Source: Akkermansia sp. (GTDB lineage: Bacteria > Verrucomicrobiota > Verrucomicrobiia > Verrucomicrobiales > Akkermansiaceae). From it: DNA of 64,000 bases. The notes under the pieces were generated by a model. That model was not told where the DNA came from and did no database searches. It saw only the letters and a list, made by a program, of their open reading frames with translations. A program made the translations under genes and the position numbers. Numbering within the stretch: position 1 is the stretch's first letter; every line of letters starts with the position of its first letter. Below are positions 1-64,000 of this stretch, piece after piece. The stretch covers positions 124,001 to 188,000 of the forward strand of contig JAUNHW010000003.1 of assembly GCA_030523775.1 (NCBI GenBank), in the 5' to 3' direction.

Positions 1-4
1 AGGC

Positions 5-34
5 TTCACAGGGTGCTTGCGGAAATGTTAGGAT
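5..34 (+). promoter_or_regulatory. Predicted promoter of rimO, leaderless arrangement
   Basis: A -35-like TTCACA at 5-10 and a -10-like TAGGAT at 29-34 are separated by 18 bp. The -10 box ends exactly 6 nt before the rimO ATG, so transcription should start at the start codon. The purines just before the ATG could also be read as a weak ribosome binding site. Confidence 0.4.
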
Positions 35-40
35 GGCGCC

Positions 41-1369
41 ATGGGGAAACGTTTCGCGCTGGTTTCCCTTGGTTGCGCCAAGAACCAAGTGGACTCCGAA
101 ATCATGTCCGGCATCCTGCAGGAGGCCGGATACCGCGAGGTCCCCAGGAATAGGGCGGATATCCTCATCATCAACACCTGCGCGTTCATCGACCCCGCCA
201 AGCAGGAGGCCATCGACACCATCTTTGATGCCGTGCGGGCGCGCGCGGCGGGCGATTCCCCCGCCGGGCAGAAAATCCTGGTGTGCGGCTGCCTTTCCCA
301 GCGCTACGCGGCGCAGTTGCCCAAGCTCATCCCGGAGGCGGACTGCTTCATCGGCGTGGACCGCATCGGCGAGATTGCGGAGATAGCCGCCGCCTGCCAG
401 GCGGGCACGCAGGAGAAGGTGTACACCACCAAGGTGTCCAAGCTGGTGCCGGATTTCGGGCAGCCGCGCGCGCTGATGTCGCCCCCGCACTATGCGTACG
501 TGAAGATAGCGGAGGGCTGCAACCACGCGTGCGCGTACTGCGCCATCCCGCGCATCCGCGGCGGCCACCGCAGCCGCTCCGTGCAGAACATCCTCAAGGA
601 AATTCGCCACTGGCTCAAGCGCGGCGTGAAGGAAATCAACCTCATTGCGCAGGATACCACCTACTACGGCGTGGACGCCCGAAACGGCGACTCCCTGGCG
701 GGCCTGCTGCGCGCCATCAACGCGCTGCCGGGGGATTTCTGGGTGCGCGTGCTCTACACGCATCCCGCCCACTGGAACCGCGAGCTCATCGATGCCTTCG
801 CGGAATGCAAGAAGGTGGTGAAGTACATCGATATCCCGCTACAGCATATTGCCGACCACCTGCTGAAGTCCATGCGCCGCAAGACGGACGGCGACTACAT
901 CCGCCGCCTACTGCGGGATATCCGCCAGGCCGTGCCGGGTATCGGCATCCGCACCACCTTCATCAGCGGCCTTCCCGGCGAGACCGAGGAGGACCACGCC
1001 GAGCTGCGCGACTTTATCCGCGAGTTCCGCTTCGAGCGCGCAGGCGTATTCCCGTACTCGCGCGAGGAGGGAACCCCCGCCGCCAAGATGCCCGGCCAGG
1101 TGCACCACGCCACCAAGAAGCGCCGCGCCAACGAGCTCTCCATGCTCATGGCCGGGATAGCGGACGACATAGGGCAGCACTTGCTAGGAAAGCGCCTGCG
1201 GGTGCTGGTGGACGCGCCGGGGCTGGCGCGCGGCCCGTGGGATGCACCGGATGTGGATGCGGCCATCCATGTGGACCCGGCCCTGCCGGTGGGCGAGTTT
1301 GCGGAAGTGGAGATTGAGGATTCCATCGCGTACGAGCTGTTCGCCAAGGGCGCCGCCCCGGAAGATTAA
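41..1369 (+). CDS. rimO: Ribosomal protein S12 methylthiotransferase RimO
   Basis: Radical-SAM methylthiotransferase that adds a methylthio group to the conserved aspartate of ribosomal protein S12. The 442 residues match the family length. The N-terminal UPF0004 domain has the expected cysteines (C12 in SLGCAKNQ, C47 in INTCAF, C82 and C84), which bind the auxiliary iron-sulfur cluster. The radical-SAM triad is C160, C164 and C167 in GCNHACAYC. The C-terminal ~65 residues form a TRAM-like RNA-binding domain. The SLGCAKN opening and INTCAFI favour RimO over MiaB. The ATG at 41 begins the motif-bearing N terminus. The symporter follows after 15 bp and may be cotranscribed. Confidence 0.95.
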   Translation: MGKRFALVSLGCAKNQVDSEIMSGILQEAGYREVPRNRADILIINTCAFIDPAKQEAIDTIFDAVRARAAGDSPAGQKILVCGCLSQRYAAQLPKLIPEADCFIGVDRIGEIAEIAAACQAGTQEKVYTTKVSKLVPDFGQPRALMSPPHYAYVKIAEGCNHACAYCAIPRIRGGHRSRSVQNILKEIRHWLKRGVKEINLIAQDTTYYGVDARNGDSLAGLLRAINALPGDFWVRVLYTHPAHWNRELIDAFAECKKVVKYIDIPLQHIADHLLKSMRRKTDGDYIRRLLRDIRQAVPGIGIRTTFISGLPGETEEDHAELRDFIREFRFERAGVFPYSREEGTPAAKMPGQVHHATKKRRANELSMLMAGIADDIGQHLLGKRLRVLVDAPGLARGPWDAPDVDAAIHVDPALPVGEFAEVEIEDSIAYELFAKGAAPED

Positions 1370-1384
1370 GACTTTTTCATATTT

Positions 1385-2875
1385 ATGGCAGAGATTACGA
1401 CAACTCATTGGATATGCCTGCTGCTGACCATCCTGGTGGTGATCGTGGCAGGCATTTTGTATGCCGGCAAGCAGACGGGCGCCGCGGGCTTCAGCCTGGC
1501 GGGCCGCAAATCAGGCCCCGTGATGATAGCGGGCGCCTTCGCGGGCTCCGCGCTGGGCGGCGCCGCCACCGTGGGCACCGCCACCACCGCCGCGTTCGAC
1601 GGCATGGTGGCGTGGTACTTCACGCTTGGCATGGGCATCGGCATGATCCTGATGGGCCTGTTCTACGCCCGCAAGCTGCGCGAAAGCGAGCTGGAGACCG
1701 TGCCCCAGTTCCTCGGCCTGAACTTCGGCAAGGTGGCGGCCCCCGTGGCGAGCGTCATCACCTGCTGCGGCATCTTCTTCGCCTGCTCCGGCAGCGTGCT
1801 GCCCGGCTCGCACATGATATGCTCCCTGCTGGGCGTGCCGCCGGTGCTGGGCGCGTGCATCCTGGTGCTGCTGATGGTGGCGTACATCACCTTCGGCGGG
1901 CAGAAGGGCTCCAGCTTCAGCGGCGTGTTGAAGGTGGCCGTGCTCTTCACCGCGCTGCTCGCCGCCACGTTCATCGCCCTGTACAACTACCATGACGGCG
2001 GCTCCGTGTGGAACGGCATGTCCGCCATGTTCGCGGAGAAGGGCGTGTTCTGCAAGGGCGGCATGTACGGCTTCAGCTACATCGCCGCCACCGTGGTGGG
2101 CACCGTCACCGCCCAGATGTACATCCAGGGCCTCTACTCCGCATCCAATGCCGCCACCGCCTCCCGCGGCGCCTATCTGGGCGCCCTCTTCACCATTCCC
2201 GTGGGTCTCATGGCATGTTTCATCGGCATGTACATGGGCGCGCACCACCCGGAGATGCTGGAGTCGCCGGCGCAGGCCTCCCTGGTGCTGCCCATGTTCC
2301 TGCTGGACGGCGCCGTGGTTCCCGCCTGGGTGGGCGGCATCGCCCTCGGTGGCATCGCCCTTTGCATCATCAGCTCCGCCGCCGTGCAGGCGCTCTCGGT
2401 GAGCACCATGTTCTCGCGCGACATCATCGGAGACCTCGTGGGCGTGAAATCGGACCGCGCCATCATGCTCACCAACCGCATCGGCATGGTGGTGGTGGCC
2501 ATCCTGGTGGCCACGTTCTGCCTGGTGAACTGGCAGGGCTCCAGCCTGTGGCTCAACTACCTGTCCATGGCGCTGCGCGGCGGCGGCGTGGTGTTCCCGC
2601 TCACGCTGGCCATCTTCCTGAACCGCAAGACCCTGCGCCGCTACATCCCCGCCCGCTGGGTGGTGGCATCCATGGTTGTTGCCACATTGGGTGCGCTGGC
2701 CATCCTGCCCGTGCCGCAGGATGCCGCCCTCGTGGAATGGCTGGCGGACGCCTCCGGCATCACCGCCAAGGATATCCACGACATGCTGCCCGTGGTGGCC
2801 GGCATGGTCCTCAGCGCCCTAGTCCTGCTCATCGGCCTCATCGCGACAGCCATCCGCAACAGGCGCAAATCTTGA
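1385..2875 (+). CDS. Sodium:solute symporter family protein
   Basis: Polytopic inner-membrane protein of 496 residues with about 13 hydrophobic segments. Its glycine- and alanine-rich N-terminal part (AGRKSGPVMIAGAFAGSALGG) is typical of the sodium:solute symporter (SSS) family, in which Na+ influx drives uptake of sugars, amino acids or other solutes. The substrate cannot be read from sequence. The ROK-like kinase 68 bp downstream makes a sugar or amino sugar plausible. The C terminus ends in a short basic tail after the last helix. Confidence 0.8.
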   Translation: MAEITTTHWICLLLTILVVIVAGILYAGKQTGAAGFSLAGRKSGPVMIAGAFAGSALGGAATVGTATTAAFDGMVAWYFTLGMGIGMILMGLFYARKLRESELETVPQFLGLNFGKVAAPVASVITCCGIFFACSGSVLPGSHMICSLLGVPPVLGACILVLLMVAYITFGGQKGSSFSGVLKVAVLFTALLAATFIALYNYHDGGSVWNGMSAMFAEKGVFCKGGMYGFSYIAATVVGTVTAQMYIQGLYSASNAATASRGAYLGALFTIPVGLMACFIGMYMGAHHPEMLESPAQASLVLPMFLLDGAVVPAWVGGIALGGIALCIISSAAVQALSVSTMFSRDIIGDLVGVKSDRAIMLTNRIGMVVVAILVATFCLVNWQGSSLWLNYLSMALRGGGVVFPLTLAIFLNRKTLRRYIPARWVVASMVVATLGALAILPVPQDAALVEWLADASGITAKDIHDMLPVVAGMVLSALVLLIGLIATAIRNRRKS

Positions 2876-2943
2876 CGCCACAGGTCGATTTTGCTTGTGC
2901 GCGCGCGCGATTCATGGTACAAGGGGGCAACCTCTTGTAGCTT

Positions 2944-4338
2944 ATGAATATTACACCGAAATACATTCCCGTATTGGACCCTGACTTTGTGGCGCCCGTG
3001 CTGTGGACGCGCGCGTACCAGGAGAAGGTGGCGGCCACGCCCGGCTCCCACCGCTTGGATATGGCCATGACCCGCCTGGACGGCACCTGCTTCCGCTGGA
3101 GCGGCACGGTGCTTCCGCACGAGGGCGAGAACGTGGCACTGAACCGCACCTACGTGGAGCGCATCGTGAAGTTCCTGCTCTGGATGAAGGGCGGCTGCAC
3201 GCTCCTGGTGGCGGGGGACGATGCCATTGCCGACATGCTGGCGGACATCTACCGCGAGGGCGGCTCCCGCGAGTTCGACTGGGACTACGAGAACAGCGTG
3301 TACGGCCAGCACTTCACCATCGTGAAGGTGGCTTCCGCCGCAGACCTGCCGGAGGAAAAATCCTCCTCCGTCTCCCTGGGCCGCAACCTGGACGGCTACC
3401 GCATCGGCTTCGACCTGGGCGGCTCCGACCGCAAGGCCGCCGCCGTGGTTAACGGAGAGGTGGTCTTCTCCGAGGAAATCGTGTGGGACCCCTACCACCA
3501 GACCGACCCCAACTACCAGCTGGAGGGCGTGGATGATTCCCTTATCCGCGCGGCGGAACACCTGCCGCAGGTGGATGCCATCGGCGGTTCCGCCGCAGGC
3601 GTCTACGTGAACAACGAACCCAAGGTCGCCTCCCTCTTCCGCGGTATCGCCAAGGACGATTTCGAGCGCGTGACGCGCCGCATGTTCTTCACCCTGAAGG
3701 ACCGCTGGTGCAAGCGCATGGGCAAGGACGTTCCCTTCGAGGTGGTGAACGACGGCGAGGTCACCGCCCTGGCCGGCGCCATGGCACTCAACGACGACGC
3801 CGTGCTCGGCATTGCCATGGGCACCTCCCTGGCCGCCGGATACGTGGACCCGGAGGGCCACATCATGCCCTGGCTCAACGAGCTCGCATTCGTCCCCGTG
3901 GACTACCAGGAGGACGGCGGCGTGGACGAGTGGTCCAAGGACAAGGGCGTGGGCGCCATGTACTTCTCCCAGCAGGCCGTGGCCCGTTTGGCGCCGCGCG
4001 CCGGATTCAGCTTCGGCGACATGCCGTTCCCGGAGCAGCTCAAGAAGGTGCAGGCCGCCATGGCGGAGGGTGACGAGCGCGCTCGCAAGATCTACGAGAC
4101 CATCGGCGTGGAGTTCGGCTACACCATTGCGTATTTCGCCAACTTCTACGGCATCCGCAACCTCCTGTTCCTGGGCCGCGTGGCCACGGGCGACGGCGGC
4201 CAGCTCATCATCGACAAGGCCAACGAGGTGCTTGCGGGCGAGTTCCCGGAGCTGCACATCAACCTGTGCGTGCCGGACGAGAAGACCAAGCGCCACGGCC
4301 AGGCCGTGGCCGCCGCATCCCTCCCCAAGCTCGGGTAA
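2944..4338 (+). CDS. ROK-like/ASKHA-fold sugar kinase
   Basis: Protein of 464 residues with an ASKHA actin-like ATPase fold. An N-terminal domain of about 150 residues precedes the phosphate-1 loop FDLGGSDRKAAAVVNG near residue 155. A second glycine-rich nucleotide-binding stretch (GIAMGTSLAAGY) lies near residue 290. This resembles ROK-family glucokinase/N-acetylhexosamine kinase proteins but is longer. The CxCGxxGC zinc motif of classical ROK proteins is not visible, so the substrate is uncertain. It probably phosphorylates a sugar taken up by the symporter upstream. A GC-rich hairpin follows the gene. Confidence 0.65.
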   Translation: MNITPKYIPVLDPDFVAPVLWTRAYQEKVAATPGSHRLDMAMTRLDGTCFRWSGTVLPHEGENVALNRTYVERIVKFLLWMKGGCTLLVAGDDAIADMLADIYREGGSREFDWDYENSVYGQHFTIVKVASAADLPEEKSSSVSLGRNLDGYRIGFDLGGSDRKAAAVVNGEVVFSEEIVWDPYHQTDPNYQLEGVDDSLIRAAEHLPQVDAIGGSAAGVYVNNEPKVASLFRGIAKDDFERVTRRMFFTLKDRWCKRMGKDVPFEVVNDGEVTALAGAMALNDDAVLGIAMGTSLAAGYVDPEGHIMPWLNELAFVPVDYQEDGGVDEWSKDKGVGAMYFSQQAVARLAPRAGFSFGDMPFPEQLKKVQAAMAEGDERARKIYETIGVEFGYTIAYFANFYGIRNLLFLGRVATGDGGQLIIDKANEVLAGEFPELHINLCVPDEKTKRHGQAVAAASLPKLG

Positions 4339-4360
4339 CGCTCCACCGCAAATTCCTGCA

Positions 4361-4398
4361 GGGCCCGTCCGGCATGCCGCCGGGCGGGCCCTCCCTTT
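4361..4398 (+). terminator. Predicted terminator after the ROK-like kinase
   Basis: GGGCCCG at 4361-4367 pairs with CGGGCCC at 4385-4391, with a further GC-rich inner stem. It is followed by tccctttgc, a weak T tract. It sits 22 bp after the stop codon and separates this unit from the pilT-like genes. Confidence 0.6.
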
Positions 4399-4541
4399 GC
4401 GCGCGCGACTCTATGGGAATTATTAATCCTAATCCCGATTTTCCGCTTCCCCCCCGGTCCGGGCCGACAATTCTTTTGGGGTGCGATTGATTTTTATCTC
4501 GCAAAGGCGGGGAAAATGTGTTAGATTGCTGGGAACGACAC

Positions 4542-5960
4542 ATGAGCGATACATCCTATATCTACGATAATGTGGACGCCTACCTGAGCCTGGCGGCGGA
4601 GGCGGCAAGCCCCTCCGTGTACCTTGGCACCGGGCTGCAGCCCTACCTGATGCAGGCCCCCGCCTATGCTCCCGCAGCCCCGGATGCCGGGGTGGTGGAC
4701 GCGCAAACCATGGAGGCCCTGGTGAACAGCTGCACCACGGAGCAGGAGCGCGCTACCCTGGCGGAAAACGGCGCGGTGGACTTCATCAAGGACGGCCCCG
4801 TGGGCAAGTACCACGGCTACGTGTACAACCAGGAGGGCGGGTATCTCATCATCCTGATTTCCCTGCGGGTGGACGACTACCTGAACCAGGGCGTGAACGC
4901 GGACTGCTCCGATGTGCACCTGCCCACCTGCTACCCCCCCACCTGGCGCCGCTACGGCAACCTGGTGCCCATGTGGCAGGATGCCCCCATGCTCACGCGG
5001 CAGGACACCGTGGCCCTGGTGGACAGTTTCCTCACGGACAAGGAGCGCAAGCGCCTGGACGAGACGGGTGACGTGGATTTCGCGTACCAGAACGCGTACG
5101 CCCGCTACCGCGCCTCCGTGGTGTCGCAGCGCCTGGGGTACGACCTCTGCTTCCGCATCATCAACACCAAGGTGAAGTCCATGAAGCAGATCAACCTGCC
5201 GGAGGAGTACGTGGTGCCGCTCACCCGCTTCACCAACGGCCTCATCCTGGTCACCGGTTCCGTGGGCTCCGGCAAGTCCACCTCCCTGGCCGCCATCATC
5301 GATTTCATCAACGCAGACCGCAAGGACCACATCATCACCCTGGAGGACCCCATCGAATTCCTCTTCGAGCCCGCCACCTGCCAGGTGAACCAGCGAGAGG
5401 TCCACAAGCACACGGAATCCTTCGGCCGCGCACTGCGCGCAGCCCTGCGCGAGGACCCGGATATCATCATGGTGGGTGAAATGCGCAACCTGGAAACCAT
5501 TTCCCTGGCGCTCACCGCCGCAGAGACCGGCCACCTCGTGCTCGGCACCCTGCACACAGGCTCCGCCGCGCGTACCGTGGACCGCATTCTGGACGCCTTC
5601 CCGGTGGAGGAGCGAGAGCATATCCGCATCATGCTCTCCGAATCCCTGCGCGGCATCCTCTCCCAGCAGCTCATCCCAAAGAAAGACGGTTCCGGCCGCG
5701 TGATGGCCCTGGAGATGCTCGTGAACACCGCCGCCGTGGCCAACTGCATCCGCGAGGGCAAGACCTTCATGATTCCCGGCCTCATCCAGACCGGCAAGGC
5801 ACAGGGCATGCGCCTCATGGACGATGCCCTGCAGGACCTCTACCTGCGCAACCTCATCACCGCAGAGGAGTGCGACGCCCGCGCCACAGACAAGGTCATC
5901 ATGGAACGCTTCCTCAAGGAGCACCCGGAAGGCGCCACCACAGGCATCCCCCAGGCTTAA
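4542..5960 (+). CDS. PilT-like retraction ATPase with duplicated N-terminal domain
   Basis: Type II/IV secretion ATPase of the PilT/PilU group, expected to power pilus retraction at the inner membrane. Walker A is GSVGSGKSTS near residue 238 (PilT normally has GPTGSGKST). Walker B is IIMVGEMRNLE near 308, and the PilT-like VANCIREGK follows. At 472 residues it is about 120 longer than normal PilT because the N-terminal PAS-like domain occurs twice. Residues ~30-110 (containing TMEALVNSCTTEQERATL) align with ~125-210 (containing DTVALVDSFLTDKERKRL). The ATG at 4542 is preferred over an upstream GTG at 4518 because a ggga stretch precedes it. A canonical pilT follows after 24 bp. Confidence 0.85.
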   Translation: MSDTSYIYDNVDAYLSLAAEAASPSVYLGTGLQPYLMQAPAYAPAAPDAGVVDAQTMEALVNSCTTEQERATLAENGAVDFIKDGPVGKYHGYVYNQEGGYLIILISLRVDDYLNQGVNADCSDVHLPTCYPPTWRRYGNLVPMWQDAPMLTRQDTVALVDSFLTDKERKRLDETGDVDFAYQNAYARYRASVVSQRLGYDLCFRIINTKVKSMKQINLPEEYVVPLTRFTNGLILVTGSVGSGKSTSLAAIIDFINADRKDHIITLEDPIEFLFEPATCQVNQREVHKHTESFGRALRAALREDPDIIMVGEMRNLETISLALTAAETGHLVLGTLHTGSAARTVDRILDAFPVEEREHIRIMLSESLRGILSQQLIPKKDGSGRVMALEMLVNTAAVANCIREGKTFMIPGLIQTGKAQGMRLMDDALQDLYLRNLITAEECDARATDKVIMERFLKEHPEGATTGIPQA

Positions 5961-5984
5961 CCACCACCAACACCTTTCACCATT

Positions 5985-7079
5985 ATGGACAACAAGATCG
6001 ACCAGTACTTCCGCACGCTCGTTGAAATGGGCGGCTCAGACCTGCACCTCTCCGAGGGCCAGCCGCCCAAGGTGCGCGTGCACGGCGATATCTCCCCCAT
6101 CGAGGACCACATCCTCACGCACGAGGACATGGTGGAGCTCATGCAGCCCATCTGCAACCCCAAGCTCTGGGAGCAGTACGTGAACGAGGGTGATGCCGAC
6201 TTCGCCTACGAGATGGACGAGCACTCCCGCTTCCGCTGCAACTACATGAAGCAGCAGCGCGGCTACTGCTGCGTGTTCCGTCTCATCCCCACGGACATCA
6301 TGACCCTGGAGCAGCTCAACATCCCCTCCGTCGTCAAGCGTTTCGCAGAGATGCGCGCCGGGCTCGTCCTCGTCACCGGCCCCACCGGCTCCGGCAAGTC
6401 CACCACCCTCGCCGCGCTCATCGACTACATCAACACCAACTTCAACCGCCACGTCGTCACCATCGAGGAACCCATCGAATTCGTCCACAACTCCAAGAAG
6501 AGCATCATCACCCAGCGTGAGGTGCCCTCCAACTGCCCCTCCTTCGCGGATGGCCTGCGCGCCTCCCTGCGCGAGGACTCGGATATCGTGCTCGTGGGTG
6601 AGATGCGCGACCTGGAAACCATCTCCCTGGCACTCACCGCCGCGGAAACCGGCCTGCTGGTGTTCGGCACCCTGCACACCAACAACGCCCGCAAGACCAT
6701 CGACCGTATCATCGATGTATTCCCCTCCGAGCAGCAGGCCCAGGCCCGCACCATGCTGGCCGGCTCCCTGCGCGGCGTGGTGGCGCAGCTGCTCATGAAG
6801 CGCTGCGACAAACCCGGCCGCTGCGCCGTGAACGAGATACTCTTCGCCACCCCGGCCGTGGGCGCCATCATCCGTGAGGGCGCCACCCAGAAGCTCGCAG
6901 ATGTCATCATCGGCGGCAAGCAGCTCGGCATGCAGTTCATGGACGATGCCATCTGGCAGAAGCTCCAGCAGGGCATCGTCTCCCCGCGCGAGGCCTACAT
7001 GAAAGCCATCGACAAGGGCCGCTTCAAGAACTTCCTCCCCAAGGAAGACCAGGAAATGGCAAATGCCGGGGGTGCATAA
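5985..7079 (+). CDS. pilT: Type IV pilus twitching motility ATPase PilT
   Basis: PilT-type hexameric retraction ATPase of 364 residues, the standard length. One N-terminal PAS-like domain occupies residues 1-~105. Walker A GPTGSGKSTTLAAL is near residue 131, the Asp box contains TIEEPIEF, Walker B is IVLVGEMRDLE, the His box is GTLHTNNARKTIDRI, and VGAIIREGA corresponds to the PilT AIRNLIREG motif. It lies 24 bp after the larger PilT-like gene and probably shares its transcript. The pair resembles pilT-pilU arrangements. The matching extension ATPases are at 51.8-55.1 kb. Confidence 0.93.
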   Translation: MDNKIDQYFRTLVEMGGSDLHLSEGQPPKVRVHGDISPIEDHILTHEDMVELMQPICNPKLWEQYVNEGDADFAYEMDEHSRFRCNYMKQQRGYCCVFRLIPTDIMTLEQLNIPSVVKRFAEMRAGLVLVTGPTGSGKSTTLAALIDYINTNFNRHVVTIEEPIEFVHNSKKSIITQREVPSNCPSFADGLRASLREDSDIVLVGEMRDLETISLALTAAETGLLVFGTLHTNNARKTIDRIIDVFPSEQQAQARTMLAGSLRGVVAQLLMKRCDKPGRCAVNEILFATPAVGAIIREGATQKLADVIIGGKQLGMQFMDDAIWQKLQQGIVSPREAYMKAIDKGRFKNFLPKEDQEMANAGGA

Positions 7080-7082
7080 ACC

Positions 7083-7217
7083 GGATTTTCAATTGCCAAT
7101 TTCCCAATAGTGCGCCCTGCGGGTACGGGAAAATTCAACGCTCATCTGGCGGTTCGCCGGGTGAGCGTTCCCTTTGCTCCCCACCGCCAGGCGTGCTCGC
7201 TTCTTAAATTGTAAATC
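7083..7217. repeat. Intergenic hairpin repeat, copy 1
   Basis: Non-coding element between pilT and the CDF gene. It begins with an AT-rich arm (GGATTTTCAATTGCCAATTT), has a central imperfect 33-nt hairpin at 7137-7169 with outer stem AACGCTCA/TGAGCGTT, and ends with AAATTGTAAATC at 7206-7217. The same order of parts occurs at 12563-12727, with the hairpin core TCATCTGGC(A/G)GTT(T/C)GCC conserved. The hairpin may also act as the transcription terminator of the pilT operon. No ORF is supported in it. Confidence 0.6.
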
Positions 7218-7332
7218 TCCGCTACGCTCCGATTGCGCTTGCCATATAGGAGGAGAAAGATTCGTATGCCCCGGCGTCCTGTCTTTATGAAGGATTCAAT
7301 TCACCCTTTCGGCGTCCTGATTTTTTGACTCA

Positions 7333-8751
7333 TCAGGCGGCGTAGGCCACGATAATGCGGGCGGCGCGGGGCAGGGCGGCGGTGAGCAGTTTGGTGAGGG
7401 CGGAGAGGCGCGCGTGGCTCTGCTCCACGGTGAGGTGGTCCTCCCGCGGAATGAGCACGGTGCACAGGCGCTCCGCCCCGCGGGTGTAGAGCTCGATGGC
7501 CAGCGGCTCCGGGGCGCCCAGCCGCTGCATGGCGCGGCGCACCATCCCCTCCCATTCCGGAGCGGGCGGCAGGGACGTTTCGCATACGGGCAGGGCGCGC
7601 AGGTTGGGCTCCACGTGCACCACCACCTTGTCCGCATGCAAGCGGCGGCGCACATCGTTTTGGAAAGCCTGCACGGCCACGCGCCAGGCTGCCAGCGTGG
7701 CATCCGGCGGCAGCTCCAGGTCCGTAAAGATGATGAAACCCTGCTCCGCGTGCATGAGCACCAGCCCGTGCACGCCGAAACGGTGGGTGAGGGCAATCTG
7801 GCGCACCAGCATGTCCGGCTCCATGTCCTGCAGCTCCGCCGGCTGCATGTGCACCCTGGTCTCGGAGCCGGGCAGGGCGTCCGCCATCAGGCTCTCGATG
7901 GCATCCGCTATCTCGTGCGCTGTGTCCACGTGCAGCTCGCGCGGTACATCCACCACCATGCTCACGTAGGGCTTGTTGCCCACCTCCCGCACGCGGAGTT
8001 CCCGCACGGGGTAGGCGGGCATGCGCTCCCGCATCACGCGGCGCGCCGTGGCCAGGGTGGCGGCATCCGCCTTGTCCATTAAGTTGTTGACGGCCTGCCT
8101 GCCCAGCCCCCAGCAGACATGGAGGATGATTGCCGCCACCACCAGGGAGGCGAACACATCCATGCGCAGGAAAAGCCAGTGCACGCGGCTGCCGGGCAGA
8201 GTGTAGCCCGCCAGCGCCGCGCAGGTGATGCCCAGCAGCACGGCCGCGCTGCTCCAGATATCCGTTGCAAAATGCGCCGCATCCGCCGCCAGTGCCGCGC
8301 TCTTGGTCTCCCGCGCCACGCGCCGCAGCATCGCCGCGCGGTTGATATCCACAAGCATGGCCACTATCACCACCGCAAACGCCCATACGGAGGTTTCCAC
8401 CTCCAGCGCACTCGCATCATCGCTCGCCAACCGCAGCACCGCCTCGCGTACCACCCACACCGCCGTCCCCAGCAGCAGCAGCGTCTCCCCCAGCGCCGTC
8501 AGGTTCTCCACCTTCCCGTGCCCGTACGGATGGTCATCGTCCGCCGGCAGCGCCGCCACACGCACCGCAAAGTACGTGCCCCCAGCCGACACCAGGTCCA
8601 GGGCGCTGTGCAGGGCTTCGGAAAGAATACCCAGCGACCCCGTAGCGATGCCCACTACAAACTTGAGCACCGTGAGCAGGGCGCTCCAGAGAACGGAGGA
8701 CAGGGCGGCCCCCGCCTTCCTCTCATCCTGCTGCCGCGCGTTTTGTTCCAT
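7333..8751 (-). CDS. Cation diffusion facilitator (CDF) metal exporter
   Basis: Inner-membrane divalent metal exporter (Zn2+, Fe2+, Mn2+ or similar) driven by proton exchange. The 472 residues begin with a CDF membrane domain. HSALD near residue 48 matches the metal site on helix 2, DDDHPYGHGKVENL near 71 is the family signature, and HFATDIWSS matches the helix-5 site. The ~90-residue soluble domain after the helices is followed by a second ~130-residue C-terminal domain, so the protein is longer than usual CDFs (~300). The ATG at 8751 is chosen because a TTGACT/TATGCT promoter ends 7 nt before it. An in-frame ATG at 8763 overlaps the -10 box. Confidence 0.85.
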   Translation of the reverse strand: MEQNARQQDERKAGAALSSVLWSALLTVLKFVVGIATGSLGILSEALHSALDLVSAGGTYFAVRVAALPADDDHPYGHGKVENLTALGETLLLLGTAVWVVREAVLRLASDDASALEVETSVWAFAVVIVAMLVDINRAAMLRRVARETKSAALAADAAHFATDIWSSAAVLLGITCAALAGYTLPGSRVHWLFLRMDVFASLVVAAIILHVCWGLGRQAVNNLMDKADAATLATARRVMRERMPAYPVRELRVREVGNKPYVSMVVDVPRELHVDTAHEIADAIESLMADALPGSETRVHMQPAELQDMEPDMLVRQIALTHRFGVHGLVLMHAEQGFIIFTDLELPPDATLAAWRVAVQAFQNDVRRRLHADKVVVHVEPNLRALPVCETSLPPAPEWEGMVRRAMQRLGAPEPLAIELYTRGAERLCTVLIPREDHLTVEQSHARLSALTKLLTAALPRAARIIVAYAA

Positions 8752-8758
8752 GCGGCGG

Positions 8759-8787
8759 AGCATAGCCCCGCCGCGGCGCGGAGTCAA
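8759..8787 (-). promoter_or_regulatory. Predicted leaderless promoter of the CDF gene
   Basis: On the minus strand TTGACT (8782-8787) and TATGCT (8759-8764) are separated by 17 bp. The -10 box is followed by 7 nt and then the ATG at 8751. This placement implies a leaderless transcript and decides the start codon. Confidence 0.55.
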
Positions 8788-8895
8788 GGCTGTGTTGCGT
8801 TCCGATATGATAGGAAAAGCAGCTCCCCCGCAACAGGGGCGGGAGAAACTGGTAATTCCGGCATGGGAAAAAATCAAAAAACTTCCCTTGACATC

Positions 8896-8924
8896 TTGCA
8901 TAAATGAACAAAACGTGCTATAAA
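8896..8924 (+). promoter_or_regulatory. Predicted promoter upstream of the SNF2 helicase
   Basis: TTGCAT (8896-8901) and TATAAA (8919-8924) are separated by 17 bp. The predicted transcription start is near 8931, which is the A of an ATG opening a 54-codon ORF (8931-9095). The SNF2 gene start lies 82 nt further on. A TTGACA at 8888-8893 is also present but would need a 25-bp spacer. Confidence 0.6.
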
Positions 8925-8930
8925 AGGAAT

Positions 8931-9095
8931 ATGCTTGCAAGCGCATGGTGCCATTCCGCCTGTTTGGGCGGCATGGCGAGTTGTGTTTGCAGGCCAAGAC
9001 AAAACTCCTGCCATGCTAAGTCCATCTCTCAATCCAGACCGAGCCACGCTGAACTTTCTGAACGCGTACACGGAAGATGTGCGCGAGGAGGGTGA
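8931..9095 (+). CDS. Possible leaderless small ORF overlapping the SNF2 start
   Basis: A 54-residue ORF whose ATG sits exactly 6 nt after a TATAAA -10 box, the same geometry as other genes in this window. The peptide has seven cysteines clustered in its first two thirds and no hydrophobic signal. It runs about 80 nt into the SNF2 coding region in another frame. It could be a regulatory leader peptide or a chance ORF. No family is recognised. Confidence 0.25.
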   Translation: MLASAWCHSACLGGMASCVCRPRQNSCHAKSISQSRPSHAELSERVHGRCARGG

Positions 9096-12000
9096 AAAGC
9101 TCCAAAAGGACGGGGCTGTCACCCAGATTTTCGGCAACCACCTCTTCATCCAGGGGCGCGTTGAAACGAAAGTGGGCGTGTTCACCACCAGCCTGCGCCT
9201 GCGGGGCAACCGCTGGTTCGGCAGCTGCAAGGCGGAGGACGAGCGTGTTTCCGGTGCCTGCCAGGTGGCCACCATGATTGAGCGCCTCTACCGCGGCGCC
9301 AATATGCCGGAAAGCCCCAACGAGCTCAACGAGATTCCCCTCTCCGACGTGCTGGAGGAGAAGCTGGGCCGCGATTTGGATGATGCGGAGGCGGACTACG
9401 TGACCAAGCTGGAGAAGCGCTACCGCCGCTTCGCCATTGAGCAGGAGATACATGACCACGACATCGTGCGCCTCAACCCGCGCTGGGAGGTCACCAGCTA
9501 CGAGCCGCTGGAGCTCTGGCCGGAGCCCCCGCACAACATCCTGGAATTCTGGAACTATATTGCCTACGCCTTTAACAAGAAGCGCATCGCCTTCCCGGAT
9601 TTCATGAACGCCGTCACAGACCTGGGCGCCGTGCAGAAGCGCATCAGCGCCTGGGAGCGCGAGAAGGAGGCAGGCGCCTGGAGCGACCGCATCCGCAGCG
9701 TGAACGAACGCCCGCCCCAGCCCCCGCGCTACAACCTCCACATGCGCCTCGTCTCCACCATCAACGAGGCCCACTTCGAGTACCGCTTCAAGGACAACGA
9801 GGACTGGATATCCATCCGCGAGCACTCCCAGCTGGACTTCCTGATAAGCGAATTCCTGCACGGGGCGCTGAAATGCGACCCGCAGACGGATATCCTGCTC
9901 AACGTGCTGCACGGCTACGCGGAGCGTGAGGAGGCCGTGGTGCTGGATTTGGACAAGGAGGAGGCCTGCCGCGTGATGAACCGCCTGTTCCACCAGCGCG
10001 CCCTCAAGGGCTACCTGGTGAACCTGGACGAGTACTACTTCAAGGTGGTGGGCGAGCCGCTCAAGTGGATCTGCATAGACGACCCCATTGTGCCGGATTG
10101 CTACGGCCTGCAGCTGGTGACCGCCGCCGGCGTGCACGTTACCCACTCCGTGCGCCAGTTGCCCGGCCAGGTGGAGCTCTACCAGTCTGATGAAACCGTG
10201 TTCCCCGGCCCGCCCCGCTGGCTGGAAAGCACAGAGGTGGAACCCCGCTACTCCATCCCGAAATCCGTGCTGGACAGCATGGACGGCGTGGAATTCCTGC
10301 GCAAGATAGGTGCCACCCTCCCGCCCAGCATGGAGGAGCGCGTGGTGGACATTGAAATGAAGCCCACCTTCACCATGAAGATAGTGCGCGGCCTCACCAG
10401 CGCGGACACCGAGCACGTGCTGCTGGAGGTGAGCGCGCAGGACGACCCCGGCCGCCGCAAGGAGCGCCTGGGCAAGGACGACTGGGAGCTGGTGGATCAG
10501 AAACCCGTGAAAAACGGCACGCTCATCCGCTTCATCCGCGAGTACCTGTACCCCATACCGGACCTGCTGGACGAGATGAGCTTCACCTACGACACGCAGA
10601 TGGACTCCTTCAAGAGCCGCATCACCAAGCAGTTCCCGGAGAAGTTCGCAGAGTGGGCCAAGTCCATCCCGGACACCATCAAGGTGGAGATGGACGAGAA
10701 CCTGAAATCCCTGCTGGCGGACCCCGTGGCCGCAGCCATCCGCTTCGAGGTGGTCAACCAGGAAATCGACTGGTTCGACCTGCGTGTGGTTATCGATGTG
10801 GAGGGCGTCACCCTCACCAAGGAGCAGATCCGCTCCCTCGTCTCCGCGCGCGGCGGCTACGTGCGCATGGACGACGGCCGCTGGATGCGCCTGGAAATCA
10901 AGCTCGACGACGCGCAGCGCGATGCCGTCACCAAGCTGGGCCTGGATCCCTTCGACCTCTCCGGCGAGACGCACCGCATGCATGCCCTGCAGCTGGCGGA
11001 CCCGCGCGCGGCAGAGGTGTTCGACCCCAAGGCGTGGCAGCGCATAAAAGAGCGTACGTCGGAAATCAAGATAGACGTGAAGCCCGCCGTGCCGGAAACC
11101 CTGCAGGCCACCCTGCGCCCGTATCAGGAGGAGGGCTTCCACTTCCTCGCCTACCTGGCCGTCAACGGCTTCGGCGGCATCCTGGCGGACGATATGGGCT
11201 TGGGCAAGACCATCCAGTCCATCACCTACATCCTGTGGCTGCGCGCGGAATACGAGCGCAACAACAAGAAGGGCCGCAAGAAGGTCGTCGTGCCTCCCGT
11301 GCTCATCGTCTGCCCCAAGTCCGTGCTGGATGTCTGGGCGGGCGAAACCGCCAAGTTCGCCCCGAGCGTGCGCGTGCTCGTCATCCGCAACAAGGAGCAG
11401 GCCGTGGTGGACGAGATTGTGGGCAGCTACGACATGGTGGTCATCAACTACGCCCAGCTGCGCGTGTGCGGTGAGCAAATCAACTCCATCAAGTGGCTCT
11501 CCGTCATCCTGGACGAGGGCCAGCAAATCAAGAACCCGGACTCCAAGGCCGCCAAGGCCGCGCGCGACATCTCCGCGTACAACCGCCTGGTGCTCTCAGG
11601 CACGCCCATTGAGAACCGCCTGCTGGACATGTGGTCGCTCATGGCCTTCGCCATGCCCGGCGTGCTCGGCAGCCGCGCGTACTTCAAGAAGCGTTTCGAC
11701 AAGCGCAAGGACTCCCAGAGCCAGAACCGTCTGGCCGCGCGCCTGAAACCCTTCCTGCTGCGCCGCACCAAGCAGCAGGTGGCCAAGGACCTGCCGCCGC
11801 GTACGGAGGAGGAAATCTACGCCAAGATGAGCGGCATCCAGCGCCAGCTCTACAAGGCGGAGCTGCGCCGCATCCAGAAGGCGCTCCTCGGCGTGGATTC
11901 TGATGAATCCGTGAAGAAGAACTCCTTCGCCATCCTGCAGGGGCTCATGCGCCTGCGCCAGATATGCTGCCACCCCGGCCTGGTGGACCAGCGCTACGTG

Positions 12001-12558
12001 AAGGAGGAGAGCGCCAAGCTCAACGCCCTGTTCTACCTGCTGGACCAGCTGCGCGACGAGGGCCACAAGGTGCTGGTGTTCTCCCAGTTCGTCTCCATGC
12101 TGGAAATCATCAAGTCCCGCCTGGATGCGGAGGGGCGCCCGTACAACTATCTCACCGGGCAGACCAAGGACCGCAAGGCGGAGATTGAGAAATTCCAGAC
12201 CACCAAGGAACCGAGCGTGTTCCTGCTTTCCCTGAAGGCGGGCGGCGCCGGCCTGAACCTCACCTCCGCTTCCTACGTGGTGCTGTACGACCCCTGGTGG
12301 AACCCCGCCGTGGAAAACCAGGCCATCGACCGTACGCACCGTATCGGCCAGAAGAACAAGGTGATTGCCTACCGCCTGCTTACCCGCGATTCCGTGGAGG
12401 AGAAAATCCGCGTGCTCCAGCAGCAGAAGAACCAGCTCGTCACCAACGTGCTCGGCGATGAGGGCTTCGCCTCCAGCCTGGACCTCAACGACCTGCAGTT
12501 CATCCTTGCCCATGGCGGCGAGGCGGACGACGACGACCTGCCGGATGCGGAGGAATGA
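9013..12558 (+). CDS. SNF2-family DEAD/DEAH-box helicase
   Basis: Swi2/Snf2-type double-stranded DNA translocase, 1181 residues from the ATG at 9013. The first ~690 residues are a long accessory region, and residues ~700-1165 hold the motor. Walker A is ADDMGLGKTIQ near 725, motif II is the variant DEGQ near 833, the LSGTPIEN motif follows, and the C-terminal helicase lobe ends with QAIDRTHRIGQ near 1110. These are HepA/RapA-like SNF2 motifs. The role may be removal of RNA polymerase or other complexes from DNA. The very acidic C terminus is typical. An in-frame TTG at 8935 would add 26 residues with unlike codon use and is not preferred. Confidence 0.88.
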   Translation: MLSPSLNPDRATLNFLNAYTEDVREEGEKLQKDGAVTQIFGNHLFIQGRVETKVGVFTTSLRLRGNRWFGSCKAEDERVSGACQVATMIERLYRGANMPESPNELNEIPLSDVLEEKLGRDLDDAEADYVTKLEKRYRRFAIEQEIHDHDIVRLNPRWEVTSYEPLELWPEPPHNILEFWNYIAYAFNKKRIAFPDFMNAVTDLGAVQKRISAWEREKEAGAWSDRIRSVNERPPQPPRYNLHMRLVSTINEAHFEYRFKDNEDWISIREHSQLDFLISEFLHGALKCDPQTDILLNVLHGYAEREEAVVLDLDKEEACRVMNRLFHQRALKGYLVNLDEYYFKVVGEPLKWICIDDPIVPDCYGLQLVTAAGVHVTHSVRQLPGQVELYQSDETVFPGPPRWLESTEVEPRYSIPKSVLDSMDGVEFLRKIGATLPPSMEERVVDIEMKPTFTMKIVRGLTSADTEHVLLEVSAQDDPGRRKERLGKDDWELVDQKPVKNGTLIRFIREYLYPIPDLLDEMSFTYDTQMDSFKSRITKQFPEKFAEWAKSIPDTIKVEMDENLKSLLADPVAAAIRFEVVNQEIDWFDLRVVIDVEGVTLTKEQIRSLVSARGGYVRMDDGRWMRLEIKLDDAQRDAVTKLGLDPFDLSGETHRMHALQLADPRAAEVFDPKAWQRIKERTSEIKIDVKPAVPETLQATLRPYQEEGFHFLAYLAVNGFGGILADDMGLGKTIQSITYILWLRAEYERNNKKGRKKVVVPPVLIVCPKSVLDVWAGETAKFAPSVRVLVIRNKEQAVVDEIVGSYDMVVINYAQLRVCGEQINSIKWLSVILDEGQQIKNPDSKAAKAARDISAYNRLVLSGTPIENRLLDMWSLMAFAMPGVLGSRAYFKKRFDKRKDSQSQNRLAARLKPFLLRRTKQQVAKDLPPRTEEEIYAKMSGIQRQLYKAELRRIQKALLGVDSDESVKKNSFAILQGLMRLRQICCHPGLVDQRYVKEESAKLNALFYLLDQLRDEGHKVLVFSQFVSMLEIIKSRLDAEGRPYNYLTGQTKDRKAEIEKFQTTKEPSVFLLSLKAGGAGLNLTSASYVVLYDPWWNPAVENQAIDRTHRIGQKNKVIAYRLLTRDSVEEKIRVLQQQKNQLVTNVLGDEGFASSLDLNDLQFILAHGGEADDDDLPDAEE

Positions 12559-12562
12559 TGAG

Positions 12563-12727
12563 GATTTACAATTTACAATTGACGATTTACAATTTGGGAA
12601 GAGAGCGTGCCTCCGGCACGGGGTGGAAAGAGGTTCATCTGGCAGTTTGCCAGATGAACCTTGGTTATAGCGCGCAGAGCGCGCCTAATTTTTGAAATTG
12701 TAAATCGTCAATTGTCAATTGTAAATT
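12563..12727. repeat. Intergenic hairpin repeat, copy 2, with 33-bp inverted arms
   Basis: The left arm (12563-12595) and the reverse complement of the right arm (12695-12727) agree at 31 of 33 positions. Both are built from repeated ATTTACAATT/AATTGAC words. Between them is a 29-nt hairpin at 12632-12660 (GGTTCATCTGGC... pairing with ...GCCAGATGAACC) and two short GC stems. It starts 5 bp after the SNF2 stop codon and reaches the stop of the convergent gene at 12726. It looks like a non-autonomous, MITE-like or REP-like element. Copy 1 is at 7083-7217. Confidence 0.7.
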
Positions 12728-13382
12728 ACCCAAGATATGCATCGAAATCCGCCGGGTCGCCCATAACGGGGGCGAAGAGCAGGGAATGCAGGGGTGCCAC
12801 GGCGGTGTGCGGGGCCACGTGCAGGGTGGTGCCGTTGTATGCCAGCAGGAAGTTGGGGAGGTTGCGTTCCGGGCGCGCGGCTATGCGTGCCGCGTTTCCT
12901 TCTGAAATGGGGGCATCCGCCAGCAGGCGGCGGATGGATGCGGGGGAGAGTGCGGCATCCAGTCGGAGCATGCGCCCTGCGGCCACCCAGCTTTCCCCGC
13001 TGAAGAAGAACTGCAGCTCCAGCTGCCCGTCGCACAGCTGGCCCTCCAGCTCGTCTGCCCACCCCCGCTCGTCTCCCCACTGGGCCAGGCGGCGCAGGCG
13101 GTAGCGCAGCAGGGTGGCGGGCACGTGTGCCGGCAGCGCGGCGGCATGCGGGTTGGCATAGGCGGCGCGTTCCTCCTCCGTGGGCGTGCGCGGGCTGTTG
13201 GCGGCGGCATCCTGCGCGGCATAGTGGATCAAGCGGTTGGAAACGTACGCCAGCGCGGCGATGAACAGAATAATCCAGCCGAGGGAGCGCATGGCGAGGT
13301 CTTGCCGCCCCAGTACAAAGCAGGCGCCCGCCGCCGCAAGCGCGGTACCGAGCACAATGAGCCTTGCCAGCCTGGAGTTCAT
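12726..13382 (-). CDS. Membrane-anchored protein of unknown function
   Basis: 218 residues. Two hydrophobic helices (about residues 6-24 and 32-50) are followed by ~165 mostly soluble residues with no recognised motif. The soluble part has several short aromatic/leucine strands (LQFFFSGESW, FLLAYNGTTL) and could be a small beta-rich domain. It is probably cotranscribed with the ybaK-like and reductase genes upstream, since only 15 bp separate it from ybaK. No function is assigned. The last codon abuts the intergenic repeat, so the C terminus may have been altered by repeat insertion. Confidence 0.7.
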   Translation of the reverse strand: MNSRLARLIVLGTALAAAGACFVLGRQDLAMRSLGWIILFIAALAYVSNRLIHYAAQDAAANSPRTPTEEERAAYANPHAAALPAHVPATLLRYRLRRLAQWGDERGWADELEGQLCDGQLELQFFFSGESWVAAGRMLRLDAALSPASIRRLLADAPISEGNAARIAARPERNLPNFLLAYNGTTLHVAPHTAVAPLHSLLFAPVMGDPADFDAYLG

Positions 13383-13397
13383 GGCGCGCGCCTGTTG

Positions 13398-13889
13398 TCA
13401 GTTGTGGATGAGCCCGGTGGTGATGTCTGCCAGTTCGTAGCGCACCACCTTGGCCAAATCTGCCAGCGCTACCTGCACCTGCAGGCCAATGCGCCCGCCG
13501 GAGAAGATGATGGAGTCGAACTGCGCTGCGGTGGCGTCTATGGTGGTGCGCAGGGGCTTTTTCATGCCTATGGGGGAACAGCCGCCGTGGATGTAGCCCG
13601 TGAGGGGCAGCAGGTCTTTCTGCTTGAGCATCTCCAGCGATTTCTCCCCCACGGCGCGCGCCGCTTTCTTGAGGTCCAGCCCCGCGCCCACGGGTATCAC
13701 GAAGACGTAGTGCTGCGTGCTGCGCCCCGTGGTGACCAGCGTCTTGAACACCTGCGCGGGGTCTTCCCCCAGGATGGCGGCCACCTCCAACCCGGTGATG
13801 GCGCCCGCGCACTCGTAGGTGTACGCGCGGAAAGGAATCCTGCGCTGCTCCAGGGTGCGCACCACGTTGGTCTTGTCTCCCGCCTTCAT
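13398..13889 (-). CDS. ybaK: YbaK/EbsC-family aminoacyl-tRNA deacylase
   Basis: 163 residues, the usual length for YbaK-type trans-editing proteins that hydrolyse mischarged Cys-tRNA(Pro). Family features seen are the conserved lysine region QVFKTLVTTG near residue 48, FVIPVGAGLDLKKAARA, and TGYIHGGCSPIGMKK near 97-111, which matches the YbaK GGxSPIGxKK motif. It sits 21 bp after the upstream reductase stop in the same orientation. No unusual residues are noticed. Confidence 0.92.
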   Translation of the reverse strand: MKAGDKTNVVRTLEQRRIPFRAYTYECAGAITGLEVAAILGEDPAQVFKTLVTTGRSTQHYVFVIPVGAGLDLKKAARAVGEKSLEMLKQKDLLPLTGYIHGGCSPIGMKKPLRTTIDATAAQFDSIIFSGGRIGLQVQVALADLAKVVRYELADITTGLIHN

Positions 13890-13910
13890 GGCCGCACCCG
13901 CCGGGTTGCC

Positions 13911-15044
13911 TTAGTAGACGTCCTTGCGGTACTGCTTGGCATCGCGCATGGCGGCCAGGTAGCCCACGGCTTCCTCCGGGCTGTGCTTGCCCTGTGTGGA
14001 GATGATGTTGAGCAGGGCGGCCTGCACGTCCTTGGCCATGCGCATGGCATCACCGCACACGTAGAAGACGGCGCCGGCGCGGAGCCATTTCCAGATTTCC
14101 TCGGCATTCTGCTCCATGAGGTGCTGCACGTAGACCTTGTGGTCCTGGTCGCGGCTCCAGGCTTCGGAAACGCGCATGGCCCCGCTTGCCACCAGCTCCG
14201 CCAGCTCGTCCTCGTAGCAGGCGTCCGTGGCTTGGTGCGGGTTGCCGAAGAAGAACCACATGGGCCCGGTGGCCTTGTCTGCCACGCGCTGCTGCCAGAA
14301 GGCGCGGAAGGGGGCGATGCCGGCGCCGGGCCCCACCATGATGATGGGGGTGGAGCCGTCATCCGGCAGGCGGAATCCGGGCTTGGGCTGCACAAACACC
14401 CGCACCTTGTCACCCGGCTTCACGCGGTCCGCCAGGTAGGTGGAGCACACGCCCTTGCGCGGGCGCTCGCTGTGCTTGGGGGTGTAGCGCACGGCACCCA
14501 CGCAGAGGGAGACCTGCCCTGGCACGGCATCCGGGCTGCTGGCAATGGAGTACAGGCGGGGGGAAAGCTTGCCCAGGCAGCCCACGAATTGCGTGGCGTT
14601 CTCAAACCTGGCGGCGGTTTCCGGGTCTTGCGCCAGGTCCAGGATGTCCCGCCCGTGGGCGAATTCGCGCAGCTGCTCCGCGTCTTCTATGTAGGCATTC
14701 AGCTTGGCGCTGTTGGCCACGGCGTTCCATTTGACCAGCACGCTCTTTTTGATGGTGGTGATGTCGTACGTGGTGATGAGGGCCTCCCGCAGCGGGGCCA
14801 CGGCACCGGTGGGCAGGGCCACGGTTTCCTGCGGGTCCAGCCCCAGCGCGGCAATAAGGGCATCCGCCAGCTCCGGGTCGTTCATGGGCTGCACGCCCAG
14901 CGCGTCTCCTGCGGAGTATTCCAGGCCGGAGCCTTCCAGGGAGAGGTCGATGTGGTTGGTTTCCTTGGCGCTGCCGGGCTTGGTGATGGGGCGCACTCCC
15001 ACCACGGTGGCGGGGAAGGGGTTTTTCATGCTGTACTGTTCCAT
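13911..15044 (-). CDS. CysJ-like diflavin reductase lacking the flavodoxin domain
   Basis: 377 residues covering the FAD-binding and NADPH-binding modules of sulfite reductase flavoprotein/cytochrome P450 reductase proteins. Visible motifs are RLYSIASSP (FAD), GVCSTYLAD (FAD pyrophosphate), VGPGAGIAPFRAFWQQR (NADPH ribose/phosphate) and VCGDAMRMAKDV (C-terminal NADPH motif). The N-terminal FMN flavodoxin domain of CysJ (about 200 residues) is absent, so electrons must pass directly from FAD to a partner. No hemoprotein subunit gene is in this window. The ATG at 15044 fits the promoter at 15070-15098; longer in-frame starts lie upstream of that promoter. Confidence 0.85.
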   Translation of the reverse strand: MEQYSMKNPFPATVVGVRPITKPGSAKETNHIDLSLEGSGLEYSAGDALGVQPMNDPELADALIAALGLDPQETVALPTGAVAPLREALITTYDITTIKKSVLVKWNAVANSAKLNAYIEDAEQLREFAHGRDILDLAQDPETAARFENATQFVGCLGKLSPRLYSIASSPDAVPGQVSLCVGAVRYTPKHSERPRKGVCSTYLADRVKPGDKVRVFVQPKPGFRLPDDGSTPIIMVGPGAGIAPFRAFWQQRVADKATGPMWFFFGNPHQATDACYEDELAELVASGAMRVSEAWSRDQDHKVYVQHLMEQNAEEIWKWLRAGAVFYVCGDAMRMAKDVQAALLNIISTQGKHSPEEAVGYLAAMRDAKQYRKDVY

Positions 15045-15069
15045 GGCGGTGTAGAAATTACGGGGTGGG

Positions 15070-15098
15070 ATTGTACGCACGGCGGCTTGGGGTGTCAA
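15070..15098 (-). promoter_or_regulatory. Predicted promoter of the reductase-ybaK operon
   Basis: Consensus TTGACA (15093-15098) and TACAAT (15070-15075) are separated by 17 bp on the minus strand. The predicted 5' leader is about 20 nt. It drives the reductase, ybaK and probably the membrane protein gene. Confidence 0.75.
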
Positions 15099-15113
15099 GC
15101 CAATAACGCAACA

Positions 15114-16346
15114 TCAACCGCGCATTTTCGCCTTTTGGTGCTGCCACACGGCAAAGGCTATGCCCAGCACGTTGGGCAGCCACAGCAGAATGTACGGCGC
15201 CATGCCATCGCTTTTGCGTGAGAGGTCGCAGAACACCAGTGCCATGAAGTATGCCGCCGCCACCAGAATGCCAAGGACGAACCCGGTGGAGGTGTCTCGC
15301 CGCCGCGCGGTGACCGCCAGCGGCACGCCGATGAGGGAGAACACGATGCAGGCGCAGGCGAAGGAGGCGCGGTGCGTGCCCTCTGTGCGGAAGGCGGTGC
15401 AGTCGTTGTCGTCCACATGCACGCGGTAGTAGTCCTCGTCCTTGCGCACCTCCGCCCACAGCTTGGCGGCGCAGGGAAAGGCGGGAGCGGCGATGGCCGC
15501 GCGCTCCAGGCGGGAGAGGTCGGCTGCATCCAGGGGGAGGGTGAGGGCCTTGTGGAGCAGGGCCACCTCAATTTCCGCGTTGGTGAAGCGGTTGGCCTTG
15601 GGCTTGCGGTAGGAGCGGATGGGGATATGGATTTGCAGGGGCATGCTGGAGATGACCGGCAGGTTGGTCCCCGTTTCCTTGGAGAATTCTATGGTGGCGT
15701 TGTGCAGGGTGAGGTGCAGAATGCGCGTGCTTTTGTCGAACTCCCCTATGCTGGCGGTTTGCGCGTGGATGGCATCGAAATCCCCGTGCGCGGCCAGCTC
15801 GTTGTTTTCGGTGAGCGGGTACACGTGCAGTCCCTTCAGGTCGTCGCCCTCCCGCTGTTCAATGAAGAGCTGCACCTTGTCCAGCCGGGTGGCGCTCTGG
15901 CTGGAGCGCAGGAGGTTGCGCGGGTTGTCCATGGCGGAGCGCACCACCAGGTCGCTCATGGCCTCCTTGCCGCGCGGGGCCACCTCTATATTGATGTAGT
16001 AGCAGAGGGCGGAAAGAACCACCCCCAGGCCGATGGCGGGGGCGCTCAGGCGCCACAGGCTCAGCCCGGCCATGCGCATGGAGCTCAGCTCGTTGTCCGC
16101 CGCCAGGCGCCCGTACACGAGCAGCACCGCCGTCAGGAACCCCCAGGGCAGCGTGAAGGTGAGCGAGTACGCCGTCACGTGGCAGATGAATTCCACCACA
16201 ATGCGCGGGGGCGCGCCGCTCTCCACCAGCAGGGTGTGCAGCTCCTTGAACAGCTGGCCCAGCAGCATCAGCAGGGTGAGCGACACAACACCCAGCAGGG
16301 TGATGCTTACTAGCTGGCGCAGGATGTAGCGGTCTAGCGTTTTCAT
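15114..16346 (-). CDS. LptF/LptG-family permease (YjgP/YjgQ)
   Basis: 410-residue inner-membrane subunit of the lipopolysaccharide exporter LptB2FG. The family layout is visible: three helices in the first ~110 residues, a periplasmic beta-jellyroll region of ~160 residues, then three C-terminal helices beginning near ACACIVFSLIGVPLAVTARR. The opening MKTLDRYILRQLV is typical of LptF/LptG. Whether it is the F or G subunit cannot be decided, and no partner gene is adjacent. Its promoter lies back to back with that of cdaA. Confidence 0.88.
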   Translation of the reverse strand: MKTLDRYILRQLVSITLLGVVSLTLLMLLGQLFKELHTLLVESGAPPRIVVEFICHVTAYSLTFTLPWGFLTAVLLVYGRLAADNELSSMRMAGLSLWRLSAPAIGLGVVLSALCYYINIEVAPRGKEAMSDLVVRSAMDNPRNLLRSSQSATRLDKVQLFIEQREGDDLKGLHVYPLTENNELAAHGDFDAIHAQTASIGEFDKSTRILHLTLHNATIEFSKETGTNLPVISSMPLQIHIPIRSYRKPKANRFTNAEIEVALLHKALTLPLDAADLSRLERAAIAAPAFPCAAKLWAEVRKDEDYYRVHVDDNDCTAFRTEGTHRASFACACIVFSLIGVPLAVTARRRDTSTGFVLGILVAAAYFMALVFCDLSRKSDGMAPYILLWLPNVLGIAFAVWQHQKAKMRG

Positions 16347-16364
16347 GCCGAATGGCCGGGCACC

Positions 16365-16393
16365 ATTCTACCAGAGCGCCCGCGCGCTTGCAA
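16365..16393 (-). promoter_or_regulatory. Predicted promoter of the LptF/G gene
   Basis: TTGCAA (16388-16393) and TAGAAT (16365-16370) with a 17-bp spacer on the minus strand. The predicted start is about 12 nt before the ATG. Its -35 end lies 8 bp from the -35 of the divergent cdaA promoter. Confidence 0.65.
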
Positions 16394-16401
16394 TTCTTAT
16401 C

Positions 16402-16429
16402 TTGCCTTGTGGGCTCGGGCGCGTATAAT
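16402..16429 (+). promoter_or_regulatory. Predicted leaderless promoter of cdaA
   Basis: TTGCCT (16402-16407) and a perfect TATAAT (16424-16429) are separated by 16 bp. Exactly 6 nt lie between the -10 box and the ATG at 16436, so the mRNA should begin at the start codon. No Shine-Dalgarno sequence could be on such a transcript. Confidence 0.7.
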
Positions 16430-16435
16430 GGGGGC

Positions 16436-17224
16436 ATGACGGCAATAGACATCCTCAGGGCGCTTTTCGAGATACTGGTGCTCTGGGTGCTCATCTACCA
16501 GCTCTACCGCATGGTGAGGGGGTCGCGTGGCGGTGCCATCCTGGCGGGTTTGCTGGCGCTGGTGATACTGTGCTACTTTGTGCTGGAAATCACGGAAGCG
16601 CGGGTGCTGCAGAAGATAGCCGCCCTGATATTGAGCCCCGGCGTGGTGGTGGTGGTGCTGTTCCAGCCGGAAATCCGCAACGCGTTGGCCAAGTTCGGTG
16701 CAAACCGCCTCATCAAGCCCCTCTTCAGCCGGCGCTCTGAGAAGCAGGACTTCATTGCCAAGGTGGTGGATTCCGTGCAGTTCCTGGCCAGCAAGCACAT
16801 CGGCGCGCTCATCTGCATCTGCCGCACCAACAAGCTCAGCGAATGCGTGCAGACCGCCACGCGCATTGATGCGGAATACTCCCGCGAGCTCATCGGCACC
16901 ATTTTCTTCCCCAAGACCCTGCTGCACGATGGCGCGGTGATTGTGGACGATGAGCGCATTGTGTGCGCGGGCGCCATCCTGCCCGTTTCCAACAAGGAAA
17001 TAAAAGACCGCTCCCTGGGCCTGCGCCACCGCGCGGGTATCGGCATGGCGGAAAGCTCGGATGCCGTGATCGTCATTGTTTCTGAGGAAACCGGCGGCAT
17101 CTCCCTGGCCGTTGGCAGCGCGCTCCAGCGTGATATGTCGGAATCCCTGCTCACCCAACGCTTAACCGAACTCCTGAACTCCCATGCAAATACGGAAGAC
17201 GATAGCAAAGATAGTCAAGCATAA
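16436..17224 (+). CDS. cdaA: Diadenylate cyclase CdaA
   Basis: Membrane-bound cyclase making c-di-AMP from two ATP, a second messenger for potassium/osmotic and cell-wall control. The 263 residues have three N-terminal helices (about 5-22, 33-50 and 60-76) and a DAC domain. The catalytic motifs are DGA at 165-167 (LLHDGAVIV) and RHR at 197-199 (GLRHRAGIG). The ATG at 16436 matches the promoter position and the first helix. Instead of a full cdaR, a 55-codon stub gene overlaps its 3' end by 41 nt, and a bioD-like gene follows. Confidence 0.93.
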   Translation: MTAIDILRALFEILVLWVLIYQLYRMVRGSRGGAILAGLLALVILCYFVLEITEARVLQKIAALILSPGVVVVVLFQPEIRNALAKFGANRLIKPLFSRRSEKQDFIAKVVDSVQFLASKHIGALICICRTNKLSECVQTATRIDAEYSRELIGTIFFPKTLLHDGAVIVDDERIVCAGAILPVSNKEIKDRSLGLRHRAGIGMAESSDAVIVIVSEETGGISLAVGSALQRDMSESLLTQRLTELLNSHANTEDDSKDSQA

Positions 17225-17351
17225 CTGGAAAGCCAAGCTGGTGTGCCTGGGTATAGCCGTTCTGGTGTGGGGCGCGGTGTACAAGCTGGTGAAATCCGAT
17301 GATACGCCCGTGTGGGAAGTGAACGAGGTGCTGACCACGCAGCCCGAATAA
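17184..17351 (+). CDS. 55-residue CdaR/YbbR N-terminal-like membrane stub
   Basis: ORF of 55 residues starting inside the end of cdaA (41-nt overlap, different frame) and ending 10 nt before the bioD-like gene. It has a basic N terminus, one transmembrane helix (KLVCLGIAVLVWGAVYKLV) and a short exposed tail. The pattern NW..KL..L.IA.L.W..V resembles the membrane anchor at the start of CdaR/YbbR, which normally sits next to cdaA and regulates it. The YbbR repeats that should follow are missing. It may be a minimal CdaA partner or the remnant of cdaR. The position between two genes supports it being translated. Confidence 0.6.
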   Translation: MQIRKTIAKIVKHNWKAKLVCLGIAVLVWGAVYKLVKSDDTPVWEVNEVLTTQPE

Positions 17352-17361
17352 GCGTACGGCC

Positions 17362-18009
17362 ATGAAGGGGCTCTTTGTAGCGGGAACGGATGCCGGATGC
17401 GGCAAGACCCACGTATGCACCGCCCTGGTACGCGCTTGGCGCGCGCGCGGCATTCCCGCCGTGGGGTGGGCCCCCGTATGCTGCGGAGACCGGCACGAGG
17501 CACGCGCCCTGCGCGAGGCGATGGGCCTGCCCGCGCTGTCTTTGGATCTGGTGAACCCGGTTCACCTGCGCACGCTGGCTGCCCCGCTCATGGCGGCGGA
17601 GCTGGAGGGCCGCGAAATCAAGATAGACTCTTTGGTGAAGGGCTGCCGCGCCATGGCGGAGCAGGGGGCGCCCGTGCTGGTGGACAGTTGCGGCTGCTGG
17701 GCCACACCGCTGGCAAGCGGGGTTATCATGGGGGATTTGGCCCTCGCCCTGCAACTGCCCGTGCTGCTGGTGGCTTCCAACCGCCTGGGTGCGGCGGGGC
17801 AGGTGGCCATGGCGGTGAATGCCATGCGTTTGGCCGGGGCGGAATGCTGCGGCGTGGTGCTCAACAGCACCTCTGAGGAATGGGACACCGCATGCGTGAC
17901 CAATGCCGGGCTCATTGAGCGCTGCACGGGCGTTCCCGTGCTTGCCCAGCTCATAGCCGGGCAGGATGAGCTGGATGCCGCCGCGTTCGAGCCGTTGTGC
18001 GGCATGTAG
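17362..18009 (+). CDS. BioD-like (dethiobiotin synthetase family) protein with altered active site
   Basis: 215-residue P-loop protein with the BioD fold. The phosphate loop GTDAGCGKT is at 8-16 and the length fits dethiobiotin synthetase. Key residues deviate. The GYKPV motif carrying the catalytic lysine is GWAPV here, with alanine at position 37. The VEGAGG segment is replaced by VDSCGC near residue 102. Known BioD enzymes need that lysine for DAPA carboxylation. The protein may therefore be inactive in biotin synthesis or act on another substrate. No other bio gene is in the window. It follows the cdaA unit by 10 bp. Confidence 0.65.
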   Translation: MKGLFVAGTDAGCGKTHVCTALVRAWRARGIPAVGWAPVCCGDRHEARALREAMGLPALSLDLVNPVHLRTLAAPLMAAELEGREIKIDSLVKGCRAMAEQGAPVLVDSCGCWATPLASGVIMGDLALALQLPVLLVASNRLGAAGQVAMAVNAMRLAGAECCGVVLNSTSEEWDTACVTNAGLIERCTGVPVLAQLIAGQDELDAAAFEPLCGM

Positions 18010-18030
18010 CGCGCGCCGCCGCCCGCTTTC

Positions 18031-19419
18031 CTAGGCCAGCTCTGCGCTCATCTTTTCCACCAGGGCGGCCAGCTCTGCGTTGCTGCGCATATCCGTCTCC
18101 ACCTTGCGCGCCGCGTTCAGCACGGTGGCGTGGCTGCGCCCGCCGAACGCCGCGCCGATATCCTGGAGCGACTTTGCCGTGAGCTTGCGGGCCAGGTACA
18201 TGGCCAGCTGGCGCGGCTGCACCACGCTTGCCGTGCGGCGCGGCCCCGTGAGCTCCGTGAGCCGCAGGTTGAATTCGTTGGCAATCAGTTTCTGGATGTC
18301 CTCCACGGTCACCTTGGCTCCCTTGTCCTCCCGCAGGATATCGCTGATATACTGGCGGGCTTCCTGCACGGAGGGGCGCCGCTGGGAGAACGAGGCGAAG
18401 GTGATGAGCCGCACGCATGCGCCCACCAACTGCCGCACGGAGGCGGTGATGTTCTTGGCCAGGAAGTTCACCACGTCGTCACTGATGAGTTCGCTCTTCC
18501 ACTGCCTGCAGACGTTGCGCAGGATGGCGGTGCGCATCTCCAGGTCCGGCTGGCGCACGCAGACGGTCATGCCCTGCTGGAAGCGGGAGCTAAGGCGCGG
18601 CTCCAGGTTGGTGATTTCGGAGGCGGGGCAGTCTGCGCTGAGCACTATCTGTTTGCCGCTGCCGAAGAGCGTGTTGAAGGTGTGGAAGAATTCCTCCTGC
18701 GTTTTCACGCCGCGGGCGAGGAACTGCACATCGTCGATGAGCAGCACATCCGCCTTGCGGTACTTGCGGCGGAATTCCGTGATGGCGCGGGCGCCGTTGC
18801 CTATGGCCTCTATGTAGTCGTTGGTGAACACCTCGCTCGTGAGGTAGAGCACGTTCGCCTTCTCGTTGCGCTCCAGGATGGCGTTGCCTATGGCGTGCAG
18901 CAGGTGGGTCTTGCCCAGCCCCGGGCCGCCGTAGATGAAGAGCGGGTTGTAGGGCATTTCCTGCAGGTGCGCCGCGCATGCCTTGGCGGCGGCTGCGGCA
19001 AAGTCGTTGCTGGCACCCACCACAAAGTTCTCAAAGGTGAATCCGGCGTTCAGCCCGCTCACATGGGCTTTCTTCCTGTAGACGGCCTTTTTGGGGGCAG
19101 GGACCACCTCCGGTTCCGCCGGTGCGTCCGCCGGCTCCTGTGCGGGGGCGCTGTCTCCTCCCATCTGCTCGAAACGCACTTTGCGCGCCCCTTTGAGCAC
19201 CTTGGTGGCCGCATAGACGATGCGGTCCTGGTAGTTCAGCTCCACCCAGTCGATCAGGGTGTCCGCCGGGTAGGAGATCACCAGGGTGGTGCCATCGTCT
19301 TCCTTGAGCTGCAGGGGGGCAATGCATGCATCTATGCCATAAGAGTCTCCGCCATCCAGCCTCTTCATCTCGCCGACCACGTCAGACCAAAGTCGGCTCA
19401 ACTGTTCCTCCCGTTCCAT
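18031..19419 (-). CDS. dnaA: Chromosomal replication initiator DnaA
   Basis: 462 residues from the ATG at 19419. Domain I is about residues 1-80, followed by a proline-rich linker to ~125. The AAA+ domain has Walker A GGPGLGKTH at 164-172 and Walker B VLLIDDVQFL near 222. The C-terminal DNA-binding domain carries the GGRSHATVLNA variant of the DnaA signature near 428. The start MEREEQLSRLW matches the family's leucine/tryptophan opening; an in-frame ATG at 19464 would add 15 residues. The gene is flanked by the bioD-like gene and thiL, not dnaN. An AT-rich intergenic region lies upstream. Confidence 0.95.
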   Translation of the reverse strand: MEREEQLSRLWSDVVGEMKRLDGGDSYGIDACIAPLQLKEDDGTTLVISYPADTLIDWVELNYQDRIVYAATKVLKGARKVRFEQMGGDSAPAQEPADAPAEPEVVPAPKKAVYRKKAHVSGLNAGFTFENFVVGASNDFAAAAAKACAAHLQEMPYNPLFIYGGPGLGKTHLLHAIGNAILERNEKANVLYLTSEVFTNDYIEAIGNGARAITEFRRKYRKADVLLIDDVQFLARGVKTQEEFFHTFNTLFGSGKQIVLSADCPASEITNLEPRLSSRFQQGMTVCVRQPDLEMRTAILRNVCRQWKSELISDDVVNFLAKNITASVRQLVGACVRLITFASFSQRRPSVQEARQYISDILREDKGAKVTVEDIQKLIANEFNLRLTELTGPRRTASVVQPRQLAMYLARKLTAKSLQDIGAAFGGRSHATVLNAARKVETDMRSNAELAALVEKMSAELA

Positions 19420-19464
19420 TTGCGCTTGATTACCTGTAGAAGATTTTCCGTTTGTGCCCCGCAT

Positions 19465-19787
19465 CCGTTTCCGAGCGGTGCGGGTTGCGGAGTGAACTAT
19501 GCCATCCCGTCCGATTTGGAAAAAGATTTTTTTTCCGCGGGGGGCACCGGCCCACCCGTTTTTCCATGTTCCATAAGCGTTCCACAAGGTCAAAAAAAAG
19601 TGGTTTAAACAGGGGTGAATTTTAAGTCTTCCTGATTGTTTAGCGCTGGGGGGTGCAAAGCCGTCCAATCTCTGTGGAACAAATTTTGGCGTGTTTGTAA
19701 CGCATTGATAATGAATGCACAAAACTATTTTTCGATTTTGTGTGTAGTTAGTCTAGAGTACTCCCATGGAGCACAGAATCAAGGGGT
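19465..19787. other. AT-rich dnaA upstream region, candidate replication origin
   Basis: About 320 bp without a gene between dnaA and thiL. It is clearly AT-richer than its surroundings, with A and T tracts. Three sites agree with the DnaA box TTATNCACA at 6-7 of 9 positions: 19578-19586 (CGTTCCACA), 19673-19681 (reverse of TGTTCCACA) and 19713-19721 (GAATGCACA). No perfect box is present. It may be oriC or only the autoregulated dnaA promoter region. Confidence 0.35.
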
Positions 19788-20669
19788 TCAGCGGGAGAAA
19801 TGCTGCCAGCCGGTGGGGAGGGTTTGGGCCCCCTCTGCGGTGAGCTTGCCGATGGCGGTCACGGGGGTGGGAAGCGGCGTGCCCTGCACCCTCTCCCAGA
19901 GCTTGGGCGGGAAGCACATCAGCAGCTCGTAGTCCTCGCCGTCGCATATCCCCTGGCGGGGAGTGCAGCCGGCATGCAGCGGCAGCCGTTTTTCATCCAC
20001 CTCAAACCCGCAGCCGCAGGCTGCGGCCAAGCGCGGCAGGTCTGTTCCCAGACCATCGGACAAATCCATCATGGCGGAGGGGGGCATGCCGTGCTCCACC
20101 AAGAAGCGCGCCAGCTCCACGCGCGGCGTGAAATCCAGGTGGCGCCCGCTTTCAAGGGAGCCGCCCAGCTTCCCGCTCACGCAGATGATATCTCCCGCGC
20201 GGCCGCCGGAGCGCAGCACGGCACGCCCGTGCTCCACGCGCCCCGTGAGCGCCACGGAGATGGCCAGCCCGTCCTGCGGCAGGGAGGTGGTTTCCCCGCC
20301 CGCCAGAGAGATGCCGTACTGCTCCGCCAGCGCGGACAGGCCGCGGTAGATGCCCTCCAGCAGCGCGGCCGGGCGTTCGGGATGCACCATCACGGTGATC
20401 AGCGCGTGCTCCGGGATGCCGCCCATGGCCGCCACATCCGATACCGCACGCGCCAGGGCCTTGCGGCCTATGAGCCGCGGTTCCGTGCCGCGCAGGAAAT
20501 GCACGCCCTCCACCACGGCATCTGTCTTCAGCAGGGTGTCCCACTGCGCATCGCGTGCCACCACGGCGCAGTCGTCTCCCGCGCCGTGTATGATGGCGCC
20601 GTTGCCCGTGAGCAGCGGCAGCAGGCGGCGCAGCACGGCATCCTCGCCCAGATGGGAAAGTGTGTCCAT
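19788..20669 (-). CDS. thiL: Thiamine-monophosphate kinase ThiL
   Basis: 293-residue enzyme that phosphorylates thiamine monophosphate to thiamine diphosphate with ATP. ThiL features are GAGDDCAVV near residue 29, KTDAVVEGVHF near 48, the RKALARAVSDVAAMGG motif near 69, SLAGGETTS, and MDLSDGLGTDLPRLA near 200. The length is slightly below the usual 310-330, mainly at the C terminus. It follows the CPBP protease gene by 5 bp and is probably transcribed from that gene's promoter. No other thi gene is nearby. Confidence 0.93.
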   Translation of the reverse strand: MDTLSHLGEDAVLRRLLPLLTGNGAIIHGAGDDCAVVARDAQWDTLLKTDAVVEGVHFLRGTEPRLIGRKALARAVSDVAAMGGIPEHALITVMVHPERPAALLEGIYRGLSALAEQYGISLAGGETTSLPQDGLAISVALTGRVEHGRAVLRSGGRAGDIICVSGKLGGSLESGRHLDFTPRVELARFLVEHGMPPSAMMDLSDGLGTDLPRLAAACGCGFEVDEKRLPLHAGCTPRQGICDGEDYELLMCFPPKLWERVQGTPLPTPVTAIGKLTAEGAQTLPTGWQHFSR

Positions 20670-20674
20670 GGTTG

Positions 20675-21511
20675 TCAGGATGAGAGCAGGATGGCCGAGA
20701 CCCCCAGTGCGTTGAAGGCGGTGTGGATGCAGATGGGCAGCCAGAGGGATTTGGCTTTCTCATACGCCCAGCATTGCACCAGGCCCACGATGAACAGGCC
20801 CCCCAGCTGCGGCAGGGAGGCGTGGACGGCGGCGAAGAACAGCGCGGATCCCACCGCCGCGCACCACTTGCCGGAATGGACTTTCAGGATGTTGTAGAGG
20901 AAGCCGCGGAAGGCGCACTCCTCGCACACGGGTGCCTGGAAAACGGCGGTAGTGGCAACCACGGCCGCCCAGGTGGGATCCGTACCATCCTTGATGGTTT
21001 GCACCACGTCCTGTTCCTCCGGGCAACCGGTCAGTTGGATGAGCCAATCGTTGATGCCGGTGATGTGCACCACGGCGGAGCCCAAATAGATGAGCAGCAG
21101 GAAGCCGGCCACCATGCACGCCCCGCGCACCAGGGAATAACGCGGCCGGTACCACGGTTTCAGCAGCCAGTAGCGAATCATCATGGGGCTGTATACCGCA
21201 AAACTCGCCACAATGAAAATCACGCCGGACAGGACGCCCATTTGCTCATCCTCGCCTGCGCCCGCCGCCGCGTCCTCCGGCCAAGGCATGGAGTCGAACG
21301 TGAAGTACAGGATGAAAAGCGCGGTGTAGAGCTGGTCCCACTTGGTGGGGAACAGGCTGTTGGCATACTGCGGCACCGCCGGCAACGCCCCGCTCGCGCG
21401 CCGCGCCAGATACCCGCCGCACCACAGCGCGTAGCAGAAGGTGAGCGCAAAGGCTATCACGCATATCTCCACATGCGTGTGCGGTATCCGGCTGGCCAGC
21501 TCTGCAAGCAC
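20675..21511 (-). CDS. CPBP-family intramembrane glutamic/metalloprotease
   Basis: 278-residue multi-helix membrane protein of the CPBP/Rce1 (ABI) family. The EExxxR motif is present in CEECAFRGFLYNIL near residue 193, and the second motif FFAAVHASLPQ contains the expected histidine near 231. About seven hydrophobic segments are seen. Substrates of bacterial members are mostly unknown. The start is a GTG at 21511 that sits 6 nt after a TATAAT box, which fits the leaderless pattern of this genome. thiL follows in the same unit. Confidence 0.85.
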   Translation of the reverse strand: MLAELASRIPHTHVEICVIAFALTFCYALWCGGYLARRASGALPAVPQYANSLFPTKWDQLYTALFILYFTFDSMPWPEDAAAGAGEDEQMGVLSGVIFIVASFAVYSPMMIRYWLLKPWYRPRYSLVRGACMVAGFLLLIYLGSAVVHITGINDWLIQLTGCPEEQDVVQTIKDGTDPTWAAVVATTAVFQAPVCEECAFRGFLYNILKVHSGKWCAAVGSALFFAAVHASLPQLGGLFIVGLVQCWAYEKAKSLWLPICIHTAFNALGVSAILLSS

Positions 21512-21517
21512 ACGGCC

Positions 21518-21546
21518 ATTATACGCGCCGCCGTCCGCTCGTTCAA
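21518..21546 (-). promoter_or_regulatory. Predicted leaderless promoter of the CPBP-thiL unit
   Basis: TTGAAC (21541-21546) and a perfect TATAAT (21518-21523) with a 17-bp spacer, then 6 nt and the GTG start at 21511. It lies divergently 25 bp from the next promoter. Confidence 0.7.
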
Positions 21547-21571
21547 GGCTAAACGGTTGGCCGAAAGATGC

Positions 21572-21601
21572 TTGACACGGACGTGCGTTCCCATATAGAA
21601 T
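21572..21601 (+). promoter_or_regulatory. Predicted leaderless promoter of the Cys/His-rich protein gene
   Basis: Perfect TTGACA (21572-21577) and TAGAAT (21596-21601) with 18 bp between them, or TATAGA (21594-21599) with 16 bp. With TAGAAT, 6 nt separate the -10 box from the GTG at 21608. Confidence 0.6.
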
Positions 21602-21607
21602 GAGTGC

Positions 21608-22018
21608 GTGCAGGCGGTTGCAAGATATTGCATGCTGGTGTTGGTGCTAATGCTGATGCCGGTGGTTGTTTCCGGCTCCCTCATGGAGGAGCGCGGCCCG
21701 CATTGCACAGAGGCGAACTGCTGCCTGCTGGCGCACTGCCATTGCGATTGCTGCGGCTGTGCGGGCTTCTACCACAGGCATGAGGCGGACCATGAGCACA
21801 ATGCGGATCACCGCCACCACCACCATCACCACGGTGTGTACGAGCTGCTGGGGGATGCGGGGGAAATGCTGCCGCATGCCGCCGCCCCGGCGGTGGACGT
21901 GCTCTGCGTGCCGCTGAGCCTCACCCCGCGCCGCCTGGGTGTGGAAGAAGTGCCGCCGTATGCGCCGGAAGCGCAATCGCGCGGCCCCGGTGGGGGATTC
22001 GCCCCGCTGCGTTGTTGA
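21608..22018 (+). CDS. Secreted Cys/His-rich putative metal-binding protein
   Basis: 136 residues with an N-terminal signal-like hydrophobic stretch (MLVLVLMLMPVVVSG). A dense cluster of metal-ligand residues follows: eight cysteines between about residues 33 and 52, and a histidine-rich run (HRHEADHEHNADHRHHHHHH) near 56-75. It is probably exported and binds Cu, Zn or similar ions. It directly precedes the metal efflux genes, 88 bp upstream, and likely acts as a periplasmic metal buffer or delivery protein. The GTG at 21608 fits the promoter; an ATG at 21632 is an alternative. No named family is recognised. Confidence 0.65.
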   Translation: MQAVARYCMLVLVLMLMPVVVSGSLMEERGPHCTEANCCLLAHCHCDCCGCAGFYHRHEADHEHNADHRHHHHHHGVYELLGDAGEMLPHAAAPAVDVLCVPLSLTPRRLGVEEVPPYAPEAQSRGPGGGFAPLRC

Positions 22019-22106
22019 GGGAGGACTGTGCCCTGAATTCGCCCGTTCCCGCGCGGGAGCGGCGTAGCTTGATACAGTCCAAACCGAAAAATCCTTCAAC
22101 CATTAC

Positions 22107-23387
22107 ATGCTCAAACAAACCTTTCTGGCGATAGCCGTGCCCATGCTGGCGTGCTGCGTGGGCTATGAACCGCTATCCATTGATTTGAAACACGACACCG
22201 CCGAATGGCAGGCGCTCTCCCGGCGCGTGTGCGGCGGCGGGAGCGTCACGCGCGCGGATGCCGCCCGCATCGGCCTGCTGCTCAACCCGGACCTCAACCG
22301 TGCACGCCTGTCCTACGCCCGCAGCACGCAGGCGGTGAAATATGCCGGGCTGTGGGAAGACCCCGCCCTCTCCGCCAACCTGGAACGCGTGCTGCGGGAG
22401 GGCTTCTTCAACGCAAGCATCGCACCGTCCATCTCCATCCCCGTGACCGGGAGCAAGCGTCTGGAACGCCGGGTGGCGGAGCAGTACAGGGAGGCGGACT
22501 ACTGGCAGATGCGCGACAAGGAGCGCGCCTACCTGGCCGAGCTGGACGCCCTGTGCAACGAGGTGCTTGTCACCCACGCCAAGCTGCGTCTTGTGCGCGC
22601 GCGGCTCTCGCAGGCAGCGGATGAGAAGCGGCGCGTGGAGCAGCTGCAATCGCTCGGCGAGTTGCCGTTTGCGGATCTGCAGGTGGTCAACACCCGCCAC
22701 AGTGATTTGGTGAAGGAGGAGCAGGAGCTCTCCAACCGCCACCTGGAGGTGCACCAGAGGCTCACCCGCATGCTGGGGCTGCACCCCGCCGCCGCCGCGG
22801 TGGAGCTGGCCGCGGAGCTTCCCGCCGCGCTGCCGGGGAAGGTGGCGGCACCTTCTGCGGAGACTCTGCTGAACCATCCCGCGCTTTTGGCGGAGAACGC
22901 CGCCGTGGGGGCGGACGAGCTGGAGCTGCGCCTGGAAATCCGCCGCCAGTTCCCGGATATCTCGCTGGAACCCGGATTCACGCGTGAGGACAAGACCAAC
23001 CGCGCGGGAATCGGCATCGGCTTCACCCTGCCCGTGTGGAACCGCAACCGCGCCGCCATCCACGCCGCGCAGGCGGACCGCGCGCTTGCCGTGCAAAAGC
23101 TCGTTTCCACCTGGCGCGGGCTGCTGCAGGATGCCGCCGACCTCGCGGCTCAGCAGGAGCTCGCCTACACCCACTGCCGCCAGGAACAGGAGCGTATCGA
23201 TGCCCTGTCCGCCGCAGAGGAGCGCCAGGAGGAGCTGCACCGCCTGGGCGAGTCTTCACTTCCCGCGCTCGCGGAGGCCCGGCAGGAAATCTACACCCGC
23301 CGCCTCAACTACCTGGACTGCCTCGGCAAGCTGCTGGACATCCGTGTGAAACTCCAATCCCTCAACCCCACCTCCTTCCAACAATGA
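22107..23387 (+). CDS. Outer-membrane efflux channel (TolC/CusC/CzcC family)
   Basis: 426-residue outer-membrane factor of a tripartite heavy-metal efflux pump. The N terminus is a signal peptide with cysteines at a lipobox-like site (PMLACCVGYEP), so it may be a lipoprotein. The remainder is alpha-helical with two internally similar halves, typical of OEP domains (LNPDLNRARLSYARS, QQELAYTHCRQEQERIDAL). The stop overlaps the ATG of the membrane fusion protein gene by 4 bp (ATGA), so they are translationally coupled. Confidence 0.85.
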   Translation: MLKQTFLAIAVPMLACCVGYEPLSIDLKHDTAEWQALSRRVCGGGSVTRADAARIGLLLNPDLNRARLSYARSTQAVKYAGLWEDPALSANLERVLREGFFNASIAPSISIPVTGSKRLERRVAEQYREADYWQMRDKERAYLAELDALCNEVLVTHAKLRLVRARLSQAADEKRRVEQLQSLGELPFADLQVVNTRHSDLVKEEQELSNRHLEVHQRLTRMLGLHPAAAAVELAAELPAALPGKVAAPSAETLLNHPALLAENAAVGADELELRLEIRRQFPDISLEPGFTREDKTNRAGIGIGFTLPVWNRNRAAIHAAQADRALAVQKLVSTWRGLLQDAADLAAQQELAYTHCRQEQERIDALSAAEERQEELHRLGESSLPALAEARQEIYTRRLNYLDCLGKLLDIRVKLQSLNPTSFQQ

Positions 23388-24622
23388 AAGCAACTTATTT
23401 GACCATCCCCTATCTCCTCTACGCCCTCATGCTGCCCCTCGGCGCCCATGAGCATGATGAACACGAGCACTGCGAACATGAACACGAGCACGAGCATTGC
23501 GACCATGACCACGACCATGAGCATGAACACTGCGACCATGAACACGATTCCGTGGTGGTGAAGGCGGATGCCCATTCCCGCCACATTCTGGCCCTGCAGA
23601 CGGAACCTGTTCCCGCCGCCGGGCAGAATTTGGTGCATTCCGTGTACGGCACGCTCACCGTGCCGCAGCACGCGCTCCGCACCTACGCCCTGCCGAGCGC
23701 GGGCCGCGTCACACTGCATGTGAAGTCCGCCCAGGCCGTGCACAAGGGCGATTTGCTCTACACGCTGGAATCCCCGCAGGTGGCGGATGCCGTGGCGGAG
23801 CGCAACCGCGCCAATGCCGCCGCGGAACGCTGCTCCGCGGAAATCGCCGCCATGGAGCAGCGCGTGAAGCGCCTCAACGATGTCGGCACCCGCAACAGCG
23901 ATCTGGAGGAGCAGCTCCTCTTCAAGCGCGCGGAGCTGCGCCAGCTCACGCAGGATGCCGCCAGCGCGTCCGCACGCCTCTCCATGCTTTGCCTGGGCGC
24001 GGAACTAGCGCAGGAGAACGGTGCTCTATCCGTGCGCGCCGCAGCCGACGGCACGGTGCGAAATGTGGGCTTCACCCAGGGAAGCTGGGGAGAGCAGGGC
24101 GCGGCCGTTGTCACCATGGCTGATTCACCCGTGATGGAAGTGGTGGCGCGGCTCCATGCCGCCTCCCTGCCGAATATCGGCACCGTGCGCTCCAACCTGG
24201 CGCAGGAAGGCACCTGGCGTCTGGACGACCAGGTGGATACCGCCACCCAGACCCGCACGCTCTATTTCACCCCGGCCTCATTGCCGTCGGATGCCCGCGC
24301 GGGGCAGCTCTGCCGCCTGGATATCTACAGCGGCACCGCAGAGGACGAGCACATCGTGAACGTCCCGGATTCCGCCATCGTGAAGGTGGGGATGGACGAC
24401 ATCGTCTTCGTGGAGGTGGCGGAGGGCACCTACGCCGCGGTGAAGGTGCACGCGGGGGAGAGCCGTTGCGGCATGACCCCCGTGGAGGGGCTGGCCCCCG
24501 GCCAGAAGATGGTGGTGAAGGGCGGCCATGAGCTGCGCAATCTGCTGCCCGCGGAGGGCGCGGCCAAGAAGGCCGGGCATTTCCACGCAGACGGCCATTT
24601 CCACGAGGGGGAGGACCACTGA
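23384..24622 (+). CDS. RND efflux periplasmic adaptor (CusB/CzcB family) with His-rich N terminus
   Basis: 412-residue membrane fusion protein of the metal efflux pump. After a signal peptide, residues ~20-50 are an extreme His/Glu/Asp-rich stretch (repeated HEHEHCEH/DHDHDHEH words) likely to bind metal ions. Next come a barrel-sandwich domain, an alpha-hairpin (RNRANAAAERCSAEIAAMEQ near 140) and beta-barrel domains. The C terminus is again His-rich (HFHADGHFHEGEDH). The ATG at 23384 overlaps the previous stop, and the RND transporter starts 1 bp after this stop. Confidence 0.9.
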   Translation: MKATYLTIPYLLYALMLPLGAHEHDEHEHCEHEHEHEHCDHDHDHEHEHCDHEHDSVVVKADAHSRHILALQTEPVPAAGQNLVHSVYGTLTVPQHALRTYALPSAGRVTLHVKSAQAVHKGDLLYTLESPQVADAVAERNRANAAAERCSAEIAAMEQRVKRLNDVGTRNSDLEEQLLFKRAELRQLTQDAASASARLSMLCLGAELAQENGALSVRAAADGTVRNVGFTQGSWGEQGAAVVTMADSPVMEVVARLHAASLPNIGTVRSNLAQEGTWRLDDQVDTATQTRTLYFTPASLPSDARAGQLCRLDIYSGTAEDEHIVNVPDSAIVKVGMDDIVFVEVAEGTYAAVKVHAGESRCGMTPVEGLAPGQKMVVKGGHELRNLLPAEGAAKKAGHFHADGHFHEGEDH

Positions 24623-24623
24623 C

Positions 24624-27600
24624 ATGAACCGCCTGATTGCCTTTTGCCTGAAGAACCGCCGCCTGGTCTGCGTGGCCACGGCGCTGCTCGCGCTCTGCAG
24701 CCTGTACGCGGTGCTGGAGCTGCCCGTGGATGTATTCCCGGAGCTCAAGGTGCCCCGCGTCACCGTGCAGACGGAAGCCCCCGGCCTGTCCGCGGAGGAG
24801 GTGGAGCAGTATGTCAGCATTCCCATCGAATCCGCCCTCAGCGGCGCCGCGGGGGTCAAGGGCGTGCGCTCGTCCTCCGGAGGCGGCCTCTCCTTCGTGT
24901 GGGTGGACTTCGACTGGGACACCGACATCTACCGCGCCCGCCAGATTGTCTCGGAACGCCTGGCCGCGGTGCGGGATTCCCTGCCGCAAGACGTGGAGAG
25001 CGAGCTCGCACCCATCGTTTCCGTTACGGGCGAAATCATGCTCGTCGCCGTGACGGGCGACGAGGGAACCGACCCGCTGGAGATGCGGCGCGTAGCGGAG
25101 TTCGGACTGCGCAACCGCCTGCTCTCCGTGCCGGGTGTGGGTCAGGTCACCGTGCTGGGCGGCCGCATGCCAGAGTACCAGGTGCTCTACAACCCAGACA
25201 AGATGCTGCGCAGCGGCGTGACGCTGGATGATATCCGCGCTGCCGTGCAGGATGCCCAGAGCACCGCACCCGCAGGCTATCTGGAGGACGTGGCGGGGAT
25301 GGAGCTGCCCGTGCAGCAGGCATCCCGCGCCGCCTCCCCGGAGCATTTGCGCCGCGCGCTCGTCAAGTCGCATCCCGGCGGCGTGCTGCGGCTGGAGGAC
25401 GTGGCGGATGTGCGCATCGACGGCGCGCCGCGCCGCGGCAACGCGGGCTTCAACGGGCAGGAGGCCGTTATCCTCGCCGTGCTGAAGGTTCCCGGCGCCA
25501 ACACGCTGGAGCTCACGGAAAAATTGCAAAGAGAGGTGGATGATTTTGCCAAGAGCGCGCTGCCTTCAGGCATGCACCTGCATGCGGACGCATACCGCCA
25601 GGCGGACTTCATCCAACTCTCGCTGGAGAACGGCCGGCAGACGCTGTTCATTGCCGCCGTTGTGGTGATGCTGGTGATTGTGCTCACGCTGCTCAACCTG
25701 CGCACGGCAATCATCACGCTGGTGAGCATGCCGCTCTCCGTGCTGTTCGGCATGGCGTTCTTCCCCGCCTGCGGGCTGTCGGTGAACATCATGACCCTCG
25801 GAGGCCTGGCCGTGGCGGTGGGTGATGTGGTGGACAACGCCATCATCTTCGTGGAGGTGGCGTGGCGCAACCTCTCCCGCAACGCCGCACTCCCGCCGGA
25901 GCAGCAGAAATCACGCTTCCGGGTGCTCATGGAGGCCAAGGGCGAGATTGTGAGCTCCATCACGTACTCCTCCGTCATCATCCTGCTGGTGTTCGCGCCC
26001 GTGCTGTTCCTGGGCGGGCTGGAGGGCCAGTTCTACCGCCCGCTGGGCGTCTCGTACATGCTGGCGCTGGCGGCATCGCTCCTGGTGGCGCTCACCATCG
26101 TTCCCGTGCTGTGCATGATTGGCTTCAAGCGTTCCAAGAGCGCATCCGACAACGGGGATTCCGCCACCGCGCGCGCCATCCGCGCCGCCTACCGCCCGGT
26201 GCTGGCGTTCTGCATGCGCCGCGCGGGCTGGGTGTTCGCATCGCTTCTGGTGGTGACCGCGGGCTTCATGGCGCTGGCCTCCACCTACGGCACCAGCTTC
26301 CTGCCGCCCTTCAACGAGGATTGCTACACCGTCTTCGTCAACACGGTCCCCGGCACCTCCCTGCAGGAGACTGAGCGCATCTCCAACCAAGTGATGCGCG
26401 AGCTGCAGGAAATCGACGGCGTGAAGACCGTGGCACAGCGCACGGGGCGCGCCGAGAGCGACGAGCATGCCGAGCCCGTCAGCGCCTCCGAGCTCCTGGT
26501 GCGCGTGGATCTCGCCAAGGACCAGAAGAAGATTCGCGAGGCCATCCATGAGGTCATCCACGGCGTGCCCGGCACCAGCGGCATGATCGGCTATCCCATG
26601 GCCCACCGCATCTCCGCCGTGCTTTCCGGCTCCAACTCCGAGATTGCCATCAACATCTACGGCGACGAGCTGCCGCAGCTCCGCAAGGCCGCCAAGAAGG
26701 CCGCGGAAATCCTTTCATCCATGCCCGAGGTGGCAGATGCCCGCGCCAATCGCGAGGTGATGGTGGACACCATCTGCGTGGACTACAACCGCGAGGTCCT
26801 GGCCGCATACGGGCTCACCGTGGCGGAGGCCGCGGAGCAGGTGTCCGCCGCCCTCCACGGCCTGAAGGCGGGCGAGGTCATCCGCAACCTCGACCACTGG
26901 AACATCATGCTGCGCTTGGACCCGCAGCTGCGCATGAGTGTGGACGATGTGCGCCGCCTGCCGCTGCTGGCGGGTGGCGGAAAATCCGTGCCGCTCGGCG
27001 AGGCCGCCCAGGTCTACCGCGCGGAACAGACCAACCTCATCCTGCGCGACAACACTCGCCGCAAGGCCATGATTTCCTGCAACCCCGCGCCCGATTCCAA
27101 CCTCGGCGACCTCGCCCAGGCCTGCCGCGAGAGGCTGGATCCCGCCATGCACGAGCTCGGCTGCACCGTGGACTACGATGGCACCATCAAGAGCCGCGAG
27201 CAGGCGGGCCGCCGCCTGTACCTGCTGGGTGCGGCGGTGTGCGTGCTCATCGTGCTGCTGCTGGCCGCATCGCTCGGCAGCGTGCGCCGCGCCGCCGTCA
27301 CGCTGGTGAACATCCCGCTGTGCCTGGTGGGCGGTATCGCCGCCGTGTTCCTTGCATCGCCCGACACCGTGGCGTCCGTTCTGCACGGTGGGTACGTGCC
27401 GCCCATCCTGTCGGTCAGCTCCATCGTGGGTTTCGTCACGGTCATCGGCTTTGCCATCCGCAGCGGGCTCATCCTGCTCAACCGCTACCGCGCCCTGGAG
27501 CAATCCGGCATGTCCGCCGCGGATGCCATCCGCAACGGCTCAGAGGAACGCCTCATCCCCATCATCATGACCAGCCTCACCACCATCCTCGGTCTGCTCC

Positions 27601-27758
27601 CCCTCGTCTGGGCGCGCAACCAGCCCGGCGGAGAGCTTCTGGCCCCCCTCGCCATCGTCCAATTCGGAGGCCTCCTCTCCGCCACCATCCTCAACCTCCT
27701 ACTCGTCCCCGCAACCTCATCCCTCTTCGCCAAATGGCTTGCCCCGAGATCCCGCTAG
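24624..27758 (+). CDS. Heavy-metal efflux RND transporter (CusA/CzcA family)
   Basis: 1044-residue proton-driven inner-membrane pump. It has the RND architecture: a first helix after a short basic N terminus, a large periplasmic loop, a block of helices at ~335-550, a second loop, and a second helix block at ~870-1030. The helix-4 metal/proton motif region GGLAVAVGDVVDNAIIFVE near 395 matches heavy-metal-type RND proteins. The adaptor with His-rich ends supports metal rather than drug export. The gene ends at the TAG that lies in the left CTAGGCG repeat of the integrase-bearing insertion. Confidence 0.9.
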   Translation: MNRLIAFCLKNRRLVCVATALLALCSLYAVLELPVDVFPELKVPRVTVQTEAPGLSAEEVEQYVSIPIESALSGAAGVKGVRSSSGGGLSFVWVDFDWDTDIYRARQIVSERLAAVRDSLPQDVESELAPIVSVTGEIMLVAVTGDEGTDPLEMRRVAEFGLRNRLLSVPGVGQVTVLGGRMPEYQVLYNPDKMLRSGVTLDDIRAAVQDAQSTAPAGYLEDVAGMELPVQQASRAASPEHLRRALVKSHPGGVLRLEDVADVRIDGAPRRGNAGFNGQEAVILAVLKVPGANTLELTEKLQREVDDFAKSALPSGMHLHADAYRQADFIQLSLENGRQTLFIAAVVVMLVIVLTLLNLRTAIITLVSMPLSVLFGMAFFPACGLSVNIMTLGGLAVAVGDVVDNAIIFVEVAWRNLSRNAALPPEQQKSRFRVLMEAKGEIVSSITYSSVIILLVFAPVLFLGGLEGQFYRPLGVSYMLALAASLLVALTIVPVLCMIGFKRSKSASDNGDSATARAIRAAYRPVLAFCMRRAGWVFASLLVVTAGFMALASTYGTSFLPPFNEDCYTVFVNTVPGTSLQETERISNQVMRELQEIDGVKTVAQRTGRAESDEHAEPVSASELLVRVDLAKDQKKIREAIHEVIHGVPGTSGMIGYPMAHRISAVLSGSNSEIAINIYGDELPQLRKAAKKAAEILSSMPEVADARANREVMVDTICVDYNREVLAAYGLTVAEAAEQVSAALHGLKAGEVIRNLDHWNIMLRLDPQLRMSVDDVRRLPLLAGGGKSVPLGEAAQVYRAEQTNLILRDNTRRKAMISCNPAPDSNLGDLAQACRERLDPAMHELGCTVDYDGTIKSREQAGRRLYLLGAAVCVLIVLLLAASLGSVRRAAVTLVNIPLCLVGGIAAVFLASPDTVASVLHGGYVPPILSVSSIVGFVTVIGFAIRSGLILLNRYRALEQSGMSAADAIRNGSEERLIPIIMTSLTTILGLLPLVWARNQPGGELLAPLAIVQFGGLLSATILNLLLVPATSSLFAKWLAPRSR

Positions 27759-27785
27759 GCGCTTTCAAATGAGAAACAACCAAAG

Positions 27786-27815
27786 CCCGCCCGGCATATA
27801 GTCGGGCAGGGTTTG
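27786..27815. terminator. Weak hairpin between RND and eptA-like genes
   Basis: CCCGCCCG (27786-27793) can pair with CGGGCAGGG (27803-27811), with one bulge. It is followed by TTTGAA on the plus strand and CTTTGG on the minus strand. It lies between two convergent genes and may terminate both. Confidence 0.4.
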
Positions 27816-27818
27816 AAG

Positions 27819-29549
27819 CTATTTCCCGGCCCCGCAATCCTTTGCTGAACCTTGTACGCTTAGGGGAAGATTGTTGGGGTGTTTGCTAATATTATCACTC
27901 CAGATATCTCCTACCTCAAGTGGCACTGTGGATTCTATGTGGCAAAGTTTTAAAATGCTGGCGTACAATTGACCTTGCGCCAATACCTTATCGGCAATCT
28001 CACGTGTTTTCGTTGAAATTTCAGGATTGTTCTTGATGTAGGTGTCAGAATACCATATCCACGAAGCCACGTGGCGCAAATCAAAGTCTTCTGGATTTCC
28101 CCCATGCATAAAGCGCCCGTTTTCTCCAAGTTTTTGCCCGTGGTCGGAGCAATACAGAATCACGGCGTTTTTATCCTTCAATCCATCTATCAAGTGTTTG
28201 GCGAGAGCATCCACGCAAATGATGCAATTGTCGTAATCGTTAATCATTTGCTCAGGTGTGACGCCTGCCCTGGCATCCTGATTTCCCCAATCTATATTAC
28301 CTGGTTGAAACGGTGCGTATTTAGGGTCATGCTTGTACGGGAAATGACCCGTTCCATTTTCAATGACAACGAACTGTTTGGGTGACATCTCCCCTGTGAT
28401 AGCATCCATGATGCCTGATGAAACATCGTCCATTGCCGCATGGAATTCCAAAGTCCTGTTTATTCCCGTTCCGAACAATTGATTGAAATATTGGCTGTGA
28501 ACGATATTGTACGTGTTTTCTGCAATCCACAAATTATGGAAACCATGCTTCTTGAGGATTGAAAGGAAGGAAGAGTAGCCCGGCTTTTCTTTATCAACAG
28601 TCAAAGCCCCCATCATTCCCTCCACGCTCACATATGTAGAGGTCCCATATGAGAACATGTTGCGGAAAAAGGTGATGTTGTCGTTCTTCCCAATCTGCGG
28701 CAGAGTATTCCTCTCATACCCTCCGGCCGGAATATGGTCAGCCCTCACACTTTCCCCGATTATCAACACGAAAACAATTGGCTCGTCCTTGGTCATCGTG
28801 GATTCAACGCTTGCAGAATCCTGTATGTTAATCTTTTTGAATTTTTCATTGAGGGCTCCCCACAATATGTTTATGTTGTTGTATTGCCACAACCAGTGCT
28901 GTACGAACACCTCGTGATGACCGGCCACGTACATTTCCGTATCCTCTTTCAGTGTATTGTCTGCCATGGTGAAATGGAGAGACGGCCTCAGCTTCAACGC
29001 TATTCCTGGCAATTGGAAGCATGCATACCACAGCCCCGCTGCACATATGCATACAAGCGCTGTACTCTTCCACCCGTATTTCCGGATTGTTTCCCTGTGA
29101 TAGTACAGAAAAAATACAAACAGCCAGTAAATCAGAAGACCAATTAATATTAAACCGACTATGGAAATGATGCTGCTAAAATTGACAAAAGCGCCAGCCT
29201 CGTCCTGATTTGTTTCAAATGCCGCGTTTATCAAATCAAACCCCATGCTATACTTGAAGACACGATACACATATGCACATATTGCGAAATAGGTGATGCA
29301 TATTGAATAAATCGCAATGCCCGCGTATGGTATGATAGCACAGAAATACAGGAACAGGAATGAAAGCACTGTGGAGTACAACTGCCGGGCAACTAATGGA
29401 AATCCGTTATAATCAAAAAAGAAAGGGTCATACGTTGCACAAAATGCATACGACAGCATTGCCAACAACACAAACTGGACTGGATTCAAATTTCCAAGAG
29501 AGTATCGGGATTGTTCGGTTCCCAATATTTGACGCGTTAAGGATTTCAT
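27819..29549 (-). CDS. EptA/MCR-like phosphoethanolamine transferase
   Basis: 576-residue inner-membrane enzyme of the alkaline-phosphatase superfamily, which transfers phosphoethanolamine to lipid A or another glycan. Five helices occupy ~30-170. The periplasmic domain has GESVRAD (metal-binding Glu, ~265), the nucleophile region YGTSTYVSVEGMM (~303-315) and CSDHGQKLGENG (~466). The paired cysteines flanking the nucleophile in EptA/MCR proteins are replaced (Y and G). Base composition is visibly AT-richer than in neighbours, a sign of transfer. The ATG at 29549 is chosen because TATCAT ends 7 nt before it; an in-frame ATG at 29567 also exists. Lipid A modification could give cationic-peptide resistance. 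Confidence 0.8.
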   Translation of the reverse strand: MKSLTRQILGTEQSRYSLGNLNPVQFVLLAMLSYAFCATYDPFFFDYNGFPLVARQLYSTVLSFLFLYFCAIIPYAGIAIYSICITYFAICAYVYRVFKYSMGFDLINAAFETNQDEAGAFVNFSSIISIVGLILIGLLIYWLFVFFLYYHRETIRKYGWKSTALVCICAAGLWYACFQLPGIALKLRPSLHFTMADNTLKEDTEMYVAGHHEVFVQHWLWQYNNINILWGALNEKFKKINIQDSASVESTMTKDEPIVFVLIIGESVRADHIPAGGYERNTLPQIGKNDNITFFRNMFSYGTSTYVSVEGMMGALTVDKEKPGYSSFLSILKKHGFHNLWIAENTYNIVHSQYFNQLFGTGINRTLEFHAAMDDVSSGIMDAITGEMSPKQFVVIENGTGHFPYKHDPKYAPFQPGNIDWGNQDARAGVTPEQMINDYDNCIICVDALAKHLIDGLKDKNAVILYCSDHGQKLGENGRFMHGGNPEDFDLRHVASWIWYSDTYIKNNPEISTKTREIADKVLAQGQLYASILKLCHIESTVPLEVGDIWSDNISKHPNNLPLSVQGSAKDCGAGK

Positions 29550-29561
29550 CGGAGAAATGAT

Positions 29562-29578
29562 ACCCATTGCTAATGGGT
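29562..29578. promoter_or_regulatory. Inverted repeat at the eptA-like start, candidate operator
   Basis: ACCCATT-GCT-AATGGGT is a perfect 7-bp inverted repeat with a 3-bp spacer. It overlaps the first base of the putative eptA -10 box TATCAT (29557-29562). A 12-bp part (29567-29578) recurs as its reverse complement at 29718-29729, just upstream of the recombinase gene. Confidence 0.45.
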
Positions 29579-29717
29579 GTTTGATGGTCTATTGTTCCAG
29601 TAAATTCAAATGTTACCAAGTCATGAAGCAATCTCACTTCCGCTGCATCGTTCTGCTGGAGGGCTGGTGAAACCCTTGTGCCAGCAAGCTCGATTTTTTT
29701 TGGAAAAAGACTTGACT

Positions 29718-29729
29718 ACCCATTAGCAA
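29718..29729. promoter_or_regulatory. Second copy of the 12-bp motif, upstream of the recombinase
   Basis: ACCCATTAGCAA is the exact reverse complement of 29567-29578. It lies 12 bp before the recombinase ATG. It could be a shared operator of the two divergent genes or a recombinase-binding site. A TTGACT at 29712-29717 lies immediately before it, but no good -10 box follows. Confidence 0.4.
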
Positions 29730-29741
29730 AGCGAGAACACA

Positions 29742-30773
29742 ATGGACACAGAAATCACAGACAGGGAACAGGCGGCATTTGAAGTGCTGAAATCAACAGG
29801 AGTGGATGTGCTGGAGGCTGCGTTGGTGGCCAGGGAGGCACTAGAATGCGGACGCGGGCGGGTTAGGCGGGCGCGGGAGTGCGTGCGGCTGGGCGCGGAG
29901 GAAATGCGGAAACGGGAGAGGACCGTGACGTTCCGCAAGGCGGTGGAAGCCGCATTGGAGGAGCGGGAGAAGAAGAACAGGCGGGCGCGGACGGTGACGG
30001 ATTTCCGTTACTATTGCAAGCGGCTGATGGTGCGGAATCCCGGGCTGGCGGAACGGCGGATGCGGAGTGTTACGTCGGATGATTGCCGGGCGTACCTGCA
30101 GGCGGCGTACGGGGAGAGTCCATCCCAATACCGCAAGGCGCGGGCGATATTGAGCGGGGTGTTTTCCACGGCTATCAAGCACGATTGGTGCGATGTCAAT
30201 CCGGTGTCACGCGTGGAGGTGCCGGAGGTGGTGGAGAAGCCGATAGAACCGCTGACGATTGAGGAAGTGGAGCGTCTGGAGGCGGCGGCGCAGTTGCCGG
30301 AGCATCAGGAGATGCAGCTGTCGCTGCACCTGATGCTGTACTGCGGCATCCGTCCCACGGAAGTGAGCAGGATTGATCCCGAACGCGACATCGACTGGCA
30401 GAACCAGCGCGTGGTGGTGCGTCCCACCACGAGCAAGACGGGTGGAGGGCGCGTGGTTCCGCTGCGCAAGGCGGAAGGCATCACCGTGCGCACCATTCCG
30501 CACCGCTGGAAGGAGCGCTGGCATGCCCTGCGGCGCAAGGCGGGTTGGAACCAAAGTCATCCCTGGCAGCCAGATGTTTGCCGGCACACTTTTGCCACCT
30601 ACCACGCTGCGCATTTCCGCAACTTCCCCGCTCTCCAGCTGGAAATGGGGCACCGGGATGTCACCCTTTTGAGAACGCGCTATGTGTACGCGAGAATGGA
30701 GTCATGCAATGCCGCGCAGCAATTTTTTGCGAGAGACAATAGGCCGAAATCCCTTCTAGGCGTCAGCGGGTGA
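29742..30773 (+). CDS. Site-specific tyrosine recombinase/integrase
   Basis: 343 residues with an N-terminal SAM-like core-binding domain (~70-170) and a C-terminal catalytic domain. The catalytic Arg I is in YCGIRPTEV near 203, Lys in TSKTGGGR near 232, Arg II in PDVCRHTFATY, the second His in MGHRDVTLL, and the Tyr nucleophile in RTRYVYARM near 313. In the usual HxxR box the His is Asp (DVCR), an atypical substitution. Composition is like the host, unlike its AT-rich neighbour. The last four codons and stop lie beyond the right CTAGGCG repeat, and the stop overlaps the aroA 3' end by 11 bp. Confidence 0.88.
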   Translation: MDTEITDREQAAFEVLKSTGVDVLEAALVAREALECGRGRVRRARECVRLGAEEMRKRERTVTFRKAVEAALEEREKKNRRARTVTDFRYYCKRLMVRNPGLAERRMRSVTSDDCRAYLQAAYGESPSQYRKARAILSGVFSTAIKHDWCDVNPVSRVEVPEVVEKPIEPLTIEEVERLEAAAQLPEHQEMQLSLHLMLYCGIRPTEVSRIDPERDIDWQNQRVVVRPTTSKTGGGRVVPLRKAEGITVRTIPHRWKERWHALRRKAGWNQSHPWQPDVCRHTFATYHAAHFRNFPALQLEMGHRDVTLLRTRYVYARMESCNAAQQFFARDNRPKSLLGVSG

Positions 30774-32073
30774 GTTCCCGCAGCGTTTGCTCGAAGGAGG
30801 GGTAGGAGGTGGCGATGTTTCGGCAGCCCTGCAGGGTGGTGGTGCCGGCGGCGTTCAGGCCGGCCATGAGGAAGGACATGGCGATGCGGTGGTCATCGAA
30901 GCTCTGCAGGGTGGCACCGTGCAGCGGGGTGCCGCCGGTGATGCACATGCCGTCCTCACGCTCCTCTGCGGCCGCTCCCATGGCGCGGAGGTTGCCGACG
31001 GTGGTGGTGATGCGGTCGCTCTCTTTGACGCGCAGTTCCGCGGCATCGCGGATGTTGGTGGTGCCGTGCGCGAAGGCGGCGGCCACGGCGAGCACGGGGA
31101 TTTCATCGATGATGTTCGGTATTTCCGCGCCGCCGATTTCCGTGCCGTGCAGGTTGGGGGCGTGGCGCACGGTGATGTCGCCGTAGGGCTCTCCCTCCCC
31201 GTGGATGCTGCGGATGGTGATGTCTGCCCCCATGCGCTGCAGCACGGGGATGATGCCGCAGCGGGTGGGGTTGAGCCCCACGTTGCGCAGGGTGAGCTCG
31301 CTGCCGGGCACAATGCTGGCGGCCACCATCCAGAATGCCGCGCTGGAGATGTCGCCGGGGATGGTGATGTCCCTTGCCGTGATGTCCACCGGGCCGGTGA
31401 CCGCAATGTCCAATCCGTCCGCAGAAACGGAGCAGGGGATGCCGAAGTGCGCGAACAGGCGCTCCGTGTGGTCGCGGGTAATGGCGGGCTGGTGCACGCT
31501 TGTGGTGCCGCGGGTGAGCATGCCGGCCAGCAGCACGGCGCTCTTCACCTGGGCGCTGGCCATGGGCAGGGTGTAGCGGATGGGTTGCAGCGTGCCGCCG
31601 CAGATGTGCAGCGGGGCGCAGCCGGGTTTCTCTCCGCACGCCTCCACGTGCGCGCCCATCATGGTGAGCGGGTCCAATATGCGCTTCATGGGGCGGCTGC
31701 TCAGCGAGCGGTCGCCGAACAGGCGGCTCTCGAAGGGCAGGGCGGCCAGCACCCCGGCCATGAGCCGCATGCCGGTGCCGGAGTTCCCGCAGTCGATATC
31801 CCGCTGCGGGGCGGCCGGTTGCATGCCGCAGCCGGTGAGCGTGAAGTTCTGCGGCGCGTCACCGGGCTCCACGCGCGCGCCTATCTGCTGCATGGCGCGC
31901 AGAGTATTCAGGCAGTCCTCGCTGCACAGGAAGTTGCGCACCTGCATGCTGCCGTGCGCCAGCGCACCCAAGATGGCCACGCGGTGGGAGATGCTCTTGT
32001 CGCCGGGGATGGCAACCGTGCCGCGCAGGCCGTGCGCTGCGCGGCTCACGGAGATGGTGTCACTTGCCGCCAT
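30763..32073 (-). CDS. aroA: 3-phosphoshikimate 1-carboxyvinyltransferase (EPSP synthase)
   Basis: 436-residue enzyme joining shikimate-3-phosphate and phosphoenolpyruvate in the chorismate pathway. Motifs seen are GDKSISHR near residue 22, NSGTGMRLMAG near 95, GDRSLSSRPM near 118, KESDRI near 343 and DDHRIAMSF near 383. The length is standard. The ATG at 32073 is the first plausible start; longer in-frame extensions are antisense-like. It overlaps the upstream parvulin gene by 14 bp, which suggests coupling. Its 3' end marks the right junction of the integrase insertion. Confidence 0.95.
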   Translation of the reverse strand: MAASDTISVSRAAHGLRGTVAIPGDKSISHRVAILGALAHGSMQVRNFLCSEDCLNTLRAMQQIGARVEPGDAPQNFTLTGCGMQPAAPQRDIDCGNSGTGMRLMAGVLAALPFESRLFGDRSLSSRPMKRILDPLTMMGAHVEACGEKPGCAPLHICGGTLQPIRYTLPMASAQVKSAVLLAGMLTRGTTSVHQPAITRDHTERLFAHFGIPCSVSADGLDIAVTGPVDITARDITIPGDISSAAFWMVAASIVPGSELTLRNVGLNPTRCGIIPVLQRMGADITIRSIHGEGEPYGDITVRHAPNLHGTEIGGAEIPNIIDEIPVLAVAAAFAHGTTNIRDAAELRVKESDRITTTVGNLRAMGAAAEEREDGMCITGGTPLHGATLQSFDDHRIAMSFLMAGLNAAGTTTLQGCRNIATSYPSFEQTLRELTR

Positions 32074-33085
32074 AGATGATGATGTGCTTTTTGGCGCGTC
32101 CCTCCTTGAGCGCGGTGTCGAAATAGGCGTCCGTGGCGAGCTCCCTCTGCGCGCTCTCAATGGCGCTGCGCAGGGATTCGCGGCACTCGTCCAGTGATGG
32201 CGTGTAGGCGGGGGTGACGGGCCCTGCCAGCACAATGTGCCAGCCCCAGCGGCTCTGCACCAGCGCGGGCGTGCCAGCCGCCAGCGGTGACTCCCCGAAA
32301 AGGTTCAGCTCCTCCAGCGGCAGCGTGCCGTCGTCGTACAGCGTTCCCAGGTCGCCGCCCTTGGGCGCGCTGCGCTCGTCCTCGCTGCACTCGCGCGCCA
32401 CATCCGCAAAGGATTCACCCGCCTGAATGCGCGCCAGCAGGGCCTCCGCGGTGGCCTTCACGGTCTCCGGGTCCTTTTCCAGCGTGGCCAGGAAGATGTG
32501 CTTCACCGTGCGGGATGCGGGGATTTCCAGCTCGTCCTTCAACTGGTCGTAGTGGAGTTTCAGGGCCTCGTTTCCCACGGCGGTGTGCTTGTCTGCCGCG
32601 CGTTCCAGGACGGCGAGCTCCAGCAGGCGGGCCTCCAGCTTGGCGGCAAAGTTTTCGCGCGTGTAGCCCTGGGAAAGCAGGGCTGCGTTGAAGGCGTGTT
32701 CATCCGCCGCGCGGGATTGCAGGCGCGCCATCTCTTCCTGCGCCTCCTGCTTTTGGGGCGGCAGGTTACGGTCGTTGTAGCGGGCCTGGATGCGCACCAT
32801 GCTGTTGTTCACCAGCCCCAGCACCATGGTGGCGGGGCGGGAGTTGTCCGTGCTCTCGCGGCCGGCCAGCAGGTTCTGCTCCGCCGTGTGGCGCGCCAGC
32901 TGCGCGCGCGTGATGCGCTCTCCGTTCACGGAGGCCACGGGCTCCTCTGCCGCGGCGGTCTGCAGCGGGTGCAGGATGCGGTACACCGGGCCCTCCACCA
33001 CCCACAGGTCTATCGCCAAATAGCCCAGCACCGTGGTGAACAGCGCAAGCTTGATGGCCGTTAGCTTCAGGGAACTGATTCTCAC
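32060..33085 (-). CDS. SurA/PpiC-type parvulin peptidyl-prolyl isomerase
   Basis: 341-residue envelope foldase. An N-terminal membrane anchor (about residues 8-28) is followed by a SurA-like chaperone region beginning with SVNGERITRAQLA near 52. The PpiC parvulin domain is at ~185-285 (SRTVKHIFLATLE, GGDLGTLYDDGTLP, SRWGWHIVLAG). It probably helps outer-membrane or secreted proteins fold. The start is a GTG at 33085, which lies 6 nt after a TAAAAT -10 box. The gene overlaps aroA. Confidence 0.88.
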   Translation of the reverse strand: MRISSLKLTAIKLALFTTVLGYLAIDLWVVEGPVYRILHPLQTAAAEEPVASVNGERITRAQLARHTAEQNLLAGRESTDNSRPATMVLGLVNNSMVRIQARYNDRNLPPQKQEAQEEMARLQSRAADEHAFNAALLSQGYTRENFAAKLEARLLELAVLERAADKHTAVGNEALKLHYDQLKDELEIPASRTVKHIFLATLEKDPETVKATAEALLARIQAGESFADVARECSEDERSAPKGGDLGTLYDDGTLPLEELNLFGESPLAAGTPALVQSRWGWHIVLAGPVTPAYTPSLDECRESLRSAIESAQRELATDAYFDTALKEGRAKKHIIIYGGK

Positions 33086-33091
33086 GCGCGC

Positions 33092-33120
33092 ATTTTACCC
33101 CGCACCGCCTTCCTTAGCAA
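33092..33120 (-). promoter_or_regulatory. Predicted leaderless promoter of the parvulin-aroA unit
   Basis: TTGCTA (33115-33120) and TAAAAT (33092-33097) with 17 bp between, then 6 nt and the GTG at 33085. Confidence 0.65.
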
Positions 33121-33234
33121 GAAATTTGAAAGCCGGCGTTCCCCAATCGGCGTACGCCTGGGCTTTGTAACAAACGAACGGCCGAGCCTTGAAGCGGTAG
33201 AACAATGTTGCGCCGGCAGATATAAAGGAGACAT

Positions 33235-33489
33235 TTATGGCAAGCCCAGGTGCTTGATGGCCCATTCCCTGCCGGAGTGAGTTTTGAGATAGCGTTCCAG
33301 GCGTTCCGCCTGTTCCTCGGTCTGCACGGCTATGGCGGAGTGGATTTCCCACGGGGCAAATTTGGATGTATGGAGGACCTGCTTGGCATTGTGGGTGGCC
33401 AGGCGGGCATGAAGGTTGTCGGTGTGGCCAACGTAAAAGTGCGAGTGCGTGGCTGCATCCCAGAGGACGTATGTGTAGAAGAACGCCAT
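33235..33489 (-). CDS. GIY-YIG domain protein (YhbQ/UvrC-like nuclease fold)
   Basis: 84 residues forming a single GIY-YIG domain: YTYVLWDAATHSHFYVGHT at residues 6-23 with the catalytic-type Arg in NLHARLATHN, and a C-terminal Glu in EEQAERLERYLK. Small stand-alone proteins of this kind are common and mostly of unknown function, possibly in DNA repair. A promoter with 6 nt between -10 and ATG is predicted. It is a single-gene unit between the parvulin gene and a tRNA region. Confidence 0.85.
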   Translation of the reverse strand: MAFFYTYVLWDAATHSHFYVGHTDNLHARLATHNAKQVLHTSKFAPWEIHSAIAVQTEEQAERLERYLKTHSGREWAIKHLGLP

Positions 33490-33495
33490 GGGGTG

Positions 33496-33524
33496 AGGGT
33501 AGCATGTGTATGTGGGCTATACAA
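33496..33524 (-). promoter_or_regulatory. Predicted leaderless promoter of the GIY-YIG gene
   Basis: TTGTAT (33519-33524) and TACCCT (33496-33501) with a 17-bp spacer, then 6 nt and the ATG at 33489. Both boxes have two mismatches, so this is the weakest of the group. Confidence 0.4.
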
Positions 33525-33570
33525 GGAGAAATGGCATATTGTGCGGGATTGAAAAGGGCCATTGACAAAG

Positions 33571-33742
33571 CGGGCCTCTGGTCCGGCTTCGAGTCTCGCT
33601 GCGCTCGCTTTCTACGCCGAGACCCGTCTTCGGCTGTCGCCTTCGCCGAGGCAGACAGGCTTCGTATCGCATCATCTGAACGCAGTTCAGATGATGCTCG
33701 TCTACGCGCCGTCAGGCCTAGATGGCCTGCCTGGGCGTAGAC
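33571..33742. repeat. Hairpin-rich non-coding stretch
   Basis: No credible gene. A long stem is formed by CATCATCTGAAC and GTTCAGATGATG (33671-33697). A larger imperfect stem around GTCTACGC...GCGTAGAC lies at about 33699-33742. The composition of short inverted repeats resembles REP-type intergenic elements. Confidence 0.5.
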
Positions 33743-33779
33743 AAAAAGTGCGTATCAGGTTCCCTGATACGCACTTTTT
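33743..33779 (-). terminator. Terminator of the tRNA-Ala gene (bidirectional form)
   Basis: A perfect 17-bp stem (33743-33759 with 33763-33779) with a 3-nt loop, flanked by five A and five T. It lies 8 bp past the 3' end of tRNA-Ala on the minus strand. The symmetry allows termination in both directions. Confidence 0.85.
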
Positions 33780-33787
33780 ACGAAGCC

Positions 33788-33860
33788 TGGAGCATAGCGG
33801 GTTCGAACCGCTGACCTCCTCAATGCCATTGAGGCGCTCTACCAACTGAGCTAATACCCC
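33788..33860 (-). tRNA. tRNA-Ala (anticodon GGC)
   Basis: A 73-nt cloverleaf on the minus strand. The acceptor stem is GGGGTAT/ATGCTCC with two G-U pairs, the D-loop is AGCTCAGTTGGTAGAGC, the anticodon stem CCTCA/TGAGG encloses ATGGCAT (GGC), and the T-arm contains GGTTCGAAC. The discriminator is A and CCA is not encoded. It has its own promoter and terminator. Confidence 0.93.
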
Positions 33861-33881
33861 GTTGTGTCTTGCAACGGGCGA

Positions 33882-33910
33882 AGTTTACACGCGTACGGCA
33901 GCTTTGGCAA
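33882..33910 (-). promoter_or_regulatory. Predicted promoter of tRNA-Ala
   Basis: TTGCCA (33905-33910) and TAAACT (33882-33887) with a 17-bp spacer on the minus strand, about 22 bp before the tRNA. Confidence 0.55.
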
Positions 33911-34408
33911 GCACAATTTTGCAAAAAAGTGAAAAAATCTGCGCGCGGGGGGCAAGCCACGCCCATGACATCAGGCTGCGCCCGCGCTTGCGGTTGACCC
34001 CGCGCATGCGGGGCATTGAATGGAACGCGCGCGAAGCGCGCTAACTTTGCACCCCGCCGTTCAGGGGGGTGCTTCCTTTCAATTCGCCCCACGTGTCAAC
34101 GTGGGGATAGGCCCCGGTTCAAATGTTTCAGCACCGCACCCCGCCGCATGGCGGGGTGACTGGACCTGTCCCATCCCAAATGTTTCCGACCGTCTTTACT
34201 GCCAAATTACGAAGGGCTCCCCCCTTTTTGTATAAGCGGATGATGGGACTCCCCCTCCGGGGCCGCCCCCCCTCGCCCGCGCGTTGCGCGAGTGCCCGCC
34301 AATGTTGCCATTGGCGGCGAGGGGGCGAGGCTTGCCACCGGCAAGCCACGCCCACGACATCAGGGCTGCGCCATGACTCTCCGAGTTCGAGTACCCATCA
34401 GGTACACG
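33911..34408. other. Non-coding region with direct repeats, hairpins and tRNA-Gly remnants
   Basis: About 500 bp without a gene. A ~32-bp direct repeat, starting GGCAAGCCACGCCCA and ending GGCTGCGCC, occurs at 33951-33981 and 34340-34372 with two differences. Three GC hairpins lie between 34050 and 34170 (for example CCCCACG/CGTGGGG near 34087-34106). A stem CCCCCTCGCC/GGCGAGGGGG lies near 34266-34326. Fragments matching the tRNA-Gly genes occur at 34235-34251 and 34351-34362. Confidence 0.5.
34235..34251 (-). pseudogene. tRNA-Gly 3'-end fragment
   Basis: AGCGGATGATGGGACTC is identical to the last 17 nt (minus strand) of both intact tRNA-Gly genes. The preceding bases also resemble the terminator and spacer found at 34424-34446. 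Similarity then stops, and the next tRNA-like piece (CCACGACATCA) resumes about 100 bp away. This looks like a decayed third copy split by an insertion. Confidence 0.5.
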
Positions 34409-34440
34409 AAAAAAGGGAACCCCAAGGGGCTCCCTTTTTT
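34409..34440 (-). terminator. Terminator of the tRNA-Gly pair
   Basis: AAAAAAGGGA pairs with TCCCTTTTTT around an inner CCCC/GGGG stem, 6 bp beyond the 3' end of the downstream tRNA-Gly on the minus strand. Confidence 0.8.
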
Positions 34441-34446
34441 CATGTA

Positions 34447-34518
34447 AGCGGATGATGGGACTCGAACCCACGACATCAACCTTGGCAAGGTTGCGCTCTA
34501 CCACTGAGCTACATCCGC
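34447..34518 (-). tRNA. tRNA-Gly (anticodon GCC), downstream copy
   Basis: A 72-nt cloverleaf: acceptor GCGGATG/CATCCGC with discriminator T, D-arm AGCTCAGTGGTAGAGC, anticodon stem CAACC/GGTTG around TTGCCAA (GCC), and T-arm GGGTTCGAGTCCC. No CCA is encoded. It is identical in sequence to the second copy 19 bp away. Confidence 0.94.
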
Positions 34519-34537
34519 GCGGTGCTGTTTGCTGGAC

Positions 34538-34609
34538 AGCGGATGATGGGACTCGAACCCACGACATCAACCTTGGCAAGGTTGCGCTCTACCACTGAGC
34601 TACATCCGC
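34538..34609 (-). tRNA. tRNA-Gly (anticodon GCC), upstream copy
   Basis: Same 72-nt sequence as 34447-34518, so a recent tandem duplication or gene conversion. It is the first gene of the tRNA transcript from the promoter at 34645-34672. Confidence 0.94.
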
Positions 34610-34644
34610 GAAGCTGTCCGCTTCCCGAGGCGGGAAGCGGGCCC

Positions 34645-34672
34645 ATTATACGCACATCTGTTCTTATGGCAA
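34645..34672 (-). promoter_or_regulatory. Predicted promoter of the tRNA-Gly pair
   Basis: TTGCCA (34667-34672) and a perfect TATAAT (34645-34650) with a 16-bp spacer. A GC hairpin (GCTTCCCG/CGGGAAGC) lies between it and the tRNA. Confidence 0.7.
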
Positions 34673-34690
34673 GACTTTTTTTGCAAAAAC

Positions 34691-34719
34691 TTGCGTTGGG
34701 TGCGCAGAAATGCTAGAAT
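34691..34719 (+). promoter_or_regulatory. Predicted promoter of the lipoprotein-esterase unit
   Basis: TTGCGT (34691-34696) and TAGAAT (34714-34719) with a 17-bp spacer. The ATG at 34730 is 10 nt after the -10 box, so the leader would be about 4 nt. Confidence 0.55.
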
Positions 34720-34729
34720 ACGCACCGTT

Positions 34730-35524
34730 ATGAAGCCTTTGATGCATCTCGGACTCTTGGCGGCGGTTGCTCTGGTGTCGTGCCAGCAGAGCGTCCCCGA
34801 TTTCGACCCGCAGGCGAACGCGCGCGCGAGGTTGAAGGAGACGCACAAGCTGGGCCAGTACCTGGCGCTGCCGGGGCAGGCCGTGGTGAACACCAGGGAT
34901 ATGGATCCGGATGCGGCGTTCGAGCTCCAGGCGGCGGAGTACGCCCGCAACCGCCAGGCCGCAGCGCCGGGGGGTGATGCGGGATTCCAGCCGCCCGCCA
35001 TTGATCCCACGCCGGGTGCATCGGGGCAGGCCGCGCGTCCGCAGGTGAACATTCCCGATCCCGCGGCAGACGCCACTCCCCAAGCGCCGGAGCCGGTCCA
35101 CATTACCCCCGCTCCCGCCGCGCCGCCTGCACAGCTTCCGCCCGTGGAGACCAAGCCCACGGTGAATCTGCCGCCCGCGCACCCCACGGGCCAGCTGGAC
35201 TACACGGTGTCCATCTCCAACAAGACATCCGGCCAGCTCTTCGTTGAGGCGCAGGACTCCGCCGGCACCATCTATCCCTGCGGTCCCATGAGCCCCAACA
35301 AGACCTGGAACACGCCCATGACCAAGGCGGACCCCATCAAGTGGCCGATAGTGGTGGTGGTGCGCGACCCTGACCAGCCGGGTGCGCCGGAGATACGCCG
35401 CTACCGCGTGAACACGCCGGTGGACTACACCAACCGCACGCTCAACATCTCCATTGTGCCGGGCGGCAAGTACGAGGTGCGCCTGGACGGCCAGCTCTTC
35501 TACGTTTCACCCGTGGAATCCTGA
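34730..35524 (+). CDS. Proline-rich lipoprotein of unknown function
   Basis: 264 residues. The signal peptide ends in a lipobox (VALVSC, Cys near residue 18), so it is a predicted lipoprotein. Residues ~55-150 are low-complexity and rich in Pro and Ala, like a wall-spanning linker. The last ~110 residues form a beta-rich domain (YTVSISNKTSGQLFVEAQD, TLNISIVPGGKYEVRLDG). No family is recognised. It lies 6 bp before the sialate esterase gene and may help anchor or display glycan-degrading enzymes; this is only inferred from position. Confidence 0.7.
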   Translation: MKPLMHLGLLAAVALVSCQQSVPDFDPQANARARLKETHKLGQYLALPGQAVVNTRDMDPDAAFELQAAEYARNRQAAAPGGDAGFQPPAIDPTPGASGQAARPQVNIPDPAADATPQAPEPVHITPAPAAPPAQLPPVETKPTVNLPPAHPTGQLDYTVSISNKTSGQLFVEAQDSAGTIYPCGPMSPNKTWNTPMTKADPIKWPIVVVVRDPDQPGAPEIRRYRVNTPVDYTNRTLNISIVPGGKYEVRLDGQLFYVSPVES

Positions 35525-35530
35525 CGTGCC

Positions 35531-37033
35531 ATGGCGCGCGCTCTTTTCCTTTTCCTGTTTGGCCTGCTGTCCTGCGCGGCCACGGCGGAGCTGACGCTGG
35601 ATCCCATATACGCAGACCACATGGTGCTGCAGCAGGGCAAGCCGCTCATTGTCTCCGGCACCACGGACCGCGTGGACCGCGATATCACGGTCATCTTCAA
35701 CGGCAAGCGCGCCAAGGCATTCATCCACAAGAACCGCTGGCGGGCGGAGCTGCCGCCCATGCCCGCATCCGCCCGCGGGCGCGATCTCACCGTGCAGCAG
35801 GGCGCGGAGAGCGTGAAAATCAAGGATGTGCTGCTGGGCGAGGTCTGGATTGCCGCCGGGCAGTCCAACATGCTTTTCCGCGTGGATGAAACGGACAACG
35901 CCAAGGATATCATGGCGAACGCGGAGAACCCGCTGCTGCGCCTGCGCCACAGCGAACCGCGCCCGTACATGGGCGACAAGCCGTTCCCGGAGAGCGAGCT
36001 GAAGCTGCTGGAGGAGGGGCGCATGTTCCAGGGGCAGTGGGCGGTGTGCACGCCGCAGAGCGTGCCGCGCATGTCTGCCGTGGGCTACCTTTTCGCCAGC
36101 CGCCTGCAGAAGGCGCTCGGCGTGCCCGTGGGCATCATCGATGCCGCGCTGGGCGGCTCCGAGATGATTTGCTGGGTGCCGGAGAAAAAGCTGAGGCAGG
36201 AGTACGCGCAGGTGCTGGATTCCTCTTGGCGCGACAGCCCGTTCATCACGGATTGGCACCGGCAGTGCGTGGTGGGCAACCTGGGGGAGAACCACCTGGC
36301 CAACGCGCACCCCTTCCAGCCCGGCTACCTTTTCCGCACCGGGGTGGAGCCCCACCTCAAGATGAACGTGGCGGGCGTCATCTGGTACCAGGGTGAGGCG
36401 GATGCGGAAATACCGGATGCCGCGCAGTCCCGCAAGCTGCTCACCGATCTCATCGATGGCTGGCGGGATGCCTCCGCCTCCCCGCGGGAGAAGCTGCCGT
36501 TCCTCATGGTGCAACTGCCGCGCATCAACGACAACTCCAAGCTGCGCGCCTTCTGGCCGGAATTCCGCGAGCTCCAGGCCAGCGTGGCCGCAGAGATGCA
36601 GAACGTGGCCTGCATCTGCACCATCGACCTGGGCACCACCAACAAGAACGTGCACCCGCCCCACAAGGACGAGGTGGCCGACCGCCTGGCCAACCGCGCC
36701 CTGGCGGATGTCTACGGCAAGCGCATTCCCGCGCGCAGCCCGGAATTCCTGAAGGCCCGGCTGGATGAGGAGGTGGTCCATATCTCCTTCTCCCACGCGG
36801 ACGGCCTGCACACTGCAGACAAGCAACCCGTGCGCGGGTTCGAGCTCGCCGGGGAGGACGGGCAGTTCTCCCCCGCCACCGCCACCATTGTGAAGGGCAG
36901 GGGAATCAAGCTCACCGCAGACTTTGTGGACGAGCCCGTGGAGGTGCGCTACTGCTGGGGAACCTTTGCGGAGCCCAACCTGCAGAACGCCGCCAAGCTC
37001 CCGCTCATGCCCTTCCGCGCCAGGCTGAAGTGA
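35531..37033 (+). CDS. Sialate O-acetylesterase (SGNH/GDSL-type)
   Basis: 500-residue secreted esterase that removes O-acetyl groups from sialic acids, exposing mucin glycans to further cleavage. A clear signal peptide (LFLFLFGLLSCAATA) starts the protein. The catalytic serine is in IAAGQSNM near residue 114, a second block is VIWYQGEADA near 285, and the catalytic His is in NVHPPHKDEVADRLANRA near 378. Domain order matches SIAE proteins. It precedes a GH20 hexosaminidase in the same direction, which fits mucin degradation. Confidence 0.88.
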   Translation: MARALFLFLFGLLSCAATAELTLDPIYADHMVLQQGKPLIVSGTTDRVDRDITVIFNGKRAKAFIHKNRWRAELPPMPASARGRDLTVQQGAESVKIKDVLLGEVWIAAGQSNMLFRVDETDNAKDIMANAENPLLRLRHSEPRPYMGDKPFPESELKLLEEGRMFQGQWAVCTPQSVPRMSAVGYLFASRLQKALGVPVGIIDAALGGSEMICWVPEKKLRQEYAQVLDSSWRDSPFITDWHRQCVVGNLGENHLANAHPFQPGYLFRTGVEPHLKMNVAGVIWYQGEADAEIPDAAQSRKLLTDLIDGWRDASASPREKLPFLMVQLPRINDNSKLRAFWPEFRELQASVAAEMQNVACICTIDLGTTNKNVHPPHKDEVADRLANRALADVYGKRIPARSPEFLKARLDEEVVHISFSHADGLHTADKQPVRGFELAGEDGQFSPATATIVKGRGIKLTADFVDEPVEVRYCWGTFAEPNLQNAAKLPLMPFRARLK

Positions 37034-37045
37034 TTGCCTTTTCGC

Positions 37046-37074
37046 TTGTAACGGCGGGGCGATTGTGGTAATGT
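37046..37074 (+). promoter_or_regulatory. Predicted promoter of the GH20 gene
   Basis: TTGTAA (37046-37051) and TAATGT (37069-37074) with a 17-bp spacer. The ATG at 37084 follows after 9 nt, so the leader would be about 3 nt. Confidence 0.45.
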
Positions 37075-37083
37075 TGCCACGAT

Positions 37084-39330
37084 ATGAGGATTTCAACACT
37101 TATCATGATGACAGCATTGACGGCAGGGCCCCTGGTGGCCGGAACGCTGAAGGAGGATGCGGATTCCATGAACGTGCCCGAGCGTCTGCAGCCCGGCGTG
37201 AGGAAGCTGGAGCTGCCCAAGGTGCAGGGCGCCACGGTGTCCATTCTCGGCGCGGACTACGAACAGATTATCGATAGAAACGGCAAGGTGGCGAAGGTGC
37301 TCCAGGATACTCCCGTGCGCGTGAGCTTTGAGCTGAAGCGCGGGGACGAGAAGGCCGTGAGCAAGGACTACATTGTCACGGTTTGCGCCAAGGGACCCGC
37401 CACACAGGGCGCCAACCCCAAGCCCAATGTCATTCCGGAGATCCTGCAGTGGCACGGCCATACCGGCACGCGCACCGTCGACCCGAGCCTCCACATCGGC
37501 AAGGGCGTGGAGGGGCTGGATGCACAGGCCCTCCTGAAGGATTTTGCCGAGGTGACGGGCGGCGAGTGGAAGCTTGACCCGCAGGACCGCGCCAGCGGCG
37601 TCCGCCTGCGCGTGCACAAGCTGCCGGAGCTGGGCGACGAGGGATACCGCATGAGCATCGGCGAGAAGGGCGTGAACATAGACGCCAACACGGCCAAGGG
37701 GCTGTACTGGGGCACGCGCACGCTGCTGCAGATGCTGCGCCAGAGCCCGCAACTGCCCTGCGGCACGGCGGTGGATATTCCCCGCTACAAGCTGCGCGGC
37801 TTCATCCTGGATGTGGGCCGCCTGCCCGTGCCCTACCAGTACCTCAAGGATGTGGTGGACACCATGGCCTGGTACAAGCTCAACGATTTCCACATTCACC
37901 TCAACGACAACTTCATCTTCCTGGAGGACTACGCCAAGGCCCAGAAGGACGGCTTCAAGGAGGCCTACACAGGCTTCCGCATGGAGTCCGACGTGAAGGG
38001 CCCGGACGGTGCGCCGCTCACCTCGCCGGATGTCTCCTACACCAAGAAGCAGTTCCGCGAGCTCATCGACTACGCACGCCAGCGCGGCGTGAACATCGTG
38101 CCGGAGTTCGACGCCCCCGCGCACGCCCTTTCCTTCACCCGCGTGCGCCCGGACCTGCGCCTCATGAACAACAACCCCCGCAGCGCGGAGGAGCTGGATG
38201 CCGCCAAGCCGGAATCCGCACAGTTCATCGGTCAGGTGTGGGACGAGTACCTGCTGAAGAACGAGAAGCTGGGCCGCCCCGTGTTCGATGGCTGCGTGGT
38301 GCACATCGGCGCGGACGAGTTCAAGGGCGACAGCGAGGACTACCGCAAGTTCACGGATGCCGTGCTCAAGCACATTCAGGACCGCGGCTACACCCCGCGC
38401 CTCTGGGGCAGCCTCTCCATCAAGAAGGGCAACACCCCCGTGCGCGCCAAGGGTGTGCAGATCAACCTCTGGAACCGCCAGTGGTACCAGCCGGAGGAGG
38501 CCATCGCCGCCGGGTTCGACATCATCAACTCCATGGATGTCCACCTCTACATCGTGCCCTTTGCGGACTACTACCGCATGGACCGCAACCACCCGTGGAT
38601 GTACGACCACTTTGTGCCGCACAACCTCAGCGGCGTGAATGTGCCCGCCGGCCACCCGCAGCTGCTCGGTGCCGCCTTCGCCGTGTGGAACGACATGATT
38701 GACCTCAAGTACCGCGGCTACGGCAGCGTGGATATCTGGAACACCATCTACGATTCCGCCAACGTGATGAGCCAGAAGTTCTGGGGCAAGGAGGACGCTC
38801 CCCGCTCTTACCAGGACCATGTGGCGCTCGCTAGGCAGATTGGCGGCGCACCCGGCTGCAACCCGCTCCACGCCACGGACAAGCCCGTGACCTGCGAGGA
38901 CGCGGATGCCGCCGCCTGCCTCAAGAAGCTCGGCACGCCCGCCGTCGGCCCCAACTACCATGTCACCATGGATGTGCAGCTGGACCAGGCCGCGCCCGGT
39001 CAGGAGCAGGTGCTGCTGGAAGGCCCCACCGGCAAGCTCTTCGCCGCCATGAAAGACGGAACGGTCGGCTTCCGCCGTGACGACTCCGTGGAGTTCTCCT
39101 TCGGCTACACCCTGCCCGCGGGGCAGAAGGTGCAGCTGGAACTCGTCGGCAAGCCGGAATCCACCCAGCTCCTCGTCAACGGCCAGCCTGCCGGAAAGCC
39201 CGTGGTTACGCGCACTCATGACGAGAAGGCGGAGCCCATCTCCACCTTCATCCTGCCCACCGAGAAGCTCGGCAGCTTCCAGGGCAGCATCTCCAAGCTC
39301 AAGGTGGAGCGCTCCGCCCCGCAGAAGTGA
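37084..39330 (+). CDS. GH20 beta-N-acetylhexosaminidase
   Basis: 748-residue secreted exo-glycosidase releasing terminal GlcNAc or GalNAc from glycans such as mucin. The signal peptide is MRISTLIMMTALTAGPLVAG. A GH20b-type domain is at ~110-235 and the TIM-barrel catalytic domain at ~235-580. RGFILDVGR opens the barrel and VHIGADEF near residue 406 carries the catalytic Asp-Glu pair. The last ~110 residues are a beta-rich module, possibly carbohydrate-binding. The next gene starts on the A of its TGA stop. Confidence 0.93.
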   Translation: MRISTLIMMTALTAGPLVAGTLKEDADSMNVPERLQPGVRKLELPKVQGATVSILGADYEQIIDRNGKVAKVLQDTPVRVSFELKRGDEKAVSKDYIVTVCAKGPATQGANPKPNVIPEILQWHGHTGTRTVDPSLHIGKGVEGLDAQALLKDFAEVTGGEWKLDPQDRASGVRLRVHKLPELGDEGYRMSIGEKGVNIDANTAKGLYWGTRTLLQMLRQSPQLPCGTAVDIPRYKLRGFILDVGRLPVPYQYLKDVVDTMAWYKLNDFHIHLNDNFIFLEDYAKAQKDGFKEAYTGFRMESDVKGPDGAPLTSPDVSYTKKQFRELIDYARQRGVNIVPEFDAPAHALSFTRVRPDLRLMNNNPRSAEELDAAKPESAQFIGQVWDEYLLKNEKLGRPVFDGCVVHIGADEFKGDSEDYRKFTDAVLKHIQDRGYTPRLWGSLSIKKGNTPVRAKGVQINLWNRQWYQPEEAIAAGFDIINSMDVHLYIVPFADYYRMDRNHPWMYDHFVPHNLSGVNVPAGHPQLLGAAFAVWNDMIDLKYRGYGSVDIWNTIYDSANVMSQKFWGKEDAPRSYQDHVALARQIGGAPGCNPLHATDKPVTCEDADAAACLKKLGTPAVGPNYHVTMDVQLDQAAPGQEQVLLEGPTGKLFAAMKDGTVGFRRDDSVEFSFGYTLPAGQKVQLELVGKPESTQLLVNGQPAGKPVVTRTHDEKAEPISTFILPTEKLGSFQGSISKLKVERSAPQK

Positions 39331-39908
39331 TGACGGACGACGCCAACAGCTCCCTCCCGCCCGTCCCCGGGGACGGACGGGGGGTCTTGCCCCTGTGGGG
39401 TGAGGCCCTGCTGTACATCGGCGTGCTGCTCCTGTGTCTCGGTTTGGGGCTGCTCTGTCTGCCCCACACGTATCTGCACGACACCGTCCATGCCGCCACT
39501 CCCGTGGGCGCGGTGATGATGGCGGCCTTCTTCTTCGGCGTTCCGCTGGTGACGTCGCTGGCTTATCTCTATTTCCTGCCGGGGCGCTCCACCGCGTTTC
39601 TGTTGTGCATTGGCGTGCTGGTTGTCGCCAGCTACGCCCTGGGCTTTCTCATCTACCCGTGCGAAGCGAACGGACTGCTGGATTTGGGCGGGGATGCCTA
39701 CGCCGGGATGCTTTTTCTCCCGTTCATGCACCAGTTGTTCTTCGCCGTTCCGTCACTGGTGCTCACCCTGCTTCTCACCTGCAGGCTTTCCCCCGCACGC
39801 ATGCCCGCTGTCAACTCCTTTGCCGCCCGCGCCATCCGCGCCACCGGCTTTCTTTTCATTATCTCCCTGGCCGTCTCCGGCGTGTGTACGTGGGTGTGCG
39901 CGGCGTAG
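39330..39908 (+). CDS. Polytopic membrane protein of unknown function
   Basis: 192 residues with about five hydrophobic segments (near residues 25-45, 60-80, 88-108, 125-150 and 168-188) and a short Pro-rich cytoplasmic N terminus. The ATG shares one base with the GH20 stop (TGATG), so translation is probably coupled to GH20. No motif identifies a family. A role linked to the hexosaminidase can only be guessed from position. Confidence 0.65.
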   Translation: MTDDANSSLPPVPGDGRGVLPLWGEALLYIGVLLLCLGLGLLCLPHTYLHDTVHAATPVGAVMMAAFFFGVPLVTSLAYLYFLPGRSTAFLLCIGVLVVASYALGFLIYPCEANGLLDLGGDAYAGMLFLPFMHQLFFAVPSLVLTLLLTCRLSPARMPAVNSFAARAIRATGFLFIISLAVSGVCTWVCAA

Positions 39909-39918
39909 TCCCAAATCG

Positions 39919-41013
39919 TCAATTGTAAATCCGCAGATGTCCATCCAGCATGTCCTCTCGCCTGTAGGGCGCGGGCACGGGAGAGAGGGGGGCGGGAGCG
40001 TGGCCGTACCATTCGGTGAGCAGGGCGGCCATGGCGGCGGTGTCTCCCGCGGGCACCTTCCCCTGGGGCAGGAAGACATCCAGCTGCTCGCCCACGCCGC
40101 CGTGCTCGTAGCCCGCCACGGGGCGGCCCAGGGCCAGGGCATCCAGCGTGGTCTTGCCGAAAGATTCCGGGATGAGGGTGAGCGAGAGGGTGACATCGCA
40201 CGCGCAGAGCACATCCCGCAGGTCGCGGCGGTGGCCGGTCCAAGTGACGGCATCCGCGAGCCCTGCAATCTCGAAGGCATGCTGCAGCTCAGCGCGGTAA
40301 GCCTCCTTGCCTTTCTTGGTTTCCCCCACAATCACGGCGTGGGCGGGAATGCCGTTGGCGCGCAGGGTTTGGAGCAGGGGGATGAGGTGCGCGGCGCCCT
40401 TGATGCGGGTGATGCGCCCCGGCAGGCAGAGCGTGTACTTGCCCTGCAGCTCCGGGAAATCCGCGCGCCACTTCTCCCACCACTCCGGCGTGGGTTTGTA
40501 GCCCGCGTAGTTCTGCGTGGTGTCCACGGAGTTGGGCACCACGAACACCTTCTCCTCCGGCGTGGAGGGGTAGTTTTCCAAGATGTGCCGCTTCATGCAC
40601 TCGGAAACCGCAATCACGCGGTCGCCCTTAGCCATGACCCCGGAGTAGAAGTTCACGGAGTGGAACCCGTGGAAGGTGGTGACCACCCGCGGGCGGGCGG
40701 CCTTGTCCACCAGCTTGGCGGCCAGCAGACCCACCCAGGCGGGCACGCGCGAGTGCAGGTGCAGCACATCCGGGCGCTCACGGCGTATCAGGGCCGCCAT
40801 GCGCGGCACCATGCGGAAGGTGAGCAGGCTCTTGCGGCCTATGGGCAGGGTGATGTGCCGTGCGCCGGCCGCCTCCACGGCCTCCACCATGGGGCCGCCC
40901 TCCGATACCACCACCGTTTCCACCCCGCGCGCGCAGAGACCCTGGCAGAGCTCCAGCACAACTTGTTCCACCCCGCCGGATTGCAGGGAGGGCAGCAGGT
41001 GCATCACTTTCAT
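39919..41013 (-). CDS. Family 4 glycosyltransferase
   Basis: 364 residues with the GT-B fold of GT4 enzymes. The glycine-rich N terminus HLLPSLQSGGVEQVVLEL fits the acceptor side, and PESFGKTTLDALALGRPV near residue 275 is the ExxxxxxxE donor-binding motif. It probably builds lipopolysaccharide or another envelope glycan. The ATG at 41013 overlaps the upstream ELM1-like gene by 4 bp. The last codons (RIYN-stop) are encoded by a copy of the ATTTACAATTGAC repeat word, so the C terminus has been shaped by repeat DNA. Confidence 0.85.
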   Translation of the reverse strand: MKVMHLLPSLQSGGVEQVVLELCQGLCARGVETVVVSEGGPMVEAVEAAGARHITLPIGRKSLLTFRMVPRMAALIRRERPDVLHLHSRVPAWVGLLAAKLVDKAARPRVVTTFHGFHSVNFYSGVMAKGDRVIAVSECMKRHILENYPSTPEEKVFVVPNSVDTTQNYAGYKPTPEWWEKWRADFPELQGKYTLCLPGRITRIKGAAHLIPLLQTLRANGIPAHAVIVGETKKGKEAYRAELQHAFEIAGLADAVTWTGHRRDLRDVLCACDVTLSLTLIPESFGKTTLDALALGRPVAGYEHGGVGEQLDVFLPQGKVPAGDTAAMAALLTEWYGHAPAPLSPVPAPYRREDMLDGHLRIYN

Positions 41014-41954
41014 GGCAACAGGCGGGGGAAGCGTTCCAGTATGTAGTCCGCCGCGCGCGCGGCCTCGTTGATGACACAGGCTTGCGTGGGCAGGGAATGC
41101 GTTTTCGCCCATTCCGTGAAGGTGTGCACAAGCCCGTCTTTCACCAGCATGTTCAGGCCGCGCTCCACGCGGGAAACGCGCCGCTTGCCGCGCTGCGTGG
41201 CGGATGCCATTTCCAGGATGCCCACGGGGGCTCCGCTGGAAAGGGCCTCGTACACCATGGAGACGCTGTCCTGGGTCACCCACACCTCGCTTGCGCGTGA
41301 GAGGTGCAGCGGTACCCAGTCTGCAGAGGTTTCCTCCACCGGCACGGCGTGGATGCTGGGGCACGCCGCCTGCAGGTCTTGGAGGAAGTCCGGCGGCGTA
41401 CGGCGGGAGGTGGTGAGCACCATGGGCGTGTTGCTGTGGCGCACAATGTTGGCCAGTTGGGTGAGCAGCAGCTCCGCATCCCAGGAAAAGCCCTTGCTGG
41501 GACCGCCCACCAGGATGAGCGTCTCCGTCTTGGGGATGTCCGGGCGGGGGTGGATGCAGTTGATGGCTCCGTTGGTGCAGAAAGTTTTGGGCCCGGGCTC
41601 GCGGTTCTCCGGCACATCATGCCGCGGCATGATGCACAGGTCGAACAGGCGCAGCGGCAGGCTGGGGCGCATGCACACCATGCACAGGCAGCCCTTGCTG
41701 CGCGCCAGCCCCAGCGCCGCCAGGTGTGTGGAATGCCCCGCGCACAGCACCAGGTCCGGCCGCGGCAGATCCGCCAAATCCTTGCCCTCGTAGAGCAGCT
41801 TGGCGAAAAATCCCTTGTGGGTGATATCCACCTCGTGCACGCTGTGCGCCGCATCCGGGCGCAATTTGCGGGCGCGCTCCAGCAGGGCGCCCGCCAGCCC
41901 CCGCGTTTGGGAGAGGTGGCCCTTCTTGCCGTCGCTGACAATGTAGATGACCAT
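41010..41954 (-). CDS. ELM1/YdjI-like family protein (mitochondrial fission ELM1 type)
   Basis: 314 residues resembling bacterial ELM1-family proteins (DUF1022-like), which have a GT-B-like fold and are often found in envelope glycan clusters. The N terminus IYIVSDGKKGHLSQTRGLA matches the family's GxxGHxxQ pattern. A second block, VLTTSRRTPPDFLQDL, is followed by WVTQDSVSMVYEALSSGAPVG, which is also conserved in the family. The biochemical role is not established. It overlaps the GT4 gene and follows the pyr operon by 9 bp, so they may be cotranscribed. Confidence 0.7.
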   Translation of the reverse strand: MVIYIVSDGKKGHLSQTRGLAGALLERARKLRPDAAHSVHEVDITHKGFFAKLLYEGKDLADLPRPDLVLCAGHSTHLAALGLARSKGCLCMVCMRPSLPLRLFDLCIMPRHDVPENREPGPKTFCTNGAINCIHPRPDIPKTETLILVGGPSKGFSWDAELLLTQLANIVRHSNTPMVLTTSRRTPPDFLQDLQAACPSIHAVPVEETSADWVPLHLSRASEVWVTQDSVSMVYEALSSGAPVGILEMASATQRGKRRVSRVERGLNMLVKDGLVHTFTEWAKTHSLPTQACVINEAARAADYILERFPRLLP

Positions 41955-41963
41955 GTGCCGCGC

Positions 41964-43253
41964 CTATTGCAGGGGAAGGTTGACACTGCCGCAGAGCTCC
42001 GTGCCGATGAACGGGGAGTTGGCCGTGCCGCATGCCAGGTTCTCCGCCCGCACGGTGCTGCGCGCCGCCGGGTCGAACAGCATGAGCGGCGCCACGCGCG
42101 GCTCGTCGTACTCGTCCACGGGCTGCACGATGCCGCAGGGGGCCGTGCTGCACGCGCGCACCAGCTCTGCCCAAGTGAGCAGCCCCGGTTTCACCAGGTG
42201 CGTGTAGAGGGCGGGCAGGTAGTGGTCCAGCACCGCCATGCCCTGCGGGGCGGTGATGAAGTCCTGCTTCTTGGCAAAGGGGATGCAGGGCGTGTGGTCG
42301 CTCACGATGCAGTCGATGGTGCCGTCCTTCACGGCGGCTATGAGCGCCTCGCAGTCGCTGCGTTCGCGCAGGGGGGGCAGGGTCTTGTAATTCGTGTCGT
42401 AGTTGCCCACGTCCTCGTGCGTGAAGAGCAGGTGGTGCAGGGCCACCTCTGCGGTCACGCGCTGTCCGGCGGCCTTGGCGCGGCGGATAATCTCCGCGCC
42501 CTCTGCGGTGCTCACGGTTTGGATGTGGATGCGCGCACCGGCGTCCGCCGCCAGGCGCAGCAGGGTCTCAATGCCGATTTCCTCTGCACAGGCGGGGGTG
42601 CCGTGCAGCCCCAGGCGGTAAGAGGTGGCGCCGGGGTGCATGCAGGTGTTGCGGGTGAGCTCCGGCACATCGCCGCGGATGGCGAGCACCATGTCCAGCT
42701 CCGCCACGTACTTCATCACGCGGTGCAGGGTGAGCAGGTTGGCCGGCACGTGCTCGGCATCGCTCAGGATGCGCACGCCGCGCGCGGCCAGGGTGTTGTA
42801 CGGGGCCTGCTGCTCGCCGCCCATGCCCTGGGTGATGCAGCCCGCCGCGTACATTTCCGCAGAGGAGCGCTGGTTCACGGCATCGCGGAAGCTGTCCAGG
42901 TTCGGCGCGCTGTCGAAACAGAAGCCGCGGGTGGGCATCACCAGCATGGCCCACACGCCGCCGTTGGTAGCGGCCTGGCCCGTGCGGTTCACGGATTCCC
43001 GCTTGCTGCGCCCCGCTATCTCCACCTTCGCGTGCATGTCGAACAGCGCCGGCAGAAGCAGCTTGCCCCCTGCATCAATGACCTGCGCGCCCGCCGGAAC
43101 GGAGATGCCGCCCGCGGGCTCGCAGCGTTCCACGCCGGTGAGCGTGATGCCGTCCAGCTGCGGGTGCTTCCCGCCCTCGCAGGTGGAGAGCGCCAGATCG
43201 TACTTCTTTCCGTCAATCGCCCAGGTGGCGTTTCTGATGATGGTCTCAGTCAT
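41964..43253 (-). CDS. Pseudo-dihydroorotase (PyrC'-like) partner of aspartate carbamoyltransferase
   Basis: 429-residue amidohydrolase of the dihydroorotase family with altered metal ligands. The first metal motif DxHxH is FDMHAKVE near residue 72 (second His replaced by Lys). The usual arginine of the HLREPG loop is gone. The HIxHVS histidine is Thr in HIQTVST. SDHTPC near residue 292 is retained. The order pyrR-pyrB-pyrC' with an 8-bp overlap matches Pseudomonas, where an inactive PyrC' is needed for assembly of the ATCase complex. An active dihydroorotase would then be encoded elsewhere. Confidence 0.8.
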   Translation of the reverse strand: MTETIIRNATWAIDGKKYDLALSTCEGGKHPQLDGITLTGVERCEPAGGISVPAGAQVIDAGGKLLLPALFDMHAKVEIAGRSKRESVNRTGQAATNGGVWAMLVMPTRGFCFDSAPNLDSFRDAVNQRSSAEMYAAGCITQGMGGEQQAPYNTLAARGVRILSDAEHVPANLLTLHRVMKYVAELDMVLAIRGDVPELTRNTCMHPGATSYRLGLHGTPACAEEIGIETLLRLAADAGARIHIQTVSTAEGAEIIRRAKAAGQRVTAEVALHHLLFTHEDVGNYDTNYKTLPPLRERSDCEALIAAVKDGTIDCIVSDHTPCIPFAKKQDFITAPQGMAVLDHYLPALYTHLVKPGLLTWAELVRACSTAPCGIVQPVDEYDEPRVAPLMLFDPAARSTVRAENLACGTANSPFIGTELCGSVNLPLQ

Positions 43254-44175
43254 TGTTCTGGGTCTGGGGGGTAAGGTGGTAGAGGATGCTCATGCGGGCG
43301 GCGATGCCGTTTTCCACCTGGTTGCACACCAGGCAGTTCCGGTACTCCATGGCGGCATCGCACAGTTCCACGCCGCGGTTCACCGGGCCGGGGTGCATGA
43401 TGCCCAGGTCCAGGTCGTCTATGATTTTCAGGCGTTCCTCCGTCACACCGAACGCCTGGTGGTAGTCCCCCGCGGGGAAGAACGGCGTGTCGATGCGCTC
43501 GTTCTGCACGCGCAGCAGGTAGATGATATCCGGCTTCCAGTCGAACACGGCATCCCAATCCGTGAAGCGCGGTATGCCCGTGTGCGCCTGCAGCGGCACC
43601 AGCGGGCCCGGGCCCATGTACGCCACCTGTGCGCCCAGGCGCTGCAGGATGGTGCTGGTGGACCGCGCCACGCGGCTGTGCAGGATATCACCGATGATGA
43701 CCACGCGCTTGCCGGCCACCGTGCCGTATTTCTCACGGATGGTGAAGGCATCCAGGAACGCCTGGCTGGGGTGGGCGTGCGCGCCGTCCCCGGCGTTGAT
43801 GACCGCGGCCTTGCAGTGGCGGGCGATGACATCCGGAATGCCGCTGTTCTTGTGGCGCACGATGATGTAGTCCATCTTCATGCTCATGAGCGTGTCGATG
43901 GTGTCGTGCACGCTCTCGCCCTTCACCACGCTGGAGGTGCCCACGGTGAACGTGGTGACATCTGCGGAGAGGCGGTGCGCGGCCACTTCGAACGACGAGC
44001 GGGTGCGCGTGCTCGGCTCGTAGAAGAGCGTGAGCACGCTCTTGCCCTTCAGCGCCGGCACCTTCTTCACGCTCTTGGTGAAGATGTCCTTCATCGCCGT
44101 GGCGGAATCCAGTATCGTGTTGATCTCCTCATCGCTGAGGGACCCGATGGTGATTAAATCCTTTCTCGGCTTCAT
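43246..44175 (-). CDS. pyrB: Aspartate carbamoyltransferase catalytic subunit
   Basis: 309-residue enzyme of de novo pyrimidine synthesis, condensing carbamoyl phosphate with aspartate. It has the carbamoyl-phosphate motif FYEPSTRTRSSFE near residue 52, GDGAHAHPSQAFLDAF near 125 and the aspartate-side HPGPVNRGVEL near 262. The length is that of class B/C catalytic chains, without the N-terminal extension of Pseudomonas PyrB. It overlaps the pseudo-pyrC gene by 8 bp and follows pyrR by 21 bp. No pyrI regulatory gene is present. Confidence 0.95.
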   Translation of the reverse strand: MKPRKDLITIGSLSDEEINTILDSATAMKDIFTKSVKKVPALKGKSVLTLFYEPSTRTRSSFEVAAHRLSADVTTFTVGTSSVVKGESVHDTIDTLMSMKMDYIIVRHKNSGIPDVIARHCKAAVINAGDGAHAHPSQAFLDAFTIREKYGTVAGKRVVIIGDILHSRVARSTSTILQRLGAQVAYMGPGPLVPLQAHTGIPRFTDWDAVFDWKPDIIYLLRVQNERIDTPFFPAGDYHQAFGVTEERLKIIDDLDLGIMHPGPVNRGVELCDAAMEYRNCLVCNQVENGIAARMSILYHLTPQTQNND

Positions 44176-44196
44176 AAGTAAAAATCCTAATCCTGA

Positions 44197-44712
44197 TTAA
44201 AACTCGATTTTATCTTCCCCGTCCGTTTCCACCAGCCGCACCCGCACCTCCCGGCCGTCCTCCGGCTCTATGTGGAAGCACGTGTAGTCCGCGCATATGG
44301 GCACCTCCCGCCCGCCGCGGTCCGCCAGCGTCTGCAGCTCCACCCGCGCGGGACGCCCATACTCGAACAGCGCGTTCAGCGCCGCGCGTATCGTGCGCCC
44401 CGTGTACAGCACATCGTCCACCAGAATCACATGCAGGCCATCCGTGGAGAACGGCAGGTACGATGAGCGCAGGGGCAGCTTCTCCGCCCGCATATCCGCA
44501 TCATCGCGGTACAGGGAGATGTCTATGGCGCCGTAGAGCGCATCTATCCCGCGCGCCTTCAGTCCCGCCACCAGACGCTGCGCCAGCAGGTCCCCGTGGC
44601 TGATGAGCCCAATCACCGCCAGCCTCTCCGACGACTCTTCAGCCGCAGCTGCAATACGCTCAGTCCACCCGCAGATGGCCGCCGATATCTCACTGGCTCC
44701 TATCGCTCCCAT
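44197..44712 (-). CDS. pyrR: PyrR bifunctional regulator/uracil phosphoribosyltransferase
   Basis: 171 residues with the phosphoribosyltransferase fold. The PRPP-binding loop is VILVDDVLYTGRTIRAALN near residue 93, and GLISHGDLLAQRL resembles the PyrR N-terminal GIxxRGxxLA region. In other bacteria PyrR binds pyr mRNA in response to UMP/UTP and lowers expression. It heads the pyrR-pyrB-pyrC' unit. A cagga stretch lies 3 nt before the ATG, and the upstream 40 bp is AT-rich and contains TAGAAT twice. Confidence 0.9.
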   Translation of the reverse strand: MGAIGASEISAAICGWTERIAAAAEESSERLAVIGLISHGDLLAQRLVAGLKARGIDALYGAIDISLYRDDADMRAEKLPLRSSYLPFSTDGLHVILVDDVLYTGRTIRAALNALFEYGRPARVELQTLADRGGREVPICADYTCFHIEPEDGREVRVRLVETDGEDKIEF

Positions 44713-44752
44713 CTCTCCTGAAAAATTCTAAATTCAAAATTCCAAATTCTAA

Positions 44753-44774
44753 ATCATTCAGCTAGCTGAATGAT
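44753..44774. repeat. Perfect 22-bp palindrome over the purE stop codon
   Basis: ATCATTCAGCT followed by its exact reverse complement. It contains the last codons and stop of purE (44754). There is no T tract, so it is not a typical terminator. It borders the AT-rich spacer before pyrR. Confidence 0.7.
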
Positions 44775-45161
44775 ACGGTGCGCGGCCATGGCGGCGTTGA
44801 GCGGCGTCTTCTTGTGCAGTCCCACGGTGGTGGCGGGCACGCCGCCCGGCAGCTGGGATATGGCCAGCAGGGCATCTATCCCGTTGAGCGGGCCGCAGGG
44901 CACCGGAACGCCGATGACCGGCAGCTGCGTGTTCATCACCACCACGCCCGGCAGCGCTGCGGAGAGCCCCGCCACGCAGAGCAGCACAGCCTTCGTTCCG
45001 CTCTCCTCCAGCCCCTTCAGGTACTCGATGAGCCCCGGCAAATCCCGGTGGGCGGAATACACCACCTCCTCATGCTCCACGCCGTGCTCCTCAAAGTAGG
45101 CCCGCGCCGGCTCCATAAAGGGCAGGTCGCTCTTGCTGCCGTAAATCGTGATAACTTTCAT
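44754..45161 (-). CDS. purE: PurE-type N5-carboxyaminoimidazole ribonucleotide mutase
   Basis: 135-residue purine-biosynthesis enzyme. GSKSDLPFM near residue 7 and the catalytic SAHR near 38 match PurE. The usual GGAAHLPG loop is AGLSAALPG, lacking the histidine, which looks intermediate between class I (GGAAHLPG) and class II (AGRSNALSG) enzymes. VIGVPVPCGPLNGIDALLAI is class I-like. The length is near the lower limit. No purK is adjacent. The ATG at 45161 fits a promoter ending 10 nt upstream, and the gene ends inside a palindrome. Confidence 0.82.
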   Translation of the reverse strand: MKVITIYGSKSDLPFMEPARAYFEEHGVEHEEVVYSAHRDLPGLIEYLKGLEESGTKAVLLCVAGLSAALPGVVVMNTQLPVIGVPVPCGPLNGIDALLAISQLPGGVPATTVGLHKKTPLNAAMAAHRIIQLAE

Positions 45162-45171
45162 ACCGCCCGCC

Positions 45172-45201
45172 ACTATACCACATCTCCACCTCCAGGGGCA
45201 A
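45172..45201 (-). promoter_or_regulatory. Predicted promoter of purE
   Basis: TTGCCC (45196-45201) and TATAGT (45172-45177) with an 18-bp spacer. The leader would be about 4 nt. Confidence 0.5.
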
Positions 45202-45230
45202 GCAAAAACACGCGCGCGCGGGCGGCTGGT

Positions 45231-45839
45231 TCATCGCTCGTCGGAGAGGAGCGATTGGAGCTGCTTGTGGGCGTAGTGGAGCCGGGAGCGGAGGGTGCCT
45301 TCCGGGATGTTGGTAATTTTGGCGATTTCCGGGAAGGAGAGGCCCTGGATGTCTGCCAGGGTGACCACCTCCTGGTGCGCGGGGGAGAGCTGGCCGATGG
45401 CGTGCGCCAGTTTCTTGCGCAGCTCCGCGTTGCGGGCGTTGCGGATGGGGTCCGCCTCCATGGCGGGGTCTGCCAGTTGGGCGTCCTTTTCCAGGGGATC
45501 GCCGTTTTCGTCGTTGTCCAGGGAGAAGGTGCCGCCCTCCCGCTTGCGCTTGCGCATGAAGTTGCGTGCCTGGTTGAGGGCAATGGTGTAGAGCCAGGTG
45601 TAGAAGGCGCTGTCTCCCTTGAAGTAGCGCAGGGAATGGAAGGCTTTGATGAAGGCCTCCTGGGCGATGTCAAAGGCGTCCGCCTCACTGTTGAGCACCT
45701 GCATGAGCATGGCGTGCAGCTTGCGGCTGTGGCGTTTGATGAGAATATCGTAGGCACGCGTCTTCCCGGCGAGCGTGCTGCGGATAAGCTCGTCGTCGGT
45801 GGGCTCGGTTTCGGGAGCCGCTGTGGGTTCTGCCGCCAT
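45231..45839 (-). CDS. ECF-type RNA polymerase sigma factor (sigma-70 family)
   Basis: 202 residues. Region 2 is at ~25-95 (DAFDIAQEAFIKAFHSL, FYTWLYTIALNQARNFMRK) and region 4 at ~140-198 (SPAHQEVVTLADIQGLSFPEIAKI, then GTLRSRLHYAHKQL). This is the two-domain layout of extracytoplasmic-function sigma factors. No anti-sigma gene is next to it; purE lies downstream in the same direction and a divergent pattern is absent. The N terminus has an acidic extension of ~18 residues. It has its own promoter of ordinary -35/-10 type. Confidence 0.92.
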   Translation of the reverse strand: MAAEPTAAPETEPTDDELIRSTLAGKTRAYDILIKRHSRKLHAMLMQVLNSEADAFDIAQEAFIKAFHSLRYFKGDSAFYTWLYTIALNQARNFMRKRKREGGTFSLDNDENGDPLEKDAQLADPAMEADPIRNARNAELRKKLAHAIGQLSPAHQEVVTLADIQGLSFPEIAKITNIPEGTLRSRLHYAHKQLQSLLSDER

Positions 45840-45849
45840 GTGCGGGTGT

Positions 45850-45878
45850 ATTGTATGCGGAGCCGCGGGGAATGTAAA
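45850..45878 (-). promoter_or_regulatory. Predicted promoter of the sigma factor gene
   Basis: TTTACA (45873-45878) and TACAAT (45850-45855) with a 17-bp spacer. Ten nt separate the -10 box from the ATG at 45839, giving a leader of about 4 nt. Confidence 0.65.
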
Positions 45879-45922
45879 CCAAAATATCTGATTGTTATCG
45901 GGCGGACTCGCGCAACTATGCC

Positions 45923-45957
45923 AAAAAAGGCCCGGGCCGCCAGATTGGCGGCCCGGG
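45923..45957 (-). terminator. Intrinsic terminator of rpmI-rplT
   Basis: A perfect 12-bp GC-rich stem (CCCGGGCCGCCA at 45931-45942 with TGGCGGCCCGGG at 45946-45957) with a 3-nt loop. It is followed on the minus strand by two C-G bases and six T. It lies 26 bp after the rplT stop. Confidence 0.92.
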
Positions 45958-45982
45958 GACGTTTGTTGGTGTTTAGCTGTGT

Positions 45983-46366
45983 TTACTTGGCCAGAACGGC
46001 GCCCTCCTTCGCATCGATGGCCTTCTTGGCCTGCTCGAAGACCGCCTTGAAGGCCTCCGGGTTGGCCACCGCCAGGTCCGCCAGGGCCTTGCGGTCAAGC
46101 TCGATGTTGGCGGCCTTCAGTCCCTCCATGAAGCGGGAGTAGGTGAGGCCCAGGGGGCGGCAGGCGGCGGAGATGCGCGCCGTCCAGAGGCGGCGGAACT
46201 GGCCCTTCCTCCTCTTGCGGTCGCGGTACTCATACTGCCATGCCTTGTACACTGCATCCTTCGCGTAGCGGAAGAGCTTGCTGCGGAAGCCGCGGAAGCC
46301 CTTGGCGCGCTGCAGGATGCGCTTGCGGCGAGCCCTTGAGGCGGGCCCATTTGTAGCACGTGCCAT
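45983..46366 (-). CDS. rplT: 50S ribosomal protein L20
   Basis: 127-residue 23S rRNA-binding protein needed early in large-subunit assembly. The basic N-terminal extension (RARRKRILQRAKGFRG) and the core motif YAYRDRKRRKG-like YEYRDRKRRKGQFRRLW are typical. The C-terminal ~10 residues are a family-variable extension. It follows rpmI after 144 bp, longer than usual, and a strong terminator ends the unit. infC is not upstream. Confidence 0.96.
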   Translation of the reverse strand: MARATNGPASRARRKRILQRAKGFRGFRSKLFRYAKDAVYKAWQYEYRDRKRRKGQFRRLWTARISAACRPLGLTYSRFMEGLKAANIELDRKALADLAVANPEAFKAVFEQAKKAIDAKEGAVLAK

Positions 46367-46510
46367 AGTTTTCTATTCTATTTGTTGGTGAGCAAACTGT
46401 TCTTCCTCACCTCCTGCAGTCTCGCTTGCTCTATCCCACGCGGGGAAGGCTGCATGGAGGCCGCCCGTTTTGCGGACGGATGCTTGGCCTGGTTGCCATG
46501 TTCCTCGGCT

Positions 46511-46720
46511 TTAGGCGAAGGGCATGTTCTGCTTGACTGCCCAAACCTGGGTCTCGTCCACCAGTGCCGGCTTGCCAAGCTGACGCTTGCGCTTGCTGGA
46601 CTTCTTCTGGAGAATGTGACGCTTACCCTGCTTGCGACGCAGAACCTTGCCCGTGCCGGTCACCTTGAAACGCTTGGCAACAGCCTTACGTGTCTTGTTG
46701 ATACCACCTTTGCGGGTCAT
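46511..46720 (-). CDS. rpmI: 50S ribosomal protein L35
   Basis: 69-residue basic ribosomal protein. The ATG at 46720 gives MTRKGGINKTRKAVAKRF, close to the L35 opening (K.KT...AAKRFK.T..GK), and KRHILQKKSSKRKRQL is the family core. An upstream in-frame ATG at 46738 would start before the predicted promoter's transcript. The canonical infC-rpmI-rplT order is reduced to rpmI-rplT here. Confidence 0.93.
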   Translation of the reverse strand: MTRKGGINKTRKAVAKRFKVTGTGKVLRRKQGKRHILQKKSSKRKRQLGKPALVDETQVWAVKQNMPFA

Positions 46721-46729
46721 GGTGCAAGT

Positions 46730-46757
46730 AATGTACACTCATTTTCCCGTTTGGCAA
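46730..46757 (-). promoter_or_regulatory. Predicted promoter of rpmI-rplT
   Basis: TTGCCA (46752-46757) and TACATT (46730-46735) with a 16-bp spacer. The ATG follows after 9 nt, leaving a leader of 3-4 nt and no room for a ribosomal-protein operator upstream of rpmI. Confidence 0.5.
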
Positions 46758-46840
46758 GCATAATTTTGGAAAATCCCAACTTTTTTTGCGTTGCCATCCC
46801 ATAGGATTGATAGTAACGACACCCGGAGATATGCGTCTCC

Positions 46841-46972
46841 TCACTCGTACTTGTCGAGCATGCCGTAGATGTCCTGCACGTCCTTGTTGGACTGGCGGGC
46901 AATGAGGATGGCGGCCACGGCGAGGCAGACGGCGCCGCCGATGGGGAGAATGATGGCGAGTTTCCTGAGCAT
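46841..46972 (-). CDS. 43-residue single-helix membrane microprotein
   Basis: Short ORF 18 bp downstream of the MerR-family gene in the same direction. It has a basic start (MLRKLA), one hydrophobic helix (IILPIGGAVCLAVAAILIA) and a charged 20-residue C-terminal tail ending DKYE. Codon use is like its neighbours. It may be regulated by or linked to MerR. No family is recognised. Confidence 0.6.
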   Translation of the reverse strand: MLRKLAIILPIGGAVCLAVAAILIARQSNKDVQDIYGMLDKYE

Positions 46973-46990
46973 GGTGTGTGTGGTGGTGGG

Positions 46991-47488
46991 TTAGTCGATA
47001 TCCGGCGGGTTGTCGGGCACCAGGCGGCCCTCGTCGTCCTTCATGAAGGGGAAGGCGGCCACACCCTCGCGGGTGAGGAAGGGGAAGGCGCTGTCCGGGT
47101 TCTTGCCCTCCGCCAGGGCCTCCATGGCCTGGTGGCAGCCGGCAATGCCGAAATCTGCCATCTGCAGCCCGCGCTCAATCTCCTCCCTTGCATCCAGCAG
47201 TTTCTGCTTGGCCTTTTCCAGCATCTTCAGGCGGTGCGGCAGCGTTTCCGGCCCGCGCATCGTCTCATCGAAAAACACCTTGATTTGCGGCAGGGTGATA
47301 CCTGCGCGCTTCAGGCACAGAATGCCCATGAGGGTGCCGATGCTCGCGTCTCCGTATATGCGGCGCCCGGTCTTGGTGCGCTCCACATGCCGCAGCAGCC
47401 CCTCCTTCTCGTAGAAGCGCAGGGTGTGGATGGAAAGCCCCGTCCTCTCCGATAGGTCGGATATGGTGTACTTTGTTTGCTGCGGCAT
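46991..47488 (-). CDS. MerR-family transcriptional regulator
   Basis: 165 residues. The winged helix-turn-helix is at 7-45 (YTISDLSERTGLSIHTLRFYEKEGLL), with the second wing RRIYGDASI and the family residues LKRAGITLPQIK, followed by a coiled-coil dimer helix (~80-120). It resembles MerR proteins with an unknown effector; the ~35-residue C terminus has one cysteine (AGCHQA) and no metal-binding pair. The ATG at 47488 is chosen because the promoter at 47503-47531 would start transcription downstream of the ATG at 47500. Confidence 0.9.
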   Translation of the reverse strand: MPQQTKYTISDLSERTGLSIHTLRFYEKEGLLRHVERTKTGRRIYGDASIGTLMGILCLKRAGITLPQIKVFFDETMRGPETLPHRLKMLEKAKQKLLDAREEIERGLQMADFGIAGCHQAMEALAEGKNPDSAFPFLTREGVAAFPFMKDDEGRLVPDNPPDID

Positions 47489-47502
47489 GTTTGCTGCCAT
47501 AC

Positions 47503-47531
47503 ATTCCAACACACCCGCCACGCAGAGTCAA
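47503..47531 (-). promoter_or_regulatory. Predicted promoter of the MerR gene, with nearby palindrome
   Basis: TTGACT (47526-47531) and TGGAAT (47503-47508) with 17 bp between them on the minus strand. A perfect 10-bp palindrome GAGTGCACTC lies upstream at 47543-47552 and could be an operator, although MerR sites usually lie in the spacer. Confidence 0.4.
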
Positions 47532-47599
47532 GCGGAATGTGAGAGTGCACTCCAGCTTGCGCTCATTCATGGCGCTCAGGCAAAATCATGATTTGTACT

Positions 47600-49813
47600 T
47601 TATTCTCCCAAGGCATATTGGGCGGCTTGCAGGGCGTTGCCCCGGGGTGAGGAGAGCAGGGGGATATCTGCGGTGGGGAAGGCTTGCTGGATGGCGTCCA
47701 CGGCATCGTCCTTCTCAGAGGTGGTGGAGACGGCCTCCCCGTTGTTGGTGACGGTGGCGGATGTGGTGGCGGCGGCCGTGGCGGCGCCGTTTTTCATCTC
47801 TGCGAGCTTGCGGTCCAGATAGGCCTGCCAGCGTGGCAGGTAGTAGTGGCGCATGGTTTCCGCGTATTCGCGGTGGGCGTAGTCGTTGAGCGGGGAATTG
47901 TTCCGGGCCCAGGTGGTGATGAGGCGGCGGAGGGCCTGCACCATCTGGGCGCGGGCCTGCGGGTTGTCGCCCGCGCGGTCGGCGGCGCCCTTCTCATACG
48001 CGCCGAGCAGGAAGAATTCCGAGGTGGCGAGCACATCCGCGCTCCGGCGTATCAGCTCCAAAAACTCCCCGCTGTGGCGCGCAAAGGCGGCGGTGTCCCC
48101 GGCGGAGAAGTCGGCATCCAGTTGTTTCAGGAGGGGGCGGGCGCGGTCGGCCAGCACCTGGCGGGTGATATCCGCCAAATCGTACCGGAAGGTGGGCAGG
48201 GTGTCCAGGTGGTGCTGGCGCCCCGCCTCCAGCAGAAGGTGCGCGGCCTCCACCACTTGGGCGGGGTCGTAGTACGGGCGGGCATCCGCCCAAGTGGACA
48301 CGCGCTCCGCGCGCAGGGAGGGACGCGCGCAAAGGATGTTTTCCCTGCCGCCCTCACGCATGCCGGCGGGTTTGTACACGCTTTCCGCCAGCAGGGAGAG
48401 GGCCCTTTCCAGGCGGGCATCCTGCACGCCGTAGCGGGTGCGGGCGTAGTTGCGGATGAATTCCGCGCGGTTGATTTCCCCGTCGGCGCGGTTGATGCGC
48501 TCGGTGAGCAGGGCATCGTAGAGCGGGTTGGTCTCCAGCCCCTCGGAGAGCATGCCCACGCCTTGGTAGGGGCCGCCGGGGAGCTCCTTCCCCTCCAGCA
48601 GCGGGAAGCCGCCGTACATCACCTGCCTGCCGCCGAAGTTGGCCAGCTCGCACCATATCCGCGGGAAACGCTGCACCTGCGGGCGCGCCAGGCGCGGGTG
48701 GCCGCGGTAGAGGGGATCGTGCCCGGCGCTCAGGTCCTTGTCCAGCAGCAGGATGGTGGTGGATGCGGGGTCCAGCCCGGCCAGCAGCATGGGCATGGGG
48801 TTGTGCCCCCACGCCTGCAGAAACCAGGTGCTGCCGGGGGAGGCCGCCTGCATGCAGCGCTGAATCATGGTGGCGGCGAGCCTCAGGTTGCAGTCCGCTA
48901 TGTTGCCGCCCTCGTGGAAGAGGTCTCCGCAGAAGGCGGTGGCGCGGCAGCCGTAGTGCTGCTCCAGCAGGCTGTACCAGCGGGCGGCCAGCTGCGGGAA
49001 GGCGGTGGAGACGGGGTCCAGCACGGCGGGGCGGTCGTATCCCACCCACCTGCCTTGCGGCAGCACGCGGCCCCCCGCGCGCCTGGCGGAGACGAAGTGG
49101 GGCAGCAGCCCGGTGTATCCCTGCAGCACGGGCTCCATGCCGAGCTCGCGCGTGCGCTGCACCAGGAATTTGCCCAGCTCGGCCTCGCGGCGGATGATAT
49201 CCGGGTGCACGGGGCCGCCCTCGCCCTGCAGGTTGCCCATGTGCCACCAGGCGCTGAAGGCGGGGTTGGGGATGAAGCGCGCTATCTCCTCCGGCGTGCA
49301 GCCTAGCTCCGTGAGAAAATCCCGCCACACGGCCTCCAGCCCCGCGGTGACCAGCACGTAGCGGTACCCGCAGAGCGCGAGCAGATCCAGCTCACGCTCC
49401 CAGCGTGCGCGGTCCCAGTGGGCGCCGCTGTAGCAGAGCGTGCAGTAGTTGTACGCGAAGTTGCACGGCGGCGCGGCGGGCAGCACCACGGGTTCCTGCG
49501 GCAGCACAAACTGCGCGGCGGTGGCGTTGTCTCCGTTGCGCGAGAGGTGCACGCCCGCCAGGTTCCGCAGGTAGTAGCCGAATGCGCGCATGCACTCGCG
49601 GCGGTTGGGTGCGGTGATGCACAGGCGGCCGTTGCGGGTTTCCAGCACGGCGGGCTGGTCCGCAATGCAGAAGTCCACCTTGCCCGCCCATTGCGGGGCC
49701 ACGCGCGCCACGGCCTCCATAAGCGGAGCAAGCTCCCCTTGCGAGGGAGCTTGCGCGTGGATGGCGGGTGGCAGGACCAGCGCCGCCAGCAGGATGGCTT
49801 GGGAGCCGGTCAT
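47600..49813 (-). CDS. GH89 alpha-N-acetylglucosaminidase
   Basis: 737-residue secreted exo-enzyme that removes alpha-linked GlcNAc, as found capping gastric mucin glycans. A signal peptide (ILLAALVLPPAIHAQA) precedes an N-terminal alpha/beta domain to ~115. The catalytic barrel begins near NFAYNYCTLCYSGAHWD. The likely catalytic acid is in CGDLFHEGGN near residue 305 and the second glutamate in GVGMLSEGLETNP near 424, matching NAGLU motifs. An all-helical C-terminal domain follows. It lies next to the pseudopilin gene (9 bp), possibly by chance or because it is a cargo of the secretion system. Confidence 0.92.
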   Translation of the reverse strand: MTGSQAILLAALVLPPAIHAQAPSQGELAPLMEAVARVAPQWAGKVDFCIADQPAVLETRNGRLCITAPNRRECMRAFGYYLRNLAGVHLSRNGDNATAAQFVLPQEPVVLPAAPPCNFAYNYCTLCYSGAHWDRARWERELDLLALCGYRYVLVTAGLEAVWRDFLTELGCTPEEIARFIPNPAFSAWWHMGNLQGEGGPVHPDIIRREAELGKFLVQRTRELGMEPVLQGYTGLLPHFVSARRAGGRVLPQGRWVGYDRPAVLDPVSTAFPQLAARWYSLLEQHYGCRATAFCGDLFHEGGNIADCNLRLAATMIQRCMQAASPGSTWFLQAWGHNPMPMLLAGLDPASTTILLLDKDLSAGHDPLYRGHPRLARPQVQRFPRIWCELANFGGRQVMYGGFPLLEGKELPGGPYQGVGMLSEGLETNPLYDALLTERINRADGEINRAEFIRNYARTRYGVQDARLERALSLLAESVYKPAGMREGGRENILCARPSLRAERVSTWADARPYYDPAQVVEAAHLLLEAGRQHHLDTLPTFRYDLADITRQVLADRARPLLKQLDADFSAGDTAAFARHSGEFLELIRRSADVLATSEFFLLGAYEKGAADRAGDNPQARAQMVQALRRLITTWARNNSPLNDYAHREYAETMRHYYLPRWQAYLDRKLAEMKNGAATAAATTSATVTNNGEAVSTTSEKDDAVDAIQQAFPTADIPLLSSPRGNALQAAQYALGE

Positions 49814-49822
49814 GCGCTAGCG

Positions 49823-50446
49823 TTATTTCCAGGAGCGCACGTTGGACACGTTGTCCGCGTTCTCGCCCTCGTTGGAGGTGTTGTCGCCCAGTCCGTCTCC
49901 ACCCAGGGAAAAGATGTCGAAATCCGGGTTGAATCCCTTTCCGGGCTTGCCCTTGGAGTTCTCCTGGTCGAATCCCAGGCGGTAGCGGTAGAGGTTCCCC
50001 CAGGGGTCCTGGATGACCCAGAGCTTCTTGCGGCCCTTGGTGGTGCGCACCTGCTGCTTGATGACGGGGATGCCGTCCAGCTCGGAGCGTGCCTTGGTGT
50101 CCTGGATGACCGCGAAGGCATCCGTGTACGGGGGCAGCTGCACATCGGACTCCTTGTCCGGGATGCCGTCGTTGTTCGCATCCCGGTACAGGGATGCGAA
50201 AAGCGTGTGGGAGCTGAACTCGTCGCCGTCGCCGTCGGGCAGGTTGCCTGCGTTGTCGGAGCGGTAGTTGTTCAGACCGGTCTCCAGCAGTGCAATCTGG
50301 TTCTGCGCGGTGTTCTGCAGCTTCTTGTTGTTGATGTAGCCGCGCACCTCCAGCAGGATGACGGAAAGGAGGGCGAGAATGGCGATGCAGATGAGGATTT
50401 CCACCAGGGTGAAAGCCCCCGCACCGTGACGCTTGCAGGTTTTCAT
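49823..50446 (-). CDS. Type II secretion/type IV pilus pseudopilin (GspG-like)
   Basis: 207 residues beginning with a prepilin leader. A basic N terminus (MKTCKRHGAG) is followed by AFTLVEILICIAILALLSV, the class III signal and helix. The residue before the Phe is Ala, so cleavage may occur after Gly with one extra residue, slightly atypical. The rest has GspG-like features (DPWGNLYRY, and an Asp/Asn-rich DANNDGIPD loop that may bind calcium). It follows the PilC/GspF gene by 5 bp. Confidence 0.85.
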   Translation of the reverse strand: MKTCKRHGAGAFTLVEILICIAILALLSVILLEVRGYINNKKLQNTAQNQIALLETGLNNYRSDNAGNLPDGDGDEFSSHTLFASLYRDANNDGIPDKESDVQLPPYTDAFAVIQDTKARSELDGIPVIKQQVRTTKGRKKLWVIQDPWGNLYRYRLGFDQENSKGKPGKGFNPDFDIFSLGGDGLGDNTSNEGENADNVSNVRSWK

Positions 50447-50451
50447 GGCGC

Positions 50452-51750
50452 TTAGACGGTTTCGATGATCTTCATCATCGGCATGAACATGGCGAGCACG
50501 ATGGAACCCACAATCACGGCCAGGAACACAATCATGAGCGGCTCCAGCATGGCGGTGAGGGCGGTCACGCTGTTGTCCACCTCCTCGTCGTACACGTCCG
50601 CCACCTTCATGAGCATGTCCGGCAGCTGGCCGGTCTCCTCGCCCACGTCCACCATGGAAATCATCATCGGCGGGAACACGTCGGAGGAGGTCATGGGTGT
50701 GACAATGGATTCACCCTCGCGCACGGCATCGTGAATCTTGGTCACGGCATCCGCCACCACCACGTTGCCGGCGGTGTCGCGCGTGATCATGAGAGCCTGC
50801 AGGATGGGCACGCCGGAGGATACCAGGGTGCCGAAGGTGCGGGAGAAGCGGGCCACGGCGCTCACCTTGAGCAGCTGGCCGATCTTGGGAAGCTTGAGCA
50901 GCATCGTGTCGATGCAGCGGCCGCCCTTGGGCGTGCGCTTCCAGATGCCGAGCCCCATGATGATAAGGGCAAAGACGATGAGCACGAACACCGCGTTCGG
51001 GATAACCGGCACAATGTCGCACGCCATGCAGTTGTCGGAGAAGTTGAAGACGAACTCCGAGAGGGCGGGCAGCTCCATGTTCTGGCTCTCGAACATGCCC
51101 TTGAACTTGGGCACGATGACGAGCATGAGGAACACCAGGATGCCCACTGCAATGGTGAGGATGATGCAGGGGTAGACCATGGCGGAGGTGATCTTGCCGC
51201 GCAGCTTGTTGGCCTTTTCCTGGTACTCCGCCAAGCGCTTGAGCACCACCTCCAGCACGCCGCCCAGCTCACCGGCCTTCACCATGTTCACGAACAGCTT
51301 GTTGAACAGGCGCGGGTATGCGGCCAGGGCCTCGGAGAACGTGGCACCGCCCTGCACAGCCTCGCCCAGGGCCTCGATGGTGGCGCGCAGGTTGGGGTTG
51401 GGCTCCTGCTTGCTCAGCACGGTGAGGCTTTGCAGCAGGGGAAGCCCGGCATCAATCAGCGTGGCCAGCTGGCGCGTGAAAATCATGAGCTCGCGCTGCT
51501 TCACGGGAGCGCCGGCGCGACCGCCGCCCTTCTTGGTCTTGGCCTTCACGGGGCCGCCGTTCTTTTCCTCCTTCTTCTTCTGTTCGGCGGCTTTGGCAGC
51601 GGCGTTCTTGGCGTTGGTTTCCTCGCACTCGCGGACCAGGAGGCCCTTGGCGCGGATTTCTTCCATGGCGGCAATCTTGTTGGCTGCCGTGATGAATCCG
51701 GTGGATTCGGCTCCGTTCTGGTCGAGCGCGGTGTACTTGAAATTAGGCAT
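50452..51750 (-). CDS. Type II secretion/type IV pilus inner-membrane platform protein (GspF/PilC)
   Basis: 432 residues. After an N-terminal part with a lysine- and alanine-rich linker (~45-75), two similar GspF domains occupy ~85-205 and ~290-410 (RQLATLIDAGLPLLQSL, then FSRTFGTLVSSGVPILQAL). Three transmembrane helices are present (~200-220, ~245-275, ~400-425). It anchors the ATPase and the pseudopilus at the inner membrane. It lies 67 bp from the upstream PilB gene and directly precedes the pseudopilin gene. Confidence 0.93.
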   Translation of the reverse strand: MPNFKYTALDQNGAESTGFITAANKIAAMEEIRAKGLLVRECEETNAKNAAAKAAEQKKKEEKNGGPVKAKTKKGGGRAGAPVKQRELMIFTRQLATLIDAGLPLLQSLTVLSKQEPNPNLRATIEALGEAVQGGATFSEALAAYPRLFNKLFVNMVKAGELGGVLEVVLKRLAEYQEKANKLRGKITSAMVYPCIILTIAVGILVFLMLVIVPKFKGMFESQNMELPALSEFVFNFSDNCMACDIVPVIPNAVFVLIVFALIIMGLGIWKRTPKGGRCIDTMLLKLPKIGQLLKVSAVARFSRTFGTLVSSGVPILQALMITRDTAGNVVVADAVTKIHDAVREGESIVTPMTSSDVFPPMMISMVDVGEETGQLPDMLMKVADVYDEEVDNSVTALTAMLEPLMIVFLAVIVGSIVLAMFMPMMKIIETV

Positions 51751-51816
51751 GTTTGTTTATGGTTTGGGAAAATCCGTTAATAAAAGATAGCAAAACGCGG
51801 GGGAGGAGTCAAGCTA

Positions 51817-53484
51817 TTAGGTGTATTTGAGCACTTCTTCAATGGTGGTGTTGCCCTCGAAGATGTTCTGGATACCGTCCTCACGGAGGGTGCGCATTCC
51901 CAGCTCGATGGCCTTCTGCTTGAGCACGAGGGAGGGCACGTTCTCCGTGATGAGCTCCTTGATGGGGTCGGAGACGTTGAGGAGCTCGTGGATGCCCTTT
52001 CGGCCCTTGTAGCCGGTTCCGGCGCACTTCTCGCAGCGTGCACCCGTGTAGAACTTCTGCGCGCCAATGAGGCTGGGGCTGATGCCCAGCTGCATGAGCA
52101 GCGCGTTGCTCGGCTGGTAGGGCGTCTTGCAGTATGGGCAAATGGTGCGCACCAGGCGCTGGCCCAGCACGCCCAGCAGCGTGGCCGCCAGCAGGAAGGA
52201 CTGCACGCCCATATCGATGAAGCGCGTCACCGCGCCCGCGGCGTCGTTCGTGTGCAGGGTGGAGAGCACCAGGTGGCCCGTCAGTGCCGCCTGGATGGCA
52301 ATCTGCGCGGTGTCCGTGTCACGGATTTCGCCCACCAGGATGCGGTCCGGGTCCTGACGCAGGAAGGCGCGCAGCACGCGGGGGAAGGTGACGCCGATCT
52401 GCTCGTTGATGGGCACCTGCACAATACCGTCGATATCATATTCCACGGGGTCCTCTGCGGTGAGGAGCTTGGAATCGATGGTGTTGACCTCGCGCAGGGC
52501 GGCGTAGAGGGTGGTGGTCTTACCGGAACCGGTGGGACCGGTGACCACGAAGATGCCGTTGGGCTTGGCCACGGTGTCCAGGATGTACTCGTGGATGTGC
52601 GGTGCGAGGTTGAGCTTGTTGAGGTCCAGGACGATGTTGTTGCGGTCCAGCACGCGGAGCACCACGGATTCGCCGTACTGTGTGGGCAGGGAGTTCACAC
52701 GCATATCCACGCGGTTTTCCCCCACCTTCATGACGATTCGGCCATCCTGCGGCACGCGGCGTTCCGCAATGTTCATGCCGGCCATGACCTTCACGCGGGA
52801 GATGACCGGGTTGGCCAGGTGCACGGGCGGCGGCGCCATCTCGTACAGCGCGCCGTCCACACGGTAGCGGATCTTGAATTCCTTCTCGAACGGCTCCAGG
52901 TGGATATCCGACGCCTTCTCCTTGATGGCCTGGGTGATGACCAGGTTCACGAATTTAATCACGGGCGCCGCGTTCACCTCGTCCGCGCCGTCCTTGCTGG
53001 TCACGTCCATGCTGCTCAGCTCGTCCAGCAGGTCCGTCATCACCACGTCCGACCCGCCGTAGCATTCAGCAATGCGGGCGCGCACCTCGTAGTCCGGCGC
53101 CACGTGCATGTACACGTCCTTGCCGGTGGCGATGCGCAGGTCGTCGATGGTCTGCGGGTTCAGCGGATCCTCCAGGCACACGTACAGGCCCTCGCCGTCG
53201 CGGTACTCGATGGGCAGCGCGCCGTGCAGGCGGGCCTGGTGGGCGGGCAGCATGGCCAGCACATCCGGCGGCGGGGTGAAGTTGGCCAGGGAGATGTACT
53301 GTGCGCCCACCTCGTTGGCGATGATGCTCCAGAAATCCTCCGGGGCGCCGATGATGCCGAAATCGATGAGCGTTTCCCACAGCTCCTTGCCGTTGGTGGA
53401 CTGCTCCTCTGCCACCTCCTTGGCAACAGATTTGTCCAGCATGCCGTTGTTGACGAAAACGTCCAGTGTCGCTTCAATGTTCAT
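51817..53484 (-). CDS. Type II secretion/pilus assembly ATPase GspE/PilB, second copy
   Basis: 555-residue AAA-like extension ATPase. The N-terminal MshEN-type domain (~1-150) is followed by the core with Walker A GPTGSGKTTTLYAAL near residue 316, the Asp box LTAEDPVEYD, Walker B RILVGEIRD near 385 and the His box STLHTNDAAGAVTR. The zinc-binding four-cysteine region is complete (CPYC ... CEKC). It lies 24 bp after another GspE/PilB gene of 540 residues, and the two are clearly different, so they are not a recent tandem copy. Confidence 0.93.
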   Translation of the reverse strand: MNIEATLDVFVNNGMLDKSVAKEVAEEQSTNGKELWETLIDFGIIGAPEDFWSIIANEVGAQYISLANFTPPPDVLAMLPAHQARLHGALPIEYRDGEGLYVCLEDPLNPQTIDDLRIATGKDVYMHVAPDYEVRARIAECYGGSDVVMTDLLDELSSMDVTSKDGADEVNAAPVIKFVNLVITQAIKEKASDIHLEPFEKEFKIRYRVDGALYEMAPPPVHLANPVISRVKVMAGMNIAERRVPQDGRIVMKVGENRVDMRVNSLPTQYGESVVLRVLDRNNIVLDLNKLNLAPHIHEYILDTVAKPNGIFVVTGPTGSGKTTTLYAALREVNTIDSKLLTAEDPVEYDIDGIVQVPINEQIGVTFPRVLRAFLRQDPDRILVGEIRDTDTAQIAIQAALTGHLVLSTLHTNDAAGAVTRFIDMGVQSFLLAATLLGVLGQRLVRTICPYCKTPYQPSNALLMQLGISPSLIGAQKFYTGARCEKCAGTGYKGRKGIHELLNVSDPIKELITENVPSLVLKQKAIELGMRTLREDGIQNIFEGNTTIEEVLKYT

Positions 53485-53508
53485 GTTCGGGGAAGGGGGG
53501 TAAGGGGT

Positions 53509-55131
53509 TTAGCTGGCGTCTCCGGTGGTCACGCGAATCACCTCGTCCGGCGAGACAAGCCCGGCGAGCACCTTGCGGATGCCGTCCTCACGCAGGGTGC
53601 GCATGCCCAGCTCGCGGGCGCGCTTGCGCAGCTGCGCGGAGGTGATGTTGGAGTTGATGAGGCCGCGCACGTCGTCCGTGACCTGGAAAATCTCGAAGAT
53701 GCCCATACGGCCCTTCATGCCCTTGCCGCGGCAGCGCTCGCAGCCGCCGGGGCGCGGCAGCTTGATGCCGTGGGTGATATCGATGCCCAGCACGCGGGAT
53801 TCCTTCTCCGTGAGCTGGCCGTCCACCTTGCAGTCGCACAGGCGGCGGCAGAGGCGCTGCGCCATGATGGCGCGCACGGCGGACGCAATGAGGAAGCGGT
53901 CCACGCCCATATCCGCGAGACGCGCCACGGAGGACGGTGCATCGTTGGTGTGCAGGGTGGAGAGCACCAGGTGGCCGGTCATGGCGGCCTGGATGGCGAT
54001 GGCGGCGGTCTCTCCGTCTCGAATCTCACCCACCATGATGATGTTGGGGGCCTGGCGCAGCATGGCTCGCAGGGCGGCGGCGAAGGTCATGCCGATTTCC
54101 GTGCGGATCATGACCTGGTTGATACCGCTCATCTCGTATTCCACGGGGTCTTCTGCGGTGATGATCTTCTTGTCCGGGCGGTTCAGGCGGTTCAGGCACG
54201 CGTACAATGTCGTGGTCTTACCGGAACCGGTGGGGCCGGTCACCAAAATGACGCCGTCCGGCAGGCCCACCAGGCGGTCGAACACCGCCTCGTCGTCGGA
54301 GAGGAAGCCGAGCTGCTGGAGGCCGAGCGAGAGGGCGGACTTGTCCAAGATACGCATGACCACGGATTCGCCGTGGTTGGAGGGCACGGTGCTGACACGC
54401 AGGTCGATGTGCGTGCCGTCCCGCAGGTCCAGCTCGATGCGGCCGTCCTGCGGCACGCGCTTCTCCGCGATGCTCATGGTGGAGCTCATCACCTTGAGGC
54501 GCGCCACGATGGGGGCCAGGAGCTTCTTGGGGTGGTTGATGATTTCGATGAGGCGGCCGTCCACGCGGTAGCGCACGCGCACGCGGTCAAGCATCGGCTC
54601 GATGTGGATATCGGACGCGCGCATGCTGTGCGCCTCGTTGAACATGTTGTCCACCAGCTCGATGATGGGCGCGTCTCCGTCTCCCTTGTTGAACTCCACC
54701 TTCTCCGGGTAGTACTTCTTCAGGGCATCGTCCATCTTCTTGGGAGAGGCCACAAAGTAGCTCAGGTCGCGCTGCAGGAACTGCTGCATGCTGTCCATCT
54801 GCTCCATGTTGAAGGGGTCGTCTATGGCCACCTGCAGGGAGAACCCGTCATCCCCCAGCGGCACCATGCGCAGGCGGCGCGCCAGCTCGCCGTCCACCTG
54901 GGCAATGATGCCGGGGTCCACTTCCACCGCCGCCAGATCCACGTATTCCAGCCCGGTGTTGGCCGCCGCCACCTGCGCCACGTATTCATAGGTGAGGTGG
55001 TGGTTGTTGACAAGGTTATCCACGATGCTGTCGCCCGGCAGCATCTGCTGCTGCGTGGCGTCTATCGTTTCCTGGGCAATCGCTCCCGCTTCCACCAGGA
55101 GCTGGAGCAAGAAGTTTTCGTTCGTGTACAC
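53509..55131 (-). CDS. Type II secretion/pilus assembly ATPase GspE/PilB, first copy
   Basis: 540-residue extension ATPase heading the secretion cluster. It has an N-terminal MshEN-like domain (~1-140), Walker A GPTGSGKTTTLYACL near residue 299, Asp box ITAEDPVEYE, Walker B NIIMVGEIRDGE near 360, and His box STLHTNDAPSSVARL. The cysteine region is CRRLCDC ... CERC, different in spacing from the second copy. The start is a GTG at 55131. The tandem pair may form mixed hexamers or serve two pilus-like machines. Confidence 0.92.
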   Translation of the reverse strand: MYTNENFLLQLLVEAGAIAQETIDATQQQMLPGDSIVDNLVNNHHLTYEYVAQVAAANTGLEYVDLAAVEVDPGIIAQVDGELARRLRMVPLGDDGFSLQVAIDDPFNMEQMDSMQQFLQRDLSYFVASPKKMDDALKKYYPEKVEFNKGDGDAPIIELVDNMFNEAHSMRASDIHIEPMLDRVRVRYRVDGRLIEIINHPKKLLAPIVARLKVMSSTMSIAEKRVPQDGRIELDLRDGTHIDLRVSTVPSNHGESVVMRILDKSALSLGLQQLGFLSDDEAVFDRLVGLPDGVILVTGPTGSGKTTTLYACLNRLNRPDKKIITAEDPVEYEMSGINQVMIRTEIGMTFAAALRAMLRQAPNIIMVGEIRDGETAAIAIQAAMTGHLVLSTLHTNDAPSSVARLADMGVDRFLIASAVRAIMAQRLCRRLCDCKVDGQLTEKESRVLGIDITHGIKLPRPGGCERCRGKGMKGRMGIFEIFQVTDDVRGLINSNITSAQLRKRARELGMRTLREDGIRKVLAGLVSPDEVIRVTTGDAS

Positions 55132-55283
55132 GGCTTTTTTCTCTGCTTGTGGTTACGGCGGCCCATTCGCCGCCTTTTGCTTTGTCCAGTCTACCAAATT
55201 CTCCCCGCAGAGTCAAAGGAAAATACCGATGCCGCCTTGCCGCGGGGGCCGGGCATGCGAAACTCCGGCCCTGCGGTAGGCAG

Positions 55284-55643
55284 TCAGCCCTGAATTTGGT
55301 CCGCCGCCAGGTACAGGCCCAGCCAGAGCCCCAGACCGCAGAAAACGGCGCAGAGGGCCGCTGCGGCAATGGAGCGCGGCCAGGTGAATTTGCGGGTGAA
55401 GTGCACCTCGTTCATGGTGCCCAGCACGAGGACGCCGCCGCAGATGCCGCCGAGCACGGGCATGGGCAGCTCCATCTGGGAGAGGAAGAATCCCGCGCCC
55501 ATGATGAGCATGGTGAGCTTGATGGCCGTGATGAACGCCTGCTTCCACAGGCGGAAAGGGTCCACGCACCACACCGCCGCGGCGCAGCCCAGCACGGGCA
55601 GCAGCATGAAATAGAGCAGCAGCAGTCCTTGTCCCGCGGGCAT
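55284..55643 (-). CDS. Small four-helix membrane protein of unknown function
   Basis: 119 residues with about four hydrophobic segments (near 5-25, 38-55, 62-78 and 92-112). No conserved motif is recognised. It lies 13 bp after the GH57 gene in the same direction and probably belongs to the alpha-glucan operon. A function is not assigned. Confidence 0.6.
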   Translation of the reverse strand: MPAGQGLLLLYFMLLPVLGCAAAVWCVDPFRLWKQAFITAIKLTMLIMGAGFFLSQMELPMPVLGGICGGVLVLGTMNEVHFTRKFTWPRSIAAAALCAVFCGLGLWLGLYLAADQIQG

Positions 55644-55656
55644 GCGCTTGGAGGCC

Positions 55657-56841
55657 TTACGCCAGGTTGGTGCGGTCCGCCTTGTGCAGCATCTCCGCCT
55701 CCCGCTTCACGCGCACCTGCAAATCCGCCAGAGCGTTCATGTAGTAGATGTACGCATCATACGGGGAGGGGTAGGGGGTGAAGCCGTTGGTCTTCTCCAT
55801 GTAGTGGAAGTGGTCTGCGCTCTGCAGCTTGCGCCACACGTGGATCATGTCGCGGTCCTCGCTGGCCTTCACGGCGGATTCCAGGTCGTAGATTTTCTTG
55901 ATGGCCTCCTGCTGCATCACGTTTCCGTTCCACTGTGTGGTGGTGCCGAAGGTGGTGCAGGAGACGGGGTTGGGGCAGTCCAGCGTGCCGGTGGAGCGGA
56001 AGCGCTTCACGGCCTTGCCGGGGGTGGTGAAGGTGTTGCCGTTGAAGAGTGCGGCCATAATCATGGTGCGCCAGAATTCGAAGACGCCCGTGGCATCCGT
56101 CTGCCGCTCGCCCAGGGTCTCGTAGTCCATGGAGAGGTTGACCACCTGGCCCTCCTGCTCGGTGAGCCAGTTGGCGAAGGTGTACGGGGAGAGCGGGTAC
56201 TCGCTCCAGGAGGGGTCCACGCGGCGGTGCGCCAGGTCGTTTGAGAGGTGGCGGTTGCGGATGAGGGTCTTGGTTTTTGCGATGAGCGGTGCGCACTGCA
56301 GGTCGTTGATGTGGCGGTTGCTCATCATGCGGCTGTTGCCGTCTGCCATGATGCCCTTGAATCCCATGTCGTACGCCTGCGCGGCGATGGCGTTGGAGTA
56401 GAGCATGCTGGTGTTCCAGAGCACGGTGGGCTTCTGGCCGAAAAGCTCCTGCATGAGGTCCATGTGCTCCGCCACCTGCTGCGCGAACTCGTCTGTGGAG
56501 TACAGGGAGGCGAGCGAGGCGTAGTACGGCATGGCCAGGAATTCCACGCAGCCGGTTTCCGCCAGCTCCTGGAAGGAGGTGATGAGGTCCGGGCGGTGGT
56601 ACTTGGCCTGCTCCAGAATGACGCCGGAGAGGGCGAGCGAGAACTTGAACTTGCCGTCGGAGAGCTCGATGAGCTGCTTCATGAGGCGGTTTGCCGGCAG
56701 GTAGCAGCGCTCGGAAACGGCGGAGAGCACGCGGCCGTTCAGGTTGTCGTCCTCATAGAAGGCGTGTTCGCCGATCTTGAAGAAATCATACGGGATCAGG
56801 CGGTTGGGCTGGTGCGCGTGAAAGGTGAGGGTGATGTTCAT
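55657..56841 (-). CDS. GH57 family alpha-glucan hydrolase/transferase
   Basis: 394-residue cytoplasmic enzyme of family GH57 (alpha-amylase, 4-alpha-glucanotransferase or branching type). Region 1 is FHAHQPNRL near residue 8 (HQP motif). The segments LAMPYYASLASLYS and KGIMADG near 175 follow the GH57 order. Total length is that of short GH57 alpha-amylases. It lies 24 bp after a glycogen synthase-like glycosyltransferase, which suggests storage-polysaccharide turnover. The exact reaction cannot be read from sequence. Confidence 0.85.
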   Translation of the reverse strand: MNITLTFHAHQPNRLIPYDFFKIGEHAFYEDDNLNGRVLSAVSERCYLPANRLMKQLIELSDGKFKFSLALSGVILEQAKYHRPDLITSFQELAETGCVEFLAMPYYASLASLYSTDEFAQQVAEHMDLMQELFGQKPTVLWNTSMLYSNAIAAQAYDMGFKGIMADGNSRMMSNRHINDLQCAPLIAKTKTLIRNRHLSNDLAHRRVDPSWSEYPLSPYTFANWLTEQEGQVVNLSMDYETLGERQTDATGVFEFWRTMIMAALFNGNTFTTPGKAVKRFRSTGTLDCPNPVSCTTFGTTTQWNGNVMQQEAIKKIYDLESAVKASEDRDMIHVWRKLQSADHFHYMEKTNGFTPYPSPYDAYIYYMNALADLQVRVKREAEMLHKADRTNLA

Positions 56842-56865
56842 ACTCGGTGTTTCAGGGTTGTGGGT

Positions 56866-58164
56866 TTACCAGCCGAGGACGTGGTGGTAGACGCGGATCA
56901 TCTTGTCTGCCGCGGTCTCCCAGCTGGAGTTCTTGATATCCTGTGCGCTTTCCTCTGCCACTTTCTTGTAGAGCTCCTCGTCCGTGGTGAGGTCGATGAT
57001 GTGCTTGGCCATCATGTTCACGTCCCAGAAGTCGGCCTTGAGCGCGCCCTTCATCACCTCCGCCACGCCGCTCTGCTTGGAGATAACGGCGGGGATGTTG
57101 AACTGGGCGGCCTCCAGCGCGGAGAGGCCGAAGGGTTCGGAGACGGAGGGCATGCAGTACACATCCGTCATGGAGAGCAGCTCGTTCACCTTCTGCTTGT
57201 TCAGGAAGCCCGTGAAGTGGAACTTGTCTCCCACGCCGTGGAAGGCCCCGGTCTCTATGAGCTGGCGCAGCTTCTCGCCCGTGCCGGCCATTACAAAGCG
57301 CACATCGTCCGTCTGCTCCAGCACCTTGGCCGCAATCTGCAGGAAGAACTCCGGTCCCTTCTGCGCGGTGAGGCGCCCCAGGAAGAGCACCAACTTCTCC
57401 GGGAACTTCTTCTTGCTGTGGAACACCTTCACGGGGTCCGCGCCGTTGTGCACGGGGAAAATCTTGTCCGGGTTGATGCCGTAGTGTCCCGCGGCCACGG
57501 TGCCGGTGTACTTGGAGACGGGCATCACCGCATCCGCCTGCTCCATGCCGTACTTCTCGATATCGTAGATCCAGCCGCGGGCGTCCGCCCCGGCGCGGTC
57601 GAACTGGGATGCGTGCAGGTGCACCACCAAGGGCTTGCCCGTGGCCTTCTTCACCTCCACGCCGGCCAGGTAGGTCATCCAGTCGTGCGCGTGCACCACA
57701 TCGAAATCATACTGCCGCGCCAGCACCGCGCAGATTTTGGAGAACTCGATGACCTTGCGCGCCAGGTCCCCGGCGTACAGGTCCTCCTTCCCCGTGAAGA
57801 GCTCCAGGTCCGCCCGGCTCACATGGGAGAAGAGCAGCTTGCCCTCCTTGGTGAACACCACGGAGCCCGGCGTGCCCTCCACATGGGCGTACGGGTCCAG
57901 GTTCACGGGGGCTTTGCTCACCAGGGAGAAGCTGTTGTAGGAGTAGCCCTCGGAAACGGATTCCACCTCCGCGTAGCGCAGGTTGTTGATGCCGGTGAGG
58001 GTGAATCCATCGTACACGGCGGAGGGGTCCGCCTTGGGGACGATGACGGAAAGGTCCACTTTCTTGGCGAGCGCCTTGGAGATGCCCATGCAGGCAACGC
58101 CCAGGCCGCCGTTGATGAGCGGCGGGAACTCCCAGCCCAGTTCGAGTACTTTGATTCTCCTCAT
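56866..58164 (-). CDS. Glycogen synthase-like glycosyltransferase (GT4/GT5 type)
   Basis: 432 residues with a GT-B fold. The N terminus ELGWEFPPLINGGLGVACMG has the Lys/Gly-rich acceptor loop (GGLG) of glycogen/starch synthases, VVHAHDWMTYLAGV is typical of that group, and SEPFGLSALEAAQFNIPAV near residue 347 is the EX7E donor motif. It probably makes a cytoplasmic alpha-glucan, with the GH57 enzyme downstream. A promoter is predicted ~67 bp upstream, giving an ordinary leader. Confidence 0.85.
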   Translation of the reverse strand: MRRIKVLELGWEFPPLINGGLGVACMGISKALAKKVDLSVIVPKADPSAVYDGFTLTGINNLRYAEVESVSEGYSYNSFSLVSKAPVNLDPYAHVEGTPGSVVFTKEGKLLFSHVSRADLELFTGKEDLYAGDLARKVIEFSKICAVLARQYDFDVVHAHDWMTYLAGVEVKKATGKPLVVHLHASQFDRAGADARGWIYDIEKYGMEQADAVMPVSKYTGTVAAGHYGINPDKIFPVHNGADPVKVFHSKKKFPEKLVLFLGRLTAQKGPEFFLQIAAKVLEQTDDVRFVMAGTGEKLRQLIETGAFHGVGDKFHFTGFLNKQKVNELLSMTDVYCMPSVSEPFGLSALEAAQFNIPAVISKQSGVAEVMKGALKADFWDVNMMAKHIIDLTTDEELYKKVAEESAQDIKNSSWETAADKMIRVYHHVLGW

Positions 58165-58230
58165 GATGGTGTATGTGCGGTTCTAGTTTCCGCAGCGCGC
58201 GCAGGTGCGTGCACACGCCGCAGCCGCGTT

Positions 58231-58259
58231 ATTCTATAGTCCGGCACGGGGAGTGTCGA
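58231..58259 (-). promoter_or_regulatory. Predicted promoter of the alpha-glucan operon
   Basis: TCGACA (58254-58259) and TAGAAT (58231-58236) with a 17-bp spacer. The leader would be about 60 nt, unlike the leaderless units. Confidence 0.5.
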
Positions 58260-58372
58260 GCACTTTGTGCGTCAACTTTGAAAAAAACTAATCCGGCAAT
58301 GGGAAAAAGCGTGCGCGCGGGGCGCATGGCCCCGGCGCCGCCCGATGGATGGCAGGTCCGGATGGGGGCTGC

Positions 58373-58582
58373 TCAGGGCTGGTCGGCGTTCGCCTTGCGA
58401 ATGTCCTCCAGGGCCGCAATGAAGTCATCCAGTATCTCTGCGGGTACCATGATGCGGTCGCGGTTGGAGCTGACCTTTTCTGTAATGCGCACCACGCGGC
58501 CGCGGGCGTTGCTCTTCAGGTCCAGGAAGAACGTCTTGCGGTCCGCTATGATTTTTTCGGTGCAGATGATGTCATCGTCCAC
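58373..58582 (-). CDS. PUR-alpha-like (DUF3276) nucleic-acid-binding protein
   Basis: 69 residues with a single PUR repeat: KTFFLDLKSNARGRVVRIT (residues 15-33) and a C-terminal helix DDFIAALEDIRKA. The pattern (beta strands with FxLDxK and VRITEK) matches the DUF3276/PUR family found in spirochetes, Bacteroidota and Verrucomicrobiota, which binds single-stranded DNA or RNA. The start is GTG, as no ATG lies between it and the upstream stop. It has a strong promoter and ~37-nt leader, and it stands alone between operons. Confidence 0.82.
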   Translation of the reverse strand: MDDDIICTEKIIADRKTFFLDLKSNARGRVVRITEKVSSNRDRIMVPAEILDDFIAALEDIRKANADQP

Positions 58583-58626
58583 TGTATTGGGAGGGGCCTG
58601 GTTGTTTAGGGCTCCCCGTATAGGCT

Positions 58627-58654
58627 AGTATAGCACGAACGCACCCGCCGTCAA
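58627..58654 (-). promoter_or_regulatory. Predicted promoter of the PUR-alpha-like gene
   Basis: TTGACG (58649-58654) and TATACT (58627-58632) with a 16-bp spacer on the minus strand. Confidence 0.65.
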
Positions 58655-58673
58655 CAGGCAAATTGCACATCCG

Positions 58674-60692
58674 TCACGGATTTTTTCCGCACCGGGCGAT
58701 TTCGCGCCCGCGGGCGCGGTCCGGCTTGCCGGTGGGGGTGAGGGGCAGGGCGGGCACGCGGATGATGCGGCGCGGGGCGGAGTAGGCGGGCAGGTGGGCG
58801 CGGCAGATGCGCGCGGCCTCCGCCTCATCCGCCGTGGTGAGCAGCACCACGCATTCCCCGAATTTGGCATCCGGTGCGGCGGTGATGTGCACCTCCGCCA
58901 GGCCGTGGCGGCGCAGTGTGTCCTCCACCTGCTCCGCCTGGATCTTGATGCCGCCGGAGTTGATGGTGTTGTCGCTGCGGCCCAGGATGCGGAAGCGGCC
59001 GTGTTCGTCCATTTCCGCGATATCGTGCGTGGCGAGCGCGCGGCAGCCGATGTGCGGGGCGGTGACGACGAGGCAGCCCTGCGCGTTCAGGGAGAGTTCC
59101 ACGCCGCCGAAGGGAGTGTACCACTCGTCCGCCTGCGGGCCGGAGAGGCGGCGCAGGGCAATGTGAGAAAGGGTTTCCGTCATCCCATACGTGGACCACA
59201 CGGCGTTGGGAAAATCCTTCAACTGCGCGGCCAGGGCGGCATCCACGGCGCCGCCGCCTATGATGAGGTGGCGGATGCCGCGCAGCAGGGCAGCCTCCTC
59301 CGGCACCTGCAGGGAGTTGTACACCTGCAGCGGCACCATGGCTGCAAAGTGCGGCGGCTCCCGCAGCCCGCGCAGCGGGTGGCCGCACGGCTCGCAGGGG
59401 ATGAGCCGCAGCCCCGCCACCTGCGCGCGCACCGCCATCATCTTGCCGGCAATGAAGCGCAGCGGCAGGCAGAGCAGGGCGGTATCCCCCTCCCGCAGCC
59501 CCAGGAAGCGGCAGGTCATGCGCGCGCTGGCCACCATGGCCTCCTTGCGGGCCAGCATGGGCTTGGGCATGCCCGTGGAGCCGGAGGTGTGCACGGTGAT
59601 GGCGGGCGCCGGGCCGTTCCACTCCTCCAAGAAGGCGTTCAAATCCGTGCAGGGGCGTGCGGCGGCGGGGTCGAACCACAGTCGCTCCCCGCGGATGGAG
59701 AGCGGGAAGGGCACCACATTGTTGGTGTAGATTTGCCCGGTGCCGAGCCCCTGCGGCATCCCGTGCCTCCGCGCGGCGCACCACTGGGCGATGGCGTTGA
59801 GGCCGATGTTCGATTCCAGCGCGGAGGTCACCCAGTACTTGATGCCGCGGGCGTCTGCCAGGCGCATCCATTCCGCCGCCCCGCAAAAGCCGCCGTGCAG
59901 CGTGGGTTTCAGGATGATGTAGCGCGGGCGGATGGCATCCAGCAGCTCTTCCTTGCGCGCGGGGGCGTTCACGCCGATGAGCTCCTCGTCCAGCGCCACG
60001 GGTACGGGGGAAACGCGGCAAATCTCCGCCATGTCGCTCCATTGCCCGGCGCGGATGGGCTGCTCGATGGAGTGGATGCCGAAAGCGGCCAGCTGCTCCA
60101 GGCGGGCGGGGGCATCTTGCGGGGAGAACGCGCCGTTGGCATCCACGCGCAGCTCCACCTCCTGCGGCGAATAGCGTTCGCGGATGCGGCGCAGCAGCTC
60201 CAGCTCCCGCTCCCAGCCTATGGCGCCAATCTTGATCTTGATGCAGCGGAATCCCGCCGCCAACTTGTCTTCCAGGCGTTGCAGCATGGTGGGGAAATCA
60301 CCCATCCACACCAGCCCGTTGATGCGGATGCCCTCCTCCCCGCGGCTGAACGGCGTGTCCCACAGTTGCCAGCTTCCCGCGCGCAGGTGCTGCACGGCGG
60401 TTTCCAGGCCCATGAGGATGGACGGGTGGTCCCGTAGTTCACCGTACGGGATTTCGCCCGTGCGTGCCAGCTGTGCGCAAGCCTCCTCCAGCTTGGCGCG
60501 GTAGAGGTGGGGCGGCAGGGCATCACAGCTCAAATCCGGCAGCGGCGCGCATTCCCCCACGCCCACGCGGCCATCCTCCCCCTGCAGTTCCACGCGCCAG
60601 GTGCGGTGGGTGGTGTAGACTCCGCGGGATGTGCCGGCGGGAAAGGCGAAGCGCAGCACATGTTCTGAGATGCGGGTGCGCATGGCGCTCAC
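58674..60692 (-). CDS. MenC-MenE fusion: O-succinylbenzoate synthase / O-succinylbenzoate-CoA ligase
   Basis: 672 residues combining two successive menaquinone enzymes. Residues ~1-355 are an enolase-superfamily MenC: KIKIGAIGWERE with the catalytic Lys near 153, RVDANGAF near 178 and SALESNIGLNAIAQW near 290. Residues ~370-672 are a short acyl-CoA ligase: the P-loop ITVHTSGSTGMPKP near 388, STYGMTETLSHIAL near 500, then RFRILGRSDNTINSGG near 565 and the C-terminal TPTGKPDR. The start is a GTG overlapping the ftsQ stop (GTGA), with AGGAG 5 nt upstream. No other men gene is in the window. Confidence 0.9.
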   Translation of the reverse strand: MSAMRTRISEHVLRFAFPAGTSRGVYTTHRTWRVELQGEDGRVGVGECAPLPDLSCDALPPHLYRAKLEEACAQLARTGEIPYGELRDHPSILMGLETAVQHLRAGSWQLWDTPFSRGEEGIRINGLVWMGDFPTMLQRLEDKLAAGFRCIKIKIGAIGWERELELLRRIRERYSPQEVELRVDANGAFSPQDAPARLEQLAAFGIHSIEQPIRAGQWSDMAEICRVSPVPVALDEELIGVNAPARKEELLDAIRPRYIILKPTLHGGFCGAAEWMRLADARGIKYWVTSALESNIGLNAIAQWCAARRHGMPQGLGTGQIYTNNVVPFPLSIRGERLWFDPAAARPCTDLNAFLEEWNGPAPAITVHTSGSTGMPKPMLARKEAMVASARMTCRFLGLREGDTALLCLPLRFIAGKMMAVRAQVAGLRLIPCEPCGHPLRGLREPPHFAAMVPLQVYNSLQVPEEAALLRGIRHLIIGGGAVDAALAAQLKDFPNAVWSTYGMTETLSHIALRRLSGPQADEWYTPFGGVELSLNAQGCLVVTAPHIGCRALATHDIAEMDEHGRFRILGRSDNTINSGGIKIQAEQVEDTLRRHGLAEVHITAAPDAKFGECVVLLTTADEAEAARICRAHLPAYSAPRRIIRVPALPLTPTGKPDRARGREIARCGKNP

Positions 60693-61585
60693 TTTTTCTC
60701 CTGCGCGGCGTAGATGACCGTGGGGTTGATGCGCGGTATCACATCAATGCTCACGGGGCGCTTGCCCACGGCTTCCGCGTGCTCGATAATCATGGCCAGG
60801 CGCTCCATCTGCCCCTTGATGTCGTACACCTGCATGAGCACCTCCGCGCCGTTGTCCAGCGTGAGAATGATTTTCCATTCCTTGGGGCGGAAGATTTCAC
60901 GGATGGAGGGAATCTCCTGCAGGGAGTAGTGGTTGGCGGCGGCCACCAGCTCCACGATGGGGCGGTAGGATTTCTCCTCCACCACCGCTCCCACGCGGAA
61001 TTCTCGGATGTCTCCCGTTTGCAGGTACCACACGGGCACGTTGGTGAAGCGCGTGTGGTATTCCGGCACCACCGGGAAGAGCCGCCCGTTCTGGTCCATG
61101 TACAGCTTTTGCCGCGTGCCCGTGTCCGTGCCGCTCTCCATCTCCACATACACCACGGGTATGCGCTCCTCCAGCTCAATGTGCAGGGTGTCCGGCAGCT
61201 CCGCATGGATGTGCGCCGCAGCCACGCAGGGGTTCTCCTCCAGCGCGCGCTCCCAGTCGCCGGGGTTGAGCCCGGCCAGGTTCACGCTGCCGCGGATGCC
61301 CAGGATATCCAGCGCCTGCTCGCGGGTGATGATTTTGTGGGTGGATTCGTAGGTGACGTTGTCAATCCCCATGCGGTAGGCCTGGGTGATGGCGTAGCGG
61401 ATGCCCCAGAAAAGCAGCAGGACCACGGGCAGGATGATGAGGGCGAGGCGCAACGCGCGGTACACCTGCATCTTGGCGCGCACATAGGTGAGCGCGCTGA
61501 AGAGGCGCTCGCGCAGGGTCAGGCTCTTCTCCACGGTTTGCACGTTGGAGGGGGCCTTGCGGTATTTGTTGCGGTTGCGCTTCAT
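60689..61585 (-). CDS. ftsQ: Cell division protein FtsQ-like
   Basis: 298 residues with a basic cytoplasmic N terminus, one helix (~48-65) and a periplasmic POTRA domain (GIDNVTYESTHKIITREQA) followed by the FtsQ beta domain (YMDQNGRLFPVV). Position after ddl and murC-murB is the usual division-cell-wall cluster order, which supports FtsQ over other POTRA proteins. It scaffolds the divisome at mid-cell. The stop overlaps the MenC-MenE start by 4 bp. It lies 24 bp after ddl. Confidence 0.9.
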   Translation of the reverse strand: MKRNRNKYRKAPSNVQTVEKSLTLRERLFSALTYVRAKMQVYRALRLALIILPVVLLLFWGIRYAITQAYRMGIDNVTYESTHKIITREQALDILGIRGSVNLAGLNPGDWERALEENPCVAAAHIHAELPDTLHIELEERIPVVYVEMESGTDTGTRQKLYMDQNGRLFPVVPEYHTRFTNVPVWYLQTGDIREFRVGAVVEEKSYRPIVELVAAANHYSLQEIPSIREIFRPKEWKIILTLDNGAEVLMQVYDIKGQMERLAMIIEHAEAVGKRPVSIDVIPRINPTVIYAAQEKK

Positions 61586-61609
61586 GGGAGCGGGGCGGGG
61601 GCTGTTCGA

Positions 61610-62533
61610 TCAGCCGCGGGGCTGGTTCAGGGAGATTTGGGCAATCCTCCGGCAGAGCTCGCCGAAGGAGATGCCCACGGCCTTGGCCGCCTTCGGGAAG
61701 AGGGAGGCTCCCGTCATGCCCGGAATGGTGTTGATTTCCAGCACGTACGGCTTGCCGTCGTCCGTCAGCAGCACGTCCACGCGCCCATACACTTCCACAT
61801 GCAGCGCGCGGTAGGCCGCCAGTGCGGCCTCCTGCACCGCACGCGTCTCCTCCGCCGTGATGTCCGCCGGGCAGATGTAGTCCGACCCCACGGCACCGGT
61901 CATAGAGGGGTACTTGTTGCGGTAGTCGTAGAATCCCTGGCGCGGGCAGATGTGGATGACGGGCAGGGCGGTGCCGTCCAGAATGGCCACGGTGAGCTCT
62001 TTGCCCTTGATGTACTCCTCCACCAGCAGGCTGCCGCGGAAGCGGTCCTCGCGCCCCATGGCTGCGGGGAGCTCGGCGGGGTCGTGCACAATTTCCACGC
62101 CCACGGAGGAACCCTCGCACGGCGGCTTGATGACGCAGGGGCAGGGGATGGTGGGCATCTGGCCGTGTTCCACGGTCTCGCTCCTGGGGGTGGGCACGCC
62201 CGCCGCCACGAAGGCCTTTTTGCTCAGCAGCTTGTCAAAGCAGTTGCGGCTGGTCTGTGAACCCGCGCCGGTGTAGGGAATGCCCAGCTCCTCCAGATAG
62301 GATTGCAGGCCGCCGTCCTCGCCGTAGGTGCCGTGGATGATGTTGAAGCAGAGCTCCGTTCCCTCCGGAATGGCGGGGCGCTCCGCATCCACCACCACGG
62401 GGGTCACCTGGGTGAATCCCTCCTGCTGCAGGGCTTCCAGCACGGCCTTGCCGGAGACGAGCGAGACTTCACGCTCAGAGCCGGGACCGCCCATCAGCAA
62501 GGCTATCTTGGTTTCGTTTGTCAGGGTTTTCAT
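61610..62533 (-). CDS. ddl: D-alanine--D-alanine ligase
   Basis: 307-residue ATP-grasp enzyme making the D-Ala-D-Ala dipeptide for peptidoglycan. Motifs seen are LLMGGPGSEREVSL (N-terminal substrate loop, near residue 12), CFDKLLSKKAFVAAGVPTP (ATP-binding) and EINTIPGMTGASLFPKAA near 270 (Mg2+/D-Ala site). Length is standard. It lies 23 bp after murC-murB in the cell-wall cluster. Confidence 0.96.
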   Translation of the reverse strand: MKTLTNETKIALLMGGPGSEREVSLVSGKAVLEALQQEGFTQVTPVVVDAERPAIPEGTELCFNIIHGTYGEDGGLQSYLEELGIPYTGAGSQTSRNCFDKLLSKKAFVAAGVPTPRSETVEHGQMPTIPCPCVIKPPCEGSSVGVEIVHDPAELPAAMGREDRFRGSLLVEEYIKGKELTVAILDGTALPVIHICPRQGFYDYRNKYPSMTGAVGSDYICPADITAEETRAVQEAALAAYRALHVEVYGRVDVLLTDDGKPYVLEINTIPGMTGASLFPKAAKAVGISFGELCRRIAQISLNQPRG

Positions 62534-62556
62534 GGTTGAAGCGTTTGTTTCTCCTG

Positions 62557-64000
62557 TTAGAACTGGGGCTCGCGGTCACCGATGACATGCACCTCCGTGC
62601 GCAGGGTGATGCCGCGCTCCGCCTGCGCCTTTTCGCGGATGAGGTCGATGAGCTGCGTGACATCCGTGGCGCTGGCGTTGCCCTTGTTGATGATGAAGTT
62701 GGCGTGCTTGGTGGAGACCTGCGCGCCACCGATGGAGCAGCCCTTGAGCCCGAGCTCTTCGATGAGCTTTCCGGCGGGGATTTCCGCGGGGTTGACAAAG
62801 GTGCAGCCGGCGCTGGGCTCCTTGGGCTGGGTGCTCTTGCGGCGGGTGCGGTAGTCCTCCGTGGCGGCGGAGATGGCGGCGGCGTCCGCAGGGGTGCCCT
62901 CGAACACGGCCTGCATCACGGTGTTGCTCTCGAATTCAGGGATGAGGCGGTACTGTGCCCCCTGCATCTGGTCCCTCTCCAGCTCCACCTGCTCGCCGTC
63001 CTCGTTGAGCGCGGTGGCGGAGCGGAACACGCCCCACATATCACTGCCCATGCAGCCGGCGTTCATGCGCAGGCTGCCGCCCACGCAGCCGGGGATGCCG
63101 TCCATCCACTCGAACCCGGAGAGCCCGTGGCGCGCGGCGAAGGCGGCCAGTTTCTTGAGCTTCACGCCGGCGCCCGCCACAATGTGGGTTCCCTGCAGCT
63201 CCAGCTTCTCGAAGATTCCCTCCGCTGGGTGGATGACCGCGCCGCGGATGCCGCCGTTGCGCACCACCAGGTTGGAGCCGCGGCCCACGGTGTGCACCGG
63301 GATGTTGCGGTCCTTGAAGAAGTTCACGGCGGCCTGCATGGCTTGGAATGTCTTGGGCTCCACCCAGTACTGGGCCTCGCCGCCCACGCCCAGCGTGGTG
63401 TGCTTGCTCATGGGCTCGTACAGGCGGTAATCCACATCCGCCCCGCATTCCGCCACCATGGCGGCCATCAGGCACATGTCCTTGGCTATGCGCGTGCCGG
63501 CCTCGTGCACGTTGCCCGCGCCCAGCGTAAGGAACAGGTCCCCCGGCTGCAGCTGGTTGCCCACCGCGTGGTGCGCCAGGGAGAGATCCGGCAGGAACTG
63601 CGCCTCCACCGGGCCGTGCTCCGCCACGGCATCCACAATGGTTTGCCCGCTGATGCCGGGGATGGGCGGCTCGCTGGCCGGGTACACATCCGCCACGTAC
63701 AGCTTGTCCACCGCCTGCAGCACCTTGCCGAAATCATCCCTCAGCAGCTGGGTGCGCGTGTAGCGGTGCGGCTGGAAGAGCACCACCAGGCGCTTGGGTT
63801 TCAGGCTGTGTGCCGTTTGCAGCGTGGCGGCTATTTCCGTGGGGTGGTGCCCGTAGTCGTCCACTATGCGGTAGTCCTTGGAAAGGTACTTGGTCTCAAA
63901 GCGGCGGCGCGCCCCGGCAAAGGATGCCAACCCGCGCGCGATGCTGGCGAAATCACACCCCATCTCCAGCGCGGCGGCGGTGGCCGCCAGCGAGTTGAGC
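62557..64000 (-). CDS. MurC-MurB fusion (partial, 5' end outside window)
   Basis: The coding frame runs past the window edge; at least 480 codons are inside. The N-terminal visible part is the C-terminal domain of MurC (UDP-MurNAc--alanine ligase): VDDYGHHPTEIAATL and VVLFQPHRYTRTQLL. It continues without a stop into MurB (UDP-MurNAc dehydrogenase): KHTTLGVGGEAQYWVEP, TVGRGSNLVVRNGGIRG, GIPGCVGGSLRMNAGCMG and the C-terminal GGAQVSTKHANFIINKG. Joining MurB to MurC would couple UDP-MurNAc formation and alanine addition. The MurC N-terminal half lies beyond 64000. Confidence 0.95.
   Translation of the reverse strand, partial: LNSLAATAAALEMGCDFASIARGLASFAGARRRFETKYLSKDYRIVDDYGHHPTEIAATLQTAHSLKPKRLVVLFQPHRYTRTQLLRDDFGKVLQAVDKLYVADVYPASEPPIPGISGQTIVDAVAEHGPVEAQFLPDLSLAHHAVGNQLQPGDLFLTLGAGNVHEAGTRIAKDMCLMAAMVAECGADVDYRLYEPMSKHTTLGVGGEAQYWVEPKTFQAMQAAVNFFKDRNIPVHTVGRGSNLVVRNGGIRGAVIHPAEGIFEKLELQGTHIVAGAGVKLKKLAAFAARHGLSGFEWMDGIPGCVGGSLRMNAGCMGSDMWGVFRSATALNEDGEQVELERDQMQGAQYRLIPEFESNTVMQAVFEGTPADAAAISAATEDYRTRRKSTQPKEPSAGCTFVNPAEIPAGKLIEELGLKGCSIGGAQVSTKHANFIINKGNASATDVTQLIDLIREKAQAERGITLRTEVHVIGDREPQF

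Follow-up and report, generated by a model that had tools for sequence, protein, structure and literature searches.

The block lying between an RND permease gene and aroA in an animal-gut Akkermansia spanned 3,001 bp (27762-30762, or any register of the repeat), was flanked by the heptamer CTAGGCG, and carried an EptA-like gene and a divergent tyrosine recombinase gene on either side of a short segment bounded by inverted repeats. Positions refer to the window, i.e., the whole 64,000-nt stretch of DNA that was analysed; G000 denotes the genome of the window, other G numbers the compared genomes, and L numbers loci. The features of the locus were as follows.

24624-27758, + strand: RND permease, host flank (profile match, nearest model CusA/CzcA type)
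27755-27761, no strand: left CTAGGCG, containing the RND stop codon (27756-27758)
27819-29567, - strand: EptA-like gene, phosphoethanolamine-transferase-like, predicted switch target (Pfam Sulfatase PF00884, 8.3e-25; EptA_B_N PF08019, 7e-06)
29557-29562, - strand: predicted -10 hexamer TATCAT, fixed outside the left arm on the EptA side (sequence, promoter score)
29567-29578, no strand: left inverted-repeat arm TTGCTAATGGGT, perfect, 12 nt
29579-29717, no strand: 139-bp segment, likely invertible (perfect arms; distant family homologues in both orientations)
29712-29717, + strand: -35 hexamer TTGACT at the recombinase end of the segment, predicted OFF (sequence)
29718-29729, no strand: right inverted-repeat arm ACCCATTAGCAA, perfect, 12 nt
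29742-30773, + strand: tyrosine recombinase, likely an invertase (PF00589, 1.3e-13)
30756-30762, no strand: right CTAGGCG, abutting the aroA stop codon (30763-30765)
30763-32076, - strand: aroA, host flank (profile match)

This layout bore out the original prediction, which had described a CTAGGCG-flanked block of ~3.0 kb with an AT-rich EptA/MCR-like gene and a tyrosine recombinase, the RND stop codon lying within the left repeat copy and the aroA stop codon next to the right one. GC content was 44% in the EptA-like gene, 62% in the recombinase gene and 64% in the window. The 7-bp repeat alone was weak and within chance (6.7 occurrences of CTAGGCG expected in the window, 2 observed). The block stood above chance because G052:C124 holds a gap-free empty counterpart, with the 3'-terminal 44 codons of an aroA copy directly adjoining the end of RND. 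Aligned to the window joined at CTAGGCG, this junction gave ~200 columns with zero gaps across it, and the empty site anticipated in relatives (RND and aroA joined) was thus found in one of them. The aroA sequence beside RND in G052 (L206) was only this 3' remnant, full-length aroA being located on another G052 contig.

The empty counterpart implies that, at a CTAGGCG junction, the block was either inserted in G000 or precisely lost in G052. Relatives of the RND permease with 98% protein identity were found in G051, G052 and G053. In the five relatives read besides G052 (G051, G053, G056, G039 and G014) the sequence after RND differed from that of the window, which marks this position as a place of frequent change, and RND was beside aroA at none of 29 aroA loci of other genomes (flanks of up to 1.5 kb). 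Counting L206, the sequence 3' of RND was different in all six relatives read.

The EptA-like protein scored above the gathering thresholds of both PF08019 and PF00884. It aligned with MCR-1 over residues 261-505, where the GES, GTST, SDHG and HGG motifs, the catalytic motifs of MCR-1, lined up. It therefore had the Sulfatase-fold catalytic domain and motifs in common with the MCR-1 and EptA phosphoethanolamine transferases, but differed from them in its scores, which fell under the curated cut-off in all 19 NCBIfam models matched (e.g., NF028537, 155.7 of 500 bits), hence the name EptA-like. Its 40 database relatives included one Akkermansia sp., and the weakest came from an uncultured Polaribacter. 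Strong repeats within 600 bp upstream were found for one of 13 EptA-like relatives checked (L038), with only 117 bp checkable at L035 and a repeat pair further upstream at L195; a switch of this kind does not precede most of the EptA-like relatives. A second EptA-like gene of G000, at L195 (G000:C4:98000-110000), follows an ORF resembling an acyltransferase (by eye). The gene lies downstream of an inverted-repeat pair whose TTGACT is directed towards it (predicted ON), and no recombinase is nearby.

The recombinase displayed the tyrosine recombinase catalytic set (R, K, HxxR, H/W, Y), save for an Asp in place of the first His of the HxxR box, a replacement found in 10 of 10 aligned family members. 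The catalytic residues R204, K232, R281, H304 and Y314 were invariant in the same alignment. The reading frame had no stop of its own before the right repeat and ran 11 nt beyond it, ending inside the convergent aroA sequence (30763-30773); C-terminal length also varied among other copies of the recombinase. Matches were present in 75 of 76 genomes of the genus, with up to 20 per genome, while outside the genus (189 genomes of the order) they were weak among the matches listed (at most 33% identity, best E 3e-19). Metagenome-assembled genomes from horse faeces were among the nearest relatives. Two contigs filed under 'Candidatus Colimorpha merdihippi' (L109, L113) also carried this recombinase and switch and are probably mis-binned Akkermansia DNA.

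Between the two divergent genes, the perfect 12-nt arms enclosed a short intergenic segment of 139 bp, an arrangement that fits a promoter inverton. As assembled, the -35 hexamer TTGACT points at the recombinase, and the EptA-like gene is predicted to be OFF. Inversion would bring about TTGACT-16-TATCAT facing the EptA-like gene, the 16-nt spacer consisting of the repeat arm and four outer bases, and the gene would then be predicted ON. The promoter match toward the EptA-like gene was 8/12 as assembled and 10/12 if flipped, a modest difference. A general promoter scan returned no match of at least 9/12 at the switch as assembled, and 4 in the block stretch, with 3.0 expected. The first ATG of the EptA-like frame is at 29567, and another is at 29549. 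The former lies upstream of the predicted transcription start and the latter begins 7 nt past the predicted -10, making ATG 29549 the likelier start in the ON transcript, as inferred from sequence; with so short a distance from the -10, that transcript may be leaderless.

The genes and repeats of 27762-30762 are best described as an EptA-like gene and a divergent recombinase gene around a segment which this recombinase probably inverts, switching the EptA-like gene on or off; this reading is held with good, though not full, confidence. That the recombinase likely flips the segment follows from related copies elsewhere in the genus, which occur in both orientations. A single population may in this way come to contain cells differing in phosphoethanolamine decoration of lipid A or, depending on the substrate of the enzyme, of another surface lipid.

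The pairing of recombinase and inverted repeat was found across the genus. The survey comprised 132 recombinase loci, which were the best-scoring or fetched matches in the genus; 7 were too short upstream, leaving 125 scorable loci. At 106 of these, arms no shorter than 11 nt enclosed a loop of 100-200 bp; the other 19 had no such repeat. In a control on 57 loci (loop of 80-320), repeats were obtained at 46 loci upstream of the recombinase and at 4 downstream, while 20 mononucleotide shuffles gave a mean of 1.05 and a maximum of 4. Arms had a median length of 14 nt and loops of 137 bp. Counts given below for 105 loci leave out L018 (G020:C69), whose 81-nt inverted repeat reaches the contig end and is probably an assembly artefact.

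Arm sequence followed recombinase type. The arm class was the same as that of the nearest recombinase (below 90% identity) at 80 of 105 loci, compared with a mean of 18.5 and a maximum of 32 in 500 shuffles, the classes having been set after the arms were seen and common descent of the module being another possible source of this agreement. CGGATT, the published inverton motif of A. muciniphila, was found in the arms of 34 of 105 family members. In five near genomes, the arm pattern of the window was matched at 28 sites (9 in G000, 6 in G051, 8 in G052, 5 in G053 and none in G056), and 24 of them had a perfect inverted partner at 119-151 bp, with variable inner bases. A recombinase was located on the right of 18 of the 28 sites, one site was cut by a contig end, and at the remaining 9 no recombinase was found within roughly 1.5 kb. 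Together with the 19 scorable loci without a repeat, these 9 sites make it possible that the recombinase acts at a distance.

The promoter signals of the surveyed loci were split in the manner predicted for the window. In the best cargo-facing promoter, the -35 belonged to the segment and the -10 lay outside it; between them, the arm together with a few outer bases provided a spacer of 16-18 nt. TTGACT served as the -35 at 60 of 105 loci, and the commonest -10 hexamers were TATACT (11), TATAAT (11) and TAGAAT (8). A promoter match of at least 9/12 was obtained at 74 of 105 loci facing the cargo and at 11 of 105 facing the recombinase. Mean scores were 9.10 for the cargo-facing promoter, 7.62 when the outside bases were shuffled and 7.45 for the recombinase-facing one. 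Self-feedback, with a promoter directed at the recombinase while the switch is OFF, was also considered but is not claimed, since the recombinase-facing score was no better than that of shuffled outside bases.

Orientation was assessed by motif position, by promoter score and by alignment of the segments, the last being a stronger test than the score. The -35-like motif was at the recombinase end of the segment at 80 of 105 loci, at the cargo end at 14 and at neither at 11. Promoter score with a margin above 1 called 66 of 106 loci OFF and 8 ON, with 32 undecided; without the margin, 89 of 105 were OFF, 11 ON and 5 undecided. The calls clashed at places (e.g., L160, cargo-side by motif and OFF by score). 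A repeat could be scored in 14 near copies of the window, of which 13 were called OFF and one was undecided. Both orientations are known from homologous loci elsewhere; no genome showed the window locus flipped.

Segments of L026 and L029 aligned with those of L254, L263 and L267 only as reverse complements (scores of 93-108, against 14-20 in direct orientation). The same held for L230 and L219 (106 reversed, 16 direct). Over the whole comparison, reversed segment scores had their 99% point at 29. When the arms were included with the segment, identical columns were 125/163 reversed versus 96/171 direct for L029/L254, 141/187 versus 106/196 for L230/L219, and 119/152 versus 94/163 for L026/L267. 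These pairs are related copies at different places, partly within one genome (L219 and L230 are both from G014), and not one locus seen twice. A clear reversed partner was thus obtained for 3 of the 8 ON-called loci (L026, L029 and L230) and for none of the other five.

Genes adjacent to the switches were often surface genes. Cargo, defined as the first ORF past the arm with at least 90 codons, was present at 102 of 106 loci. Its families among these 102 loci included Chlam_PMP (14), PEP-CTERM (6), Acyl_transf_3 (5), OMP_b-brl (5), Hexapep (3), PATR (3), Sulfatase (2), GtrA (2) and Glycos_transf_2 (2), taken from the best 25 of 72 families overall; one protein may count in several families, and totals are not additive. 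An all-against-all comparison revealed that close copies have the repeat-bounded segment and the recombinase in common (about 29556-30692 in the window). Cargo was also common in a few pairs (e.g., L087/L093, L089/L090 and L083/L094), not in most, and the downstream ends of near copies were all different.

Several natural variants of the arrangement were encountered. Similar glycosyltransferase-like cargo, with switch and recombinase, was found at different places in G052:C124 and G053:C91. A relative of that cargo (83% at the DNA level) in G051:C67 (L204) was located behind TTGACT-16-TATACT, without a good partner repeat and with no recombinase within the stretch examined. A promoter of the same design (TTGACT-16-TAGAAT), also without a good partner repeat, was seen in G051:C81 (L205), and L204 and L205 look as if they were switches locked ON. 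Different cargo was found beside the same left flank in G052:C92 and G051:C81. Two divergent, similar ORFs at L196 (G000:C5:51000-64000) were separated by a repeat pair that had -10-like motifs on either side and no recombinase, possibly an either/or switch between the two.

The original prediction had suggested that the block could be a minimal mobile unit which spreads lipid A modification; on this reading, its own integrase would move it as an integrative element between the CTAGGCG sites. The empty site in G052, without a gap at the junction, and the 7-bp direct repeat stood in its favour, as did the low GC of the EptA-like gene in a window of 64% GC and the glycosyltransferase-like cargo that accompanied switch and recombinase at different places in G052:C124 and G053:C91. 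The part of the claim that made the integrase the mover of the block was not supported. Shared attachment sites of the kind used by the recombinase were absent from the borders, which matched its arm at 6-8 of 12 positions, mostly as random 70-mers do; the right ends of near copies all differed, most near copies had no cargo in common, and the recombinase was paired with inverted (106 of 125 loci), not direct, sites. Close copies shared the segment and recombinase, and only few of them the cargo. The block had no match in 72,556 plasmid records or in 50,697 phage records, and viral contigs searched with the EptA-like protein yielded no relative. An element moved by this integrase is thus considered unlikely, and the recombinase more probably serves as a DNA invertase than as the mover of the block.

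Capture of genes in the manner of an integron, with the palindromic left arm as the insertion site for new surface genes and the change of orientation as a by-product, would account for the sequence left of the arm varying between most copies while segment and recombinase are common, and for the different cargo beside the same left flank in G052:C92 and G051:C81. This was judged quite improbable, and less likely than inversion because the sites are inverted pairs, two instead of one, and because segments occur reversed; promoter signals at the cargo-side arm and the weak match of the recombinase to the integron-integrase model (26.6 bits, with a cut-off of 265) also speak against it. No greater credence was given to a switch that is defunct at this locus, with the segment frozen OFF and the EptA-like gene silent or read from another promoter. 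The recombinase stop within flanking aroA sequence, the OFF calls in 13 of 14 near copies and the chance-level promoter scan of the block would be in keeping with such a state, but the catalytic residues are present, the arms are perfect and the frames open, and the C-terminal length varies in other copies too. Promoter inversion by the adjacent recombinase remains the preferred reading of the locus.

Tyrosine invertases with invertible promoters at surface genes occur in Bacteroides. The system of the window resembles these in its tyrosine recombinase, proposed promoter inversion and surface genes, but its -10 seems not to move with the flipped segment, and, among the matches listed from 189 genomes of the order, strong matches to its recombinase family are confined to Akkermansia. 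Within the genus, the accessible text on the cps1 inverton of A. muciniphila describes both orientations, capsule ON/OFF states and the repeat motif CGGATT..AATCCG (PMC13343947). Its invertible segment lies between inverted repeats beside a surface gene locus, as does the probably invertible one of the window, yet its motif is absent from the window arms, which are of the ACCCATTAGCAA type, and its target is a capsule instead of an EptA-like gene. The words 'recombinase' and 'integrase' are absent from the main text of that article. Inverton group 138 of A. muciniphila, as far as the accessible text goes, is exemplified by 17-nt repeats separated by ~157 bp, with autotransporter genes and PEP-CTERM proteins nearby (PMC11892184); the present survey gave a comparable loop (median 137 bp) and neighbours of the same kinds. 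In the same portion of that article, links to invertases are given for groups other than 138, and the coordinates printed there for group 138 showed no inverted repeat on G005.

Multi-copy XerD-like genes in A. muciniphila have been taken, in the accessible text of PMC9241678, as a sign of phage or genomic-island integration and gene transfer; if these are the same genes, an alternative reading as invertases can be offered. In the literature searched, with most subscription papers outside it, no report tied invertible DNA of Akkermansia to a tyrosine recombinase (a weak absence), nothing was found on phase-variable autotransporters of Akkermansia with an integrase, and no relevant title came up on invertons and polymyxin or on phase variation of phosphoethanolamine transferases by inversion. 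Akkermansia invertons have already been published, and the recombinase family, the split promoter and the EptA-like target look like additions.

A wider reading is put forward tentatively, as a possibility that does not reach an even chance. It holds that Akkermansia carries genus-wide, portable phase switches, each made of a tyrosine invertase and a split promoter of which the -35 flips and the -10 stays with the cargo, with an arm sequence of its own for each invertase lineage and many surface genes per genome (one genome has up to 20 recombinase matches) flipping independently, EptA-like lipid decoration being one output among them. For the invertons of this genus, the analysis proposes a candidate family of recombinases, whose type corresponds to that of the repeat, together with a precise model of the promoter. 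If the reading is true, populations would contain reversible subpopulations differing in their response to cationic host peptides, and with an EptA-like target, lipid decoration, perhaps together with antimicrobial-peptide sensitivity, would become a reversible single-cell trait of a major mucus bacterium.
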